Assembly: GCA_030647435.1 (NCBI GenBank)
Contig: JAUSJX010000048.1
Coordinates: forward strand, 1-64,000
DNA: 64,000 nucleotides
DNA from: Candidatus Rokuibacteriota bacterium
GTDB lineage: Bacteria > Methylomirabilota > Methylomirabilia > Rokubacteriales > CSP1-6
Direction: 5' to 3'
Under the pieces are notes generated by a model. The model searched no databases, was not told the origin of the DNA, and was given only the letters and a program-made list of their open reading frames with translations. Every line of letters begins with the position of its first letter. Within the stretch, counting starts at the first letter, position 1. The translations under genes were made by a program, and so were the position numbers. Of this stretch, positions 1 to 64,000 are shown one piece after another.

Positions 1-2686
<2,686 letters not shown>

Positions 2687-2750
2687 CCGGCCGACCACAC
2701 GAAAGCGGCGCAGAAGAGCACCAATTCGACTCTGAGAGGAGACATTCGCG

Positions 2751-3155
2751 ATGATCCAGATGACTCTCCAGGTGGCGGAGACGACGGTCCGTGCGGCGCA
2801 GGACAAGGCCAAGGCGCTGGGGACCCCGATGACCGTGACGGTTGTCGACGAGGCGGGGCGCCTTGTGCTCAGCGCCCGGGGCGACGGCACAGGATTCTTC
2901 TCGCCCGAGACGTCGCGCGCCAAGGCGGTGGCCGCGGCCGCGTTCAAGCGCCCGACGAAGGAGCTGGCCGAGCTGGCGGCGCAGGGAGGGTTCTGGTCCC
3001 TGGTGCCGACCGTGCTGCAGGGCCAGGCGCTGCCGACGCCCGGCGGGACGCCCATCGTACGCGGCGGTCAAGTAATCGGAGGGATCGGTTGCGGCGGCGG
3101 AACGGGGCAGCAGGACCAGGAAAGCTCCGACGCGGGCGCGGCTGCAGTGAAGTAG
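2751..3155 (+). CDS. GlcG/HbpS family heme-binding-like protein
   Basis: Small (134 residues) single-domain protein of the GlcG/HbpS (DUF336) family. Members bind heme or sit beside glycolate and cofactor-utilising enzymes; their exact role is usually unknown. The typical pattern is visible: a helix rich in Ala/Lys at the N terminus, the strand VTVVDEAGRLVLSARGDG, then TSRAKAVAAAAF, and the Gly-rich end GGQVIGGIGCGGGTGQQDQ. No signal peptide is seen. A strong GAGAGGAG ribosome site lies about 10 bases before the ATG. It sits 64 bp after the dehydrogenase and 21 bp before the FAD oxidase, so it may serve either. Confidence 0.85.
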   Translation: MIQMTLQVAETTVRAAQDKAKALGTPMTVTVVDEAGRLVLSARGDGTGFFSPETSRAKAVAAAAFKRPTKELAELAAQGGFWSLVPTVLQGQALPTPGGTPIVRGGQVIGGIGCGGGTGQQDQESSDAGAAAVK

Positions 3156-3176
3156 TCGGCGGCCCGGGACGCCCCG

Positions 3177-4325
3177 ATGGCAGGAGGGAGCTTCGATCTC
3201 ATCGTCGTCGGCGGGGGCGTCTTCGGCCTCAGCACGGCGCTCGAGGCCGCGCGCCGCAGGCGACAGACGCTGGTCGTGGATCGCCGCGTCGTGCCGAATC
3301 CCATCTCGGCCTCCTACGGCCCGTCGCGGAAGATCCGGTCCACGTACCTGGACCCGCACTACACCCGCCTCGCCCTCGAGGCCATGGCGGGGTGGCGGCG
3401 GATCGAGGCCGAGACGGGCAAGGAGCTCTACGTCGCCGCCGGAAACCTGAACGTGAGCGACGGCCCAGCCGACGCGCATCTCGAGACGCTCGAAGCCAAC
3501 GCCCGCCGGGGCGGCGCGAAAGTCCGCTGGCTCGACGCGGACGGCCTGCGCCGGGAGTTTCCGCAGTTTCGCCGCGGTCACCGCGCCCTCCTGGAAGAGG
3601 ATGCCGGTTTTCTCCGCGCCACGGACTGCGTCACCGCGCTCAGGGAGCTGGCCGAGAAGCACGGTGTCCAGTTCGCCACCGGGCACGACGCCGCTGTTGC
3701 GCGCAGCGGCGGCTGCGTCGAAGTCCGGACGGACACGGCGACGTATCGCGCTCCCCAGGTTGTCGTGGCGGTCGGCGGCTGGTCGAAGCGCCTCTTTCCC
3801 GAGCTGGGGCGGGCCCTCTGGCAGTGCCAGCAGGGCATCATGTACCTCGAAGGCGTCCCGGCGGCGTTCTGCCGCCCTGCGTTCGTCCCGTACTCGGGAG
3901 CCGACACGGGCTTCTACGGCTTCCCCGCCGAGCCCGGCCGCGTGGGCCTCAAGCTGGCGCGGCATCTCGTCACCGATCCCATCGACGATCCCGACTTCGA
4001 CCGGCGAACGACACCAGCCGGATTCGTCGAGGCGGCCGGAGAGTTCCTGCGCAACTGGTTCGGTCTCGACCCCGGCGACTACCGCGTCACGTACGAGAGC
4101 TGCATGTACAATCTCTCCACGAGCAACGACTTCCTGCTCGACTTCCACCCCGGGATGCCCGGCGTCTTTCTCGCGACCGCCGGATCAGGCCACGGGTTCA
4201 AGTTCGGCTCCCTGCTCGGCCGGATCATCCTGGACCGGCTTGACGGAATCGAGAGCGACCGGTGGACGCCGCAGTTTTCCTACGAAGTGTTTCTGACCGC
4301 CGCCTCGCGCCCCCGGCTTCTCTGA
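3177..4325 (+). CDS. FAD-dependent amine oxidase, monomeric sarcosine oxidase/SolA type
   Basis: DAO-superfamily flavoprotein of 382 residues, the size of monomeric sarcosine oxidase and N-methyltryptophan oxidase, which oxidise secondary amines to an imine and release peroxide. The dinucleotide-binding motif VVGGGVFGLS is at about residues 10-20. The C-terminal signature GSGHGFKFGSLLG is the FAD-contact region. The stretch CMYNLSTSND places a Cys near residue 309, where family members attach FAD covalently. SASYGPSRKIR near residue 45 matches the flavin-loop region. The real substrate is not evident. It is the last gene of the co-directional group before a sharp change into accessory DNA. 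Confidence 0.85.
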   Translation: MAGGSFDLIVVGGGVFGLSTALEAARRRRQTLVVDRRVVPNPISASYGPSRKIRSTYLDPHYTRLALEAMAGWRRIEAETGKELYVAAGNLNVSDGPADAHLETLEANARRGGAKVRWLDADGLRREFPQFRRGHRALLEEDAGFLRATDCVTALRELAEKHGVQFATGHDAAVARSGGCVEVRTDTATYRAPQVVVAVGGWSKRLFPELGRALWQCQQGIMYLEGVPAAFCRPAFVPYSGADTGFYGFPAEPGRVGLKLARHLVTDPIDDPDFDRRTTPAGFVEAAGEFLRNWFGLDPGDYRVTYESCMYNLSTSNDFLLDFHPGMPGVFLATAGSGHGFKFGSLLGRIILDRLDGIESDRWTPQFSYEVFLTAASRPRLL

Positions 4326-4417
4326 TCGTCGATGCCTCAAGCACATCCAGCCGGCGCCTTGCGGAACGTGCGGCGGGTCCCTATACTCCCCGGCCACAGG
4401 GAGCAGAATGCCGGTGA

Positions 4418-4531
4418 TGGCGGGAGTTGCTTGGGCACCAGGACGTGAACACCATGATGATCTACACCCACGTCCTGAATCGCGGGCCGGCCGCGGTGAG
4501 AAGCCCAGCGGATCGGATGTTCGGTCCATGA
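4418..4531 (+). pseudogene. Remnant of integron integrase (IntI) C terminus
   Basis: Reading from 4418 gives about 37 codons ending in TGA at 4529. The peptide begins [11 protein letters not shown], continues [11 protein letters not shown] and ends [17 protein letters not shown] and IYTHVLNRG are the family-defining C-terminal motifs of integron integrases, holding the last catalytic His and the Tyr nucleophile. A stop codon lies directly upstream (4415-4417), and no other part of the recombinase is visible before it, so this is a truncated relic. It points in the same direction as the following cassette genes, whereas a classical intI faces away from its cassettes. Confidence 0.8.
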
Positions 4532-4747
4532 TTCCACTCGCGGCCTTGGGAGCTATCCGCATCGGGATACACTGCGTCCCGTCGCCGTCTATCTCGACTC
4601 GGGCAGGTCGGTCCCTACGACCACAAACGGCGGGTTCGAAACGTCGATGTGCCCCATCGTCGGGTCGGCTCCAAGTCGCGATACGCTGCAGGAGGTCACA
4701 GGGGTCGCCGTATGACGCAGATCGGTCCATCCAGTGGTCGAATTCTA

Positions 4748-4754
4748 GTTAGGC
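4748..4754 (+). other. Consensus integron recombination core (GTTAGGC)
   Basis: The heptamer GTTAGGC matches the GTTRRRY core at which integron integrases cut between G and TT. It lies at the upstream edge of the cassette whose downstream edge is the attC site at 6177-6239. It could be the end of an attI site or the right end of a lost upstream attC. No complete attC fold is seen to its left. Confidence 0.6.
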
Positions 4755-4810
4755 TTCGTCCTCATTTAGAGCAGGTATCGTTGGTAAGCTGATGCGAGGG
4801 AGGAAGAGAT

Positions 4811-5590
4811 ATGCCATACGCTAACCATCAGGGCACTCGCATTCATTACCAAGTCGAAGGGGAAGGACCGCCGCTCGTGCTACAGCATGGGTTCACCGGA
4901 AATCTGAAGCGGTGGTATTTGCTTGGCTACGTCGATGCGCTAAAACCAAACTATCAAGTCATCCTCGTGGATGCGCGTGGACATGGGGCGAGCGACAAAC
5001 CACATGATCCGGCTGCGTACGCCTTGCCTTTGCGTGTGGGGGACGTGCTTGCCGTCCTGGATACCCTCAACCTCGACAAGGTGCACTATTGGGGCTATTC
5101 CATGGGTGGGTGGATCGGATTTGGTATGGCGAAGTATGCGGCGCGACGCGTCCACGCGCTCGTTATCGGCGGTGCCCATCCGTATGAACAGCGGTTGCCG
5201 GCCTCTAGTCGGCTCGATGGCTCCGACCCGGAGGCGTTTCTGGCCGCACTCTTCGGGCGACTGCAGATCAATGCAGCGACAATTCCCCTCGCGGTACGAG
5301 AGGAATTGCTCGCCAATGACTTTCGAGCGTTGGCCGCAGCGCAACAGGATCGGCCGTCGCTGGAAGACATGCTACCGACGATGACCATGCCGTGCTGTCT
5401 CTACGCCGGCGATGCTGATCCGCTCTACCCGAAGGTCCGGGAGTGCGCGCAGCGCATCCCTCAGGCGACCTCTTTCGCCATGCCGAACCTCGACCACATG
5501 GCCGCGTTTCGGGAAGCCGGGCTCGCATTGCCGCACGTCACCAGGTTTCTGCACGCCACCACCGAAGGGACAAAGGCTTCTGGGTCATAA
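4811..5590 (+). CDS. Alpha/beta hydrolase
   Basis: Single-domain alpha/beta hydrolase of 259 residues without signal peptide. The oxyanion-hole motif LQHGF is near residue 24-28. The nucleophile elbow is GYSMGG near residue 97, the acid Asp lies in YAGDADPLYP in the C-terminal third, and the His is in NLDHMAAF close to the end. These make up a complete Ser-Asp-His triad. RGHGASDKP is the common post-strand-4 signature. The substrate is unknown (ester, lactone or C-C bond). A GGGAGGAAGAG ribosome site precedes the ATG. As the first gene after the cassette junction it would be read from an upstream promoter or one within the 60-bp leader. Confidence 0.88.
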   Translation: MPYANHQGTRIHYQVEGEGPPLVLQHGFTGNLKRWYLLGYVDALKPNYQVILVDARGHGASDKPHDPAAYALPLRVGDVLAVLDTLNLDKVHYWGYSMGGWIGFGMAKYAARRVHALVIGGAHPYEQRLPASSRLDGSDPEAFLAALFGRLQINAATIPLAVREELLANDFRALAAAQQDRPSLEDMLPTMTMPCCLYAGDADPLYPKVRECAQRIPQATSFAMPNLDHMAAFREAGLALPHVTRFLHATTEGTKASGS

Positions 5591-5620
5591 TGCAGAGAGT
5601 GAAGGCAGGTCGGGAGGCGC

Positions 5621-5920
5621 GTGCCCTACGCCGTCGAGTTCGCCCAGTCAGTTGAGCGCCGCCTTCGGGTGTTGACGGCCCGGGAGCGGACGACGGTCCT
5701 CGATGCGATCGGCCGTCAACTGCTTCACGAGCCGCTCAAGGAGACTCGACACCGGAAACCGTTACGCCCCAACCCGATCGCCCCGTGGGAGCTACGCGTG
5801 GGCCAGCTTCGAGTCTTCTCCGAGATGGCCGGGGCGGAGAGCGGAGTGGTTCGGATCCTTGCGGTAGGGCGGGAGCGTCGCAACGTACTAGTGATCGGTG
5901 ACAAGGAGATGCGATTGTGA
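5621..5920 (+). CDS. RelE/ParE-type toxin
   Basis: 99-residue protein with the layout of the RelE superfamily: YAVEFAQSVERRLRVLT at the N terminus, a helical hairpin, then WELRVGQLRVFSEM and the final strand VVRILAVGRERRNVLVIG. Family members are mRNA interferases or gyrase poisons neutralised by the adjacent antitoxin. It uses GTG at 5621. Its stop overlaps the GTG of the next gene (GTGA), so translation is probably coupled. The toxin-first order is like HigBA. It lies within the integron cassette, where such modules are frequent and thought to stabilise arrays. Activity is inferred from family only. Confidence 0.82.
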   Translation: MPYAVEFAQSVERRLRVLTARERTTVLDAIGRQLLHEPLKETRHRKPLRPNPIAPWELRVGQLRVFSEMAGAESGVVRILAVGRERRNVLVIGDKEMRL

Positions 5921-6225
5921 AGAGGCTCAAGCTGTCATCGGCTGTTCGACCACTCGCGGACTACGTCGCCGAATTCGGCGACGAAACCGTCGTCTTGACC
6001 GAGGGCAATCGTGCGGTCGCGGCAATCGTTCCGTTGAAGAACGTTGATCGCGAATCACTAGCGCTGAGCCAGCATCCCGAGTTTCTCGAGCTCATCGCCC
6101 GCTCACAGGCGGAGTTCGCTCTTGGCCGGACCATCTCACTGGACGAGATGAAGCGTCGCGTGCTGGCCAGGCGGTCGCCGAACAAACGCATGCAGCCGAC
6201 GGCGCGTAAGGCGCGCCGCAGCTAA
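5917..6225 (+). CDS. Phd/YefM-like antitoxin with attC-encoded tail
   Basis: 102-residue partner of the preceding toxin. The N-terminal part (KLSSAVRPLADYVAEFGDETVVLTEGNRAVAAIVPL) is the Phd/YefM DNA-binding and dimerisation fold, with the hallmark of a strand plus 'G.pvAaivp'. The middle helix (SLALSQHPEFLELIARSQAE) would wrap the toxin. The last 14 or so residues (PNKRMQPTARKARRS) are translated from the attC site itself and are probably not part of the original fold. Start is GTG within GTGA. Confidence 0.8.
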   Translation: MKRLKLSSAVRPLADYVAEFGDETVVLTEGNRAVAAIVPLKNVDRESLALSQHPEFLELIARSQAEFALGRTISLDEMKRRVLARRSPNKRMQPTARKARRS

Positions 6226-6239
6226 TACCGGCGTTCGAC
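6177..6239 (+). other. attC recombination site (59-base element)
   Basis: The outer core GCCGAAC at 6177-6183 pairs with GTTCGAC at 6233-6239 (6 of 7 positions). Inner arms AACGC and GCGTT are also complementary. The centre carries GACGGCGCG, a TAAGG loop and CGCGCCG, giving the imperfect cruciform typical of attC. AGCCGACG in the left half is shared with classical aadA-type sites. The total of 63 bp is at the short end of the known range. It overlaps the 3' end of the antitoxin gene. Confidence 0.75.
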
Positions 6240-6285
6240 GCACAAGAGGAAGGAGCGGGGCGGGGCGGCGTATCAGGGCTGGTTA

Positions 6286-7262
6286 ATGTACTTCAGGTTA
6301 CTCGCCGTTGTGCTGGCTCTCGTGAGCGCACCGCTTACCGCAGGCGCGCAGCCCGTGACGGGAAAGGTCCCGCGCGTCGGGCTCCTCGGAGTCACCTCCG
6401 CTGCCGGCTACGCGCTTCAAGTCGAGGCCATGCGGCAAGGATTCCGCGACCTGGGTTACGTTGAGGGCCAGAATATTGTCATCGAATACCGGTGGGCGGA
6501 GGGCCGATATGATCGGCTTCCCGCCCTCGCCGCTGAACTGATCCGCCTCCAGCCGGACGTCATTGTCACGAGCGGAGCGGGGACCCGCGTCCTCAAGGAG
6601 GCGACAACGACAATCCCCATCGTCATGGCGGCCGGCGGCGATGCTGTGGCGGGCGGACTCATCGCAAGCCTTGCGCAGCCCGGTGGAAACATCACGGGAT
6701 CGACCTTTTTTGATCCGGAGATCTCGGCCAAGCGCCTGGAGATGCTCAAGGGCTCTGTGCCTCGTCTAGCCAGAGTCGCGGTCCTGCTAAATCGGGACAG
6801 CCGTGCTAATCACGTGGCCCTCGAGGCAATGAAGAAGACGGCCACGGCCTTGAATGTGGAGCTCTTTGAGAGGTGCCGGCGCGGTCCCCCCATGAGTTCG
6901 ATGACGCCTTTGCACTGATTCTCCGTCGGCGGGCGGATGGCCTGGTCGTAATCGATGACTCGATGTTCGTCGCCAACATGCGACGTCTCGGGGAACTCTC
7001 TGCTGCGAAACATCTGCCTGGCGCCGGGTCCGCCGAATACGCGGAGGGCGGCGGCCTGCTGGTCTACGGCGCGAACTTTCCTGAGCTCTGGCGGCGAGCG
7101 CCATTCTTCGTGGACAAGATCCTCAAGGGCGGCAAGCCGGCCACGATCCCGGTCGAGCGGGCCTCGAAATTCGCATTGACCATCAACCTGAAGACGGCCA
7201 AGGCCCTTGGGCTCACGATCCCGCGAGCGCTGCTGCTGCGGGTGGATCAGGTCATCGATTGA
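6286..7262 (+). pseudogene. ABC transporter substrate-binding protein (PF04392 type), frameshifted
   Basis: Two frames together make a complete protein of about 325 residues of the TrpX-like ABC binding family. The N part (6286-6918) has a signal peptide (YFRLLAVVLALVSAPLTAGAQP), then VPRVGLLG, FRDLGYVEGQNI and RWAEGRYDRLPALAAEL. The C part (from about 6873) continues EFDDAFALI, then GGLLVYGANFPELWRR and the family-typical end KTAKALGLTIP. The phase change is explained by an extra AG in GAGAG at 6868-6872; removing two bases restores LFEVPARSPHEF. Either a real inactivating duplication or a sequencing error. It lies just past the attC site, so it may have been flanking DNA or another cassette that lost its attC. 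Confidence 0.85.
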
Positions 7263-7305
7263 CAACGTCGGGACGTGGTCTCAAGGGGAAAGTGGCCGTC
7301 GCGCC

Positions 7306-7401
7306 GGGGTCAGGTCTTGCAATCCAACATCTGGGCTCGGCAGATCGTCGCCCGCCGCGGTTGGGTCTGGCGGGCAATGTATGAATGCAAGACCTGACCC
7401 C
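7306..7401. mobile_element. Miniature element with perfect 16-bp terminal inverted repeats
   Basis: GGGGTCAGGTCTTGCA at 7306-7321 is repeated as its exact reverse complement at 7386-7401, enclosing 64 bp without coding content. The whole 96-bp unit resembles a MITE or REP-like element mobilised in trans. It sits in the short gap between the broken binding-protein gene and the convergent DUF2784 gene. No flanking target-site duplication is obvious. Confidence 0.65.
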
Positions 7402-7415
7402 AATTCGACCCCGAT

Positions 7416-7805
7416 TCATGAGCCGCGCGCGGCGCGCCCTCGCTCGCGGCGGGACACCGCAAGGACGCGCCAGTACACGACGAGGTTCAACGCCAGCACC
7501 GCCGTGCCGAGCACAAGCTGCGCCTCGCGGGTGAGCCCTGCCGGATAGAGCAGGGCGGTAACGTAGTGCTCGATGAATCCGCCTTGATAGCCCGCCCGTC
7601 CGCCGAGCTTCCGAAGCCAGTTCTCGAGCGGCGTGAGCGGGCACGTGAAGCCGACGTACGAGATGGCCGCTCCCCACAGCGCTACCGGAATGTGGATCCA
7701 GGCCAGCCGGGGCCACCGCCACGCCAAGAGCCCGCCGAGCGCCACGAAGGCCACGAACGCCAGGTGCGCGACGAGCACGAGGTCCGCCATCAAGCCGTAG
7801 AGCAT
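7416..7805 (-). CDS. DUF2784 family membrane protein
   Basis: About 129 residues if the ATG at 7805 is used. A second ATG at 7790 is possible, and a longer frame to 7964 is unlikely because it would cross the upstream divergent region. The family pattern is clear: a first membrane helix LVLVAHLAFVAFVALGGLLAW, then IHIPVALWGAAISYVGFTCPLTPLEN in pieces, NWLRKLGG, and a GGFIEHY motif before the last helix VLGTAVLALNLVVYWRV. These proteins have four predicted membrane segments and no established function. The gene converges on the broken binding-protein gene and is divergent from the ABC exporter. Confidence 0.75.
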   Translation of the reverse strand: MLYGLMADLVLVAHLAFVAFVALGGLLAWRWPRLAWIHIPVALWGAAISYVGFTCPLTPLENWLRKLGGRAGYQGGFIEHYVTALLYPAGLTREAQLVLGTAVLALNLVVYWRVLAVSRRERGRAARGS

Positions 7806-7929
7806 GTCAGGGCACAGGGGACATGGGTGTTGCGCCTCGTAACTCCATCGGGCACGATGGTGGACCGGGCGCCAAGCCCCGTCAACCGCTGGCCAACGAG
7901 ACACGGCCTCTTTCGTAAGGAATCCGCCC

Positions 7930-8823
7930 ATGAGCCCTGTAGTCGAGCTGATCGCGGCGAGCAAGCGCTATGGGCAGGTCGAGGCCCTGCGGGGCGTCAG
8001 CCTGGCCATAGAGCCCGGCGAGATCATGGCCATGCTCGGTCCGAACGGCGCGGGTAAGACCACCTCCATCAGCCTGATGCTGGGGCTGCGCCAGCCGACG
8101 GGAGGCCAGGTCCGGCTCTTCGGCCTGCCGCCGACGGATCGTCGCGCCCGGAGCCGCGCGGGCGTCATGCTGCAGGAGTCGGGCACCACCGGCGTGCTCA
8201 CGGTTCGCGAGCTGGTCGCGCTCTTCGGCACCTATTACCCCTCTCCCCTGCCCGCCGACCAGGCCGTCGCCATGGCCGGCCTGACGGACAAGGCGGACGC
8301 GCGCGTCGCCACGCTCTCGGGGGGCCAGCGTCAGCGCCTCTACTTCGCCCTGGCCATCTGCGGCAACCCCGACATCCTCTTCCTCGACGAGCCCACCGTC
8401 GGGATGGACATCGAGGCCCGGCGCGCCTTCGTCGCGAGCATCCAGGCCCTCGCGGCCGCCGGCAAGACGGTCGTGTTCACGACCCACTATCTCCGGGAAG
8501 CCGAGGAGCTCGCCCGCCGCATCGTCGTCGTCGACCACGGCCGGGTCATCGCCGACGCCACCCCGCGGGAGCTGATGTCCAAGGTCGCCGGGAAGCGCGT
8601 GAGCTTCGCGGTGGCGCGCCCGCTGCCCGCCGACACCTTCGGCGGCCTCGCGCTCACGGCGCTCGACCTTTCTGACCGCCGCGTGCGCTTCCTGACCAAC
8701 GAGCCCGAGACGGTCTTGCGCGCGCTGTTCGAGCGCGGCGTCGAGATCCAGGATCTCGAAGTCGCCGGCGCCGACCTCGAGGAGGCCTTCCTGAGCCTTA
8801 CCCGCCGGCCGGCGCGCGCCTGA
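7930..8823 (+). CDS. ABC exporter ATP-binding protein
   Basis: 297-residue ATPase of the CcmA/multidrug (ABC-2) class. Walker A GPNGAGKTT is near residue 37. Signature LSGGQRQRL, Walker B ILFLDEPTVGMD and the switch His in FTTHYL follow at normal spacing. A C-terminal extension of about 80 residues after the ATPase core (from GKRVSFAVARPLP) is typical of DrrA/NatA-like subunits. AAGGA precedes the ATG by about 10 bases. The stop overlaps the permease start (TGATG), so the two form an exporter operon. The substrate (drug, lipid or peptide) is not evident. Confidence 0.9.
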   Translation: MSPVVELIAASKRYGQVEALRGVSLAIEPGEIMAMLGPNGAGKTTSISLMLGLRQPTGGQVRLFGLPPTDRRARSRAGVMLQESGTTGVLTVRELVALFGTYYPSPLPADQAVAMAGLTDKADARVATLSGGQRQRLYFALAICGNPDILFLDEPTVGMDIEARRAFVASIQALAAAGKTVVFTTHYLREAEELARRIVVVDHGRVIADATPRELMSKVAGKRVSFAVARPLPADTFGGLALTALDLSDRRVRFLTNEPETVLRALFERGVEIQDLEVAGADLEEAFLSLTRRPARA

Positions 8824-9587
8824 TGGCCCCGCTCCTCCGGATGCTCCTCGCCCAGACGCTCGGCGAGCTGCGCATCCGCTGGCGCACCCCGGCCTTCAGC
8901 CTGACGAACCTCGCGCTCCCCGTGCTCTTCTTCACCTTCTTCGGGCTGCCCTTCGCGAGCGACACCTTTCCGAACGGAGTGAGCGTGGGGGCCTACCTCC
9001 TCGCCTCGTTCGCCGCCTACGCGGTCGGCAGCGTGATGGTCTACGGCTTCGGGATCGGCGTGGCGACCGAGCGGGGCATGAAGGTCGACCTGCTGATGCG
9101 CGCGACGCCGCTGCCGCCGGCGATCGCCATCCTGGCAAAGGTGCTGAACGCGCTCGCGTTCTCCCTGCTGTCGGTCGTGGTCCTGATCATCTACGGCATC
9201 ATCGTCGGTGGTGTCCGGCAGGACCTCACGGTCTGGATCAACGTCACCGTACGGCTCCTCGCGGGGTCGCTGCCCTTCGTCGCGCTGGGCTTCGCGATCG
9301 GCTACAGCTCCAGTCCCCACGTGGCGCCCGCGCTGGCGAACCTGATCTTCCTCCCGCTGGCGTTCGCCTCGGGCCTGTTCATGCCGCTCGACCGGCTCCC
9401 CGGGTTCGTCCAGCGGATCGCCCCGTACCTGCCGACCTACCACTACGGTCAGCTCGCGTGGAGCGCCGTCGGCGTCCCGTCCGAACCCCTCCTCACGAGC
9501 CTCGCCTGGCTTGCCGGCTACACCGCGCTGTTCATGGCGGTGACGATCCGGGCCTACCGGCGCGAGCAATCCCTCAAGTTCGCCTAG
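8823..9587 (+). CDS. ABC-2 type permease
   Basis: 254-residue inner-membrane protein with about six hydrophobic segments, partner of the ATPase ending at 8823. The N-terminal half has LALPVLFFTFFGLPFA and the pair of segments around ASFAAYAVGSVMVYGFGIGVATERGMK. The C-terminal segments include FVALGFAIGYSSSPHVAPA and NLIFLPLAFASGLFMPLDRLP, the ABC-2 signature loop near the end of the fifth helix. Homodimer plus two ATPases is the usual arrangement for the class. Start overlaps the preceding stop. Confidence 0.88.
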   Translation: MAPLLRMLLAQTLGELRIRWRTPAFSLTNLALPVLFFTFFGLPFASDTFPNGVSVGAYLLASFAAYAVGSVMVYGFGIGVATERGMKVDLLMRATPLPPAIAILAKVLNALAFSLLSVVVLIIYGIIVGGVRQDLTVWINVTVRLLAGSLPFVALGFAIGYSSSPHVAPALANLIFLPLAFASGLFMPLDRLPGFVQRIAPYLPTYHYGQLAWSAVGVPSEPLLTSLAWLAGYTALFMAVTIRAYRREQSLKFA

Positions 9588-9596
9588 GGAGACCAA

Positions 9597-10367
9597 ATGC
9601 TGACGAATGACGTGAAGCGGAAGCTCAAGGCGGGTAAGCCGGTGGTGGGCGTGTGGCTGGCGCTCGGAGACGCGATCGTCGCCGAATCGCTGGCGGCGCA
9701 GGGCTGGGACTGGCTGACCGTGGACACGGAGCACAACCCGATCGATCTCTTGACCATGACCGGCATGTTCCAGGCCATCGGCCGCTACCCGGTGGCCCCG
9801 CTCGCGCGCATCCCCGAGGTGAGCGAGCTCGGCATCAAGCGCATCCTGGACGCGGGCGCCTGGGGCTTCGTCGCGCCCAACGTCAAGACTCGCGAGGAGG
9901 CGCAGATCGTCGCGGATTACGGCCAGTATCCGCCCAAGGGCAAGCGGAGCCTCGGCTCGGGCCGCTTCGCCCTATCCTTTAACACGGACCCCAAGACCTA
10001 CTTCGAGCGGGCCAACGAGGAGATCCTCCGCGTGGTCCAGATCGAGGACATCGCCGCCGTCAAGCGCATCGACGAGATCCTCTCGGTGCCCGGCATCGAC
10101 GCCTGCTTCATCGGCCCCAACGACCTCTGCAACTCCATGGGGCTCGCGCCCTCGCTCGACCCGCCGCACAAGGAGTACGAGGAGGCGATCCAGGCCATCC
10201 TGCGATCAGCCAAGGAGCACGGCGTGGCCCCGGGCGTCCACACGCCGACTCCCGAGGCGGTCAACCGCAGGCTCGCGGAAGGATGGCTGATGGTCGGCTG
10301 CACGAGTGACCTCTATCACCTGACGGCGGGCGCCAAGGCCGCCCTCGCGGCAATCAAGAAGCCGTAG
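9597..10367 (+). CDS. HpcH/HpaI family aldolase
   Basis: Class II (metal-dependent) pyruvate aldolase of 256 residues, related to HpaI and 2-dehydro-3-deoxyglucarate aldolase. It cleaves 4-hydroxy-2-oxo acids into pyruvate and an aldehyde in the cytoplasm. Motifs seen: GVWLALGD at the N terminus, VDTEHNPID (catalytic His region), APLARIPEV with the pyruvate-binding Arg, VQIEDIAAV with a metal Glu, and FIGPNDLCNSMG with the metal Asp. It starts 9 bp after the permease with a GGGAGA site. Sugar-acid or aromatic catabolism is plausible; the substrate aldehyde cannot be read from sequence. Confidence 0.9.
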   Translation: MLTNDVKRKLKAGKPVVGVWLALGDAIVAESLAAQGWDWLTVDTEHNPIDLLTMTGMFQAIGRYPVAPLARIPEVSELGIKRILDAGAWGFVAPNVKTREEAQIVADYGQYPPKGKRSLGSGRFALSFNTDPKTYFERANEEILRVVQIEDIAAVKRIDEILSVPGIDACFIGPNDLCNSMGLAPSLDPPHKEYEEAIQAILRSAKEHGVAPGVHTPTPEAVNRRLAEGWLMVGCTSDLYHLTAGAKAALAAIKKP

Positions 10368-10368
10368 A

Positions 10369-11613
10369 TTACAAAAACTTCGCGACCACGAACGGTTTGT
10401 CTCGCTGGGCCAGCGTGCTCAGGAAGGTTTTGCAGCGGGACTTGATCAGGTCGTCGGTGGGCGCGTGCGGGATGCCGCCGTACGTGTGATCCCAGGTGCT
10501 CACGATGGCCGTGCGCTTCTTCCTGTCGGGGCGGACGGGGGGCAGCACGAGGTCGAGGATCTCGGGGTCGGGCGTGCCGTTGACGCTTCCGTGGTGCGAG
10601 ACCTTCAGGAAGTGGACGGGCTTCAAGACGCCCTTGGCCTTCATCATCTGCCAGCTCTTCTGCTCGGCGTCGCCGGCGAAGAGAAGGCGCCAGCCGCGCC
10701 ACACGAGGCAGAAGACCAGGCTCGAGTTGTTGGCGGCCTTGTCGATCGTGAGGAGGTTCTCCTGGATCCCCCTCCGGCGCAGGTCCACGAGCCGTAAGAA
10801 TGCCTCGGTGTCGACTCCCGGAGGCGGCACGACGCGGGGACCCGGCGCCCCGGCGGGCTGCGCGGCCGAGGCGCCGTCGCCGAGCGCCATCGGCGTCAGC
10901 CTCCCGTAGTAGGCGCTCGTGTCTTCCTCGGGCGCCCAGATCTCGAACGTCGCCTCCTCGAACGGGTGCAGCTTCGCCAGGTCCGTCTTGGACACCTCGC
11001 GATGCAGGTAGGCGGGCGTCGCGCCGTCGGGCGCCAGGGCCTTCAGCCACTCGACGCACGAGCTGGTGGACGCCGGATTGTTGTTGGCGAGGATCGGGCC
11101 GAGTCCCGCCCTCTCCTCGGCGGCCGCGCTGGCGAGGTGATCGGCAATGGCCGCGTACGCCGCGCGCGCCCGGTCGAACTCCATCTTGGCCTGCAGGTGC
11201 CTCGCGTAGTAGGCCGTGCCCTCCGCGGAGGCCGTCATCCACACGTGCTTCGGCTTCAAGATCGCGCGGAGGCTGCGGCCCGCGGGACCGTTTTTCTCCG
11301 CGGACGGCAGGCCCTGCGCGTGATCCATGTGCTCGTGGGTCATCACGTAGAGGTCGAGGGGCGCGCCGCTCAGGACCTTCAGAATTGCGTCCACGGCGGG
11401 CGTCAGGACCGTGTCGTCGCCGCCGGCCTGCCCCGGCTGCGGAGGCGAATTCGGGTCCCGGGCGCCGGACGGGGCGTTGCCGACGTCGATCAAGATGTGG
11501 CGGAGCGTGGTCTTGGTGCCGTGGCGGTCCTTGTCGGGCACGCGCACGAGGATCGCGTCGCCGAAGCGGACGTTGAACGCGTAGACCTCGAGGGCTTTCC
11601 TGGGCACGGTCAC
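10369..11613 (-). CDS. MBL-fold metallohydrolase, ComEC/Rec2 soluble-domain type
   Basis: 414 residues, no signal peptide or membrane segment. The first zinc motif THEHMDH is at about 92-98. The Asp ligand is in LLFAGDAEQK and the downstream His motif is KVSHHGSVN, which together match the soluble competence-protein-like MBL group, whose members are nucleases or small-phosphate hydrolases. It begins with GTG and overlaps the stop of the upstream peptidase gene by 4 bp (GTGA), so the two are translationally coupled. An insert of about 150 residues separates the first and second zinc motifs. Stops 2 bp from the convergent aldolase gene, so no terminator fits between them. Confidence 0.85.
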   Translation of the reverse strand: MTVPRKALEVYAFNVRFGDAILVRVPDKDRHGTKTTLRHILIDVGNAPSGARDPNSPPQPGQAGGDDTVLTPAVDAILKVLSGAPLDLYVMTHEHMDHAQGLPSAEKNGPAGRSLRAILKPKHVWMTASAEGTAYYARHLQAKMEFDRARAAYAAIADHLASAAAEERAGLGPILANNNPASTSSCVEWLKALAPDGATPAYLHREVSKTDLAKLHPFEEATFEIWAPEEDTSAYYGRLTPMALGDGASAAQPAGAPGPRVVPPPGVDTEAFLRLVDLRRRGIQENLLTIDKAANNSSLVFCLVWRGWRLLFAGDAEQKSWQMMKAKGVLKPVHFLKVSHHGSVNGTPDPEILDLVLPPVRPDRKKRTAIVSTWDHTYGGIPHAPTDDLIKSRCKTFLSTLAQRDKPFVVAKFL

Positions 11614-13280
11614 ACCTCTCCAACCACGTGGAGCATATGGGCGGTGTTCCGAAGCCGAAGCGTCCCCTCGACCACCTCCGCCCGAATCACGTCGCGCCGG
11701 GCCAGCCCGCGGGCGTCAAACGCGTCCGCGCCGAGCGCAAGGGCCCGCTGCCGGGCGAGCTTACGCAGGTAGGCCTCGCGACGCTCGCGGCGCGCGCCGT
11801 CGCGCCCGGTGGTCAAGCAGAAGCGCACCCGCTTGGTGTCGCGATCTATGGAGAGCGTCGTCCCGACGACGACCTGGCGCACGGACGGGAGACCCCGGAC
11901 GTCCTGCCGTTCCTCCTCGGTCCACGAGACCTTGAAGAGCGTCTCGCGGACTGGAGCCTTCGGCTTCGCGAGGTGGTAGTAGAGCTTCTCCGTCTGGAGG
12001 CGGGGCATGACCTTGAACGGGATGTCCTTCGGGATCCCGAGCAGGCGACGATTCTTGTTCGCGAAGGCGTACGCCGCGTAGTCGCTCGTCGCGAGGGCTT
12101 CGACATCGGTCCGGCGCACAGCGGGCACGTCGAGGTCGGTCTCCACGCGCAAGGCCGCTTCCGAGGCTGCGATTCCCCGCCGGACGAATTCCTTGCGGAG
12201 GAAGGCCCGGGGGCCGTCGACCTCCGGCACGCCGGACTGGTCCGCCGCGAGAATGGCGCGGGCGTAGTCCGCGAAGGTCGACTCGCCGGGCGGGAGGCAG
12301 TCGAGGGCGCGAAACGCCATTCGCTCGTAGATCTCGCGGGCCAGCCAGACGACCCTGCCCGCGGCGGAGCGCTCGTCCAACGCGGGCTCCTTCCGCCGGA
12401 GGCGCTGCTTCAACCCGCGGAAGAGCTCTCGCCACAGAGCGTGGAGGGCGCCCGAGAGGACCTGGCTCAGCTCGTGGGGCTCGGTCGCGTCGACGTCCGA
12501 CATCTTCAGGTCGTTCGAGAGATTCCGCAGGAACTTCGTGGTCCTGCCGGTGCCTTCAGCGAACTGCGCCGCGAGCCCCGCGAACGCGACCCACTTCGAG
12601 GGGTCGCCGCCTGTCGTGTCGAGAAAGCGGCGCTGGAGGGCGCGCGAGCGCAGCGAGACGGCGAGCGCGCCGAGGTCGGCGACCGCTTCGTGAATCGCGA
12701 GCGACTCCGCGGACAGCGCGTTGTAGAGGTCGGGGTCGATGCCGTCGAGGATCGCGTGGGTCGTTTCGTGCGCGACGATGTCCTGCGAGAGCGCCGTGTA
12801 GACGCGCTGGCCGGTGACGCGGTGCGGGAAGTAGAAGAACTGGAGGCTGCGCGAGTCGCGCTCGTAGAACGCGTTCTCCCATTCGCCGGCGCGGGGGACC
12901 ACGAGCAGCTGGGGCCCCGGGAACGCCCACGCGACGCGCCGGCCGAGGATGTCCGGCTCCTCGAACATGCGGATCGTCTCGTGGACCGTGCCGAACACGC
13001 TCTCGCAGATGAACGCCGGAGCCTGGAGGGCGTCGAGCGAAGGAGCCGTGGTCGCCGAGTACCGGAAGAACTGCGGCTCCTTCGCCGGCGGGATGCTGGC
13101 CACACCGGGGCCGAGGGCGCCGCTCTCCGGACTGAAGTCCAGGACCGCAACCCGGGCCCCGACGGGGCCGTCGAAGAACCCAGGTTCGTCGCGGATCGTC
13201 ACCCTCTCCGTCGGCGGGAGATCCTTGAAGTCCGTGGTCGCCAAGTCCTTGAGCAGCGTCCACACGCGGGCGGTCGCCAT
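11610..13280 (-). CDS. Gluzincin-type zinc metallopeptidase, unassigned family
   Basis: 556-residue protein without signal peptide. The zinc site is explicit: HETTH at residues 171-175, followed by EAVAD at 198-202, which supplies the third Glu ligand and the stabilising Asp as in thermolysin-like gluzincins. The N-terminal 160 residues are rich in strands, and the region after 250 is mainly helical with Arg/Lys clusters. The C-terminal 100 residues (TLSIDRDTKRVRFCL, LALGADAFDARGL) look like a separate small domain. Close named relatives are not recalled. Coupled to the MBL gene downstream. A role in proteolytic regulation or maturation is possible but unproven. The ATG at 13280 follows a GAGGAGAT site. 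Confidence 0.75.
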   Translation of the reverse strand: MATARVWTLLKDLATTDFKDLPPTERVTIRDEPGFFDGPVGARVAVLDFSPESGALGPGVASIPPAKEPQFFRYSATTAPSLDALQAPAFICESVFGTVHETIRMFEEPDILGRRVAWAFPGPQLLVVPRAGEWENAFYERDSRSLQFFYFPHRVTGQRVYTALSQDIVAHETTHAILDGIDPDLYNALSAESLAIHEAVADLGALAVSLRSRALQRRFLDTTGGDPSKWVAFAGLAAQFAEGTGRTTKFLRNLSNDLKMSDVDATEPHELSQVLSGALHALWRELFRGLKQRLRRKEPALDERSAAGRVVWLAREIYERMAFRALDCLPPGESTFADYARAILAADQSGVPEVDGPRAFLRKEFVRRGIAASEAALRVETDLDVPAVRRTDVEALATSDYAAYAFANKNRRLLGIPKDIPFKVMPRLQTEKLYYHLAKPKAPVRETLFKVSWTEEERQDVRGLPSVRQVVVGTTLSIDRDTKRVRFCLTTGRDGARRERREAYLRKLARQRALALGADAFDARGLARRDVIRAEVVEGTLRLRNTAHMLHVVGEV

Positions 13281-13292
13281 GGATCGATCTCC

Positions 13293-14114
13293 TCAGACCG
13301 GCTTGTCGCCCCGGACCGTCACGCGATGTCCGTGCCGCCGCTGCGGGTAGTAGTCCCACATGGCGTGGTGCTGGACGCAGCGGTTGTCCCAGAACGCGAT
13401 GGAGCGCTCCTGCCAGCGGAACCGGCACTGGAACTCCGGCGTCTCGATGTGGCGGAAGAGAAACTGCAAGAGGGCGTCGCTCTCGGCCCGCTTGAGCTGG
13501 ACGATGCGCGTCGTGAAGCCGCTGTTCACGAAGAGCGCCTTCCGCCCGGACACGGGGTGCGTACGGATGACCGGGTGCTCCGCCTTCGGAAAAGTTTTGC
13601 CCTCGTCCTTCACTCCATAACGGCCGCGGTAGACGTGCTCGCCGTCGTGGATGGCGGTGAAGTCCTCGAGGAGCCGCTTCATCGGCTCCGACAGCGCGTC
13701 GTACGCCGCGTACATGCTCGCGAACAGGGTGTCGCCGCCGACCGGCGGGAGCTCGTGCATGTACAGGATGCTCCCCATCGGAGGCTCGGGATCGCAGGAG
13801 ACGTCGGAGTGCCAGACCTCTCCGGCCACGTGCTTCGAGTTCTCATCGGCGTGGATGACCAGGATCTCCGGATGCCCCTCGACGAGGCCAGGGGCGGCCG
13901 GATGGACATGCAGCTCACCGAATCGCCGGCCGAAGTCCTTCTGCTGGTCCGGCGTCAGGTGCTGGTCGCGGAAGAAGATCACGCAGTTCTCGATGAGGCA
14001 GTCGTGGATCTCCTTGAACGTGCCCTCGTCGAGCGGCTTCGAGAGATCGACGCCATGGACGACGGCGCCGATATGAGGCGTGAGCTTCTCCGCGCGGATC
14101 CCCTGCTGTGCCAT
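13293..14114 (-). CDS. TauD/TfdA family Fe(II)/2-oxoglutarate dioxygenase
   Basis: 273 residues from the ATG at 14114, which has an AGGGAGG site 7 bases upstream; an earlier in-frame ATG at 14168 lacks one. The iron ligands are WHSDVS (His102, Asp104) and the distal His in CVQHHAMWDYYP near 249-250. HRVTVRGD holds the 2-oxoglutarate-binding Arg. The N-terminal AVVHGVDLSKPLDE is family typical. The reaction is oxygenative hydroxylation, often of a sulfonate, aryloxyacid or similar compound. The exact substrate is unknown. It sits 12 bp before the peptidase gene in the same direction, so they may share a transcript. Confidence 0.9.
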   Translation of the reverse strand: MAQQGIRAEKLTPHIGAVVHGVDLSKPLDEGTFKEIHDCLIENCVIFFRDQHLTPDQQKDFGRRFGELHVHPAAPGLVEGHPEILVIHADENSKHVAGEVWHSDVSCDPEPPMGSILYMHELPPVGGDTLFASMYAAYDALSEPMKRLLEDFTAIHDGEHVYRGRYGVKDEGKTFPKAEHPVIRTHPVSGRKALFVNSGFTTRIVQLKRAESDALLQFLFRHIETPEFQCRFRWQERSIAFWDNRCVQHHAMWDYYPQRRHGHRVTVRGDKPV

Positions 14115-14187
14115 GTGTATCCTCCCTGTGTTGGCCGGGATTCTATGCTTCTCGCGCGGGCTCTTCAACAGATGACCGCAACGGCTC

Positions 14188-17100
14188 TCATGCCAACTCT
14201 CTCAGCTCGGCCTCCGCATGCTCCAGCAAGAACAGCATGTCCATCTCGCGGTACATCGTCGTCGCGGTGGTCAGGTGCTCTTGCGCCTGCTCGCGCTCGC
14301 CCGTTCGCCGGTAGAGTTTGCCGAGGCCGAGGTGGCAGTGCGCGACGAGCGGGCGCATGCCGCGCGGTTCGGCGAGCGCCAGGGCCTGGCGGTAGTGGGC
14401 CTCGCCGGTCTCGGCGTCGAACCGGTCGGGATGGGTCGCGATGTCGCCAAGCAAGTGCAGCGCATGGGCCGCGAACCCGGGGAGACGCGGAGAGGATTCG
14501 ACCGCGCGGTCGCTCAGGCGCCGCGCTTCGTCGAGCCGGCCGAGCAGCAGACCGGCGCGACCCAGCGAGTGGTAGGCCCAGCCGCTCAGGCCGACGATTC
14601 CCATTGCCGCGAGGCGCTCGAGGAGCTGCTCGGCTTCCCGGAGCCGGCTCAGCGCCTCACTCGCCTCGCCGAGCTGCGCCAGTGCCCAGGCGGAGGAGGC
14701 GACCGCACTAGGAAGCAGGATGACGACGTTCCCGGTCCGGAGCACCGCGATCCAGCGCTCGAGCAGTGAGCGCGCCTTCCCCCAGTCGCCCTTGAGGAGT
14801 TGGAGCGTACCCGCGGCGCGGTGGGCCAGACCGACGGTGAACGCATGCTGCGTCGGCTCGGCGAGCCGGATCGCCTCGGTTTCGTGCTCGGCCGCCTCGG
14901 CGAATCGGCCGAGCTGGGCGAGGCTCATGACCAGCCAGCAGCGATCGTAGACCGATATCGGTGCGGCAAGTCCGAAATACTCGTAGACCCAGTCGGCAGG
15001 CAACGCCGCGAGGTTGTCGGTGGCCAGCTCGACCACCCGCTCGTACTCGCTCCGGAAGTAATGCGCCTGCTCGAGAAAGCTCGTGGCGAGGATGCGGAGT
15101 CTCAAGTCCCCGAGTCGCCCGGCGATCTCCAGTGCGCGGGTGCCGGTCACAAGCGCCTCGTCCAGCTCGCCGAGCTGCAAGTGGACGTTCGTCACGAACG
15201 CGCAGACCCGGCTTCGCCGGCGGTCGTCGTTCAACCGCTCGGCGAGAGTCTCCGCCTCGCGCAGGCGCTCCAGTGCCTGCCGGATTTCAGCGAGCAGGTT
15301 CAGCACCGGCCGCAGCTCGAGGCGGATCTCGAAGGCCTGCTCGAGCGTGGACTGGCTCTCGGGCAGGGCCTCGAGGGCTCCGAGCGCCTGCTCGAACCAG
15401 GCCCGGGCGTCCGGGAGCGCCGACCGCGCGGCCGCCTTCACTCCGGCCTGCCGGAGATAGCCCACCGCCTTCTCGCGCAACTCACCCCGGAGGGTGTGAT
15501 GGGCGAGCCGCTCGATCTGCTCTCCGAGGCGATCCCGGTAGAGCGTCTCGATCGCCTCCACGATCCGCGCGTGAAGCTCCCGGCGGCGATCGTGCAACAG
15601 GCCGCTGTACGTGACCTCGTGCGTGAGCGCGTGGTTGAAGGAATACTCAAGATCCGGAAACAGCCCGGTCTCGTAGAGGAACTCGGCGGCCTGCAGGTGG
15701 TCGAGTCCGCGACGGAGCGCCTCGTCCGGAAGGTCGGCGATCGCCTGGAGCAGCCCAAACGGCACGTCCTTGCCGACGACGGAGGCGACCTGCAGGAGGC
15801 GTTTGTCCTCCGGGAGAAGACGGTCGATACGCGCGGCCAGCATCACCTGGACCGTGGCCGGCACCTGGATCGCCTGGAGCGGTTGTGCCAACCGATACCG
15901 TCCGCGCTCCCCCGCCAGCGCCTTCGTCTCCACCAGCGTCCGGACCGTCTCCTCCAGGAAGAAGGGGTTCCCGCGCCTGACGAGGAGCTGCTTGAGCGGC
16001 GCCAGCCCGGGATCCTCGCCGAGGAGCGCATCCAGCAGTTCCCCGGCGCTCTCGGCCGGGAGCGCGTCCAGCCGCATCTGACTGTAGGAGGTCTTGCTGC
16101 CCCAGGCGTGCTGGTACTCGGGCCGGTAGTTCACGAGCAGCAGCAGGCGCGCCGAGCCCAGGCTGTCGACCAGGCCGTCGAGCAGCGCCTGCGTCTCACC
16201 GTCGATCCAGTGAAGATCCTCGAAGATCACGAGGAGGGGCTGCTCCCGAGCTTCCCGCAGCAGCAACCGCTTCACGGCGTCGAGCGTGAGCTGGCGGCGC
16301 TGCCCTGGGTCGAGCGTCTGCCATGAGGCGTCGTCCCCGGGGACGTCGAGCAGGGCCAGCAATGCCGGCAGCGTCGGCTCCAGCGCGCGGTCGAGCGTGA
16401 GCAGCTTGCCGGTCACCTTCTAGCGCATCTCGCGGAGGTCGTCCCGGTCCTGGATCTTGAAGTAGCCCTTGAGGAGGTCGATCACCGGCAAGTAGCTCGT
16501 CGCCTTGCCGTACGAAACGGAGGCGCTCTCGAGGACGAGCCAGCCGTGCAAGCGAAGCGAATGGGTGAACTCGTAGACGAGGCGCGACTTGCCCACCCCC
16601 GCCTCGCCGACGAGCGCCGCCACCTGCCCGTGCCCCTCGCCGGCGAGCTGCTGGGCGCGGCGGAGCTGCTCCAGCTCGGCGTCACGCCCCACGAACCGCG
16701 TCAGCCCACGCCCGGCGGCCGCCTGCAGGCGGGTCCGCGCCGGGCCCGCCCCCGTCACCTCGTAGACCTCCACCGCGTCGGCGAGCCCCTTCACCGGCAC
16801 AGGGCCGAGCGGCTTCACGGCGACGAAGCCTTCCACGAGCGCGAGGGTTGCTGGCGTCAGGAGAATGCTCCCCGGGTTAGCAAGCTGTTCCATCCTCGCC
16901 GCGAGATGCGTCGTCTGGCCCACGGCCGTGTAGTCCATGTGGAGATCGCTGCCGATGGCGCGCACCACGACCTCGCCCGAGTTGAGCCCCACCCGGATCT
17001 GCACGTTCGCGCCGTACGCGCGGCGCGCCTCCTCCGCGTAGCGCGTCACCGCCTCTTGCATCAGCAGCGCGGCATAGCAGGCCCGCACGGCGTGATCCTC

Positions 17101-17592
17101 GTGGGCGAGCGGCGCCCCGAAGAGCGCCATGATCCCGTCGCCCATGACCTGGTTCACGGTGCCCTCGTAGCGGTGGACCGCCTCCATCATCCGCTCGAGC
17201 ACGGGATCCAGGAGCTTTCGCGCTTCCTCGGGATCACGGTCGGCGAGCAGTTCCATCGAGCCCTTCAGATCGGCGAAGAGGACAGTGACCTGCTTGCGCT
17301 CCCCTTCGAGCGCGCTCTTCGAGGTGAGGATCTTCTCCGCGAGATGCTTGGGAGTGTAGGACTTGGGCGCGGCGAAGCGCGACTGGCCGGCGGTAGCCCC
17401 GCTGACGGGATGCGAGCACTCAGGGCAGAACTTCGCGGACGCGGGCAGTTGGGTGTCGCAGTTCGCGCAACGGGCTGGCAGCGGAGCCGCGCATTCCACG
17501 CAGAACTTCGCCTGTGGAGGGTTCTCGGTCTGGCATCGAGGGCAGGTCATTACGGTTGGGGCGAGGCTACCCTTGGGACGAGGCTCCGTCAA
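14188..17592 (-). pseudogene. Zinc-ribbon / class III cyclase / AAA-ATPase / TPR regulator, split by in-frame TAG
   Basis: Two frames in the same phase, 17592-16420 (390 residues) and 16419-14188 (743 codons), are one gene interrupted by TAG at 16422-16420. From the N terminus: a double zinc ribbon (CPRCQTENPP, FCVEC, CANC, FCPEC), then a class III nucleotide cyclase domain with metal Asps in LFADLKGS and MGDGIMALFG. Next come an ATPase with Walker A GEAGVGKSRL and, beyond the stop, Walker B LLVIFEDLHWID, then many TPR-like repeats to the end. The sequence around the stop reads REMR-stop-KVTGKLL; relatives commonly have Glu there, so one G-to-T change (GAG to TAG) explains it. The intact protein would be about 1130 residues, normal for the family. 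Either inactivated, read through, or a base-call error. Confidence 0.82.
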
Positions 17593-19811
17593 GAAGCCGG
17601 CGTAGGCTTTCGCGAGACCAGCGCCTCCGGCAAGATCGGCAGCGACGTCACCCGTACGCCGAGCGGCCTGACAGCGTCGGCGACGGCGTTGGCGATGGCG
17701 GCGGGAGCGCCGATGGTCCCGCCTTCGCCCATGCCCTTGTGGCCGCCGGGCGTGAGAGGCGACGGTGTTTCCAAATGGCCGAGAGTGAAGGACGGCAGGT
17801 CGGCCGCCGCCGGCAGCGCGTAGTCCATGAGGCTGCCCGTCAGGAGCTGGCCTGATTCGTCGTAGACGAGACGCTCGCCGAGCGCCTCCCCGATGCCCTG
17901 GGCCACCGCGCCGTGGATCTGGCCCTCCACGATCATGGGATTGATGACCGGGCCGCAGTCCTCCACGACGACGTAGCCACGCACCGTCACGCGACCCGTC
18001 CCGGCGTCCACCTCGACCGAGGCGATGTGGACAGCGCCCGAAAACGTGGGCCCCGGTGGGTCGAAGCGCTCGGTCACTTCGAGGCTCGCAGTCCCTGCCG
18101 CGCGCGCCACTTCCGCGAGCGTGACGCCGCGGTCGGGCATCCCGCGCACGGAGACGCGATCTCCGTTCAGCACGAGGTCGGCGGGGCTCGCCTCGAGGAG
18201 CCCGCCGGCCGCGTCGAGGATCTTTGCCTTCAGCGTCACCGCCGCCACGCCCGCCGCGCCCTGCTGGGCGATGGCGCCACGGCTCGCGAAGGTCCCGCTG
18301 CCCTCAGGAGTCTCGTCAGTGTCGGGCTGTGAGACGACGACCTGCGTGAGCGATACACCAAGCTCGTCGGCGACGATCTGGGACGCCGTCGTCGCGTGCC
18401 CCTGCCCCTGCGAGGAAAAGGACAGGCGGCAGCGCACGGTGCCGTCGGCCTCGACCGACACGCGCGCGGCTTCAGGCCCCGGCACCTCGACCATGCCGCG
18501 CTGCCGGTAGGTCGCCGAGCCCATACCGGTGTACTCCGTATAGCAGGAGATGCCGACGCCGAAAAGCCGGCCGCGCGCCCGCGCCTCGTCACGCTCGCGC
18601 TTGAGCGCGTCATAGCCGGCGAGCTCGAGCGCCATCTCGAGCGCCTTGGGATAGTCGCCGCTGTCGTAGACGAAGCCCGCGGCGGAGGTGAACGGATAGG
18701 CGTCGCGTGCGATCAGGTTGCGGCGACGGATCTCCGCGGGGTCAAGGCCGAGGCGCTCGGCGAGGAGATCGAGCGTGCGCTCCATGACGAAGGCGCCCAT
18801 GGTCATGCCGACACCGCGATAGGCGCCGAGCGGCGGCTTGTTGGTGGCGACGGCGAGCGCCTCCCAGGCATAGGCCGGCGTGCGGTAGGGGCCTGGGAGA
18901 ATGGAGGCTGTCCCGGGCGGCTCGAGGGCAGCCGTCAATGGATAGATGTGATACGCGCCGTTGTCGGAGACGACGCGCGCGCGAAGGGCGAGCAGGACGC
19001 CGTCACGAGCCGCGGCCGCCTCGATGTCCACGCTCCCCTCGCGCGCCTGTGAGGCGGCGGCCAGGTTCTCGCGCCGCGTCTCGATCCACTTGACCGGGCG
19101 CCCGGCGACCCACGCCAGCGCGGCCACGGCCAGGTCCTCCGGCAGGACGTGCATTTTCTGGCCGAAGCCGCCGCCCGTATCCGGCACGATCACCCGCACG
19201 TGCCCCTCGGGAAGATGGAAGGCGCGGGCGATCGCTGCCCCGAAGATGTGCGGCGCCTGCGTCCCGGTCCATACCGTAAGCCGCTCCCCTTCCCACGAGG
19301 CGATGAGGCCTCGCGCCTCGAGCGGTGACGCCGAGCAGCGCCCGTGGCGGAAGGTTTCGCGCAGGACCACGGCCGCGCGAGCGAATGCCGCGTCCACGTC
19401 ACCGTGGGAGTAGCTGCGGCGGAAGAGCACGTTGCCGAGAACGCCGTCGTGGAGGAGCGGAGCGCCCGGCGCTAGAGCCGCATCTGGGTCGACGACGGCG
19501 GGCAGCGGTTCGCAGTCGACCTCGACCAGATCGCAGGCGTCGGCGGCCTGGGCCGGGCTCTCGGCGCAGAGCCCAGCCAAGGGCTCGCCGACGAAGCGCA
19601 CTCGCTCGGGAGCGAGCGCCGGCCACTCAGTGGGCCAGAAGCCCGAACCTTCCAGTTGCGGTGCCAGCGGCCTGACCCACTCCGTCAGGTCCTGTCCCGC
19701 CAGCGCGGCGGCGACCCCGGGCGCCTGCCGCGCGCGCTCCGTGACCACGCGGCGCACCTGCGCGTGCGCGTGCACGCTCCGCACGAAGGCCGCGTGGAGC
19801 AGTCCCGGCAT
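17589..19811 (-). CDS. Xanthine dehydrogenase-family molybdopterin subunit (CoxL-like)
   Basis: 740 residues from the first ATG; the true protein probably starts further upstream. This is the large Mo-cofactor subunit of a molybdenum hydroxylase, oxidising a heterocycle or aldehyde in the cytoplasm. Motifs include VRFVGEPLAGL, PDTGGGFGQKMH (cofactor contact) and the active-site loop GAYRGVGMTMGAF, which is not the AYRCSFR loop of true CO dehydrogenase. In the same frame upstream of 19811 the codons spell RSVKRVEDPRLLTGRGAYL, the conserved family N terminus, yet no ATG, GTG or TTG occurs there; a CTG at 19907 with GGAG before it is a candidate start. The iron-sulfur and FAD subunit genes are absent nearby. 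Confidence 0.88.
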   Translation of the reverse strand: MPGLLHAAFVRSVHAHAQVRRVVTERARQAPGVAAALAGQDLTEWVRPLAPQLEGSGFWPTEWPALAPERVRFVGEPLAGLCAESPAQAADACDLVEVDCEPLPAVVDPDAALAPGAPLLHDGVLGNVLFRRSYSHGDVDAAFARAAVVLRETFRHGRCSASPLEARGLIASWEGERLTVWTGTQAPHIFGAAIARAFHLPEGHVRVIVPDTGGGFGQKMHVLPEDLAVAALAWVAGRPVKWIETRRENLAAASQAREGSVDIEAAAARDGVLLALRARVVSDNGAYHIYPLTAALEPPGTASILPGPYRTPAYAWEALAVATNKPPLGAYRGVGMTMGAFVMERTLDLLAERLGLDPAEIRRRNLIARDAYPFTSAAGFVYDSGDYPKALEMALELAGYDALKRERDEARARGRLFGVGISCYTEYTGMGSATYRQRGMVEVPGPEAARVSVEADGTVRCRLSFSSQGQGHATTASQIVADELGVSLTQVVVSQPDTDETPEGSGTFASRGAIAQQGAAGVAAVTLKAKILDAAGGLLEASPADLVLNGDRVSVRGMPDRGVTLAEVARAAGTASLEVTERFDPPGPTFSGAVHIASVEVDAGTGRVTVRGYVVVEDCGPVINPMIVEGQIHGAVAQGIGEALGERLVYDESGQLLTGSLMDYALPAAADLPSFTLGHLETPSPLTPGGHKGMGEGGTIGAPAAIANAVADAVRPLGVRVTSLPILPEALVSRKPTPAS

Positions 19812-19926
19812 CCGGAGATCGTCGAGGTAGGCGCCGCGCCCAGTCAGCAGGCGCGGGTCCTCGACGCGCTTGACGCTCCTGCCCGTCAGCCGCGGGGCGA
19901 CGCTCAGACGGGGGCTCCGGGAGGCC

Positions 19927-20928
19927 TCAGGGCTTGGCGACGCGCGGCAGGACCTCGCCGGCCAGAAGCTCGAGCTGGTCCGTGCTCCAGTTGAGCGGGT
20001 TCAGCACGATCTGCTCGCAGCCGCCGAGGGCGGCGACCTTCGCGCGAATCTTCTCCGCCAATTCCTCGGCCTCGCCTAGGAGGTAGAACTCCTTCCAGTA
20101 CGGCAGGTCCATGCCCGAGTAGACCTTGAAGTGCGGCGCCGCGACCTCGGGCTTCTCGCCCTTCTTCAGCACGTAGACGAAGTTGGAGTAGACCTTGGTC
20201 ATGTCGCCGGGCTTCCTGCCGAGATCATCCATGAAGCGCTGGATCTTGTTCCAGTCGCCCGTGACCATCTCGGCCGTGGCGGAGGAGTGCGGCACCCAGG
20301 TCTTGGCGTACTTCGCGATCCGCTTGAGCACCGGATCGATATTGGTCACGGTCTGGCCGTAGACTTTCTCGAAGGGCTGGCTGCCGCCGCCGACCCAGAT
20401 CGGCGGATGCGGCTTCTGAACGGGCTTGGGGTCGATGCTGAGATTCTTCACTTGATAGTACTTGCCCGTGTACGTGACGTTGTCGCCGGCCCAGAGCGCC
20501 GTCACCAGCTCCAGCATCTCGTCCATGCGGCGCCCGCGCTCCTTGTGCGGGATGCCCATGAGCGCGAACTCTTCCTCGTGCCAGCCGACGCCGACGCCGA
20601 GGATGCTGCGGCCGCCGGAGAGGAGATCGAGCGTCGCCCACTCCTTGGCGAAGTAGGCGGGGTTTCGGAGCGGCAGCACCAGCACCATGGTGCCCAATTT
20701 GATCGTCCGCGTGACCCCGGCCAGCGCCGACAGCAGCGCCACGGGCTCGAGCCAGGTGCAGGCATAGGCGGGCGGCGTCATCAGGAGGTGGTCGATGCTG
20801 ACCGCCGAGTCAAAGCCCAGGTCCTCGGCGCGGCGGAGATAGGCGCCCATCTCGGCAAGCGTGGCGGTCTTGGGGCCGAGGGCGAAGCTTGGGATGCGGA
20901 GTCCGAATTTCATCCCCGCGGCTCTCAT
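19927..20928 (-). CDS. LLM class F420/FMN-dependent oxidoreductase
   Basis: Luciferase-like monooxygenase-family protein of 333 residues (328 if the ATG at 20913 is used). An AGGAGG site 10 bases before 20928 supports the longer form. Typical features: KFGLRIPSF strand at the start, LGFDSAVSIDHLL, KLGTMVLVLPLRNPAYFAKEWATLDLLSGGR (here in part) and GVGVGWHEEEF. PHPPIWVGGGS marks the middle. These enzymes use FMN or F420 to oxidise or reduce small substrates; the substrate is not evident. Its start overlaps the stop of the AA_synth gene (ATGA), and the Mo-hydroxylase follows within about 20 bp if its CTG start is real. Confidence 0.9.
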   Translation of the reverse strand: MRAAGMKFGLRIPSFALGPKTATLAEMGAYLRRAEDLGFDSAVSIDHLLMTPPAYACTWLEPVALLSALAGVTRTIKLGTMVLVLPLRNPAYFAKEWATLDLLSGGRSILGVGVGWHEEEFALMGIPHKERGRRMDEMLELVTALWAGDNVTYTGKYYQVKNLSIDPKPVQKPHPPIWVGGGSQPFEKVYGQTVTNIDPVLKRIAKYAKTWVPHSSATAEMVTGDWNKIQRFMDDLGRKPGDMTKVYSNFVYVLKKGEKPEVAAPHFKVYSGMDLPYWKEFYLLGEAEELAEKIRAKVAALGGCEQIVLNPLNWSTDQLELLAGEVLPRVAKP

Positions 20929-21494
20929 CGGAGACCGTCCTCCTTCTTGGCTTCGGCGACCGTGAGACCGCCGACCCGCGGATGCGGCCTGCCGCCGTCG
21001 GTGACGACGAGGGCGACCAGGATCTCGTCGGCGCGCGGGGCGTCGCCCAGGCGCACCTCCATGGCGTCGAAGTGGGTGCGCACGAAGGCCGCGTCCTTGA
21101 AGTGGAGCGGCACGTCTATGGTCGCGCCGGGCCCGCCGAGCTTCTTCGCCGACGGGATGATCGCCTTGCCGCCGCCGACCGCGGCGCGGAACGGCGTGCC
21201 GAGCGTTGGGTGGAGGATGGCCGCCGCGTGCTCGTACTCGCCGTGCTCGCCGACGATCGCTGCTTTTCCATAGGAGTGCACGGGCGCGCCGAGCGCCGCG
21301 ACGGCGCGGCGGCCAAGCAGGTCGCCCAGCTCCTCGCCGGTCTTGACCAGCTCCTGGAGGTCCTCGACGTAGCGCCCCGCAAACGGGTTCTCGATCACCG
21401 CGATGGCGGCAACCTTCTTGATGGGCCGGGCGGCCTTCCTGCCCCCGTCCTCGTAGATCTCCTCGACAACAGTCAGCAGCTTCCGGATACGCAT
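20925..21494 (-). CDS. AA_synth (PF06684) family protein
   Basis: 189 residues from the ATG at 21494 (MRIRKLLTVVEEIYEDGG). The open frame continues upstream but crosses the repeat-bearing spacer, so the shorter form is preferred. The family is named 'amino acid synthesis' only by historical context. Recognisable blocks are VIENPFAGRYVEDL, HSYGKAAIVGEHGEYEHAAA, HPTLGTPFRAAVGGGKAIIPS and a final DGGRPHPRVGGL. Members commonly neighbour amidohydrolases and oxidoreductases of amide or heterocycle catabolism, as here. Overlaps the LLM gene by 4 bp (ATGA). Confidence 0.82.
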   Translation of the reverse strand: MRIRKLLTVVEEIYEDGGRKAARPIKKVAAIAVIENPFAGRYVEDLQELVKTGEELGDLLGRRAVAALGAPVHSYGKAAIVGEHGEYEHAAAILHPTLGTPFRAAVGGGKAIIPSAKKLGGPGATIDVPLHFKDAAFVRTHFDAMEVRLGDAPRADEILVALVVTDGGRPHPRVGGLTVAEAKKEDGLR

Positions 21495-21515
21495 CGTCTT
21501 CTCCCCCTCACCCGA

Positions 21516-21536
21516 CCTCTCCCCTAAGGGGAGAGG
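21516..21536. repeat. GGGGAGAGG hairpin repeat
   Basis: CCTCTCCCC, loop TAA, GGGGAGAGG: a perfect 9-bp stem in the 53-bp spacer between the AA_synth start and the amidohydrolase stop. It belongs to a family of similar hairpins at 22790, 26653, 26675 and 33381. No U tract follows, so it is not a standard intrinsic terminator. It may act as a mRNA-stabilising or REP-like site. Confidence 0.6.
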
Positions 21537-21547
21537 GGGTCTTGGAA

Positions 21548-22726
21548 CTAGTGGCCTCCTCCAGCGGGTCCGTGTCCTTTGACGACCTCGGCGGCGCGGG
21601 TCGCGGGCGGCGTGTTGCGGCTCCGGCCGATCTTGATCTGCCCGTCGATCAGCACCATGGAGATGCCGAAGAGGTCGCCGGCCCTGAGCGCCTCGAGGGC
21701 CGTCTTCCCCACCGAGCCGATGGGCGCGTCGACGATGCACAGGTCCGCCTCGCGGCCGGGCTCGATCACGCCCACCGGCAGCTTGTACACGCGCGCGGTA
21801 TTGCCCGTCGCCATGCAGATGGCCGCCTCGGGGTGGAGGCCCCCGAGAGAGGCCAGGTGCGCGATGACTCTCAGAATGCCGAGCGGCACCACGCCCGTGC
21901 CGGACGGCGCGTCGTTGCCGATGATGATGCGGTGAAGCGCCTTGGCTTCCTTGGCGCGCTCGAGGGTATGGAGCGCCGTCTTGCCGTTGCCGCAGTGGAC
22001 GATCTCGAGCGCCATCTGCGTGGCCACGAGCGAGTCGATCTCCCGCTCGCTCATCGAGGTCGTCCCGCCGTTGATGTGGCCGACCACGTGCGGGTCGGCC
22101 TCGAGGACAACCTCCGCGCTGATCGGGCTCGAGCCCGCGATGGACGGCCCGCCCGTGTGGATGGTGACCGTCATGCCGTGCTTCTTGGCCCAGCGGACCA
22201 TGGGCGCCGCGTCCTTGCCGGTCTTGACCGAGCCGAGCCCGATCTCACCCACCAGTTTGACGCCGTGCCGAGCCATCTCGGCGAAGTCCTCCTCGACCAT
22301 GCCGAGCTCCAGGATCGGCGCGCCGCCATGGACCTTGACGCCGGCGGGGCGCAGGTTGGCGTAGGCCTTGGCGGCGACGACGGCGAGCGCCTTCAGTCCC
22401 ACGATGTCCTTGGGCCGCCCGGGCAGGTGGACTTCACCCGCCGAGATCATCGTGGTAAGACCGCCGTTGAGCCCGGACTCGATGAAGTCCATGGTCCGCT
22501 GTCTCGGCGTGAAGTCGCCGAAGACGGGATGGCAGTGGGAATCCATCAAGCCGGGGATGACAGCGCTGCCCTTGGCGTCTATGACCGTGTCGGCGTCGCC
22601 GTCCAGGCCGCGACCGACGGCGGCGATCTTGCCGTCGGCGATCAGGATGCTGTCGCCGTCAAGCAGGGGCTTCGCGATGTCGCCCGAGACGATCAGCCCG
22701 ATATTCCTGATGAGCGTCTTCATCAA
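21548..22726 (-). CDS. ena: Enamidase-like amidohydrolase
   Basis: 392-residue amidohydrolase-superfamily enzyme. The sequence closely follows the enamidase of Eubacterium barkeri nicotinate fermentation as I recall it: shared runs include KTLIRNIGLIVSGDI, APRQRTMDFI-like FTPRQRTMDFIES, GGLTTMISAG, HLPGRPKD, RPAGVKVHGGA, GNDAPSGTG, MATGNTARVY and SRNTPPATRAA. Enamidase hydrolyses the ring amide of 1,4,5,6-tetrahydro-6-oxonicotinate to 2-formylglutarate. Metal ligands are expected in DSHCHP and in later His/Asp positions. With the Mo-hydroxylase downstream, a pyridine- or lactam-degrading pathway is a reasonable inference. The reductase and mutase genes of the fermentation route are not present in this window. 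Confidence 0.82.
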   Translation of the reverse strand: MMKTLIRNIGLIVSGDIAKPLLDGDSILIADGKIAAVGRGLDGDADTVIDAKGSAVIPGLMDSHCHPVFGDFTPRQRTMDFIESGLNGGLTTMISAGEVHLPGRPKDIVGLKALAVVAAKAYANLRPAGVKVHGGAPILELGMVEEDFAEMARHGVKLVGEIGLGSVKTGKDAAPMVRWAKKHGMTVTIHTGGPSIAGSSPISAEVVLEADPHVVGHINGGTTSMSEREIDSLVATQMALEIVHCGNGKTALHTLERAKEAKALHRIIIGNDAPSGTGVVPLGILRVIAHLASLGGLHPEAAICMATGNTARVYKLPVGVIEPGREADLCIVDAPIGSVGKTALEALRAGDLFGISMVLIDGQIKIGRSRNTPPATRAAEVVKGHGPAGGGH

Positions 22727-22740
22727 ACCCCCTCACCCTC

Positions 22741-22814
22741 TCAGCCCTCGCCTCACCGCTCGAAGCGAGCGTCTCGGCTCGAACTGCGACCCTCTCCCCC
22801 AATGGGGGAGAGGG
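22741..22814. repeat. 74-bp dispersed intergenic repeat, copy 1
   Basis: Lies between the enamidase-like gene and the LivF stop. It matches 26591-26664 at about 70 of 74 positions and ends in an 11-bp hairpin, CCCTCTCCCCC, AAT, GGGGGAGAGGG (22790-22814). The internal part also holds a CTCG-AAGC-CGAG-type small palindrome. Confidence 0.75.
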
Positions 22815-22820
22815 AGTGGA

Positions 22821-23510
22821 CTAGACCGTCAGATACGAGCGGCGGGCGGCCTCGTCTTCGAGCAGCCGCGCCATGGCGCCCTCCCACCGGATCTGCCCCT
22901 TCTCGATGATGTAGGCCCGGTCGGCCAGCCGCGCCGCGAACTTGAGATTCTGCTCCGAAAGCAGAATGGTCAAGCCCTCCCGCTTCAACGCCGCGATCTG
23001 CTGGCCGAGCGCCTGGACGATCACGGGCGCCAGCCCCTCGGAGGGCTCGTCGAGGAGCAGAATGCGCGGGTTGCCCATGAGCGTGCGCGCCACGGTCAGC
23101 ATCTGTTGCTCCCCGCCAGAGAGGCTGCCGCCGCGACGCCCCGCCAGCTGGCCCAGCTTCGGGAAGTACTCGTAGACGCGCGAGGCCCCCCAGCCGCTGC
23201 CGCCCTTGGCGCCCACGAGCAGGTTCTCCTCCACGGTCAGATCACTGAAGATGCGCCGGTCCTCGGGCACCCAGCCGATACCGAGCTTGCTGATCTCGTG
23301 GGTGGGCAGCACCGTGATATTCCGCCCGTCGAGGCTGATCGAGCCTCCCGTCACTTCGACGAGCCCCACGATGGCCTTGAGCGTGGTGGACTTGCCGGCG
23401 CCGTTGCGGCCGAGCAGAGAGACTACTTCGCCCTCGCGCGCCTCGATCGTGACACCGTGCAGCACGCGCGAGAGACCATACGCCGCCTCGACGCCCTCAA
23501 GGCGCAGCAT
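22821..23510 (-). CDS. livF: Branched-chain-type ABC importer ATPase LivF
   Basis: 229 residues, the short LivF form. Walker A is LLGRNGAGKSTT near residue 34. The VGWVPEDRRIF block is characteristic of LivF, followed by LSGGEQQML and Walker B ILLLDEPSEGLAP. Energises uptake of branched-chain amino acids, amides, urea or aromatic acids depending on the binding protein. It is the last gene of a minus-strand operon LivJ, LivHM, LivG, small protein, LivF. Confidence 0.92.
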   Translation of the reverse strand: MLRLEGVEAAYGLSRVLHGVTIEAREGEVVSLLGRNGAGKSTTLKAIVGLVEVTGGSISLDGRNITVLPTHEISKLGIGWVPEDRRIFSDLTVEENLLVGAKGGSGWGASRVYEYFPKLGQLAGRRGGSLSGGEQQMLTVARTLMGNPRILLLDEPSEGLAPVIVQALGQQIAALKREGLTILLSEQNLKFAARLADRAYIIEKGQIRWEGAMARLLEDEAARRSYLTV

Positions 23511-23560
23511 GGAGGTGTCCCCGTGGCGGACTGGAGGCGAGAAAGACGCAGCTCGGAGGC

Positions 23561-23941
23561 CTAGGCGGGGCCGGAGCGGCCGATGACTCGGACTTCCAGA
23601 TGGAGCAGGCGCCGGTCCACCCTGCCAAAGTCCTCGCGGACCTCGCCGCGGAAGCGCTCGACCTTCTCGTCGAGGGCGCCCAGCCCCCCGGCGACGGCCT
23701 TGATGTCGGACCTAAGGTCCTCGGCAACGACGCCCATGTAACGGCGGGTCTCGGCGGCGCTTGCGTCGACGCGCGCGAGAAGTCTCGACTCGAACTGCTC
23801 CATCTGGAGTCGTGTCTCCGCTGCGCTCGCTTGGATCTCCTGGCGGAGCTCGGCGCGGACCTGCTCGCCCATGGCGTGCATCTCCTGGCGCAGGTCGCCG
23901 CCGAGCCGTTCGAGGTCCGACGAGTCCACGGGCCGGGGCAT
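23561..23941 (-). CDS. Small coiled-coil protein within liv operon
   Basis: 126-residue hydrophilic protein, unrecognised. It is almost entirely helical with heptad-like spacing: DLERLGGDLRQEMHAMGEQ, VRAELRQEIQASAAETRLQM, SRLLARVDASAAETRRYMG, and the tail DEKVERFRGEVREDFGRV. ASAAETR occurs twice at about 30-residue spacing, hinting at an internal duplication. No signal peptide or membrane segment. It sits between LivG and LivF in the same direction (50 bp and 61 bp gaps). Similar small coiled-coil proteins are known beside many genes; a link to transport is only positional. Confidence 0.65.
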   Translation of the reverse strand: MPRPVDSSDLERLGGDLRQEMHAMGEQVRAELRQEIQASAAETRLQMEQFESRLLARVDASAAETRRYMGVVAEDLRSDIKAVAGGLGALDEKVERFRGEVREDFGRVDRRLLHLEVRVIGRSGPA

Positions 23942-24002
23942 GCGTCATACTCCCGCATGTCGGGCGGCATTGTCAACGGTATCCAGGACAATACGCCCGG
24001 CA

Positions 24003-24752
24003 TTACTCGGCTTCCCCGAGGTACACCTTCTGGACCTGCGGATCGGCGCGGACTTCGTCGGGGCGGCCTTCGGCGATGACGCGCCCCTGGTGGAGCACCA
24101 TGATGCGGTCGGCGACCGAGAAGACCACGTCCATGTCATGCTCGGTGAAGAGCACCGTCAGGCCCCGGTCACGCGCGATCCGCTCGGTCAGCGCCATGAG
24201 AGCGCCGCGCTCGGCCGGCGCCATGCCCGCCGTGGGCTCGTCCAGCAGCAGGACCTCAGGCGTGTTCGCCAGCGCCACGGCGAGCTCGAGCTTCTTGAGG
24301 TCGCCGTAGGCCAGCACTCCCGCCACCCTGTCCGCCTGCGCGGCAAGCCCGACCTGGTCCAGGAGCGCGCGCGCGGCGTCCACGTCCAGCCGCGCCGCGC
24401 GCCCGAGCAGCGAATACGTGCGCCGCCCGTGGGAAAAGAGCGCCACCTGGACATTCTCGAGCGCCGTCAGCGACGAAAAAGTCGCGGTGATCTGGAAGGT
24501 GCGGCTCACGCCACGGCGCCACACCGCGTGCGGCGGCAGCCCCGAGAGGCGCTCGCCCTTGAAGCGCACCTCGCCCGCGTCCGCCTTGAGCTGACCCGTG
24601 AGCATGTTGAAGAAGGTCGTCTTCCCCGCCCCGTTGGGGCCGATGAGCGCGCGGATCTCTCCGCGAGGCATGGCCAGGTCCACGCCCGCCACGGCCTGGA
24701 CGCCGCCGAAGGACTTGGCGAGCCCGCGCGTCTCGAGAACGGGCGCACTCAC
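24003..24752 (-). CDS. livG: Branched-chain-type ABC importer ATPase LivG
   Basis: 249 residues from a GTG at 24752 that overlaps the LivHM stop (GTGA). The N terminus SAPVLETRGLAKSFGGVQAV and Walker A IGPNGAGKTTFFNMLTG are the LivG type. SRTFQITATFSSLTALENV marks the Q-loop region. The signature motif is degenerate (VLAYGDLKKLELA instead of LSYG or LSGG), as is normal for LivG, and Walker B is VLLLDEPTAGM. The His switch is in FTEHDMD. Confidence 0.9.
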   Translation of the reverse strand: MSAPVLETRGLAKSFGGVQAVAGVDLAMPRGEIRALIGPNGAGKTTFFNMLTGQLKADAGEVRFKGERLSGLPPHAVWRRGVSRTFQITATFSSLTALENVQVALFSHGRRTYSLLGRAARLDVDAARALLDQVGLAAQADRVAGVLAYGDLKKLELAVALANTPEVLLLDEPTAGMAPAERGALMALTERIARDRGLTVLFTEHDMDVVFSVADRIMVLHQGRVIAEGRPDEVRADPQVQKVYLGEAE

Positions 24753-26572
24753 GAGCGCCTCCAGTCGAGCACGCCGGCGATGCCGCGCGGAAAGGCCAGC
24801 ACGAGCGCGATCAAGATGCCGCCCAACCCCGCCTGCCAGTAGTCGGTGTAGCGGGTAATGACGGTGTCGAGGAGCTTGTAGGCGGCGGCGCCGATCAGCG
24901 GGCCGGCGGGCGCTCCGATGCCGCCGAGCAGCACCATGACCAGCGGCTGCACCGACATCGGCGTCTCGGTGTAGACGGGGAAGACGCTGCCCTTGAGGAA
25001 GACGAACACGGCGCCGGCGAGACCGGCGAAGAAGCCCGCGACGACGAAGGCCGTCCACTGGAGCGCGCGGATGTTGATCCCGACGGCCTCCGCCCGCCGC
25101 GCGTGGTCCCGCACCGCCCGGAGGGCCAGGCCGAAGGGCGAGGCCGCCACGACCCGCAGTAGCACGACGCCCGCGCCCGCGAAGCCTAGGGCCCAGTAGT
25201 AGTAGCGCATCGGTGACTTGAGCCACGGCGGAGGCCAGACGGACAGGACGCCGTTGTCGCCGCCCGTCACCGCGTCCCACTGATGGACCACGGCGAAGAC
25301 GATCTGGGCGAAGGCGAGCGTCAGCATGGCGAAGTAGATGCTCGTCAGCCTCACGCTGAAGTATCCGAACACGGCGGCGGCGGCGGCGGCGACCACGGGC
25401 GCGGCGAGAAAGGCCAGCGGCATCGGCCAGCCCGCCCACTTGAGCAGCAGCGCCGCACCGTAGGCTCCGAGGCCGAAGTACGCGGCGTGCCCGAAGGACA
25501 CCATGCCGCCCGGACCCATCAGGAGGTGCAGGCTCGCCGCGAAAAGGGCGAAGGCGAAGATCTCGACCGCCATCCACACCCAGAAGGTCGGCAGGAGGAG
25601 CGGCAGCGCCAGCAAGACCAGGGCGGTCGCGGCGAGCCAGGCCGGATGCCACGGGACACGGCGCTCCCTGGCGACGGCGCTACCCGCCGCGCGAAGCTGG
25701 ATCTCCGGCCGGCCGAGGAGTCCCCACGGCCGGACGATGAGCACCACGGCCATCACGACGAACATGAGGACGATGGAGGCCTTGGGCAGGATCAGGACGC
25801 CGTAGGCGTTGAGCACGCCGATCAGGAGCGACGCCAGGAGAGCGCCCCACACCGAGCCCATGCCTCCGATCACGACGACCACGAAGGCCTCGACGATGAC
25901 GGTGGTGTCCATCACCGTCGTGAGCGCGAGGCGGGGCACCTGGAGCGCGCCCCCCAGCCCCGCGAGGAACGAGCCCAGGACGAAGACACCCGTGAAGAGG
26001 CGCCTCTGGTCCACGCCGAGGGCCGCGACCATCTCCCGGTCCTGCGTCGCCGCGCGAATCAGAATGCCCCAGCGCGTCCGGTGGAAAACGAGCCAGAGCC
26101 CGAGCGCCACGAGCGGACCAAAGATGATCACCGCGAGGTCGTAGCTGGGAAAGAGCTGGCCGGCGATGGGCACCGAGCCCGCGAGTCCCGGCGCAACGGG
26201 GCCCGTCTTGTTGTCCGCGCCCCAGAAGAAGCGCACGGCGTCGGCGACGACCAGGACCAGCGCGAAGGTCAGGAGGAGCTGGTAGAGCTCGGGCGCGCGG
26301 TACACACGTCGGAGCAGGAGCACCTCGACGAGGCCGCCGAGGGCGGCGACCAGGAGCGCCGCGAGGAACGCGGCCGCGTAGAAGGCGGCAGGACCCAGAG
26401 GCAGCGCCGCGGAGAGCGAATACGTGAAGTAGGCCGCCAGCATGTAGAAGGAGCCGTGGGCGAAGTTGACGATGCGCGTGACGCCGAAGATGAGCGACAG
26501 CCCCGACGCGATGAGAAAGAGGAACATCGCGTTGGCGAGGCCGCTCAGCAGCTGGACGAGGAGGAGGGACAT
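24749..26572 (-). CDS. Fused LivH-LivM permease
   Basis: 607-residue inner-membrane protein formed by two permeases in one chain. Residues 1-290 are LivH-like (GLSLIFGVTRIVNFAHG near 25-41, VVVIGGMGSVWGALLAS near 235). From about 310 the LivM part follows (HLLMGPGGMVSFGHAAYFGLGAYGA in pieces, RAVRDHARRAEAVGIN, VMVLLGGIGAPAGPLIG). About 16-18 hydrophobic segments are visible. The linker of about 20 residues (RPEIQLRAAGSAVARERR) is basic and probably cytoplasmic. Fusion fixes 1:1 stoichiometry. Start is ATG at 26572. Confidence 0.9.
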   Translation of the reverse strand: MSLLLVQLLSGLANAMFLFLIASGLSLIFGVTRIVNFAHGSFYMLAAYFTYSLSAALPLGPAAFYAAAFLAALLVAALGGLVEVLLLRRVYRAPELYQLLLTFALVLVVADAVRFFWGADNKTGPVAPGLAGSVPIAGQLFPSYDLAVIIFGPLVALGLWLVFHRTRWGILIRAATQDREMVAALGVDQRRLFTGVFVLGSFLAGLGGALQVPRLALTTVMDTTVIVEAFVVVVIGGMGSVWGALLASLLIGVLNAYGVLILPKASIVLMFVVMAVVLIVRPWGLLGRPEIQLRAAGSAVARERRVPWHPAWLAATALVLLALPLLLPTFWVWMAVEIFAFALFAASLHLLMGPGGMVSFGHAAYFGLGAYGAALLLKWAGWPMPLAFLAAPVVAAAAAAVFGYFSVRLTSIYFAMLTLAFAQIVFAVVHQWDAVTGGDNGVLSVWPPPWLKSPMRYYYWALGFAGAGVVLLRVVAASPFGLALRAVRDHARRAEAVGINIRALQWTAFVVAGFFAGLAGAVFVFLKGSVFPVYTETPMSVQPLVMVLLGGIGAPAGPLIGAAAYKLLDTVITRYTDYWQAGLGGILIALVLAFPRGIAGVLDWRRS

Positions 26573-26590
26573 GGCGCCCCCTTGACTAAC

Positions 26591-26664
26591 TCAGCCCTCG
26601 CCTCGCCGCTCGAGACGAGCGTCTCGGCTCGAACTGCGACCCTCTCCCCCGATGGGGGAGAGGG
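26591..26664. repeat. 74-bp dispersed intergenic repeat, copy 2
   Basis: Near-identical to 22741-22814 (about four differences). The terminal hairpin CCCTCTCCCCC, GAT, GGGGGAGAGGG keeps its stem although the loop has changed. It lies between LivHM and the binding protein gene. Confidence 0.75.
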
Positions 26665-26674
26665 GTTCGGAGGT

Positions 26675-26697
26675 CCCTCTCCCCACTGGGGAGAGGG
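26675..26697. repeat. Second hairpin beside repeat copy 2
   Basis: CCCTCTCCCC, loop ACT, GGGGAGAGGG forms a perfect 10-bp stem right after repeat copy 2 and before the stop of the binding protein gene (26716). Highly expressed binding proteins are often separated from permeases by such structures. Confidence 0.6.
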
Positions 26698-26715
26698 TAG
26701 GGTGAGGGGGTCAGA

Positions 26716-27924
26716 TCAATTGCCCGGGCGGAGCTTCTTCACTTCGTCGTCGGAGGGCAGCACCTTCTCGCCGGGGATGTACTCGTAGTTGACCATGATC
26801 CCAACGCCGCGCGCTGGGTCGATCTTGGTCGTGCCCACCCACGCGCCCATGGTGGACTGGCCGTCCACGGCGCGGAAGGTGATGGGCCCGATCGGCGTCT
26901 CGACCTTGAGCCCCTTGAAGGCGGCCACGAGCTTGCCGGTGTCGGTGCTGCCGGCCTTCCTGATGCCCTCCGCGATGGACTGGTAGGTGACGTACCCGAT
27001 CAGCGAGCCGAGCACCGGCGGCTTGTCGCCGCGCTTCGTGTAGCGGGCGACCCACTCCTGGTGGCCTCCGCTCTTGATGTCGTACCAGGGATAGCCTGTC
27101 ACGAGCATGCCCTCGGGCGCCTCGAGCTTGAGCGGGTCGATGTACTCGGGCTCGCCCAGGAGGATGCCCACGACGAACGTCTTCTGGAAGAGGCCGCGCT
27201 TCTGCGCCTCTCTGACGAACGCGAGCCAGTCGCTGCCGAAGAGCGAGACGTAGAGGGCGTCGGGGTTCTGGCTCATGATGGCCGTGACGAGAGGACCGGG
27301 CTCGATCTTTCCGAGCGTCGGCCAGTGCTCACCCACGACCTGGACGTCGGGCTTGAGCTCCTTGAGGCGGTCCCGGAAGGTCTCCCAGGCGCGCTTGCCG
27401 TACTCGTAGTTGGGCCCGATCGTCACCCACTTGACGTACTTCATCTTCCCGGCCTTCTCGGCCAGCATGCGCCCCTGCTCATAGGTGTTGGGCCGGAGGC
27501 GAACAACATAGTCGTGCCCCTTGGACCAGGTCAGGGCTTCCGTCAGCGGCTCGGCGGCGACGAACATCACCTTGTTCTGCTTGGCCCAATCGGAGACCGC
27601 GAGCCCGACGTTCGAGAGAAAGGTGCCCGCGATGAGGGCGACCTTCTCCGACTCGACCAGCTCCTGGGCGTGCTTCACCGCTTCCGCCGGCTGGCCTTTG
27701 TCGTCGCGGAAGAGCACCTCGAGCTTGCGCCCGAGGACCCCGCCCTTGGCGTTGATCTCCTCGACGGCCATCTCGACGCCGGCCTTGTACGGCCCCGTGA
27801 AGGGCGCGCCGATGCCGCTGTAGGAGTTGATCTCGCCGACCTTGATGGGCTGGGCTGCCGCCTGGGCCGGAAACGAAAGCGCCAGGCTGGCCGTTATGAG
27901 GAACAGGAGTAGGCGTGAGCGCAT
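26716..27924 (-). CDS. Branched-chain amino acid-type ABC substrate-binding protein
   Basis: 402 residues from the ATG at 27924, preceded by GAGGAGGC; a longer frame to 28002 would cover the promoter and is rejected. Signal peptide: RSRLLLFLITASLALSFPAQAAAQP. The mature part begins IKVGEINSYSGIGAPFTGPYKAG, the type I periplasmic-binding fold, with VEEINAKGGVLGRKLEVLFRD in pieces and GTFLSNVGLAVSDWAKQNKV. YEYGKRAWETFRDRLKE and the KRGLFQKTF region follow. It feeds the LivHM/LivG/LivF system encoded downstream. The ligand may be an amino acid, amide or aromatic acid; the neighbourhood of the enamidase-like gene suggests a nitrogenous compound, as inference. Confidence 0.9.
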   Translation of the reverse strand: MRSRLLLFLITASLALSFPAQAAAQPIKVGEINSYSGIGAPFTGPYKAGVEMAVEEINAKGGVLGRKLEVLFRDDKGQPAEAVKHAQELVESEKVALIAGTFLSNVGLAVSDWAKQNKVMFVAAEPLTEALTWSKGHDYVVRLRPNTYEQGRMLAEKAGKMKYVKWVTIGPNYEYGKRAWETFRDRLKELKPDVQVVGEHWPTLGKIEPGPLVTAIMSQNPDALYVSLFGSDWLAFVREAQKRGLFQKTFVVGILLGEPEYIDPLKLEAPEGMLVTGYPWYDIKSGGHQEWVARYTKRGDKPPVLGSLIGYVTYQSIAEGIRKAGSTDTGKLVAAFKGLKVETPIGPITFRAVDGQSTMGAWVGTTKIDPARGVGIMVNYEYIPGEKVLPSDDEVKKLRPGN

Positions 27925-27956
27925 CGAGAGCCTCCTCTGGGTTCGTGTTGCGCTTG

Positions 27957-27984
27957 AGTAAAGCAGAAGGCCGCCGGGTGTCAA
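27957..27984 (-). promoter_or_regulatory. Sigma-70-like promoter for the liv operon
   Basis: On the minus strand TTGACA (27984-27979) is followed after 16 bases by TTTACT (27962-27957), about 33 bases before the ATG at 27924. Alternative -10 registers TTACTC or TACTCA give 17-18 base spacers. Confidence 0.5.
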
Positions 27985-28011
27985 GCCGATTCCGGGCGCC
28001 ACAGGCCGCTT

Positions 28012-28032
28012 GACAGGAGGCGGCGTCCTGTC
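28012..28032. promoter_or_regulatory. Perfect 7-bp inverted repeat in divergent promoter region
   Basis: GACAGGA, 7 bases, TCCTGTC. The left arm overlaps a TTGACA hexamer (28010-28015) directed towards the plus-strand transporter genes. It is the right size and place for a repressor operator between the two divergent transport operons, though no regulator gene is adjacent. Confidence 0.4.
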
Positions 28033-28099
28033 TCACAGTGGGCGCCACTTCCCACCGGAACTGCCCGTCACTCAGCATACTTAATAAGGAGGGGTGGCC

Positions 28100-29758
28100 A
28101 TGGACGCCCACGCGCCTTCGAAGCCGTCTCTGAACCGACGCGACCTGCTCAAGTGGGGCGGCGCGGGCCTGGCCGCCGCGGCCGCGGGCCCGGCCATATG
28201 GACGCCGGCGCATGCGCAGTCGCCCAAGCGGGGCGGCACGCTCTCGCTCCGCCTCTGGGACCCGCCGCACTTCGACCCGCACCTCACCATCTCGTACAAG
28301 ACCCACATCGCGCTGACCTTCACCCACAGCCGCCTCCTCAAGCACAAAGCCGGGCCGGGCGTCGTCCCGGGCACCTTCCCGATCGAAGGCGACCTGGCCG
28401 AGTCCTGGACCCAGCCCAACGACACGACGTACATCTTCAAGCTCCGCAAGGGCGTCCGCTGGCAGAACAAGCCGCCCGTCAACGGGCGGGAGCTGACGGC
28501 CGACGATGTCGTGTACTCCGTCGAGCGCTTCAGGACGATCAAAGGCAACGCCAACGCCTACATGCTGTCGTCCCTGGACAGGGTCGAGGCGCCCGACAAG
28601 TACACGGTCAAGTTCACGCTCAAGGAGCCGTACGTCTGGTTTCTCGACATGCTCGCCAACCCCATGGCGGTCGCCGTCGTCGCGAAAGAGTGCGTGGAGA
28701 AGTTCGGGGACCTCAAGAAGTGGGAGAGCGCCGTGGGCACCGGGCCGTGGACGCTCGACAGCTACCGCCCCAACGTGGGCTACACCTACGTGCGGAACCC
28801 CGCCTACCTCGCGGCGGGCCTGCCCTATATCGACAAGGTCGAGGTGACGGTGGACGAGGACAACGCTTCGCGCATGGCCGCCTTCATCGCGGGCAAGTAC
28901 GACCTCGGCTGGGAGATCACAGGCGCCATCAACCGCGTGGACTGGGTGCAGATCAAGGACACGCTCAAGCAGAGGCGCCCGCGGCTCCAGACCGCCGAGT
29001 ACCCCTCCAACGTGATGTCGCACATCTCCATGCGCACCGACCAGAAACCATTCAGCGACCCACGCGTCCGCCAGGCGATGTCTCTCGCCATCGACCGCCA
29101 GGGGCTCATCGACGCCACGGCCGAGGGCGTGGGCGTGTTCAACCCGCCGGTGCCGGCGGCGCTCAAGGAATGGTCGCTGCCGGTTGCCCAGCTCGGGGAG
29201 GGCGCCAAGTACTACAAGTACGATCCGAAGGAAGCCAAACGGCTGTTGGGCGAAGCCGGTTACCCCAACGGCTTCCCGGCCTCGATGTGCTTCACCACGT
29301 ACGGCTCAACGACCCTGGTGGACGGGGCGCAGCTCGTCCTCAAGTACCTCAAGGACGTGGGGATCGACACCAAGCTCGATCAGAAGGAGTACGGCGCCTA
29401 CATCTCGACCTGCTTCTACGGAAAGTTCGACTCCCTGACCTTCGGACCCCAGACGCCCTTCCTCGAGCCCGACAACTTCCTCTTCGGCCAGTACTACCCG
29501 GGGGAGACGAAGAACCAGAGTCACATCAACGACCCCGTGGTGGCCGACATGCTGATCCGCCAGCGACGCACCCACGATGTCGCCAAGCGGCGCGAGGTCA
29601 TCCACGACATCCAGCGCCATCTGGCCAAGCAGCAGCACTACGTGCAGGTCCCGTCGGGCATCTCCATCGGGGTGTGGGACAGCGCGCTCAAGAACTACGG
29701 CCCGAACATCGGCTACGATTACGGCGGACGCCTCATGGCGGCCTGGCTGGAAAGGTAG
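28100..29758 (+). CDS. ABC substrate-binding protein family 5, Tat-exported (paralog 1)
   Basis: 552 residues from the ATG at 28100, 6 bases after AAGGAGG; an upstream GTG at 28094 overlaps the ribosome site. N terminus has a Tat motif (NRRDLLKWGG) and Ala-rich core ending PAHAQ. The mature part has KRGGTLSLRLWDPPHFDPHL, DLAESWTQPNDTTYIFKLRKG and GRELTADDVVYSVERF, standard for peptide/nickel/opine binding proteins. Very similar to the next gene over its whole length, so this is a tandem duplication with divergence, probably for different ligands of one permease pair. Confidence 0.92.
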   Translation: MDAHAPSKPSLNRRDLLKWGGAGLAAAAAGPAIWTPAHAQSPKRGGTLSLRLWDPPHFDPHLTISYKTHIALTFTHSRLLKHKAGPGVVPGTFPIEGDLAESWTQPNDTTYIFKLRKGVRWQNKPPVNGRELTADDVVYSVERFRTIKGNANAYMLSSLDRVEAPDKYTVKFTLKEPYVWFLDMLANPMAVAVVAKECVEKFGDLKKWESAVGTGPWTLDSYRPNVGYTYVRNPAYLAAGLPYIDKVEVTVDEDNASRMAAFIAGKYDLGWEITGAINRVDWVQIKDTLKQRRPRLQTAEYPSNVMSHISMRTDQKPFSDPRVRQAMSLAIDRQGLIDATAEGVGVFNPPVPAALKEWSLPVAQLGEGAKYYKYDPKEAKRLLGEAGYPNGFPASMCFTTYGSTTLVDGAQLVLKYLKDVGIDTKLDQKEYGAYISTCFYGKFDSLTFGPQTPFLEPDNFLFGQYYPGETKNQSHINDPVVADMLIRQRRTHDVAKRREVIHDIQRHLAKQQHYVQVPSGISIGVWDSALKNYGPNIGYDYGGRLMAAWLER

Positions 29759-29761
29759 ACC

Positions 29762-31399
29762 ATGCGCACGAGACTGAGCCGGCGGGATCTGCTCAAGTTG
29801 GGCAGCGCGGGGCTGGCCGCGGCGGCGGCGCCCGCGGTGTGGAGCCCCGTTCAAGCGCAGGCGCCCAAGCGAGGCGGGACGCTCTCGCTGCGGCTGTGGG
29901 ATCCGCCGCACTTCGACCCGCACCTGACGATCTCGTACAAGACCAACGTCCTCTACACCTTCTCCCACAGCCGGCTCTTGAAGTTCAAGGCGGGGCCGGC
30001 GGTGCAGCCGGGCACGTTCACGCTCGAGGGCGACCTCGCCGAGTCCTGGACGCAGCCCAATGACACCACGTACATCTTCAAGCTCCGCAAAGGGGTCCGC
30101 TGGCACAACAAGCCGCCTGTGAACGGGCGCGAGCTGACCGCCGACGACGTCAAGTACACCTTCGACCGCTTCGTGAACGAGAAGGGCAATGCCTATCGCA
30201 GCATGATGGCGGCGCTCGACAAGGTCGAGGTCGTCGACAAGTACACGGTGAAGATGACGCTCAAGGAGCCCTACGTCTGGTTCCTCGACATGGTCGCCAA
30301 TCCGATGGCGTTGGCCATCATCGCAAAGGAAGCTGTCGAGAAGTTCGGCGACCTCAAGAAGTCCGAGGCCGTGATCGGCACGGGCCCGTGGATGCTGGAC
30401 ACCTACCGGCCGAATGTCGGCGTCACCTACGTGAGGAACCCGGGCTACTTCCTGAGCGGCTTGCCCTATATCGACAAGGTCGAGGTCACCATAGACGAGG
30501 ACAATGCCTCGCGCATGGCCGCCTTCATCGCGGGCAAGTACGACCTCGGCTGGGAGAATCCCGGGAATATCAACAGGGCCGACTGGGTCCAGATCAAGGA
30601 CACGCTCAAGCAGAGACGGCCGAAACTCCAGACCATGGAGTACGCCTCCAACCAGGAGAGCCACATCTACATGCGCACCGACAAGCCGCCGTTCAGCGAT
30701 GTCCGCGTGCGCCGCGCCATCTCGCTGGCCTTCAACCGCCAGGGCATCATCGACGCTCTCTTCGAAGGCGTTGGCATCTTCAACCCCGCCGTGCCGGCCG
30801 GCCTCAAGGACTGGGCGCTGCCCGTGGACCAGCTCGGCGAGGGCGCCCAGTACTACAAGTTCGATCCCGCCCGCGCCAAGAAGCTCCTCGCCGAGGCCGG
30901 CTACCCCAATGGCTTCCCGGCCACGATCTCCTACGCGACATACGGCTCGACGATCCTTGTCGACAGCCTGCAGCTCCTCCTGAAGAACCTCAAGGACATC
31001 GGCATCGACGCCAAGCTGATCCAGCAGGAGTACGGCGCGTACATCAGCACCGCCTTCTACGGCAAGTACGAGTCCATGGCGTACGGTCCGCAGACGCCCT
31101 TCCTCGACCCGGACAACTTTCTCTTCGGCCCGCACATGCCCGGAGAGCTCAAGAACCAGAGCCACGTGAACGATCCCGTGCTGGGCGACATGCTGGTCCG
31201 CCAGCGCCGCACTGCCGACGTGGCGAAGCGGCGCGAGGTGCTGCACGAGATCCAGCGCTATCTCGCAAAGCAGCAGTACTACGTGTATGCGCCCTCCGGT
31301 GTCAACATCGGCGTGTGGGACGGGGCCCTCAAGAACTACGCGCCCAACATCGGCTACGACTGGGGCGGCCGCGTGACCGCGGCCTGGCTCGACCGCTGA
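29762..31399 (+). CDS. ABC substrate-binding protein family 5, Tat-exported (paralog 2)
   Basis: 545 residues, starting 3 bp after paralog 1. Tat signal LSRRDLLKLGSAG ending PVQAQ. Shares LSLRLWDPPHFDPHLTISYK, DLAESWTQPNDTTYIFKLRK and long stretches near EEDNASRMAAFIAGKYDLGW with paralog 1. Differences concentrate in the ligand-facing middle part (for example GNINRADW against GAINRVDW) and in the last third. Followed after 4 bp by the permease genes, so this is the copy most tightly linked to them. Confidence 0.92.
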   Translation: MRTRLSRRDLLKLGSAGLAAAAAPAVWSPVQAQAPKRGGTLSLRLWDPPHFDPHLTISYKTNVLYTFSHSRLLKFKAGPAVQPGTFTLEGDLAESWTQPNDTTYIFKLRKGVRWHNKPPVNGRELTADDVKYTFDRFVNEKGNAYRSMMAALDKVEVVDKYTVKMTLKEPYVWFLDMVANPMALAIIAKEAVEKFGDLKKSEAVIGTGPWMLDTYRPNVGVTYVRNPGYFLSGLPYIDKVEVTIDEDNASRMAAFIAGKYDLGWENPGNINRADWVQIKDTLKQRRPKLQTMEYASNQESHIYMRTDKPPFSDVRVRRAISLAFNRQGIIDALFEGVGIFNPAVPAGLKDWALPVDQLGEGAQYYKFDPARAKKLLAEAGYPNGFPATISYATYGSTILVDSLQLLLKNLKDIGIDAKLIQQEYGAYISTAFYGKYESMAYGPQTPFLDPDNFLFGPHMPGELKNQSHVNDPVLGDMLVRQRRTADVAKRREVLHEIQRYLAKQQYYVYAPSGVNIGVWDGALKNYAPNIGYDWGGRVTAAWLDR

Positions 31400-31403
31400 C
31401 GCT

Positions 31404-32351
31404 GTGCTGAGGCGGTACCTCCTCAAGCGCCTCCTCGTCGCGATCCCGTCGCTGGTGATCGCCTCGCTCATCGTCTTCACCCTGCCCCGCCTCCTGCCGG
31501 GCGACGCGGTCCAGCTCATGATGGAGGAGAAGGCGTACGGCAAGGACGTGGACGATCTCCGGCACAAGCTGGGGCTCGACCGCCCGATCTACATCCAGTA
31601 CTTCGCGTGGGTCGGCAACGTCGTCCGCGGCAACCTCGGCGAGTCGCTCTGGACCAAGCGGACGGTGGTGGAGGAGCTCCGCATGCGGCTGCCGGTCACG
31701 CTGCTCCTCGGCGGCCTGGCCATCTGCTTCGCCGTCGTCATCGCGATCCCCATCGGCGTGCTCTCCGCTGTGCGGGCGGACACCATGCGGGACTACGTCG
31801 CGCGGAGCGCGGCCATCATCGGCTTGTCGGTCCCGAGCTTCTGGATCGCCACGCTCGTCATCGTCCTGCCCGCGATCTGGTGGGGGTGGACGCCGCATCT
31901 CGGCTTCACCGAGTTCAGCAAGTCGCCCACGGCCCACGTGCTCCAGTTCCTCCTGCCGGCGCTCATCCTGGGCTTGGCCTCGGCGGCGGGGATCATGCGG
32001 CTCACGCGGGCCATGCTGCTCGAGGTGCTGCGCCAGGACTACGTCCGCACGGCGTGGGCCAAGGGGCTGCGCGAGGGCGTGGTGGTGCTCAAGCACAGCC
32101 TCAAGAACGCCCTGATCCCGGTCGTTACCATCCTCGGGATCCAGCTCGCGCAGATCTTCAGCGGCACCGTCATCATCGAGTTAATCTTCCAGCTGCCGGG
32201 CATGGGGCGCTTCCTCTTCGACGCCATCAACCAGCGGGACTACCCGGTCATCCAGGGCATCAACCTGCTCGTCGTGTCCATCATCGTGCTGATGAACCTC
32301 ACGGTGGATCTTCTCTACGCCGTGCTGGACCCGAGGATCCGCTACTCGTAA
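31404..32351 (+). CDS. Peptide/opine ABC permease, DppB type
   Basis: 315-residue inner-membrane protein, GTG start 4 bp after the binding protein. N-terminal helix RRYLLKRLLVAIPSLVIASL is the DppB/OppB type, with the periplasmic loop LGLDRPIYIQYFAWVGNVVRGNLGES. Cytoplasmic EAA-like loop is YVRTAWAKGLREGVVVLKH near residue 215. Ends YAVLDPRIRYS, the family-typical tail. Stop overlaps the next start (TAATG). Confidence 0.92.
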   Translation: MLRRYLLKRLLVAIPSLVIASLIVFTLPRLLPGDAVQLMMEEKAYGKDVDDLRHKLGLDRPIYIQYFAWVGNVVRGNLGESLWTKRTVVEELRMRLPVTLLLGGLAICFAVVIAIPIGVLSAVRADTMRDYVARSAAIIGLSVPSFWIATLVIVLPAIWWGWTPHLGFTEFSKSPTAHVLQFLLPALILGLASAAGIMRLTRAMLLEVLRQDYVRTAWAKGLREGVVVLKHSLKNALIPVVTILGIQLAQIFSGTVIIELIFQLPGMGRFLFDAINQRDYPVIQGINLLVVSIIVLMNLTVDLLYAVLDPRIRYS

Positions 32352-33274
32352 TGGCCAGGCACACCGACGCCGTCGCAACGGTCGAGCCCGCGAGCGAGAC
32401 CTGGGCGCTCCCCCGGGGGGTCCGGGCGCTCCTGCTCTTCTGCCGGCGCAAGCCCCTGGGCGCCCTTGGCGGATTCCTCGTGCTGGTCATGCTCGTCATG
32501 GCGGTGGGCGCGCCCTGGATCGCCCACTACGTCTACGACGAGAGCATACCCGGGGCGCGGATGAAAGCGCCCGGCGCCCAGTTCTGGATGGGCACGGATA
32601 ATCTCTCCCGCGACATGTGGAGCCGCGTGGTATACGGCGCGCGAGTCTCGGTCACCGTGGGCTTCATCACGATCGCGCTTGCCACCCTCATCGCCACGGC
32701 CGTGGGAGTCTCGAGCGCCTACATCGGCGGCATCTACGATATAGCCGTGCAGCGCGTGGTGGACGCCTGGATGTCCTTCCCCTATCTCGTGATCATCCTC
32801 TCGCTGATGGCCGTGCTCGGGCCCGGACTCATGAACCTGATCCTGTCGCTGTCCGTCCTGGTCGCGGCAACCAGCGCCCGCGTGATACGCGGCGCGGCGC
32901 TCAGCGTCATGGAGAACCCCTACATCGAGTCCGCGCGAGCCATGGGCACCGGGCATCTCCGCATCGTCCTGCGCCACGTGGTGCCCAACGTCATGGCCAC
33001 GGTCATCATCGTCGCGACCATCGGGCTCGGCGGCGTCATCCTGGCCGAGTCTTCCCTCTCCTTCCTCGGCCTTGGGGTCCCGCCGCCGCAGCCGTCCTGG
33101 GGCGCCATGCTGGCCGGCTCGGGCCGCTCCTACATGCAGCGCGCGCCCTGGATGGCCATCTTCCCGGGCCTGGCCATCTCGCTGGCCGTCTTCGGCTTCA
33201 ACATGCTCGGCGACGCGCTCCGCGACGTCCTCGACCCCCGGCTTAGAGGTACAGGCACCGGCCCCGCCCGTTAG
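32351..33274 (+). CDS. Peptide/opine ABC permease, DppC type
   Basis: 307-residue inner-membrane protein. The N-terminal cytoplasmic stretch precedes CRRKPLGALGGFLVLVMLVM, the first membrane helix. GTDNLSRDMWSRVVYGARVS is the DppC hallmark, and the EAA loop is YIESARAMGTGHLRIVLRHV. Ends with LDPRLRGTG. No DppD or DppF ATPase gene follows: the next DNA is a hairpin-rich spacer and then kdsB. The ATPases must therefore come from elsewhere in the genome. Confidence 0.92.
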   Translation: MARHTDAVATVEPASETWALPRGVRALLLFCRRKPLGALGGFLVLVMLVMAVGAPWIAHYVYDESIPGARMKAPGAQFWMGTDNLSRDMWSRVVYGARVSVTVGFITIALATLIATAVGVSSAYIGGIYDIAVQRVVDAWMSFPYLVIILSLMAVLGPGLMNLILSLSVLVAATSARVIRGAALSVMENPYIESARAMGTGHLRIVLRHVVPNVMATVIIVATIGLGGVILAESSLSFLGLGVPPPQPSWGAMLAGSGRSYMQRAPWMAIFPGLAISLAVFGFNMLGDALRDVLDPRLRGTGTGPAR

Positions 33275-33368
33275 CAGGCTGCCGCCTCTTGTCCGTAACA
33301 CGGGGATCTGCGCGGCTCCGCCGTCTTTCTGGTAGCCTAGCCCGGATTATGCGTGAAGACATGCGCCA

Positions 33369-33457
33369 CCCTCACCCCGACCCTCTCCCTCTCCGAGGGA
33401 GAGGGAGCCGTTTCGATCCCCTCGCCCCCGGAGGGGGAGAGGGACAGGGTGAGGGGG
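33369..33457. repeat. Nested GGGAGAGGG hairpins after the dpp-like genes
   Basis: The 231-bp spacer after the DppC-type gene contains CCCTCTCCCTC, TCC, GAGGGAGAGGG (33381-33405, 11-bp stem). Further on GGGGGAGAGGG is followed by CAGGGTGAGGG, which pairs back with CCCTCACCC at the left edge (33369-33377). It is the same repeat family as at 21516, 22790, 26653 and 26675. It could end or attenuate transcription by structure, but no U tract follows. Confidence 0.6.
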
Positions 33458-33505
33458 CGCATAGGACGCGGAACACGCGTTCGTGATTAGAGCAGGCTAG
33501 CGGGG

Positions 33506-34237
33506 GTGAACATTCTGGGCGTCATCCCGGCGCGGCTGCATTCGACCCGACTGCCGCGCAAGGTCCTCCGCGAGATCGCGGGCGTGCCCATGGTGGTCTA
33601 CGTCTTCAGACGCGCCCAGGGCTGCCGCCTCCTCTCCGACCTCCTCGTCGCCACCGACAGCGAGGAGGTCGTCGAGGCCTGCCACGCCTATCACATCCCG
33701 GCCGTCTTGACGTCGCCCGACCATCAGTCGGGGACGGATCGGCTCTGGGAAGTGTCGCGCGCCCGCGTGGCCGACGTCTACGTCAACATCCAGGGCGACG
33801 AGCCGCTCGTGACGACGGGCCACATCGAAACCCTGGTACGACCCTTTCTCGACGAGCCCGAGGTCCAGGTGACGACGCTCAAGATCCGCGCGACCCCCGA
33901 CGAGGTCGCAAGCCGGACCGCCAACAAGGTGGTGACGGACCGCCACGGTAATGCGCTGTACTTCTCGCGGCTGCCCATTCCCTGCGATCGCGACAATGTC
34001 GGCGGCATCGTGTACTGGAAGCACATCGGCATGTACGCCTACCGGCGCCAGGTTCTGGAGATGTACCATTCGCTGCCGCCATCGGCCCTGGAGAGGGCGG
34101 AACAGCTCGAGCAGCTTCGGCTGCTCGAGCACGGCATCCCGATCCGCGTTCTCGAGACACGCGAGGCTACGATCGGTGTGGACACCGAGGAGGATCTCAA
34201 AGCCGTCGCCGCGCTCGTCGCATCCCGCCCCTCTTGA
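33506..34237 (+). CDS. kdsB: 3-deoxy-manno-octulosonate cytidylyltransferase
   Basis: 243 residues, GTG start. KdsB activates Kdo with CTP to CMP-Kdo for lipopolysaccharide inner core assembly. Motifs: VIPARLHSTRLPRKVL at the nucleotide-binding N terminus (family ARxxSxRLPxK), ATDSEEV, SGTDRLWEV, VNIQGDEPLV with the metal-binding Asp, YFSRLPIP and GIYAYR-like GMYAYRRQVLEMY. It implies an outer membrane with Kdo. The usual partners (kdsA, waaA, lpxK) are not beside it. Confidence 0.92.
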   Translation: MNILGVIPARLHSTRLPRKVLREIAGVPMVVYVFRRAQGCRLLSDLLVATDSEEVVEACHAYHIPAVLTSPDHQSGTDRLWEVSRARVADVYVNIQGDEPLVTTGHIETLVRPFLDEPEVQVTTLKIRATPDEVASRTANKVVTDRHGNALYFSRLPIPCDRDNVGGIVYWKHIGMYAYRRQVLEMYHSLPPSALERAEQLEQLRLLEHGIPIRVLETREATIGVDTEEDLKAVAALVASRPS

Positions 34238-35463
34238 ACAAACCGCCCGTTGCGACCAACCCGGAAGCCGCCGCGGGGCGCTGGGGCATCCTCGCGTTGA
34301 TCATGGCCGCCCAGACCATGGCCAATGTCGGCCCGCTCGGGATCCCGGCCATCGCGCCGCTGATCCGCCAAGACCTTGGGCTCTCGATGGCGCAGGCGGG
34401 CTCCTTTCTGTCCGCCTACTACGTCGGCACCACGCTCATGTCCCTGCCCGCCGGCTGGATGGCCGACCGGTGGGGCGTCCTGGCGACCATGGTGCTGGGA
34501 CAGGCCGTCATCGCCGCCGGCCTCTACGCCGTCGCGGGCACCGGCTCCTTCTCCCTGCTCATGATCGTCATGATCTGCGCCGGCGTGGGCTACGGCATGC
34601 TCAACCCGACGACGGCCAAGGCGGCCATCGCATGGTTCCCACGCCGCCAGCGCGCCACCGCCGTCGGCCTCAAGCAGGTCGGCCTGCCTCTGGGCGGCGC
34701 GGTCGGCGCCTCGATCATGCCGCCGCTCGCCCTCTGGCTCGGCTGGCGACCGGCGGTGGCGCTGCCGGCCTCGCTGATCGCGGTACTGGCCGCCGTGACG
34801 TGGCTCCTCTACCGAGACCCGCCAGCCGCCGCCGACACGGACGGCCTGTCCGTCGGCCCCGCGAGCCTTCGGAGCGTCCTCGGCAACCGCGACCTCTGGC
34901 TCGTCTCGGGCGCCACGATGATCTTCGCGGGCATGCAGACGGTGTGGATGTCCTTCCTCGTGCTCTACCTGACCGAGGTCCTGCGCGTCTCGCTGGTCCA
35001 CGCGGGGCGCTACCTCGTGATGGCCCAGGCGACCGGCATTGCCGGTCGCGTGATCTTCGGCATGCTCTCCGACCGGTTCTTCGGCGGGCGCCGGCGCATC
35101 GTGCTCGTCATCGCCGGCGTCGGCTCGACGGCCTGCTCGCTCGTGATGGCGGGGACGGGGCCCGGCACGAGCGCATGGGTCCTGGCGCCGCTCGCGCTCG
35201 TCTTCGGCTTCTTCGGCATCGGCTGGAACGGCGTCCAGCACACGCTCATGGCAGAGCTGGTCGGGCCGCGGGGCGCGGGCACGGCCATCGGGCTCGGGCT
35301 CGCCATCTCGTCCTTCGGCGTCACCATTTGCCCGCCCATTTTCGGCTTGGCCGTGGAGCGCTTGGGCGGCTTCGGCGTGCCCTGGGCGGCGCTCGGCCTC
35401 GTCATGGCCGCTACGATGTGCCTCCTGATCCCGGTGCGGGAAGGAAGGATGGAGACCCCGTGA
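34234..35463 (+). CDS. MFS transporter
   Basis: 409 residues, TTG start overlapping the kdsB stop (TTGA). Twelve hydrophobic segments are evident. The loop 2-3 motif is GWMADRWGVLATM, and GYGMLNPTTAKAAIAWFPRRQRATAVGLKQ is in the loop before helix 5. The second-half counterpart is RVIFGMLSDRFFGGRRR. Drug, sugar-phosphate or organic-acid transport is possible. Stop overlaps the next MFS gene (GTGA). Confidence 0.88.
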   Translation: MNKPPVATNPEAAAGRWGILALIMAAQTMANVGPLGIPAIAPLIRQDLGLSMAQAGSFLSAYYVGTTLMSLPAGWMADRWGVLATMVLGQAVIAAGLYAVAGTGSFSLLMIVMICAGVGYGMLNPTTAKAAIAWFPRRQRATAVGLKQVGLPLGGAVGASIMPPLALWLGWRPAVALPASLIAVLAAVTWLLYRDPPAAADTDGLSVGPASLRSVLGNRDLWLVSGATMIFAGMQTVWMSFLVLYLTEVLRVSLVHAGRYLVMAQATGIAGRVIFGMLSDRFFGGRRRIVLVIAGVGSTACSLVMAGTGPGTSAWVLAPLALVFGFFGIGWNGVQHTLMAELVGPRGAGTAIGLGLAISSFGVTICPPIFGLAVERLGGFGVPWAALGLVMAATMCLLIPVREGRMETP

Positions 35464-36656
35464 GTGATCGCTCGTCCTACGGCTGGGTCGTGCTCGGCGC
35501 CGCCTTCGTCATCATCACCATGGCGGTCGGCACGCTCTTCTCCCTCGCCGTCTTCCTCAAGCCGCTCGAGGACTCCATGGGCTGGGCGCGCTCGAGCGTC
35601 AGCGCCATCGCGCTGCTCAACTGGATCGCGATGGGACTGGGCTCTTTCCTCGCGGGGTATCTCTCCGACCGCTTCGGCGCGCGCCCGGTGGTGCTGGGCG
35701 GCGGGGTGCTGCTCGGAGCGGGGCTGATCCTCTCCGGCCGGGCGGAGGCGCTCTGGCAGTTCTACGTCAGCTTCGGCGTCCTGGTCGGCTTCGGCGTGAG
35801 CTGCTTCTACGTACCGCTGACCGTGACGGCCATCCGCTGGTTCGAGCACCGGCGGGGGATGGCCGCGTCCATCGTTTCGTCGGGCAACGGCCTCGGCACG
35901 CTGGCCCTCGCCCCGCTCACCCGTTGGCTCATCAACAACTATGACTGGCGCACGGCCTTCCTGATCCTGGGCGAGCTCGCGCTGATCGTTGTCATCCCCG
36001 CGGCGCTCCTGCTCAGGCGGGCGCCCACTGCCGGCCTGCCGGCCTCGCAGCCGGCGCCGGAGCCGGGGCTGACCGCCCGACGGCTCTGGACCTTCTGGCC
36101 GTTCTGGGCCATCGCACTGACCCACTTCGCCTGCTGCGCGGCCCATTCGGGACCGATCTTCCACATGGTCTCCCACGCCATAGACCAGGGCGTAGCGGCC
36201 CTGGCGGCGGCGGGGGCGCTGGGCATCTCGGGCCTGACATCCATCATCGGGCGCGTCGGCACCGGCATGGTCGCCGACCGCGTCGGCGCCAAGCGCACCC
36301 TGGTCACCGGGCTGATCCTCCAGGCCATGACCATCTTCCTGTACGTCTTCGCGGGCGACGCGGGCACGCTCTACGCCCTCGCCATGGTCTTCGGGGTCGC
36401 CTACGGCAGCGTCATGCCGCTCTACGCCGTTGTCACCCGCGAGTACTTCGGTGATCGGGCCATGGGCACGGCCTATGGCGGCGTCTTCTTCATCTCCTGC
36501 ATCGGCATGGGCATAGGCTCCTACGCCGGGGGCATCATTCACGATGTGTTCGGCTCTTATCTCTGGCTCTTCCTGGGCTCCGGCGCCATCGCCACCATGG
36601 CCATCGTGCTGGCCTTGACGCTCCGGCCGCCGAGGACCGCCCTGCGCCCGGCGTGA
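35460..36656 (+). CDS. MFS transporter (oxalate/formate antiporter-like)
   Basis: 398 residues from a GTG at 35460 that overlaps the previous stop. N terminus SYGWVVLGAAFVIITMAVGT with SLAVFLKPLEDSMGW is typical of the monocarboxylate/oxalate-formate group of MFS carriers. Also seen are GYLSDRFGARPVVLGG, IRWFEHRRGMAASIVSSGNG and GRVGTGMVADRVGAKR in the second half. Two dissimilar MFS genes in direct overlap suggest two substrates or a heteromeric unit; the former is more likely. Confidence 0.88.
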   Translation: MSDRSSYGWVVLGAAFVIITMAVGTLFSLAVFLKPLEDSMGWARSSVSAIALLNWIAMGLGSFLAGYLSDRFGARPVVLGGGVLLGAGLILSGRAEALWQFYVSFGVLVGFGVSCFYVPLTVTAIRWFEHRRGMAASIVSSGNGLGTLALAPLTRWLINNYDWRTAFLILGELALIVVIPAALLLRRAPTAGLPASQPAPEPGLTARRLWTFWPFWAIALTHFACCAAHSGPIFHMVSHAIDQGVAALAAAGALGISGLTSIIGRVGTGMVADRVGAKRTLVTGLILQAMTIFLYVFAGDAGTLYALAMVFGVAYGSVMPLYAVVTREYFGDRAMGTAYGGVFFISCIGMGIGSYAGGIIHDVFGSYLWLFLGSGAIATMAIVLALTLRPPRTALRPA

Positions 36657-36678
36657 CGCAAGGCGGCGCTTTTCCCCG

Positions 36679-36708
36679 TTGACACGCGAGGCGGTTTCTT
36701 GCTAAGAA
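36679..36708 (+). promoter_or_regulatory. Sigma-70-like promoter before carbohydrate importer
   Basis: TTGACA at 36679-36684, 18-base spacer, TAAGAA at 36703-36708 (within TAAGAAT). It lies in the 222-bp spacer before the binding protein gene, leaving a leader of about 165 bases. Confidence 0.5.
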
Positions 36709-36878
36709 TGCGCCACGATTTTGGCTGATTTCTCACCCTTTCACGACCCTGTGACTGCCTTCACGAGCGTTGATTCTCACGGTCGGGGCTGGCCCCGCCG
36801 CTCGGAGTCCGCCGCCCGAACCCGGAAGGGAACGGCTCCGCACCACAGACACTTCACCAACACGAGGAGACATGGTCA

Positions 36879-38243
36879 ATGACGACTGAGAAGCGCGAGG
36901 ACGGGGCGGCGAACAGCCGGCAGGTGGACCGCCGGACCTTCATCAAAACGACGGGCGTGGCGGTGGGAGCCGCCGCCGGCATCGAGGGGATCCTGGCCGC
37001 GCGCCGCGCGCCGGCCTTCGCCCAGGGGACGAAGCTCCACATCGTCCGATGGAACGACTTCATCCCCGAGGCCGACGCGTGGTTGAAGAAGGAGGGCATG
37101 CCGGAGGCCTCCAAGGCCCTCGGCGCCGAGGTCACGCTCGAGACGATCGGGTACAACGACCTGCAGCCGCGCATCACCGCGGCCGTCCAGTCGGGCGCGG
37201 GCGCCGACATCTTCATGCTCTACTACAATTGGGCCCATCTCTACGCGAACTCGCTGGTCGACGTGAGCGACGTAGCCAACGCCGTGGCCAAGGATCAGGG
37301 CGGCTTCTACGACGTGTTCAATGCCGCCGCGAATGTGAAGGGCAAGTGGCTCGGCATGCCCCACTCCATCGTCGGCAACGCCATCGCCTACCGGAAGTCG
37401 TGGTTCAAGGAGATCGGCTTCAACGAATTCCCTAAGACCTGGGACGAGTTGCGCAAGGCCACGGCCGAGCTGAAGAAGAAGGGCAAGCCGTACGGGCAAA
37501 CCCTCGGCCACACCTTCGGGGACGCCCCCACCTGGGCCTACCCGCTCCTGTGGTCGTTCGGCGGAGCCGAGACCGACAAGACCGGCAAAAAGGTGGCCAT
37601 CAACTCCAAGGGGGCCCTCGACTCCGTCAAGTACATGACGGCGCTGTGGAAGGAAGGCTGCGACGAGGGCGGGCTCGCCTGGGACGACTCCAACAACAAC
37701 CGGGCCTTCCATGCCAACGAGATCTGCGCCACGCTGAACGGCGCCTCCATCTACATCGTGGCCAAACGCCAGCAGGACAAGCTCAAGGACGAGAAGGGTG
37801 AGCCGCTGTGGCGCGACATCGACCACGCGCTCTTCCCCCTCAAGGGGGCGGTGGGGCAGTACCCATTGTACTTCAGCAATGCCCACGGCATCATGAAGTA
37901 CTCGAAGAACCCGAAGCTCGCCAAGGATCTCCTCCGGTGGATGCACAAGAAGGAGAACTACGAGAAGTGGTTCCAGATCTGTGAGGGGTACAGCGTGGCG
38001 GCCACCAAGGAGTGGGAGAAGAATCCCATGTGGGGCAAGATCGACAAGCCGCTCCAGATGTTTCGCACGGCCGCCCGCGACACGCGCATCTTCGGTTACG
38101 CGGGTCCTGCCAGCGCCAACTCTACGGAGGCCTATTCCAAGTACATCATCGTGGACATGTACGCCAAGGCCGTCCAGGGCATGAAGGCCGAGGACGCCGT
38201 CAAGTGGGCCGAAGGCGAGCTCAAGAAGATCTACGAAGGGTAA
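36879..38243 (+). CDS. Carbohydrate ABC extracellular solute-binding protein, Tat-exported
   Basis: 454 residues, family 1 binding protein. Tat signal: QVDRRTFIKTTGVAVG, cleavage after PAFAQ. The mature N terminus is LHIVRWNDFIPEADAWL, then the lobe with GADIFMLYYNWAHLYANSLVDVSD and FKEIGFNEFPKTWDELRKA. Likely ligands are sugars, polyols or sugar acids. It is followed by a strong hairpin, two permeases and an ATPase. Confidence 0.9.
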   Translation: MTTEKREDGAANSRQVDRRTFIKTTGVAVGAAAGIEGILAARRAPAFAQGTKLHIVRWNDFIPEADAWLKKEGMPEASKALGAEVTLETIGYNDLQPRITAAVQSGAGADIFMLYYNWAHLYANSLVDVSDVANAVAKDQGGFYDVFNAAANVKGKWLGMPHSIVGNAIAYRKSWFKEIGFNEFPKTWDELRKATAELKKKGKPYGQTLGHTFGDAPTWAYPLLWSFGGAETDKTGKKVAINSKGALDSVKYMTALWKEGCDEGGLAWDDSNNNRAFHANEICATLNGASIYIVAKRQQDKLKDEKGEPLWRDIDHALFPLKGAVGQYPLYFSNAHGIMKYSKNPKLAKDLLRWMHKKENYEKWFQICEGYSVAATKEWEKNPMWGKIDKPLQMFRTAARDTRIFGYAGPASANSTEAYSKYIIVDMYAKAVQGMKAEDAVKWAEGELKKIYEG

Positions 38244-38259
38244 TAAGCGTTCCGCACGG

Positions 38260-38295
38260 CGCCAGCCGCCGCGGTCAGCACTGCGGCGGCTGGCG
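38260..38295. promoter_or_regulatory. Intercistronic hairpin between binding protein and permease genes
   Basis: CGCCAGCCGCCGC, a 10-base loop and GCGGCGGCTGGCG form a perfect 13-bp stem located 16 bp after the binding protein stop. There is no U tract. The placement recalls the malE-malF REP hairpins that let the binding protein be made in excess. Confidence 0.7.
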
Positions 38296-38322
38296 AGCCA
38301 GGGACAGGGCGCGGCGACCGAC

Positions 38323-39291
38323 ATGAAGAAGCCTATTGCTGGGGGATCGGGGGGCGCGGCCGGAATCGCGGCCGCGCTGCCCCACGCCGGCGCATCGCGC
38401 CCCGGGCGGATGACGCGCTGGCTCGAGAGCGAGCGCCTCCTGGCGACACTCCTGCTGGCGCCGGCAATCCTCCTACTCGGGCTCTTCATCGCCTACCCGT
38501 TCGTGATCGGCGTGTGGCTGTCAATGTCAAACGTCAGCGTGGGCAATCCGGGCGAGTTCGTGGGAATCAAGAACTTCGTCAAGGCGTGGAACGACTCGAT
38601 CTTCCGGACCGCGTTCTGGAACACCGGCTTCTACACCTTCTGGGCGACGATCTTCAAGCTGGCGCTGGGCATGTGGGTGGCGCTCCTGCTCAACCGGCAC
38701 TTCCGCGGCAAGCGCATCGTGCGGGCCGCCATGCTCCTGCCCTTCATCGTGCCGACCGTGCTGAGCACGTTCGCCTGGCGCTGGATGTTCGACCCGACGT
38801 TCAGCGTGCTCAACTGGATGCTCTACCAGGGCGGCTTCATCACGACGAAGCTGCCCTTCCTCTCCGACGGCACCTACGGCATGTGGTGCGCGATCGTGGT
38901 CAACACCTGGCGCGGCATGCCGTTCTTCGCCATCACGCTGCTGGCGGGGCTGCAGACCATCAGCCCCGACCTCCACGAGGCCGCCTCGCTCGACGGGGCC
39001 AACGGCTGGCACCGGTTCTGGCACGTGACCTGGCCGCTCCTCAAGCCCGTGACCGTGGTCGTCGTGGTGTTCTCGATCATCCAGACCTTCTCCGACTTCC
39101 AGTTGATCTACGTCCTGACGGGCGGCGGCCCGGCCAACGCCACGCACCTCCTGGCGACGTACGCCTACCAGATCGGTATCGCCACGGGGCTCCTGGGCGA
39201 GGGCGCCGCGATCTCGCTCTTCATGCTCCCCGTCCTCTTCATCGTCGTCTGGCTCCAGCTCCGCTATCTCCGCCGCCTCGAAGGCGCCTAG
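38323..39291 (+). CDS. Carbohydrate ABC permease, MalF/UgpA type
   Basis: 322 residues, ATG start. A disordered Gly/Ala-rich N terminus of about 35 residues precedes the first membrane helix (LLATLLLAPAILLLGLF). The EAA loop is EAASLDGANGWHRFWHVTWP near residue 223, followed by VLTGGGPANATHLLATYAY, diagnostic of the MalF-like group. Six membrane helices are seen. Works with the next permease and the ATPase at 40405. Start could alternatively be the ATG of MTRWLESERL. Confidence 0.9.
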   Translation: MKKPIAGGSGGAAGIAAALPHAGASRPGRMTRWLESERLLATLLLAPAILLLGLFIAYPFVIGVWLSMSNVSVGNPGEFVGIKNFVKAWNDSIFRTAFWNTGFYTFWATIFKLALGMWVALLLNRHFRGKRIVRAAMLLPFIVPTVLSTFAWRWMFDPTFSVLNWMLYQGGFITTKLPFLSDGTYGMWCAIVVNTWRGMPFFAITLLAGLQTISPDLHEAASLDGANGWHRFWHVTWPLLKPVTVVVVVFSIIQTFSDFQLIYVLTGGGPANATHLLATYAYQIGIATGLLGEGAAISLFMLPVLFIVVWLQLRYLRRLEGA

Positions 39292-39447
39292 AGTGTCTCG
39301 AATGGCCACCCGGGAAGAACAGACGGGCAAGCGGGCTCTTCGCCATGCGGCCCGGTGGGGGGGCCCGGGATTGCCTTGTGAGGCGCAACCGCAGGCGAGC
39401 CGAGCCAACCCTCAGCGGGAGCGGCGGGCGCTCCCCCCCGGAACATA

Positions 39448-40299
39448 ATGGTCATCGAAAAGAAGTGGAAGCGGTGGGTGTACTTCTACATTCCGCTCAC
39501 GGTATTCGTGATCGGGACGCTCTTCCCCTTCTACTGGATGCTGATCACCGCCATCCGCCCGGACTCGGAGCTCTACCGATCCTGGCGCGCAGTCAACAAC
39601 GCGCCCTTCTGGACGCTGCACCCGACGCTCGAACACTTCCAGGACCTCTTCGCCAAGACCAACTTCCCGCACTGGCTCTGGAACACCTTCTTCATCGCCT
39701 GCGCGTCCACCGCTATCTCGCTCTTCTGCGGGCTCCTGGCCGGCTACGCGCTCGCGCGCCTCAAGTTCCCGCTGGCCGGCACGATCGGCACCTCCATCTT
39801 CGTCACCTACCTCGTGCCGCCGACGCTCCTCTTCATCCCGCTGGCGAACATCATCCGCGCCTTCCAGCTCGGCGACACGCCGTGGGCGCTCATCCTGACC
39901 TACCCGACCTTCCTGATCCCGTTCAGCACCTGGCTCCTGATGGGCTACTTCAAGACCATCCCGAAGGAGCTGGAGGAGTGCGCGCGCATCGACGGCGCGA
40001 CGCGCTTCGGGGCCATGATCTGGATCATCTTCCCGATCGCCATCCCCGGCATCCTCTCGGCGGGCATCTTCGCCTTCACGCTGTCGTGGAACGAGTTCAT
40101 CTACGCCCTCGTCTTCCTCTCCTCGCCCGAGAAAAAGACGGTTCCGGTCGGCGTGGTCTCGGAGCTGATCCGCGGTGACATCTACTTCTGGGGCCAGCTC
40201 ATGGCGGGGGCGCTGCTGGGCTCGATCCCAGTCGCGGTCGTCTACTCCTTCTTCGTCGAGTACTACGTGACGGGCCTGACCGGCTCCGTCAAGGGGTAG
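39448..40299 (+). CDS. Carbohydrate ABC permease, MalG/UgpE type
   Basis: 283 residues, 156 bp after the MalF-type gene; the gap contains no gene or clear structure. Features: YIPLTVFVIGTLFPFYWMLI first helix, FIACASTAISLFCGLLAGYALARLKF, EAA loop LEECARIDGATRFGAMIWII, and the C-terminal TGLTGSVKG tail shared with the paralogous permease ending at 46281. Inner membrane. Confidence 0.9.
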   Translation: MVIEKKWKRWVYFYIPLTVFVIGTLFPFYWMLITAIRPDSELYRSWRAVNNAPFWTLHPTLEHFQDLFAKTNFPHWLWNTFFIACASTAISLFCGLLAGYALARLKFPLAGTIGTSIFVTYLVPPTLLFIPLANIIRAFQLGDTPWALILTYPTFLIPFSTWLLMGYFKTIPKELEECARIDGATRFGAMIWIIFPIAIPGILSAGIFAFTLSWNEFIYALVFLSSPEKKTVPVGVVSELIRGDIYFWGQLMAGALLGSIPVAVVYSFFVEYYVTGLTGSVKG

Positions 40300-40404
40300 G
40301 CCGGGGCGGATACCAAGCGCCGTCCGGTTGTGCTAGTATCCCTCGCGCGGGGGCCTTGGCCTCCGGCGCGGGTGTCCGACTCCCAAGAATGAAAGAGGTC
40401 GCCC

Positions 40405-41499
<1,095 letters not shown>

Positions 41500-41509
41500 C
41501 CGCCCGCCC

Positions 41510-42691
41510 GTGACGAGCCTCACCGAGCGCGCCCTCCAGGGCGCGCTCCTGTTTTGCCTCGCCGCCGCCGGGGCTGCTCCCGCGCGCGCGGCGGAGCCCA
41601 TCGTGATCGGAGAGATCAACCCGCTCACGGGCGCTCTCGCGCTCCAGGGCACCACCGTGCACCAGGGCATCGTGCTGGCGATCGAGGAGCAGAACGCGCG
41701 CGGCGGCATCGCGGGGCGAAACCTGCTCCTCCTTTCCCGTGACGACGAGGGCCGCCCCGAGCGCGCGATCGGCGCCGCCGAGGAGCTGGCCGGGCGCAGC
41801 CAGGCGGTGGCCCTGATCGGCGGCTACGTCGACAGCCTCGTCGGGCCCATCGCCGAAGTGGCCGACCGGGCGCGCGTGCCCTATCTCGCCACGGCCTCGC
41901 TCGACGAGCGACTGACCGGGCGCGGCAACCGCTACTTCTTCCGCATCTCGAGCCTGGCCGGCTATGTCCGCCCCATGACGGGCTTCGTGGAATCCGGGCT
42001 CGGGGCCCGCCGCGTCGCCGTGTTGTACTCGCCGACCCCGGGTGCAACCCAGCTCGCGCGGCGCCAGCGCGAAATCTTCGAGCGGGCGGGCGTCCGCGTC
42101 CTGGTCTACGAGCCGCTGGCCGCGGGGCTCTCGGACTTCACGCCGCTCCTGGCCCGCGTCAGAGACCAGGGCGCCGACGTGCTCATCTCGAACACCTTCT
42201 TCGCCGACCACCTGGTCCTCGTGCGCCAGATGGCTCAGGGGGGAGTCAAGCTCCGCGCTTTTCTCGGCGCCTTCGGGATGGAGTTCCCCGACGTGATCCG
42301 GAGCCTGGGGCCCGCAGCCGAAGGGCTCTACGGCACCACCGCCTGGCAGCCCGGCATCGCCGCGCCCGGACAAGAAGCTGACTCCCAAGCCTTCGTGGAG
42401 GCGTTCACGAAGCGCTTTGGAGTCCAGGCGGTGCCGCTCGCCATGCATGGTTACGCGGCGGCGCGGGCCCTGCTCGCTGCGTTGGAGGCCGCCGCCCGGA
42501 GCGGGCGCCCGCTCACGGGCCCCGGGCTTCGCGACGCCCTGGCCGCGGCCGACGTCATGACGCCCATGGGACGCGTGCGCTTCGACGAGCGCGGCGACCC
42601 CGTCTCCTACGAGCGCGTCATCCTCCAGATCCAGGACGGCCGGCACGTCGTGGTCTGGCCGCAGGAGCGCGCGCAAGCCGCGGCACGGTGA
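41510..42691 (+). CDS. LivJ-type ABC substrate-binding protein
   Basis: 393 residues from a GTG 10 bp after the ATPase stop. The signal peptide runs to PARAAEP. Mature start PIVIGEINPLTGALALQG, then IVLAIEEQNARGGIAGRNL and LSRDDEGRPERAIGAAEEL. The typical middle motif VAVLYSPTPGATQLARRQRE is present. It is the first of the second Liv-like set, whose permeases and ATPases occur at 46298-49550, beyond an inserted carbohydrate importer. Ligand unknown. Confidence 0.88.
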   Translation: MTSLTERALQGALLFCLAAAGAAPARAAEPIVIGEINPLTGALALQGTTVHQGIVLAIEEQNARGGIAGRNLLLLSRDDEGRPERAIGAAEELAGRSQAVALIGGYVDSLVGPIAEVADRARVPYLATASLDERLTGRGNRYFFRISSLAGYVRPMTGFVESGLGARRVAVLYSPTPGATQLARRQREIFERAGVRVLVYEPLAAGLSDFTPLLARVRDQGADVLISNTFFADHLVLVRQMAQGGVKLRAFLGAFGMEFPDVIRSLGPAAEGLYGTTAWQPGIAAPGQEADSQAFVEAFTKRFGVQAVPLAMHGYAAARALLAALEAAARSGRPLTGPGLRDALAAADVMTPMGRVRFDERGDPVSYERVILQIQDGRHVVVWPQERAQAAAR

Positions 42692-43014
42692 GCATGGGCG
42701 GGGAGTCGCGGACCGGTTTCGTGCGAGTGGACGGGTGCGATCTCTGCCGGGCGGCCCGCCTGACCCCCTGGTACCACGAGGACGAGATCTGCTGGATCGC
42801 CGAGTGCGAGCTCTGCGCGGTGCCCATGGTGGTCTGGCGCCACCACGGCACGGAGCCGCCCGACGGGCACGTAGTGCACATGCACCAACGCCTGCGGGAG
42901 GTCGCCGCAACGGAGCTGGGAGCGTTCTACCTGGACGGCCACATGCGGAACATCCCCGACCACTGGCACGCCCACGCGCGCCCGACGGGGGGCTTCTTCG
43001 GCCGAGGCCGGTGA
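42688..43014 (+). CDS. Small Cys/His-rich hypothetical protein
   Basis: 108 residues (GTG at 42688 overlapping the previous stop; ATG two codons later is also possible). Unrecognised. Two CxxC pairs (CDLC near residue 17, CELC near 40) and a His-rich tail (HVVHMHQRLRE, IPDHWHAHARP) suggest a metal-binding site, such as a zinc ribbon or a HIT-like relic. No signal peptide. Located between a LivJ-type gene and a new promoter. Confidence 0.6.
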   Translation: MSMGGESRTGFVRVDGCDLCRAARLTPWYHEDEICWIAECELCAVPMVVWRHHGTEPPDGHVVHMHQRLREVAATELGAFYLDGHMRNIPDHWHAHARPTGGFFGRGR

Positions 43015-43044
43015 CGGCGGCGGCGGCGGTGAGGCACGTGACCC

Positions 43045-43073
43045 TTGACAATGTCCCCGGGTGACGGTACAAA
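43045..43073 (+). promoter_or_regulatory. Sigma-70-like promoter before second carbohydrate importer
   Basis: TTGACA at 43045-43050, spacer of exactly 17 bases, TACAAA at 43068-43073. It leaves a leader of about 90 bases to the ATG at 43171. It falls in a 156-bp non-coding gap, which supports it as a real start of transcription. Confidence 0.6.
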
Positions 43074-43170
43074 AACTCACCATTTGACCTATCTCGAGGG
43101 GGTGAGAGACGCTACCGGCTTGGTTCTCGCGTTGTCGACCCGATCTCCCACTGCCACAGGGAGGCCTTGG

Positions 43171-44481
43171 ATGAAGAAGCCCGATCGACGTGTCCCGACC
43201 CGACGCCAGTTCCTCGCTACGACCGCCGGCGCGACCGCCGGGATGGCCTCCTGGCTCGCCCTCGGCAAGGCTCCCGCCTTCGCCCAGAAGCGCGAGCTGA
43301 CCTTCCTCTCCTGGAACCACTTCGTCCCGGCCTCGGACGACGAGCTCCGCAAGCAGGCGGAGGCCTTCGGCAAGGTCGCCAACTGCACGGTGCGCGTGGA
43401 CACCATGGCGCATCTGCAGATGCCGGCCAAGGTGGCGGCCGAGGCCCAGTCCCAGTCCGGCCACGACATGTACAGGACGGCGGGCGCCGACCCGTTCCTC
43501 TACGAGAATCTCCTCCTCAGCGTGGACGACGTGGTCGAGAAGGTCGGCAAGCAGGGCGGGGGCTGGTACAGCTTCTCGGCCGAGAGCAGCCAGACCAAGT
43601 CCGGCTGGAAGAGCATCCCCTGGTTCTGGATCTCCTTCCCCGGCACGTACAACCAGGCCCACTTCAAGAAGGCCGGCTTCGAGGGCCCGCCGAAGACGTG
43701 GGATGAGCTGCTGAAGATGGGCAAGGTGCTCAAGAAGCAGGGCAACCCGGTCGGCCTCCCCATCAGCCACTGCTCGGACGCGCACTCGACGTACTGGTCG
43801 GTGGCGTGGTCCTTCGGCGCCAAGGTGCTGGAGGCGGACGGCAAGACGCCCGGCATCAGCTCCGACAAGACCGCGCAGGTCATCGAGTGGTACAAGGAGC
43901 TCTACAAGGACGCGATGGAGCCCGAGGTGCTGTCCTGGGACGACGCCGGCAACAACCGCTTCATGCTCTCCGGCAAGGGCTCCTGGATCCACAACCCGGT
44001 CAGCCCGTACAACGCCGCGCTCGCCAACAAGCAGCCCATCGCCGACGACATCAACCACCACAACAGCCTGGCCGGGTCGGCGGGAAGGCACTCGGCGCCG
44101 CCCATCCTGAGCCTCGGCATCTGGAAGTTCTCGAAGAACCAGGAGCTCGCCAAGGAGTTCGTCGCGTACCTCTTCCAGAAGCAGAACTACGACGCCTGGA
44201 TCGTGGCGTCGAACGCCTTCAACCACCCGCCGCTCAAGAACCTCGCCGACCACCCGATCTGGGCGCGGAACCCGAAGTTCGCCATGCTGCCCAAGGAGGC
44301 CGAGTACGCGCACCCGCGCGGCTGGCCGGCCAAGCCGAGCGACACCGTGCAGCGCATCGACGACAACTACATCATGACCGACATGGTCGCCAAGGCCATC
44401 AACGGCATGCCGACCAAGCGCGCCATGGATTGGGCCCAGGAGCAGGTCGCGCTCGCCGTCAAGGGACAGCTGAAGGGGTAG
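43171..44481 (+). CDS. Carbohydrate ABC extracellular solute-binding protein, Tat-exported (second set)
   Basis: 436 residues from the ATG at 43171, with GGGAGG 7-8 bases upstream; a longer frame to 43045 would overlap the promoter. Tat signal VPTRRQFLATTAG, end of signal PAFAQ. Mature part LTFLSWNHFVPASDDELRKQ, then HDMYRTAGADPFLYENLLLSVDD and FKKAGFEGPPKTWDELLKM. It is clearly related to the binding protein at 36879 in layout but distant in sequence. Confidence 0.9.
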   Translation: MKKPDRRVPTRRQFLATTAGATAGMASWLALGKAPAFAQKRELTFLSWNHFVPASDDELRKQAEAFGKVANCTVRVDTMAHLQMPAKVAAEAQSQSGHDMYRTAGADPFLYENLLLSVDDVVEKVGKQGGGWYSFSAESSQTKSGWKSIPWFWISFPGTYNQAHFKKAGFEGPPKTWDELLKMGKVLKKQGNPVGLPISHCSDAHSTYWSVAWSFGAKVLEADGKTPGISSDKTAQVIEWYKELYKDAMEPEVLSWDDAGNNRFMLSGKGSWIHNPVSPYNAALANKQPIADDINHHNSLAGSAGRHSAPPILSLGIWKFSKNQELAKEFVAYLFQKQNYDAWIVASNAFNHPPLKNLADHPIWARNPKFAMLPKEAEYAHPRGWPAKPSDTVQRIDDNYIMTDMVAKAINGMPTKRAMDWAQEQVALAVKGQLKG

Positions 44482-44482
44482 G

Positions 44483-45421
44483 ATGGCTGTCGGTCCCCGC
44501 GTCCTCGAGGCGGCCGGGTTCCCGCGTCCCGGCCGCCTCTCCCGTCTCCGCGAGTGGTGGGAGCAGGAGCACGTCTTCGGCTACGGCCTCATCGTGCCGG
44601 CGATCGTCCTGCTCGTCACCCTCGTCGCCTTCCCGTTCGGGATGGCGATCTGGTTCAGCCTCTCGGACTACTGGGTCGGGTCGCCCGGCGGCTTCGTGGG
44701 CCTCACGAACTACCGGGACATCCTCGGCAACGAGACCTTCCGTCAGACCGTCCAGAACTCCTTCGTCTTCACCGGCATCGCGGTCAGCCTCAAGATGGTC
44801 CTCGGCATCTGGCTCGCGATGCTCCTGGCCCGCAACCTCAAGTTCAAGCGCGTGATTCGCGGGATCGTTCTCCTGCCTTTCGTCATCCCGACAGCGCTCT
44901 CGACGCTGGCGTGGCTGTGGATGTTCGACTCGCTCTACAGCGTCGTCAACTGGACCGCGATCCGGCTGCATCTCATCAACGCGCCGGGGCCCAACTGGCT
45001 CGGGCAGTCCACGTACGCCATGGCGGCCGTGATCACCGTCAACGTCTGGCGGGGGCTGCCCTTCTTCGCCATCACGGTGCTGGCGGGCCTGATGGCCGTG
45101 CCCCGCGAGTACATGGAAGCCGCCGAGGTGGACGGCGCGACCTCCTGGGACCGCTTCTGGCACGTGACGTTGCCGCTCATCAAGCCGGTGCTCGCCGTGG
45201 TCATCCTCTTCTCGACGATCTTCACCTTCGGCGACTTCAACATCGTCCAGGTGCTGACGCGCGGCGGCCCGATCAACACGACCCACCTCTTCGCCACCCT
45301 CGCGTACCAGGTGGGCCTCCAGGGCGGGAATCTCGGACAGGGCGCGGCCATCTCCCTCTTCATCTTCCCGCTCCTGGCGCTGGTGGTCTTCTTCCAGCTC
45401 CAGTACGTTCGGAAGGAATAG
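44483..45421 (+). CDS. Carbohydrate ABC permease, MalF/UgpA type (second set)
   Basis: 312 residues, 1 bp after the binding protein stop. Six membrane helices: first FGYGLIVPAIVLLVTLVAF, then FVGLTNYRDILG periplasmic stretch. EAA loop EAAEVDGATSWDRFWHVTLP near residue 213, then VLTRGGPINTTHLFATLAY. Paralogous to 38323-39291. Confidence 0.92.
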   Translation: MAVGPRVLEAAGFPRPGRLSRLREWWEQEHVFGYGLIVPAIVLLVTLVAFPFGMAIWFSLSDYWVGSPGGFVGLTNYRDILGNETFRQTVQNSFVFTGIAVSLKMVLGIWLAMLLARNLKFKRVIRGIVLLPFVIPTALSTLAWLWMFDSLYSVVNWTAIRLHLINAPGPNWLGQSTYAMAAVITVNVWRGLPFFAITVLAGLMAVPREYMEAAEVDGATSWDRFWHVTLPLIKPVLAVVILFSTIFTFGDFNIVQVLTRGGPINTTHLFATLAYQVGLQGGNLGQGAAISLFIFPLLALVVFFQLQYVRKE

Positions 45422-45423
45422 CC

Positions 45424-46281
45424 ATGGCCTTCGCGAGGAGCCGTGGCGCCCGCATCCGCTCGAACGCGTTCGCGTACGCGAACCTGACGCCCTACATCTT
45501 CTTCGTGCTGTTTCCGTTCTATTTCATGGCGGTGACGTCGTTCAAGTCGAACGCCGAGCTGTACAACCTCAAGTCCATCCCCTTCTGGATCCAGACCGGG
45601 GTGATCACGGAGCACTACACCTTCCTCTTCGCGAAGACCGAATTCGTGACCTGGATGAAGAACAGCCTGCTGGTCGCAGTCGTGGCGACGACGGTCTCCG
45701 TGGTCATCTCGATCCTGGCAGGCTACAGCCTGGCCCGTTTGCAGTTTCGCGGCGCGGCCTCCTTCGGCACCGCCATCTTCATCTCGTACCTCGTCCCGCC
45801 CACGCTCCTCTTCCTGCCGCTCTCACAGGTCGTGGTCTGGCTCGGCCTCGCCGACTCGATCACGGCGCTCATGGTCACCTACCCGACCTTCCTCGTGCCC
45901 TTCTGCACGTGGCTCCTCATGGGCTACTTCCGCACCATCCCGCGGGAGGTCGAAGAGTGCGCGCTCGTGGACGGTGCCACGCGCATGCAGACGCTCTGGA
46001 GGATCGTGCTGCCGATGGCCCTGCCGGGGATCATCTGCGCCGTGCTCTTCAGCTTCACGCTTTGTTGGAACGAATTCACCTACGCGCTGACCTTCATCTC
46101 ACAGTCGGCGAACAAGACGGCCGTGGTCGGCGTCACGTCGGACCTGATCCGCGGCGACATCTACTTTTGGGGCTCGCTCATGGCGGGGGCGCTGCTCGCG
46201 AGCATCCCCATCGTGATCGTCTACGTGCTCTTCCTCGACTACTACGTCTCCGGGCTCACGGCCGGCGCCGTGAAGGGGTAG
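45424..46281 (+). CDS. Carbohydrate ABC permease, MalG/UgpE type (second set)
   Basis: 285 residues from the ATG at 45424, 2 bp after the previous stop. Features: LTPYIFFVLFPFYFMAVTSF, VVISILAGYSLARLQF, EAA loop VEECALVDGATRMQTLWRIV, end VSGLTAGAVKG. Paralogous to 39448-40299. No ATPase gene follows; the MalK-type protein at 40405 is the obvious candidate partner. Confidence 0.92.
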   Translation: MAFARSRGARIRSNAFAYANLTPYIFFVLFPFYFMAVTSFKSNAELYNLKSIPFWIQTGVITEHYTFLFAKTEFVTWMKNSLLVAVVATTVSVVISILAGYSLARLQFRGAASFGTAIFISYLVPPTLLFLPLSQVVVWLGLADSITALMVTYPTFLVPFCTWLLMGYFRTIPREVEECALVDGATRMQTLWRIVLPMALPGIICAVLFSFTLCWNEFTYALTFISQSANKTAVVGVTSDLIRGDIYFWGSLMAGALLASIPIVIVYVLFLDYYVSGLTAGAVKG

Positions 46282-46297
46282 AGCGCCCGTCCTGTCG

Positions 46298-47176
46298 TTG
46301 TCGTCCTTCCTCCAGGCCGTGGTCTCCGGCGCGCTCCTCGGCTGCTTCTACGCGCTCGTGGCGTCGGGCTTCGCGCTCACGCTGGGAGTCACGCGCGCGC
46401 TGAACCTGGCCCACGGCGAGATGATCGTCGTGGGCGGCTATCTCGGCAACTGGCTCTGGGCGGGCTCCGCGCTCGGTCCCCTCTGGCTCATGCCCGTGGC
46501 CGCGGCGGCGCTCCTGCCGCTGGGCTGGGGCATCCACGCGCTGCTCCGCAGGCTGCCCGAGCCCCGGGAGCTCACGAGCCTGACGGCGGGCTTCGGCGTG
46601 GCGCTCCTGCTCCAGGACGGGATGCGCGCGCTCTGGGGAAGCGACTACCGGCTGATCGCCGACTCTCCGTTGACCGCGAGCCTCCATCTCGGCCCCGTCA
46701 CTCTGAACCGGGGCCGTCTCGCGGCCGCCTCGGCGGCGCTGGCGGTCATTGCCCTGCTCTGGGTGGCCCTCACGCGCACGCGCTGGGGCCGCGCCGCGCG
46801 GGCGACCGCCCTCGACGCGGAATCGGCCGCGCTGCTCGGTATCAACACCGACTTCGCCGCGCTCACGACCCTGCTGCTGTCGTCCGCCCTCGCGGGCGCC
46901 TCGGGCGTGCTCTTCGCCACGCTCCACTACGTCCACCCGGCGGCCGGCGGACCCCTCGTCATGGTCAGCATCGTGCTGGCGCTCTGGGCCGGCATCGGGC
47001 GAATTCCGAACCTGCTGGCGGCGGGAATCGCGCTCGGGCTCGTCGAGACGCTCGGCGTCGCGTGGGCGGGTCCCGGCTGGCGCGAGACCCTGGTGGCGGC
47101 TGTGCTGCTCCTCTCGCTGATGGCCCGCGGCGGCAGCCTCGCCTGCGGGATGACGGCCGGCGGCCGCCCACGATGA
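46298..47176 (+). CDS. livH: Branched-chain-type ABC permease, LivH
   Basis: 292 residues, TTG start. LivH hallmarks: GALLGCFYALVASGFALTLGV, TRALNLAHGEMIVVGGYLG, and RAARATALDAESAALLGIN in the cytoplasmic coupling region. The second half is somewhat degenerate against consensus (SIVLALWAGIGRIPNLLAAG where GGMGSxxGA is usual). Eight membrane segments. Stop overlaps LivM start (ATGA). Confidence 0.88.
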   Translation: MSSFLQAVVSGALLGCFYALVASGFALTLGVTRALNLAHGEMIVVGGYLGNWLWAGSALGPLWLMPVAAAALLPLGWGIHALLRRLPEPRELTSLTAGFGVALLLQDGMRALWGSDYRLIADSPLTASLHLGPVTLNRGRLAAASAALAVIALLWVALTRTRWGRAARATALDAESAALLGINTDFAALTTLLLSSALAGASGVLFATLHYVHPAAGGPLVMVSIVLALWAGIGRIPNLLAAGIALGLVETLGVAWAGPGWRETLVAAVLLLSLMARGGSLACGMTAGGRPR

Positions 47177-48102
47177 GCGGGAAGCGCTCGAGGCTCGTGG
47201 CGGTGACGGCGCTGCTCGCGCTCTTGCCGGCCGCCGGCCTTCCTCCCTACTACCTGCATCTGCTGGCGACCGCCTTCATCCTTGCCACCCTCGCCTCGGC
47301 CTGGAGCGTTCTTGCCTGGGGAGGGCAGATCTCCTTCGGCCAGACGGCCTTCTTCGGGGTGGGCGCCTATGCCGCGGCCCTCGCCGCGATCCACGGCGTC
47401 GCATCGTGGGCCGCGCTCGCGCTCGGCGCCGCTGCCGGCGCGGCAGCGGGCGCGCTCGTGAGCGTGGCGGCCCTCCGGCTCCACGGCGCGCCGCTGGCGC
47501 TGGCCACGCTCGCCTGCGCTGAGATCGGCCGGGGCATCGCGCTCAACTGGGAGCGGCTGACCGGGGGCGGCGCGGGGATCGTCGGCATCCCCGCCCTGCC
47601 GGGCTCCGCGTCGTCGCCGCGCGCCGCCGCCTACTACCTGGCGCTCCTCCTGTTGACCATCACGCTCTCCGTCTTCACATGGATGACCGGTTCGCGGCTG
47701 GGGCTGGCGCTCGCCGCGGTGCGCGAAGATTCGGAGCGGGCGAGCCTGCTCGGCGTCAACCCGGCGGCCTGGAAGCTTGCCGCCTTCGCGCTCTCAGGCG
47801 GGCTCACCGGGGCGGCCGGTGGGCTTTACGCCCACATGGTCCGCGTCGTGGAGCCCGATCTCGTGTTCAGCTCCTGGTACTCCCTGGCCCCGCTCATCAT
47901 GGCGACGCTCGGCGGGCCGCGCACCGCGCTGGGCCCTCCCGCGGCGGCGGTCGGCCTCTACCTCGCGAGCGAGCTCGTGCTCCAGCCGTTGCTCCCCGCG
48001 CTCCACCAGGTCGGGTACGCGCTTGCGCTGATCGCCGCCGTCCTCTTCCTGCCGGGGGGACTGGGCGGGCTCGTCGGGAGGCGCCGCCGTGCCGCTCCTT
48101 GA
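47173..48102 (+). CDS. livM: Branched-chain-type ABC permease, LivM
   Basis: 309 residues from ATG 47173. Motifs: SVLAWGGQISFGQTAFFGVGAYAA (LivM hallmark), RLGLALAAVREDSERASLLGVN, and LAPLIMATLGGPRTALGPPA near the C terminus. The final segment runs LLPALHQVGYALALIAAVLF before a basic tail. Overlaps the next gene by 14 bp. Confidence 0.9.
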   Translation: MSGKRSRLVAVTALLALLPAAGLPPYYLHLLATAFILATLASAWSVLAWGGQISFGQTAFFGVGAYAAALAAIHGVASWAALALGAAAGAAAGALVSVAALRLHGAPLALATLACAEIGRGIALNWERLTGGGAGIVGIPALPGSASSPRAAAYYLALLLLTITLSVFTWMTGSRLGLALAAVREDSERASLLGVNPAAWKLAAFALSGGLTGAAGGLYAHMVRVVEPDLVFSSWYSLAPLIMATLGGPRTALGPPAAAVGLYLASELVLQPLLPALHQVGYALALIAAVLFLPGGLGGLVGRRRRAAP

Positions 48103-48820
48103 AGGCCGGGGCCTCTGCGTGGACTACGGCCGCGTCCGCGCTCTCGACGGGATCGACATAGAAGTCCAAGAGGGGCAGGTCATCGGCCTGCTCGGCCCGA
48201 ACGGCTCGGGCAAGACCACGCTCCTCAATGTCCTGGGCGGGCTCCTCCGCCCGACGGCGGGCGCGGTCCGCTTCGACGGCGCCCTCGTCACCGGAAAACC
48301 TCCATGGGCCTTCGGCAGGCTCGGCATCGGGCGCACCTTCCAGATCCCACGCCCCTTCGCGGGGCTGACCGTTCTGGACAGCGTTCTCGTGGGTGTAACT
48401 CTCAGCAGAAGGTGGACGTTGATTCGCGCCGCAGATCGCCGCCGCGAGGGCGAGCGGCTCCTGGCCATCGTCGGGCTCGACGACAAGGCGGGCGCGCGCG
48501 CGAGCGAGCTCTCGCTCGGGCAGATGAAGCGCCTCGAGCTGGCCGTGGCGCTGTCCACCCGCCCGCGCCTCCTCCTGCTTGACGAGCTCGCGTCGGGGCT
48601 GTCGCCGCAGGGCCGCGGTGAGGTGCTGCGGTTCTACGCGCGGCTGAGGGAGCGCGGGATCACCATCGTCGCGGTCGAGCACTCCGTCGGCACGCTCGCG
48701 AGCGTTTCCGACCGCCTGATTTTGTTAAATGGCGGCGTGATCGCGGCCGAGGGTCCGGCCTCTGACATGCTCGCCTCGCCGCGCGTGGCCCAGGCGTACC
48801 TCGGCGGCGCCGATGAGTGA
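48089..48820 (+). CDS. livG: Branched-chain-type ABC ATPase, LivG
   Basis: 243 residues, GTG start inside the LivM end. Walker A LGPNGSGKTTLLNVLGG, IGRTFQIPRPFAGLTVLDSV in the Q-loop region, degenerate signature ELSLGQMKRLELA, Walker B LLLLDELASGLSPQ (Glu-Leu replaces the usual Glu-Pro), and switch His in VEHSVG. Overlaps LivF by 8 bp. Confidence 0.9.
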   Translation: MPLLEGRGLCVDYGRVRALDGIDIEVQEGQVIGLLGPNGSGKTTLLNVLGGLLRPTAGAVRFDGALVTGKPPWAFGRLGIGRTFQIPRPFAGLTVLDSVLVGVTLSRRWTLIRAADRRREGERLLAIVGLDDKAGARASELSLGQMKRLELAVALSTRPRLLLLDELASGLSPQGRGEVLRFYARLRERGITIVAVEHSVGTLASVSDRLILLNGGVIAAEGPASDMLASPRVAQAYLGGADE

Positions 48821-49550
48821 GCCCGTGCCGCAGCTCGAAGCGCGCGAGCTCCACGCCGGCTACGGCCTAGCGCAGGTGCTCCGCGGCGCCTCGGTCGACG
48901 CCGCCGGGGGCGAGATCGTCGTGCTTCTCGGGCCCAACGGCGCCGGCAAGTCGACGCTCCTGCGGGTGGTCGCCGGGCTTCTACGCGCGACGCGCGGCAG
49001 CCTCCTCCTCGACGGCCTACCCATCGGGCACTCGCCTCCGTGGGAGATCGCCGCGCGCGGGCTCGTCATGGTCCCCGAGGGCGCGCGCGCGTTCGAGCCG
49101 CTCTCGGTGCGCGAGAACCTGGAGCTGGGCGCCTTCCTCCCCCGCGCGCACGCGCGGGCGGACAAGACGATCCGGGAGGTCTTCGCGCTCTTTCCTATTT
49201 TGGAGACACGGCAGCGTGGACTCGCCGAGAACCTCTCGGGCGGAGAGCGCCAGATGCTGGCGCTCGGGCGCGGACTCATGGCGTGCCCGCGGGTGCTCTG
49301 TCTCGACGACCCCTTCCTCGGCCTTGGGCGCGAAGTCGCGGACAAGGTCGGCGACGCCATCCGCGCCGTCGCGGCGCGCGGAGTCGCGGTGCTCCTGGCC
49401 GGCCAGCACGTGCGCCGGCTGCTCCGCCTCGCCCACCGCGGCTACCTGCTCGACGAGGGGCGCGTGGCGCTCGAAGGCAGCGGGCCCGCGCTCCGCGACG
49501 ATCCGCGCCTCGCGCGGGCGCTGCTCGACGTGGGGCGCGACATCAGCTGA
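48813..49550 (+). CDS. livF: Branched-chain-type ABC ATPase, LivF
   Basis: 245 residues. Walker A LGPNGAGKSTLLRVV, the LivF block GLVMVPEGARAFEPLSVREN, signature LSGGERQMLALGRGL. Walker B is divergent: VLCLDDPFLGLG, with Asp in place of the catalytic Glu. The H-loop has GQHVRRL. ATP hydrolysis might therefore depend on LivG. Last gene of the second Liv set. Confidence 0.88.
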   Translation: MSEPVPQLEARELHAGYGLAQVLRGASVDAAGGEIVVLLGPNGAGKSTLLRVVAGLLRATRGSLLLDGLPIGHSPPWEIAARGLVMVPEGARAFEPLSVRENLELGAFLPRAHARADKTIREVFALFPILETRQRGLAENLSGGERQMLALGRGLMACPRVLCLDDPFLGLGREVADKVGDAIRAVAARGVAVLLAGQHVRRLLRLAHRGYLLDEGRVALEGSGPALRDDPRLARALLDVGRDIS

Positions 49551-49581
49551 GCACCCGCGTGGGCCTGAGCGCGCGCGTGGT

Positions 49582-49974
49582 ATGCTCCGGCGGGTGAAAG
49601 CGAAATGGCTGCTCGTCATCCTGGCTCCCACCCTGCTGCTGCTGGCCGGAAGCGTCCTCGCCCTCCTCTTCCTGCCGCATCCGGTCCCGAAGACCGCCAC
49701 GGCCGTGCAGCGCGCGTATCTCACCCGCTGCGCCACCTGCCACGGCGCCAACGGCCGGGGCTCGTGGCGCGCGACTATCTTCTTCATCCGGCCTGGTGAC
49801 CTGACGGACCGCGAAGCCATGTCCCGGCTTTCCGACGATTACCTCTTCGGCCTGATCAAGGACGGCGGGGCGACGATCGGCAAGCCCGGCATGCCCGCCT
49901 TCGGCTATCATCTGACCGACCCCGAGATCCGCGCGCTGGTCGCGCATGTGCGGATGCTCTCGGCTCCCAAATAG
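49582..49974 (+). CDS. Membrane-anchored monoheme cytochrome c
   Basis: 130 residues (ATG 49582; a GTG at 49594 is an alternative). N-terminal anchor KWLLVILAPTLLLLAGSVLALLF, then one heme motif CATCH near residue 50-54. The axial Met is probably in GKPGMPAFGYHLTDPEI. Single small class I cytochrome domain acting on the periplasmic face; electron partner unknown. Confidence 0.85.
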   Translation: MLRRVKAKWLLVILAPTLLLLAGSVLALLFLPHPVPKTATAVQRAYLTRCATCHGANGRGSWRATIFFIRPGDLTDREAMSRLSDDYLFGLIKDGGATIGKPGMPAFGYHLTDPEIRALVAHVRMLSAPK

Positions 49975-50009
49975 CGCATGTCACCGTATCCAGCCCGGAG
50001 GATTCCCCG

Positions 50010-50804
50010 ATGACCACGGACCTGCTCGAGACGATCAAGGACGGCGTCGCGGTGCTGACCATGAACCGGCCCGACCGGCTGAACGCGATGTCGCGCCCGA
50101 TGCTGGACGCGATGCTGGAGGCCCTCCATCGGCTGGCGGATGACCCGGCGGTGGGCGCGGTCGTGCTCACGGGCGCGGGCCGCGGCTTCTGCGCGGGCGG
50201 CGACGTCAAGGCCATGGCCGAGGGCAACGAGCTCGGCGGCACCACGATGGAGGAGAAGGCGCAGGCGCTCCGCTCACGGATGGAAACCTCGCGGCTCCTC
50301 CACGAGATGCCCAAGCCCACCATCGCCATGGTGCGCGGCGCGGCGGCGGGCGCGGGGCTCTCGCTGGCGCTGGCCTGCGACCTGCGCGTCGCCAGCGACA
50401 ATGCCCGGTTCGGCACCGCCTTCGCTCGCGTCGGCTACTCGGGCGATTTCGGCGGGAGCTATTTCCTGACCCAGCTGGTCGGCACCGCCAAGGCGCGCGA
50501 GCTCTACTACACCGCCGAGCTGGTGGACGCCAGCCAGGCCCTCGCGCTCGGCATCGTCAACCGCGTCGTGCCCGATGCCAAACTGGAGCAGGAGACCATG
50601 GCGCTGGCGGGGAAGATCGCGAGCGGCCCACGCGTCGCGCTGCGCTACATGAAACGCAATATGAATGCCGCCGAGTCGGGCTCGCTCAAGGACCAGCTCG
50701 ACCTCGAGGCCTGGCACCATACCCGCACCGGCATGACCGAGGACCACAAGGAAGCGGCGCGCGCCTTCGTCGAGAAGCGCGAGCCCGTCTTCAAGGGGCG
50801 CTGA
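50010..50804 (+). CDS. Enoyl-CoA hydratase/isomerase family protein
   Basis: 264 residues, crotonase fold. The oxyanion-hole stretch is GRGFCAGGDVKAMAEG, and the CoA-binding region KPTIAMVRGAAAGAGLSLALACDLR is intact. The place of the first hydratase Glu is not Glu: the sequence runs FARVGYSGDFGGSYFLTQLVG, with an Asp as in Delta3-Delta2 enoyl-CoA or PaaG-type isomerases. An isomerase is thus a little more likely than a hydratase. A CCCGGAGGA site precedes the ATG. Next gene starts 4 bp on. Confidence 0.88.
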   Translation: MTTDLLETIKDGVAVLTMNRPDRLNAMSRPMLDAMLEALHRLADDPAVGAVVLTGAGRGFCAGGDVKAMAEGNELGGTTMEEKAQALRSRMETSRLLHEMPKPTIAMVRGAAAGAGLSLALACDLRVASDNARFGTAFARVGYSGDFGGSYFLTQLVGTAKARELYYTAELVDASQALALGIVNRVVPDAKLEQETMALAGKIASGPRVALRYMKRNMNAAESGSLKDQLDLEAWHHTRTGMTEDHKEAARAFVEKREPVFKGR

Positions 50805-50807
50805 GCG

Positions 50808-51347
50808 ATGGCCAGGCTCCCCGACATTCTCGGCTCGCTCGACCCCGCCGCGCAGAAGGTGTACGAGCGGATCGCCACGAAGCGCGGAAAGATCCGCGGC
50901 CCCTACGTCCCGCTCATGCATCACCCGGCCCTCGCCGAGCGCGTCGCGGACCTCGGAGAGTACCTGCGCTTCGGCGCCACCCTGCCGGGAGATCTGCGAG
51001 AGCTCGCCATCCTCATCACCGCGCGCCACGTCGCCCAGCCGTTCGAGTGGGTCATGCACGCGCCCGTGGCGAAGAAGGAGGGTCTGCCCGACGACGTCAT
51101 CGAGCGGATCCGAGCGCGCGGCGACTTGGCCGGCCTGCCCGCGCGCTACGTGCGGGCCGCGCGGGTGGTGCAGCACGTCCTTCAGCGAGAGTCGGTGCCG
51201 TCCCCCCTCCAGGACGAGATCCAGCAGGAGGTGGGGGTGACCGGCCTCATCGAGCTGGTGGTCCTGGCAGGCTACTACCAGACCATCGCGGCAGTGCTCT
51301 TCGCCTTCGACGTCCCGCTCCCCGAGGGCACCCCCTCGCCCTTCTAG
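50808..51347 (+). CDS. Carboxymuconolactone decarboxylase-like protein without CxxC
   Basis: 179 residues of the CMD/AhpD alpha-helical family. LRELAILITARHVAQPFEW, VMHAPVAKKEGLPDDVIE and LIELVVLAGYYQTIAAVLFAFDV give the family outline. The redox CxxC of AhpD is absent; the corresponding position reads HVAQPFEW..H. It therefore resembles the non-thiol decarboxylase-like branch. Probably co-transcribed with the crotonase. Confidence 0.85.
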   Translation: MARLPDILGSLDPAAQKVYERIATKRGKIRGPYVPLMHHPALAERVADLGEYLRFGATLPGDLRELAILITARHVAQPFEWVMHAPVAKKEGLPDDVIERIRARGDLAGLPARYVRAARVVQHVLQRESVPSPLQDEIQQEVGVTGLIELVVLAGYYQTIAAVLFAFDVPLPEGTPSPF

Positions 51348-51372
51348 CGTGCCCAAGGCCTCGTGATTCACC

Positions 51373-51520
51373 GGGCGGGGCTGGGGGGGGTGCCCTCCTC
51401 GGACCACGCTGACTCGCGGGCGGGCTGCGTCCTCTCGTACGGGGCCACGAGACTCCGGTCTTACGCTTCGGCGGCGCGCAGAAGATACGGGTCCGAGGAG
51501 GGCACCCCCCAGCCCCGCCC
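51373..51520 (+). ncRNA. Structured hairpin element, copy A (possible RNA)
   Basis: Arms GGGCGGGGCTGG...CCTCCTC (51373-51400) and GAGGAGGGCACC...CCGCCC (51495-51520) are complementary except for two extra G in the left arm. They continue into GGACC/GGTCC at the ends of a 94-nt core (51401-51494). Within the core, TCTCGT (51433) pairs with ACGAGA (51447), and a C(TTCG)G tetraloop follows. Core strands CTGACTCGCGGG and GCAGAAGATACGGG are identical in copy B. No open frame. Class unknown. It could be a transcribed RNA or a single-stranded-DNA fold. Confidence 0.5.
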
Positions 51521-51591
51521 TCACCGCTACGTCAACGACCTGCCGGCACCCTCTCGTTCGGTTTCGCGGCCTAGGATTTCCCGCGCGGGGA

Positions 51592-51742
51592 GCCGACTGG
51601 GGGCGGGGGGCCTTCCCCGTGGACCCGTATCTTCTGCGCGTTGCCGAAGCCGGAGACAAGAGTCTCATGGCTCCATCGAGACGGCGCGACGCGCCCGCGA
51701 GTCAGCGTGGTCCACGGGGAAGGCCCCCCGCCCCCAGTCGGC
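51592..51742 (-). ncRNA. Structured hairpin element, copy B (inverted)
   Basis: Perfectly complementary 34-bp arms (51592-51625 and 51709-51742, including GGACC/GGTCC) enclose the core 51621-51713, which read on the minus strand aligns with copy A. First 22 and last 20 bases of the core are identical in the two copies. The middle differs but keeps the GTCTC/GAGAC helix and the TTCG loop. The outer arms are different in sequence from copy A yet perfectly paired. Confidence 0.5.
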
Positions 51743-51763
51743 GTGTCACGGATCGGTGGCGGG

Positions 51764-52177
51764 TCAGCAGCAGCCGCCCGCGATCGTCGAGCGCTGGACG
51801 AGCTCGACCCGCGTGTCGTCGGGTGCGCGCATGAAGGCGATGCGCCCGCCGTTCGGCACCTGGATGGGGCCTTCGAGAAGCTTTGCGCCCAGCCCCTCGA
51901 GCCGCCGGATATCGGACTCGATGTCGGTCGAGTCGAAGCCGAAGTGCTCGAGACCGAAGTGGGCAGAGGCGTCTCCCGCCCGGAGGGTCTCTCCCGTTCG
52001 CGGGCCCGAGATGTTCACCGCCATGCCGCCGTCGGCGCTCTGGCAGCGCACGAAGCGGTCGCCGAAGACGCGCGTCTCGTCGTTGACGATCTTGAAGTCG
52101 AACGCCCCGACGTACCACTCGGCGGTGCGTCGCGGGTCCGACGCCTTGAGATGGATGTGGTTGATGCGGTAGGGCAT
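51764..52177 (-). CDS. VOC (glyoxalase/bleomycin resistance) family protein
   Basis: 137 residues, single VOC unit pair. N-terminal INHIHLKASDPRRTAEWYVGAF has the first metal-ligand position (His). The second half begins FGLEHFGFDSTDIESDI and ends MRAPDDTRVELVQR with the Glu ligand. The tail GGCC is Cys-rich. Could be a lyase, dioxygenase or epimerase; not decidable. First gene of the minus-strand group downstream of the MaoC gene. Confidence 0.85.
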   Translation of the reverse strand: MPYRINHIHLKASDPRRTAEWYVGAFDFKIVNDETRVFGDRFVRCQSADGGMAVNISGPRTGETLRAGDASAHFGLEHFGFDSTDIESDIRRLEGLGAKLLEGPIQVPNGGRIAFMRAPDDTRVELVQRSTIAGGCC

Positions 52178-52200
52178 TGGGTCCTCCTTGGGGGTCCTCC

Positions 52201-52680
52201 TCAGGGTTTCCTTCGCAGGAGATACCGGTGCTCGCCGTCCATGACCAGCTCCTTGTCCTGGTTGTGGATGGTGACGCGCATCGCCACGACGCCTGTCGTG
52301 CGGCCCGGCTCGAGCCGGGTGATGGCGAGCATCGGATACAGCGTGTCGCCCGCGTAGACGGGCTTGAGAAAGCGCGAGGACTGGTCGAGGAAGGCCACGA
52401 GAGCGTCGCCGACCACGTGCGGGAAGATTCCGGCGCCGGCCGCGCCCTGGGCGGCGACCATGAGCCCGTGGGCCAGCAGGTCGCGGTGGCCGTGCGCGCG
52501 GCAGTAGGGGCGGTCGTAGTGGATCGGGTGGTTGTCGCCCGAAGCCAGCTGGAAGGCCGCGAAGAGCGCGTCCGTCATGGTGCGCGAGGGGATGTAGAAG
52601 CGTTCGCCCACGCGGAAGTCGTCGAAGTAGCGCGGTGGGGCGAAGCGGTGCGTCTCGGGCGAGAAGTCCTCATCGGCCAT
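52201..52680 (-). CDS. MaoC-like (R)-specific enoyl-CoA hydratase
   Basis: 159 residues, hot-dog fold. The hydratase motif ASGDNHPIHYD near residue 48 holds the catalytic Asp and His. The following LLAHGLMVAAQ is also conserved. YFDDFRVGERFYIPSRTM is the usual N-terminal strand. Acts on acyl-CoA or beta-oxidation-like intermediates in the cytoplasm. Lies between the VOC gene and a CusF-like gene. Confidence 0.88.
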   Translation of the reverse strand: MADEDFSPETHRFAPPRYFDDFRVGERFYIPSRTMTDALFAAFQLASGDNHPIHYDRPYCRAHGHRDLLAHGLMVAAQGAAGAGIFPHVVGDALVAFLDQSSRFLKPVYAGDTLYPMLAITRLEPGRTTGVVAMRVTIHNQDKELVMDGEHRYLLRRKP

Positions 52681-52695
52681 GGAGCGCCTCCCCTC

Positions 52696-53031
52696 TCACT
52701 GGATCTTGCGGATCTCCACCACGAGATAGCGGTCGGGCAGCTGCCTCACCGTCAGCCGGACGCGGTCTCCGCGACGCAGGCCGGCGCCGTCCAGCATCTC
52801 CTTCGTCTCGGCGTAGAAGGCCATCCTGCTCATCTCGTCCATGACGCCGGGCGCGGCGTCGTGGCTGACGAGGATCAGCGTGTCGCCCCCGCGCCCCTCG
52901 AAGACCCCGGTGACCCGGAAGAGACCCCGCCCGGGGTAGACCTCACGATAGCTGCCCCAGATGCCGGCCGCGAAGCCCGCCAGCAGCAAAACAAAAACCA
53001 GCGGCACGGCCCATCGGCGGGAGCGGGCCAT
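52696..53031 (-). CDS. CusF-like copper-binding domain protein, membrane-anchored
   Basis: 111 residues from the ATG at 53031 (MARSRRWAVPLVF). An N-terminal hydrophobic segment VPLVFVLLLAGFAAGIWG is a signal or anchor. The rest follows the PF11604 pattern: VTGVFEGRGGDTLILVSHDA, APGVMDEMSRMAFYAET and LRRGDRVRLTVRQLPDRYLVVEI. The His plus Met residues (SHDAAPGVMDEMSRM) match copper or silver ligands of CusF. Periplasmic metal chaperone is the likely role. Neighbours do not include a Cus pump. Confidence 0.72.
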   Translation of the reverse strand: MARSRRWAVPLVFVLLLAGFAAGIWGSYREVYPGRGLFRVTGVFEGRGGDTLILVSHDAAPGVMDEMSRMAFYAETKEMLDGAGLRRGDRVRLTVRQLPDRYLVVEIRKIQ

Positions 53032-53047
53032 GCGCCGCGTCGACGGC

Positions 53048-54700
53048 CTAGACGGCGGCGTCGCGCAGCACGCGGCGGAGGAGCTTGCCCGTGCCGGGCC
53101 CGGCCGGACCCGGCGCGCGCGGCACCGAGTCGACGAACACCACCTCGCGCGGCAGCTTGTATACGGCCAGCGCGTCGCGGCAGGAGTCCACGATCTCCCG
53201 CTCGAGCCCTTTTCTTGGCGCGGCTTCCCGTGTAAGCACCACGTAGGCGCGCGTGTTCTGCCCACGCACCGCGTCCGGCACGCCGATGACGCAGCAGTCG
53301 GCCACGGCGGGGTGCCGGGCGATGACGCCCTCGATCTCCTCGGGCCCGATGCGATAGCCCGACGACTTGATGAGGTCGTCCTCTCTCGAGAGGAAGGTGA
53401 CGTAGCCCTCCTCGTCCATGGTGACGAAGTCGCCTGCGAAGCACCAGCCCTTGCGGACCGCGCGCCCCTGCTTGTCCGGGTCACGCCAGTAGAGCGTCCC
53501 GGTCGGGCCCTTGACGACGAGGAGCCCGACCTCGCCGGGCCGGCAGTCCTTGCCCCCCTCGCTGATGACGCGCAGCTCGTAACCCGGCACCGCCGGGCCT
53601 ATGGCCCCGGGCTTGACCCGGCGCGTGACCGCGGACGAAACGAAGACGTACATCATCTCGGTCGTGCCGAGCCCCTCGAAGATCTCGAGCCCGAAGGCGT
53701 CCTTCCATGCCTGGTAGGTCTCGCCGCCGAGGGACTCGCCCCCTCCCGTGCAGAGGCGCACCGAGGAGAGGTCGTACCGCGCGCGCGCGTCAGGGACCTG
53801 GAGCATCTTGCGATAGGCCGTGGGCAGGATGGAGAGGACGGTGATGCCGTGCTTCCCGATCTGCTCGAACATGGCCTCGGGGGTGAATCGTGGAAGGAGC
53901 GATGCTGCGGCGCCGAAACGGAACGGGATGACGGCCTGGGTGGAGTAGCCCGCGGCCACCGACAAGGGCGCGGGCCCGCCGATGACATCGTCCGGGGTGA
54001 CGCGCCAGCCGTGACGGCCGAAGGTGTCGGGCACCACCAGCGCCTCTTCCATGACGTGCGCGGTGCCCTTGGGCAGGCCCGTGGTGCCCGAGGTGAAGAG
54101 GAGGACGGAGACCGCCAGCCTGTCGCGCCTCACGGGCTCCACCGGCGGGTGCGCCTGGGCCATCAGGTCCGCGTACGGGATGAAGCCCTTGGCGCGGATC
54201 TCGGCGGCATCTCCGCCGATGACGATGACGTGGCGGACCGTCGCGAGTAGAGCCCCCGCCCGCTCCACCTCTTCCAGGAGCGGTTGGGCCACGATGAGGG
54301 CAACTGCCTCGGTGTTGGTCGCTACGTGGGCGATCTCCGCGCGCGAGAAGATCGGCGAGATCGGGACGATGACGGCGCCGAGCTTGATGACCGCGAAGTT
54401 GGCGACGAGGGCGGGCGGGATGGACGGGGCGCGCAGCAGCACGCGGTCCTCCTCCCCGATGCCGAGGCCCCGGAGCGCCCCGGCAAGGCGGTTCACCTGG
54501 GCGGCAAGCGCGGCGTAGGTGATCCGCTGGTCTTCGAAGAGGATCGCGGCGCGGTCGCCGCGCCCCTCGGCGACGTGGCGGTCGAGGAGCTCTTCCGTGG
54601 AATTCAGCCGCGGAGGGTAGGCCCGGAGCTCCGGCAGCGTGTAGACGCGCTCCGGCCACGCCTCGCGGGGCGGGAGGTACTCCGGTGGAATACGGCCCAA
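53048..54700 (-). CDS. AMP-forming acyl/aryl-CoA ligase (benzoate-CoA ligase-like)
   Basis: 550 residues, ANL superfamily. ATP-binding loop LLFTSGTTGLPKG near residue 207. A5-type motif EGLGTTEMMYVF, A7 GWCFAGDFVTMDEEGYVTFLSR, A8 SGYRIGPEEIEG, and the catalytic Lys near the end in GKLLRRVL. The arrangement and HPAVADCCVIGVPD match benzoate-CoA ligase-like enzymes, but the acid substrate is not certain. With the MaoC, crotonase and FAH genes nearby, an aromatic or branched acid pathway is plausible. Confidence 0.9.
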   Translation of the reverse strand: MGRIPPEYLPPREAWPERVYTLPELRAYPPRLNSTEELLDRHVAEGRGDRAAILFEDQRITYAALAAQVNRLAGALRGLGIGEEDRVLLRAPSIPPALVANFAVIKLGAVIVPISPIFSRAEIAHVATNTEAVALIVAQPLLEEVERAGALLATVRHVIVIGGDAAEIRAKGFIPYADLMAQAHPPVEPVRRDRLAVSVLLFTSGTTGLPKGTAHVMEEALVVPDTFGRHGWRVTPDDVIGGPAPLSVAAGYSTQAVIPFRFGAAASLLPRFTPEAMFEQIGKHGITVLSILPTAYRKMLQVPDARARYDLSSVRLCTGGGESLGGETYQAWKDAFGLEIFEGLGTTEMMYVFVSSAVTRRVKPGAIGPAVPGYELRVISEGGKDCRPGEVGLLVVKGPTGTLYWRDPDKQGRAVRKGWCFAGDFVTMDEEGYVTFLSREDDLIKSSGYRIGPEEIEGVIARHPAVADCCVIGVPDAVRGQNTRAYVVLTREAAPRKGLEREIVDSCRDALAVYKLPREVVFVDSVPRAPGPAGPGTGKLLRRVLRDAAV

Positions 54701-55165
54701 CTAGTAGCGGCCGGAGGGATCGTACCCGGGGTCGCCGGGACCCGGGATCTTGCCCGACACGTAATCAGCCGTCAGCGCCCAGGGAGCGCTGCAGCCCTCG
54801 AGGAACACGCCGCGGGCCGCGCGGTAAGCGGTGCCGAACGTCAGCAGCATGACCAGGGTTGAGGTCAGGACGCCCGCCGTGCAGATGATGGCCTTGCCGG
54901 GGACATAGACCACGTTCATGAAACCGGCCGCGGTGGCGTCACCGTCCGTCGGATCCTTGCTGGTAATAGGCTCGACCGAGGGCATAAGCATCGTTTCCAC
55001 AGGATCGACGGGCACGCGCTCCTGACCCAGCTTCTGGCTGGTCAGCGAAGGCTCGACCGGGGGCGCCGTCTGCGGGGCCTGGGCGAAGGCCGCCATGGGA
55101 GCCAGCGGACCCGTCACGAACAGGGCGGCCACGAGTGCCGCGGAGATCCAAGGGGTGATCTTCAT
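54701..55165 (-). CDS. Secreted/membrane hypothetical protein
   Basis: 154 residues from the ATG at 55165, with GGAGG 8 bases upstream. Signal peptide KITPWISAALVAALFVTG...AAFAQ. After a Pro-rich linker, a hydrophobic segment (IICTAGVLTSTLVMLLTFGT) is followed by RAARGVFLEGC and the Gly/Pro/Asp end PGPGDPGYDPSGRY. No family recognised. Two Cys flank the membrane segment. Confidence 0.65.
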   Translation of the reverse strand: MKITPWISAALVAALFVTGPLAPMAAFAQAPQTAPPVEPSLTSQKLGQERVPVDPVETMLMPSVEPITSKDPTDGDATAAGFMNVVYVPGKAIICTAGVLTSTLVMLLTFGTAYRAARGVFLEGCSAPWALTADYVSGKIPGPGDPGYDPSGRY

Positions 55166-55194
55166 TGTCGTACCTCCATGTAACCGGCTCTTTG

Positions 55195-55211
55195 CCCCGA
55201 CCCTGTCGGGG
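55195..55211. other. Short hairpin upstream of two divergent genes
   Basis: CCCCGAC, CCT, GTCGGGG: perfect 7-bp stem with a 3-base loop in the 217-bp divergent spacer between the secreted hypothetical (-) and FAH (+). It may be an operator or a leader structure. The rest of the spacer is AT-richer and unremarkable. Confidence 0.35.
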
Positions 55212-55382
55212 GCTGCTGCCACTACATCCTGAGCTCTACCTTACAGTCACTGTGGCGACTATATCAAAGAAAAACCAGCCACTTCAAGCCGCCTCCCGGC
55301 CCCCCAAAACGGTGCTAGAATGCCGCCCGCGGCACCCTGCCGCCCATCGGAACCCCCCATGGGAACTCTAAGGAGGCCCCAC

Positions 55383-56312
55383 ATGAAGATCGTCCGGTTC
55401 TCTCAGAACGGCCACTCCCCGCGCCTGGGCTGCTTCATAGGCCAGGACCGCGTGGTGGACCTTGAGGCGAGCTGTGCCGCCTGGCTCTCAGCCAAGGGGG
55501 TCGTCCGCTCGGCCGCCATCTCGACCGCCCTCTTCCCCCAGAGCACGCGCGGCTTCCTCGAGGGCGGCTCAGCCACCCAGGACATGCTCGGGGCCATGAT
55601 GGACGCGACCAAGGCGGGTAAGTTCCAGCCGGTCAGCCACGCGTCCAATGCCGTGCGCCTGCACGCTCCCATCAACGACCCGGGCAAGTTCATCTGTATC
55701 GGGCTCAACTACAAGGACCATGCCGCGGAGACGGGCAGCCCCGTGCCCAAGGAGCCGCCGGTCTTCCCCAAGTGGAACAATGCCATCCTCGATCCCGGCG
55801 AGCCCATTCTCCGGCCCCGCGGGGAGAAAACCCTCGACTGGGAGGTGGAGCTCGGCGTGGTCATCGGCAAGACGGCGCGCTTCGTGCCGAGGGATCGGGC
55901 GCTCGACTACATCTACGGCTACACCATCATCAACGACGCGAGCGCGCGCGACTTTCAGTTCCACACGAGCCAGTGGGGCCCCGGCAAGATGGGCGACACG
56001 CTGGCGCCGGTCGGTCCCTACATCGCCGACCGCTCGGAGATCCCCGACCCGCACGTGCTCGATCTGAAGACCTGGGTCAACGGGACGCTCATGCAGAACG
56101 GCAATACCAAGAACTTCATCTTCGACCTCGGCTACATCATCCAGTACCTGACCAACATCATGACGCTCTCGCCGGGCGACCTCATCTCCACGGGCACGCC
56201 GGCCGGCGTCGGGTTCTCGCGCAAGCCGCCGGTCACGCTCCAGCCCGGCGACGTCTGCAAGCTCGAGATCACGGGGCTCGGCACCCTCGAGAACCCCGTC
56301 AAGGACGCGTAG
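55383..56312 (+). CDS. Fumarylacetoacetate hydrolase family protein
   Basis: 309 residues from the ATG at 55383, preceded by AAGGAGG; an earlier in-frame ATG lies in the spacer and lacks a site. Catalytic region FICIGLNYKDHAAETGSPVP, metal ligands in DWEVELGVVIGK (Glu/Glu) and the GYTIINDASARDFQ segment with Asp. The C-terminal STGTPAGVGFSRKPP is family typical. Hydrolyses or isomerises C-C bonds of oxo acids in aromatic catabolism. Followed by an extradiol-like VOC gene, consistent with a ring-cleavage sequence. Confidence 0.92.
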   Translation: MKIVRFSQNGHSPRLGCFIGQDRVVDLEASCAAWLSAKGVVRSAAISTALFPQSTRGFLEGGSATQDMLGAMMDATKAGKFQPVSHASNAVRLHAPINDPGKFICIGLNYKDHAAETGSPVPKEPPVFPKWNNAILDPGEPILRPRGEKTLDWEVELGVVIGKTARFVPRDRALDYIYGYTIINDASARDFQFHTSQWGPGKMGDTLAPVGPYIADRSEIPDPHVLDLKTWVNGTLMQNGNTKNFIFDLGYIIQYLTNIMTLSPGDLISTGTPAGVGFSRKPPVTLQPGDVCKLEITGLGTLENPVKDA

Positions 56313-56336
56313 CGGCGTCGCCGCAGGAGGCCCGGC

Positions 56337-57251
56337 ATGGCGGTGAGATCGTTTCTCCACTACGCGCTTGAGGTGCCCGACCAGACGGTCGGCCAGAAGT
56401 ACTACCAGGATTTCGGCCTGGTAGACGCGACCGGCAACGGCCTAGCGGTGCGGCTCAAGCCCGCGCGCCAGGCACGCGAGGCGGTCCTGCTCTACGCGGG
56501 GCCGCGCAAGCGCCTGCATCACCTCTGCTACGGCGCCACGGGCGACGATTTCGCGCAGACCCGAACGGCGCTCGCCGCGGCCGGCGTGAAGGAGATCGAT
56601 CCGCCGCGCGGCGCACCTCCAGGCGGCATCTGGGTGCGCGATCCGGACGGCAATCTCGTGAATATTCGCGACGAGGCGGCGCCAGCGCTGCCCGCCGACC
56701 CGCCCCCCGCGCTCAACGGCCCCGGTTACGCGCCTCGGCAGGCGGTCAGAGGAGCGCCGACGCGGGGCATGTCGATCGCCCCGCGCAGGCTGGGCCACGT
56801 CCTGCTGTTCAGCCCCGACCTGAATCGCCAGGTGGATTTCTACACCCGCGTGCTGGGCATGAAGCTGTCGGACCGTTCGCGGAACATCATCGCCTTCATG
56901 CGCTGCGGCACCGACCACCATGCGCTCGCCCTTCTCACGTCCACAGCGCCCGGCTTCCACCACGGATCCTTCCAGGTCGGCAGCGTCGACGAGATCGGCA
57001 TGGGGGCGGCGCGGATGATCGAGCGCGGCTGGCAGCCCGGCTGGGGCTTCGGGCGCCACGTCATCGGCTCGAACTTCTTCTACTACATCCGCGACCCGTG
57101 GGGCAGCCTCGCCGAGTACTACTACGACCTCGACTACATTCCCGAGGCGTGCGCCTGGGAGCCGCGGGACTGGGCCGAAGAGGACGCGCTCTACGCGTGG
57201 GGGCCGACGGTGCCGCCCGACTTCGGCGAGAACAAGGAAGCCTCGGCCTAG
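56337..57251 (+). CDS. Two-domain VOC protein (extradiol dioxygenase-like)
   Basis: 304 residues with two VOC modules. N-terminal module: SFLHYALEVPDQTVGQKYY...HHLCYGATGDDFAQTRTAL. C-terminal module starts LGHVLLFSPDLNRQVDFYT and contains the metal His in HHGSFQVGS and the Glu in SLAEYYYDLDY. This His-His-Glu set matches type I extradiol dioxygenases of the BphC group. Substrate unknown; context with FAH supports meta-cleavage. ATG after GCAGGAGG. Confidence 0.85.
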   Translation: MAVRSFLHYALEVPDQTVGQKYYQDFGLVDATGNGLAVRLKPARQAREAVLLYAGPRKRLHHLCYGATGDDFAQTRTALAAAGVKEIDPPRGAPPGGIWVRDPDGNLVNIRDEAAPALPADPPPALNGPGYAPRQAVRGAPTRGMSIAPRRLGHVLLFSPDLNRQVDFYTRVLGMKLSDRSRNIIAFMRCGTDHHALALLTSTAPGFHHGSFQVGSVDEIGMGAARMIERGWQPGWGFGRHVIGSNFFYYIRDPWGSLAEYYYDLDYIPEACAWEPRDWAEEDALYAWGPTVPPDFGENKEASA

Positions 57252-58454
57252 ATGGACCTGGGCCTGCTGCACGACCTGGCCCAACCGAACACCACCAGGA
57301 TCATCCTCTGCTCCCTCGACGGGCTCGGCGGCCTGCCGCGCCCCGGCACGGGAAAGAGCGAACTGGAAACGGCCCGCCTGCCAAACCTCCACGCCTTGGC
57401 AAAGCGCTCGGCGTGCGGCCTCCTCCGCCACGTGGGGCCCGGCATCACGCCGGGAAGCGGGCCGGGCCATCTCGGCCTCTTCGGCTACGACCCGCTCCAG
57501 CACCCGGTGGGCCGCGGCGTCCTCGAGGCCCTCGGCATCGACTTCCCTCTCAAGCCCGGCGACGTCGCCGCGCGCGGCAACTTCTGCACCGTGGATGCCC
57601 AGGGGCGCATCACCGACCGCCGCGCCGGGCGCATCGCCACGGATCTCTGCGTCAAGCTCTGCGAGAAGCTTCGGCGCGTCACGGTGGACGGCGCGGCGAT
57701 CGTCATCGAGCCCGTCAAGGAGCACCGCTTCGTCCTCGTCCTGCGCGGCGAGGGGCTTTCGGGACGCGTATCGGAGACCGATCCGCAGGCGCTCGGGGTG
57801 CCGCCTCTCCGCGCACGCGCGCTCGAGCCCTCGGCCGAGCGCGCGGCCGCTGCCGTCAACCAGTTCGTCGAGCGCGCGCGGCCGCTCCTCCGGGACGCGG
57901 CGCCGGCCAATATGGTCCTCTTGCGCGGGTTCGACAAGCAGCCGGACATCCCGCTCTTCGCCGGCACCTTCCGCCTGCGGGCGGCGGCCGTCGCCGCCTA
58001 CCCGATGTATCGCGGCCTCGCGCGCCTCGTCGGCATGGACGTGCTCGACACGGGCCCGACCTTCGCCGACGAGATCGCCACGCTCAAGCGGCACTGGAGC
58101 AACTTCGATTTCTTCTTCCTCCACTACAAGGACACGGACAAGGCGGGCGAAGACGGCGACTTCGATGCCAAGGTCGCGGCGCTCGAGCGCTTCGACGCGC
58201 GGCTGCCCGACGTGCAGGCACTCGGGCCCGACGTGCTGGCCGTCTCCGGTGACCACTCGACGCCGTCCATCCTCGCGGCGCACGGCTGGCAGCCCGTGCC
58301 GGCCTTGGTGTCGAGCGCCTACTGCGGCGCCGATCATGTCAGCCGCTTCACCGAGCGCGACTGCGCCGGCGGAGCCCTCGGGATCCTGCCCGCCCAGGAC
58401 CTCATGCCCCTCCTGATGGCCAACGCCCTCCGCCTCGCGAAGTACGGCGCCTAG
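57252..58454 (+). CDS. apgM: 2,3-bisphosphoglycerate-independent phosphoglycerate mutase
   Basis: 400 residues, archaeal-type (ApgM) alkaline-phosphatase-superfamily mutase interconverting 3- and 2-phosphoglycerate. Metal and Ser motifs: CSLDGLGG near residue 19, PGSGPGHLGLFGYDP near residue 68 with the phospho-Ser, FDFFFLHYKDTDKAGEDGD and VSGDHSTPS near 320-330. The ATG follows the VOC stop directly. Length and the KDTDKAGEDG block point to ApgM, not the 510-residue GpmI. Confidence 0.9.
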   Translation: MDLGLLHDLAQPNTTRIILCSLDGLGGLPRPGTGKSELETARLPNLHALAKRSACGLLRHVGPGITPGSGPGHLGLFGYDPLQHPVGRGVLEALGIDFPLKPGDVAARGNFCTVDAQGRITDRRAGRIATDLCVKLCEKLRRVTVDGAAIVIEPVKEHRFVLVLRGEGLSGRVSETDPQALGVPPLRARALEPSAERAAAAVNQFVERARPLLRDAAPANMVLLRGFDKQPDIPLFAGTFRLRAAAVAAYPMYRGLARLVGMDVLDTGPTFADEIATLKRHWSNFDFFFLHYKDTDKAGEDGDFDAKVAALERFDARLPDVQALGPDVLAVSGDHSTPSILAAHGWQPVPALVSSAYCGADHVSRFTERDCAGGALGILPAQDLMPLLMANALRLAKYGA

Positions 58455-58466
58455 GGCCGCCACAGC

Positions 58467-59297
58467 GTGTTCCGCCAGCGTTCAGGCTCGAGCCTCTGCT
58501 ACGCCTGCGGCAAGTTGAACCGGGTGGACGCCTCCGTCTGCTTCTACTGCGGCCGGCGGAACCCAGGACTCTGGGGCTTCGGCCCCGCGATCGGCCGCCT
58601 CATCGGCGGGCTCGACTTCGCCGCCCTGGTGACGGTGGTAGCCATCACCGCCTACATCGCCTCTCTCGCCCTCGATCCTCGCTCGGCGCTCGCTCCGCGC
58701 GGGGTCTTCGACCTGTTCGCGCCCGGTGGCCGCGCCCTCATTGCCCTCGGCATGGCGGGGGCGGTGCCGTGGCAGGCGGGCCACTGGTGGACCGTCTTGA
58801 CCGCCATCTATCTTCACGGCAGCCTGCTGCACATCCTCTTCAACCTGCTCTGGATCCGCCAGCTCCTCCCGGACGTCGAAGAGGTGTACGGGCAGGCACG
58901 GACGATCGTGATATTCACGCTGAGCGGCGCCGCGGGCTTCCTTCTCTCGAACGCGGCGGGAAATCCGTTCACGCTCGGCGCCTCGGGCGCCGTCTTCGGG
59001 GTTCTGGGCGCCATGGTGTGGTACGGGAGGCGCCGCGGCGGCCTCTTCGGAGCCGCCGTCCTCCGGCAGTACGGCCGCTGGGCGCTCATCCTCTTCGTCG
59101 TCGGCCTGCTCCCCGGAATGCGGGTGGACAACTGGGGACACGCCGGCGGCTTCCTGGGCGGGGTGCTCGTGGCGCTCCTGCTCGGCGCGGGCGACCAACA
59201 TCCCGAGCGCGGGATCCACCGGGTGTTGGCCGCGGCCTGCCTCGCGCTCACGGCCGCCGCCTTCGCGCTCCAGCTGTGGACGGCCTTCGCCGCTTGA
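58467..59297 (+). CDS. Rhomboid intramembrane serine protease with N-terminal zinc ribbon
   Basis: 276 residues, GTG start. Residues 8-30 form a small zinc ribbon (CYACGKLNRVDASVCFYCG). The membrane part has HGSLLHILFNLLWIRQL, then the active-site motif LGASGAVFGVLGAMVW with the nucleophile Ser, and the partner His in GHAGGFLGGVLVA. Six to seven membrane helices. Cleaves transmembrane substrates. The cytoplasmic zinc ribbon fused to rhomboid is an architecture seen in several bacterial groups. Confidence 0.88.
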   Translation: MFRQRSGSSLCYACGKLNRVDASVCFYCGRRNPGLWGFGPAIGRLIGGLDFAALVTVVAITAYIASLALDPRSALAPRGVFDLFAPGGRALIALGMAGAVPWQAGHWWTVLTAIYLHGSLLHILFNLLWIRQLLPDVEEVYGQARTIVIFTLSGAAGFLLSNAAGNPFTLGASGAVFGVLGAMVWYGRRRGGLFGAAVLRQYGRWALILFVVGLLPGMRVDNWGHAGGFLGGVLVALLLGAGDQHPERGIHRVLAAACLALTAAAFALQLWTAFAA

Positions 59298-59345
59298 GGC
59301 CCCGCCCGTCCCGCAGGCCAAGATGCTTGCCGCCGGCTAGCCCTT

Positions 59346-59407
59346 GAGGTAGAGCTGCCAATGAGGTGCAGTTGCCAATGAAGTACAGTTGCCAATGAGG
59401 TACAGTT
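59346..59407. repeat. 17-bp tandem direct repeats
   Basis: Units GAGGTAGAGCTGCCAAT, GAGGTGCAGTTGCCAAT, GAAGTACAGTTGCCAAT and a partial GAGGTACAGTT occur head to tail, 59346-59407, 3.6 copies with minor differences. They lie about 40 bp before the coiled-coil gene at 59448, in a 150-bp spacer. They could be a regulator-binding array or simple slippage product. Confidence 0.8.
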
Positions 59408-59447
59408 AAAGGCGCTGATACATCCACGCCGTTACACGGGAGGACCC

Positions 59448-59792
59448 ATGGCCGAGCGATCCAGGCGCCGTCCCGCGCGGAGCGCCGCGCAGACCCGACT
59501 CAAGCAGCTCGAGACGCGGCTCGCGCATCTCGAAAGCCAGCTCAAGACGCTCCGCGCGGAGGCCTCCGGGAGCGTGGGCGCCGCGCGCGCGAAGCTCGAG
59601 AGCCTCGAGCGCCGCGCCGCGGACCAGATCACCCGAGCGCAGACCACCCTCAAGGAGTCCCTGGATTCGATCGCCCGCACCCTGGCCGCCTCGAAGGATA
59701 CCGTGGGACTCAAAGCCGGCCGCTTGACGCGCGCGGTGCGTGCCGGCGTGCGGGCGGGCACCCGCGCGTACCGCCGCCGGGCGCGCCGCTAG
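59448..59792 (+). CDS. Small basic coiled-coil protein (phasin/histone-like)
   Basis: 114 residues. The centre is a long coiled coil (QTRLKQLETRLAHLESQLKT, ARAKLESLERRAADQITRAQ). Both ends are Arg-rich (RSRRRPARS; YRRRARR), giving a strongly positive protein that could bind nucleic acid or polyhydroxyalkanoate granules. No family recognised with confidence. GGGAGG lies about 7 bases before the ATG. Confidence 0.65.
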   Translation: MAERSRRRPARSAAQTRLKQLETRLAHLESQLKTLRAEASGSVGAARAKLESLERRAADQITRAQTTLKESLDSIARTLAASKDTVGLKAGRLTRAVRAGVRAGTRAYRRRARR

Positions 59793-59812
59793 AAGCCTCC
59801 CGAGGGTTCTCC

Positions 59813-61192
59813 ATGCGGCCCGTGCTGGTCATGCCGGAAGACCTCGTCCTCCACCTCGAGGGCCACATCGCCCTGGGCGGTGAGCCGCCGCTCTACCTCG
59901 TGTCACGCCCCGCGCTTCGCGCCCGTCTCGCGCGGCGAAAGGCGCGGGCCATAACCGGTGACCCCGAAGACCCCGAGGCGTATCGCCGCACGCTCGGCCG
60001 CGGCCGCGGGCCTCTCGTCGTGGGGGCGCCGGCGGGCCGCACGCCGCGGGTCGCGGCGGCGGTGCGCGCGGCGCTCCCCGACGCGGCCGTCCTCGTCGTG
60101 GGCGACGATCGGCTCCACGTCCCCGGCGCCATCACGGTGCCGTGGAGCGCCTTCGCCGAGCGCGTGCTCCAGCCGGAGCTCGAGCGCGCCCAGGAGCGGA
60201 CGCGCGTCGAGAAGATCCGCGCCCACTTCGACGGCGCCTCGCGCATCCTCATCCTGATGCAGGACGATCCCGACCCCGACGCCATCGCCTCGGCCCTGGC
60301 GCTCAGAACCTTGCTCGGCCGCAACCGCACGGGAGCGCCCATCTGCACCTTCGGCACCATCACCCGGCCCGAGAACATCGGCATGTGCGAGATCCTCGAC
60401 ATCGATGTCGAGCCGATCACGACGCGCGAGATGCACGGCTTCGACCGGGTCGCCATGGTGGACCTCCAGCCCTCCTTCCTCGAGGAGCGCTTCGTCGAGG
60501 TCGACCTCGTCATCGATCACCACCCGATCGAGGAGCCGGTGCGCGCGCGGATCCGCGATGTGCGGCCCTCGTACGGCGCCACGTCGACCATCCTGGTCGA
60601 GTACCTGCGGGCCGCGGACGTCAAGATCACGCAGCGCCTGGCGACGGCGCTGCTCTACGGCATCAAGGCCGACACGCTCGGGCTCGAGCGGGGCGGCACG
60701 CGCGCCGACCTCGACGCGTTCGCGTTCCTCTACCTGCTCGCCAACCACAACGCGCTGCGCCGCATCGAGCGCCCCGCCCTCGGCGAGGCCGCGCTCGACG
60801 CCCTGGCGGCCGGGCTCGCCAAGCGCAAGATCGTCAAGGGCGTGTTCTTCTCCCACCTGGGCCCCGTCGCCACCGCGGACCTGATTCCGCAGTTCGCCGA
60901 CTTCGGACTCCAGGCCGAGGGCGTCGAATGGTCGGTGGTCTCGGGTGTGGTCGGTGAAGACATCCACGTCTCGGTGCGCAGCGTCGGCTACGTCAGGAGC
61001 GCGGGTGACGTGACGCGCGCGGCCTTCGGCGACCTGGGCTCGGCGGGCGGCCACCGGACCATGGCCAAGGCCGTCCTGCCCGCCGACGCGCTGCTCGCGT
61101 CCGGTCAGGAGCCGACGAAGGGCGCCGGCTGCCAGGCCCGCATCGTGGAGCGCTTCCTCCGGGCCCTCGGCGCCAACGGCGGAAGGAGCTGA
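59813..61192 (+). CDS. DHH-DHHA1 phosphoesterase with N-terminal TrkA-N-like domain
   Basis: 459 residues. An N-terminal 130-residue Rossmann-like part (VSRPALRARLARRKARAITG, VVGAPAGRTPRVAAAV) resembles a TrkA-N (RCK) domain. The DHH domain begins ILILMQDDPDPDAIASALAL, with the DHH motif in LVIDHHPIEEP and further metal sites in VAMVDLQP. The C-terminal DHHA1 has GSAGGHRTMAKA. Likely a nanoRNase/pAp phosphatase or cyclic-dinucleotide hydrolase. Starts 20 bp after the coiled-coil gene and leads directly to the LapA-like gene. Confidence 0.88.
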   Translation: MRPVLVMPEDLVLHLEGHIALGGEPPLYLVSRPALRARLARRKARAITGDPEDPEAYRRTLGRGRGPLVVGAPAGRTPRVAAAVRAALPDAAVLVVGDDRLHVPGAITVPWSAFAERVLQPELERAQERTRVEKIRAHFDGASRILILMQDDPDPDAIASALALRTLLGRNRTGAPICTFGTITRPENIGMCEILDIDVEPITTREMHGFDRVAMVDLQPSFLEERFVEVDLVIDHHPIEEPVRARIRDVRPSYGATSTILVEYLRAADVKITQRLATALLYGIKADTLGLERGGTRADLDAFAFLYLLANHNALRRIERPALGEAALDALAAGLAKRKIVKGVFFSHLGPVATADLIPQFADFGLQAEGVEWSVVSGVVGEDIHVSVRSVGYVRSAGDVTRAAFGDLGSAGGHRTMAKAVLPADALLASGQEPTKGAGCQARIVERFLRALGANGGRS

Positions 61193-61197
61193 GCGCG

Positions 61198-61482
61198 ATG
61201 ACACTCGCCTACATCCTGATGGCCCTCGTGGGGGCTGCCTGCGCAGTCTTCGCGCTGCAGAACATGGTCCGGGTCGATATCAGCTTCCTGGGCTGGAGCG
61301 CGGAGGGCATACCCCTGGCCCTCGTCATCCTGTTGTCCGTGCTTGGCGGCCTCATCTTCGCCTCCTGCGCGGGCCTCCTGCGCCACTGGAAGCTGCGCTC
61401 GCGCATCCGCCAGCTCGAAGCTCAGCTGGCGGCGCAGGAGCGCCCCGGCGCGCCCAACCCGGCGGCGAGAAGTCTCGAGTGA
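61198..61482 (+). CDS. LapA-like (DUF1049) membrane protein
   Basis: 94 residues, two membrane helices: AYILMALVGAACAVFALQN and GIPLALVILLSVLGGLIFASCAG, separated by a short VRVDISFLGWS strand that is typical of LapA. A cytoplasmic tail with a small coiled coil follows (LRSRIRQLEAQLAAQE). LapA with LapB regulates LpxC turnover in LPS synthesis; here LapB is not adjacent. Confidence 0.85.
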   Translation: MTLAYILMALVGAACAVFALQNMVRVDISFLGWSAEGIPLALVILLSVLGGLIFASCAGLLRHWKLRSRIRQLEAQLAAQERPGAPNPAARSLE

Positions 61483-61578
61483 GCCCCGAGACGGGCCCAC
61501 GACGGCCGTTTTTCCCTCTCCGGTCTGGGGGTCATTCGGACGACGTTTCTCCTTTAGGATCAAGAGGTCAGAAAGCGC

Positions 61579-61607
61579 TTGGCAACCGTGGGCGCGGTGT
61601 GTTAGAA
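61579..61607 (+). promoter_or_regulatory. Possible promoter before the methyltransferase
   Basis: TTGGCA at 61579-61584, 17 bases, TTAGAA at 61602-61607, in the 180-bp gap upstream of the methyltransferase. Weak match. Confidence 0.3.
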
Positions 61608-61661
61608 GTGCGGAGGCTGGCTTCTGGCTTACCGGCAGAACCCCGCAGGAGGCGATTTTCC

Positions 61662-62291
61662 GTGGACGCGGCGTTGGAGAAACGGCAGGTCAAGCGGGCC
61701 TACAAGATCTACGCCCCCGCCTACGACTTCGTGTTCGACTGGATCTTCCACCCCGGGCGGGAGCAGGCCATCAGGCTCCTGGACATCAAGGGCGGCGAGC
61801 AGATCCTCGAGGTCGGCATCGGTACCGGCTTGAACCTGCCGCTGTACCCCGCCAACTGCCGCATCACGGGCATCGATCTGTCGGAGGAGATGCTCGAGAA
61901 GGCGCAGGACAAGGTCGTGGAGCTCGCGCTCAACAACATCACGCTCAAGGCGATGGACGCCACGGTCATGGACTTCGGGGACAGCGAGTTCGACGCGGCG
62001 GTGGCGACCTATACGATCAGCGCCGTGCCGGACCCCGTCGCGGTGCTGCGGGAGATGCGCCGGGTAGTCAAGCCGGGCGGCAACATCGTGCTCCTGAACC
62101 ACTTCCGCAGCGAGCGCCGCGTGGTCGGGCGCCTCGAGGACCTGATCTCGCCCGTGTGCACGCGGCTGGGCTGGAAATCGAACCTGCCGCTCGAGCCGCT
62201 CCTCGAGCAGGTCGGCCTCATCCCGGACCTCTCCGCCAAGGTGAATCTCTTCAACGGCTGGCGCCTGATCAAGTGCCTCAACCGCAAGTAA
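61662..62291 (+). CDS. Class I SAM-dependent methyltransferase, PmtA-like
   Basis: 209 residues from a GTG at 61662 with AGGAGG about 10 bases upstream; the open frame extends to 61479 but the extra 61 residues are low-complexity and non-homologous. SAM-binding motif I is ILEVGIGTGLNLPLYP, motif II GIDLSEEMLEKA, motif III FDAAVATYTISAVPDP. YAPAYDFVFDWIFHPGR at the N terminus and the late NHFRSERR segment fit Rhodobacter-type phosphatidylethanolamine N-methyltransferases. Lipid function is likely, not proven. Confidence 0.82.
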   Translation: MDAALEKRQVKRAYKIYAPAYDFVFDWIFHPGREQAIRLLDIKGGEQILEVGIGTGLNLPLYPANCRITGIDLSEEMLEKAQDKVVELALNNITLKAMDATVMDFGDSEFDAAVATYTISAVPDPVAVLREMRRVVKPGGNIVLLNHFRSERRVVGRLEDLISPVCTRLGWKSNLPLEPLLEQVGLIPDLSAKVNLFNGWRLIKCLNRK

Positions 62292-62301
62292 CCCGCCCGC
62301 T

Positions 62302-63108
62302 TCAGCGATTCGGCCGGTAGTCCATCAGCTCCAGAGCCTCCCTGACGGGCTCGTAGTCCGCGTCCCGCGCCTCCACGAAGCCGTCGATGTCGTAGATCTG
62401 CTTCAGCACCGCCGCGTGCTCGGGCTTCTTCATGGCGAGCAGCGCCCGCTTGACCGCCTGGATCGCGGCCGCGGGCAGCCCCGGGCGGGCGCAGATGCCC
62501 GCTTCCGGAATCTCCGGCGTCTCGCCAACCACGGCGAGCTGTGCGATGAGCGCGAGGTCCTTCAGGTGGATCTCGGGCGCCGAGTCGAAAGAGGCGGCGG
62601 AGTCCACCCGTCCCTGGAGGAGCGCGCGCAGCGCCGCCTCGTGCGTGCCCGCGAAGAGAGCGTCCTTAAAGAACGTCTTCGGGTCCCGGTCCCGGACCAG
62701 CCCGCGCTTGATCAGGAACACCATCGGGTAGATGTAGCCCGAGCTGGACGCCGGGTCCACGAAGGCGATCGTGCGGCCGCGAAGCTCCTCGACGCGCGTG
62801 ATCCCGCTTGCCTTGCGGACGTAGAAGCGCGCGGTGTAGGCGGTCTTGCCCTGCCAGACGTCACGCACGAGGATCTCACAGCCGGCCTCGCGCCGGGCCA
62901 GGACGTAGCCCACCGGGTGGACGAAAGCCAGGTCCACACGGCGGCTTCTGAGCGCCTCCACGACGCCCGCGTAGTCCGAGGCGACCTGCGCCCGCACCGG
63001 TACGCCCGACAGTCGCGCGACCGCCGCCACGAAGGCGTCCGCGGCCTCCTGGAGCGCCGTTGGATCGCGCGAGGGCGTGAAAGCCATGATCAGCGGCTTC
63101 TCGGGCAT
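62302..63108 (-). CDS. PhnD-like phosphate/phosphonate-type periplasmic binding protein
   Basis: 268 residues from the first ATG, but this leaves out the signal peptide. The same frame upstream reads RRPAALLAAFAAIIGF, GALGGFGAPGSAWGQRG, a good signal peptide, with no ATG, GTG or TTG. A CTG at 63222 overlaps the stop of the upstream regulator (CTGA) and is a likely true start, giving 306 residues. The mature domain has LIMAFTPSRDP, VVEALRSRRVDLAFVHPVGY, GRTIAFVDPASSSGYIYP and a duplicated lobe. No permease or ATPase is adjacent, so it could be a sensor input for the upstream sigma-54 activator instead of a transporter part. Confidence 0.82.
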   Translation of the reverse strand: MPEKPLIMAFTPSRDPTALQEAADAFVAAVARLSGVPVRAQVASDYAGVVEALRSRRVDLAFVHPVGYVLARREAGCEILVRDVWQGKTAYTARFYVRKASGITRVEELRGRTIAFVDPASSSGYIYPMVFLIKRGLVRDRDPKTFFKDALFAGTHEAALRALLQGRVDSAASFDSAPEIHLKDLALIAQLAVVGETPEIPEAGICARPGLPAAAIQAVKRALLAMKKPEHAAVLKQIYDIDGFVEARDADYEPVREALELMDYRPNR

Positions 63109-63218
63109 CCCGCGCTGGCCCCAGGCGGACCCGGGCGCTCCGAAGCCCCCGAGAGCTCCAAAGCCGATGATGGCGGCGAATGCCGCCAGGAGCGCGGCGG
63201 GGCGGCGAAGACCGGAGC

Positions 63219-64000
63219 TCAGGGACGGCCCCCGCCCGCGGCGGGCGGCAGGGCGCGAGCGCTGTCCTCGGGGCGGACGCCCCAGGCCGCCAGTCGGGCG
63301 AGGAGGGTGTTGCGGTGCATGCCGAGGACCCGTGCGGCGCGGCTTCGGTTCCCGTTCTCGCGCTCGAGCGCGCGCAGCACGTAGGCCTGCTCGAAGCGAT
63401 CGCGGGCCTCGTGGAGCGGCAGCGACGCCTGCCCCCCGTCGCCGCCCGCCCGCTGGTTGACCTCGTGGATGGCGAGGTCCACGGGCAGGTCGTCGAGGTG
63501 GACGACCGGGCCCGTCGCCAGCGCGACGCTGCGCTCGACGATGTTCTCGAGCTCGCGCACGTTCCCGGGCCAGTCGTAGGCCTGGAGCGCCGGCAGGGCC
63601 CCGCGCGAGATGCCGCGAACGTCCTTCTTGAACTCCCGCGAATACTTCTGGAGGAAGTGCTCGACGAGGATCGGGATGTCGTCCTTGCGGGCGCGAAGCG
63701 GGGGAATCGCGATCGGCACCACGTTGAGCCGGTAGAAGAGATCCTCGCGGAAGGCCCGGGCGCGCACCGCCGCCTTGAGGTCCACGTTGGTGGCGGCAAT
63801 GATCCGCACGTCCACCGGGATGGGGCGCCCTCCACCCAGCCGCTCGATCTCCCGCTCCTGCAGCGCGCGCAGGAGCTTGGCCTGCAGATCCACGCGGAGC
63901 GTGCCGACCTCGTCCAGGAAGAGCGTGCCGCCGTGGGCCAGCTCGAACTTGCCCATCTTCCGGGCGTGGGCGCCCGTGAAGGCGCCCTTCTCGTGGCCGA
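63219..64000 (-). CDS. Sigma-54-dependent transcriptional activator, C-terminal part
   Basis: The 5' end is outside the window. Visible from the right edge: [16 protein letters not shown], the sigma-54 contact motif GAFTGA, then [16 protein letters not shown] (Walker B), [21 protein letters not shown] (sensor and arginine finger region), and ending in a Fis-type helix-turn-helix ([25 protein letters not shown] in pieces). It activates RpoN promoters, usually in response to a two-component partner or ligand. The PhnD-like gene immediately downstream is translationally coupled if it uses the CTG start. Confidence 0.9.

Follow-up and report, generated by a model that had tools for sequence, protein, structure and literature searches.

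The window analysed here, a stretch of 64,000 nucleotides of contig C48 within a 5.79-Mb Rokubacteria genome, carries two hairpins between two convergent genes. On the plus strand, a gene for a protein of 179 amino acids (positions 50808-51347), homologous in G001-G004, stops 25 nt before the first hairpin, and on the minus strand a VOC-like gene (51764-52177, 137 amino acids) stops 21 nt after the second. The first hairpin, copy A (51373-51520, type I), has its canonical reading on the plus strand and its favoured folded strand on the minus strand. Copy B (51592-51742, type II) is inverted, with the canonical reading on the minus and the favoured strand on the plus strand. We were able to reproduce the arm pairing and the core identities that had been claimed for this pair. 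The left arm of A (33 nt, 51373-51405) and its right arm (31 nt, 51490-51520) pair throughout apart from two surplus nucleotides in the G tract of the left one, and the two arms of B (34 nt each, 51592-51625 and 51709-51742) are 100% complementary. The conserved core of A, GACCACGCTGACTCGC...GCGCAGAAGATACGGGTC, spans 51402-51493 on the plus strand, and that of B 51622-51712 on the minus strand; taken from GGACC to GGTCC, the two cores are identical over 22 nt at the start (GGACCACGCTGACTCGCGGGCG) and 20 nt at the end (CGCGCAGAAGATACGGGTCC). Folded as single strands, A and B give z values of -7.1 to -11.6 on either strand, and none of 200 dinucleotide shuffles folded equally well. Nine inverted pairs, that of A and B among them, were aligned, and across these the spacer (51521-51591 in the window) shows little conservation.

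The original prediction saw in A and B hairpin elements of a class that it did not recognise, and expected further copies with covarying arms. Such copies exist. Using BLAST and model searches, we found about 13 in this genome, 23 and 3 in two congeners and none in a further two; since the same genome carries about 13 copies, A and B are not a chance similarity. The copies fall into three length classes, with the common borders GAMCACGC...CAGAAGMYACGGKTC around a variable interior. The covariance model R1, built from 30 copies, matches A at 51389-51506 and has hits in 24 of the 57 genomes of the taxonomic family; the 38 genomes searched from other families of the phylum gave no hit. Model R2, trained on short-class copies only, matches 35 of the 57 genomes, which represent 14 of 24 genera, with at most 25 copies in any one genome; the genomes are MAG assemblies and the E-values of the models are rough. 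R2 also picks up the long-class copies of the genome studied here, in support of a common descent of the length classes. In a pattern scan of named genomes, nearly all matches belong to Candidatus Rokubacteria / Rokuibacteriota. No real match to the element was obtained in Rfam at gathering or relaxed thresholds: chance matches to the mir-642 palindrome reached 30.9 bits where the cut-off is 90, and a weak match to atpB falls outside the element. No earlier description of Rokubacteria repeats or non-coding RNAs was found in the literature searched. Both hairpins are members of a large and apparently undescribed family of palindromic elements, small and dispersed, in Rokubacteria, which are bacteria of soil and groundwater. 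Viral contigs were rejected as carriers, the single match being spurious and lying within ordinary sequence.

The arms, 25-35 bp long, differ in nearly every copy and keep their complementarity, even where the stem sequence is altogether different, with 96.8% of the stem cells paired in helix 1 and 96.5% in a second analysis. Cells changed on both sides exceed those in all 500 shuffles, and the signal is lost on sliding. Because these controls leave the relatedness of the copies in, we compared orthologous copies at shared sites, where 67 compensated differences stand against 42 one-sided ones in 13 comparisons. The apical part of 40 nt is variable and its borders are invariant. A special open-reading-frame design was rejected, as the short class is no more open than its shuffles (3.12 vs 3.09) and the long class somewhat more (4.16 vs 3.27). 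At the same ligD site (L078 and L148 versus L153), one species has a core of a different subtype, with 57% identity, which suggests a core exchange between copies. Upstream of rpsU in G004, a long hairpin (L268) has a family-like outer flank, GCCGGCAATGCGGCGGG, around another and larger interior.

The two strands of the element are not equivalent. In the canonical reading, which for A is the plus strand, arm mismatches are A.C in 69 cells and G.T in 18 (p=3e-8, an optimistic value, as related copies are counted as independent), and the whole arms show the same asymmetry (119 vs 26). The A.C cells of the canonical strand are G.U wobbles on the opposite strand, and G.U intermediates are nearly absent on the plus reading. 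At unpaired core positions there is no such asymmetry in the long (0.059 vs 0.053) and short class (0.086 vs 0.093), whereas the mid class does show one (0.084 vs 0.029). The 2x2 site adjoining GACC is either Watson-Crick paired or, in 55 of the 55 remaining short and mid copies, which share a common ancestry and are not 55 independent events, reads GA/GA (tandem G.A) on the opposite strand; the long-class mismatch at this site is U.G on the same strand. Overall, folding is better on the opposite strand for 106 of the 117 copies. In the short class this better-pairing strand reads 5'-arm-GACCCGUAGCUUCUGGG...GCUAGCGUGGUC-arm-3', which for A is the minus strand of the window. The strand-biased wobbles together with the better folding indicate that one strand is kept foldable, presumably as a single-stranded nucleic acid, RNA and ssDNA being equally compatible with the sequences.

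The copies are not randomly placed. According to our own gene caller, the 92 classifiable intergenic copies comprise 46 in convergent, 43 in codirectional and 3 in divergent gaps, compared with 5/47/30 for other gaps. They follow stop codons by about 50 nt, with the core mostly 26-76 nt after the stop, and the gene on the 5' side of a copy runs in the canonical direction in 82 of 101 cases (82 vs 19). In the pairs of this genus the units always face each other, each adjoining its own gene; copies outside the genus are mostly single. Neighbouring genes are ordinary chromosomal genes, diverse and unrelated, among which we found neither an enriched gene family nor a related transposase. This genome has the pair at nuoN-HAD, and three congeners are without it; the locus is the one clean empty site, with no recognisable target duplication. 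A clear target duplication or terminal repeat was likewise not found for the element. For a possible MITE, which would be marked by terminal inverted repeats matching an autonomous transposon and by a target duplication, these observations come from the single clean empty site and the neighbouring genes. The window locus was rejected as a clean empty site, since the gap between its flanking genes (51348-51763) is a variable site that holds 2 to 9 kb of different genes in other congeneric species. Five head-to-tail tandem copies with a period of 136 bp and 95% identity lie between convergent genes in another contig (L143:907-1585, QHRU01000060.1).

Only the short class also occurs in frame within genes, namely in ligD (three species), folP (DHPS), comEC, a livG-livF fusion and others. 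Solved DHPS sequences from PDB relatives align on both sides of the folP insert and are without that segment. Six genera have this insert in intact form, with different arms; in others it has decayed, and G012, G050 and probably G040 have none. The ligD insert is absent in G039-G041. The pattern is one of insertion followed by long retention. The folP insert of G048 (L353) has the opposite orientation to that of five other genera (L354, L358, L359, L360 and L362) in the same codon region, which may reflect an independent insertion or a core inversion between the arms.

The closest known counterparts are the Rickettsia palindromic elements, which are about 100-150 nt long, dispersed, present as several subfamilies per genome, and found in intergenic regions as well as in frame in unrelated protein genes (PMC2229807, PMC10969869), the frequency of the latter having been termed unusual (PMC10969869). 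Like these, the Rokubacteria element consists of dispersed long stem-loop palindromes of about 100-150 nt and, in its short class, stands in frame in unrelated protein genes. It differs in its GC-rich, free-living host, its strong preference for positions shortly after stop codons, the inverted pairs in one genus and the invariant core with freely covarying arms. By kind, the element matches the published descriptions of the Rickettsia elements. YPAL, ERIC and NEMIS are imperfect palindromes of 100-170 nt, mostly intergenic, predicted to be mobile and to form long RNA stem-loops; they have a common consensus in which inverted repeats are conserved, and several show target duplications (PMC2229807), whereas the Rokubacteria element varies in its arms and is conserved at its centre. 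REP, BIME and REPIN sequences are extragenic palindromes with inverted pairs and tandem clusters (PMC2817692, PMC3116915), features that our element shares. Nevertheless, REP units measure 20-40 bp (PMC3733652), and we rejected a REP/RAYT assignment because the unit here is 100-160 nt long, with an apical conserved core and no terminal GTAG/CGTC tag. The RAYT/Y1 transposase (PF01797) was also rejected as the mobiliser: it occurs in 11 of the 57 genomes, shows no correlation with copy number and is absent from G004-G008, G042, G050 and G055, all of which carry copies. Integron attC sites preserve their structure though the stem sequence varies, and one strand is favoured, as in the Rokubacteria element. 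Their conserved core sites lie at the stem base and adjoin gene cassettes. The element has apical motifs, ordinary chromosomal neighbours and no cassettes, the only array seen being the 136-bp tandem duplication without genes, and we rejected an attC assignment.

The original prediction took the covarying stems as a sign of selection on structure. The favoured strand speaks for this, but covarying arms are by themselves no proof of a structured RNA, because correction templated by the hairpin can likewise keep the arms of a palindrome matched and because G.U intermediates are so scarce on the plus reading. Such template switching, acting on DNA only, would make the covariation a product of mutation and not of selection on folding. 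It agrees with the dominance of double changes, with the rarity of one-sided G.U states in the long class and with the clustering of compensated changes at neighbouring positions, seen in the orthologous copies. However, it predicts neither the strand bias of the wobbles nor the GA/GA motif on one strand nor the invariant core, and we regard it as quite improbable.

The tight spacing and orientation behind stop codons, the long and stable stems and the vertical retention with compensation could also indicate a cis-acting structured RNA at mRNA 3' ends, acting in stability, processing or termination and kept for regulating the upstream gene. In that case, however, the upstream mRNA would carry the strand with A.C and U.C mismatches and not the favoured one. 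A TTTT within 25 nt around the arm end was found, on either strand, in 1 of 117 copies; an intrinsic terminator was rejected on this ground, and 116 of the 117 are without a U-tract. Moreover, the host genes are diverse and unrelated, copies stand in frame within enzymes, and a congener with 94-97% identical DNA at the window locus is without the family, so that we consider this role rather unlikely. In most copies the favoured strand runs antisense to the nearest gene. Together with a variable interior between invariant borders, this would suit an antisense or trans-acting regulatory RNA transcribed from downstream, in which the variable 40 nt at the apex would confer specificity. Downstream of the copies, though, promoter-like sequences on the minus strand show no excess over shuffles, and the folding of the interior is barely distinguishable from that of shuffles; this explanation is very improbable.

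Given the in-frame copies inside genes, a hairpin mobile unit, one of the readings that had been proposed, is the better description, and it resembles the Rickettsia palindromic elements. The reading that we think likely is a dispersed palindromic element, specific to Rokubacteria and non-autonomous, that measures about 100-160 nt, spread to new sites and was then inherited vertically, with A and B as two of its copies. The element is probably mobile, with its folded single strand (RNA or ssDNA) under selection, a reading based on the Rickettsia elements as its closest known relatives in kind. The favoured strand would fold when single-stranded, as an RNA transcript or an ssDNA intermediate, into a long rod with the invariant internal-loop region at its tip, and a host or trans-acting factor may recognise this region for spread or maintenance. 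Copies would persist where they are least harmful, at 3' ends and in surface loops or linkers of proteins. On the other hand, a mobilising enzyme was not found among the ordinary neighbour genes or in the Y1 transposase, which does not track copy number. Several copies also look old and stably inherited, and a domesticated function fits as well. More tentatively, the family might be the substrate of a single-strand hairpin mobility or maintenance system, in which a dedicated factor recognises the invariant loop at the apex of one folded strand, either RNA or ssDNA, and copies the element behind stops and in frame, the strand-specific G.U and tandem G.A pairs being its trace.

In-frame palindromic elements have hitherto been treated as a peculiarity of Rickettsia, and a similar phenomenon is now seen in an unrelated, GC-rich and uncultured lineage. 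The Rokubacteria case offers dozens of copies, sites both with and without the element, and a DHPS insert that six genera have kept. Since strand-resolved covariation shows which strand folds, it gives a handle on how such elements move. A sister species, G003, carries a second, different palindromic family at the same 3'-intergenic sites (L232:1312-1486 and L267, about 290-460). Its units measure about 185 nt and have a covarying stem of their own; there are 17 copies in G000 and matches in 31 of the 57 genomes.
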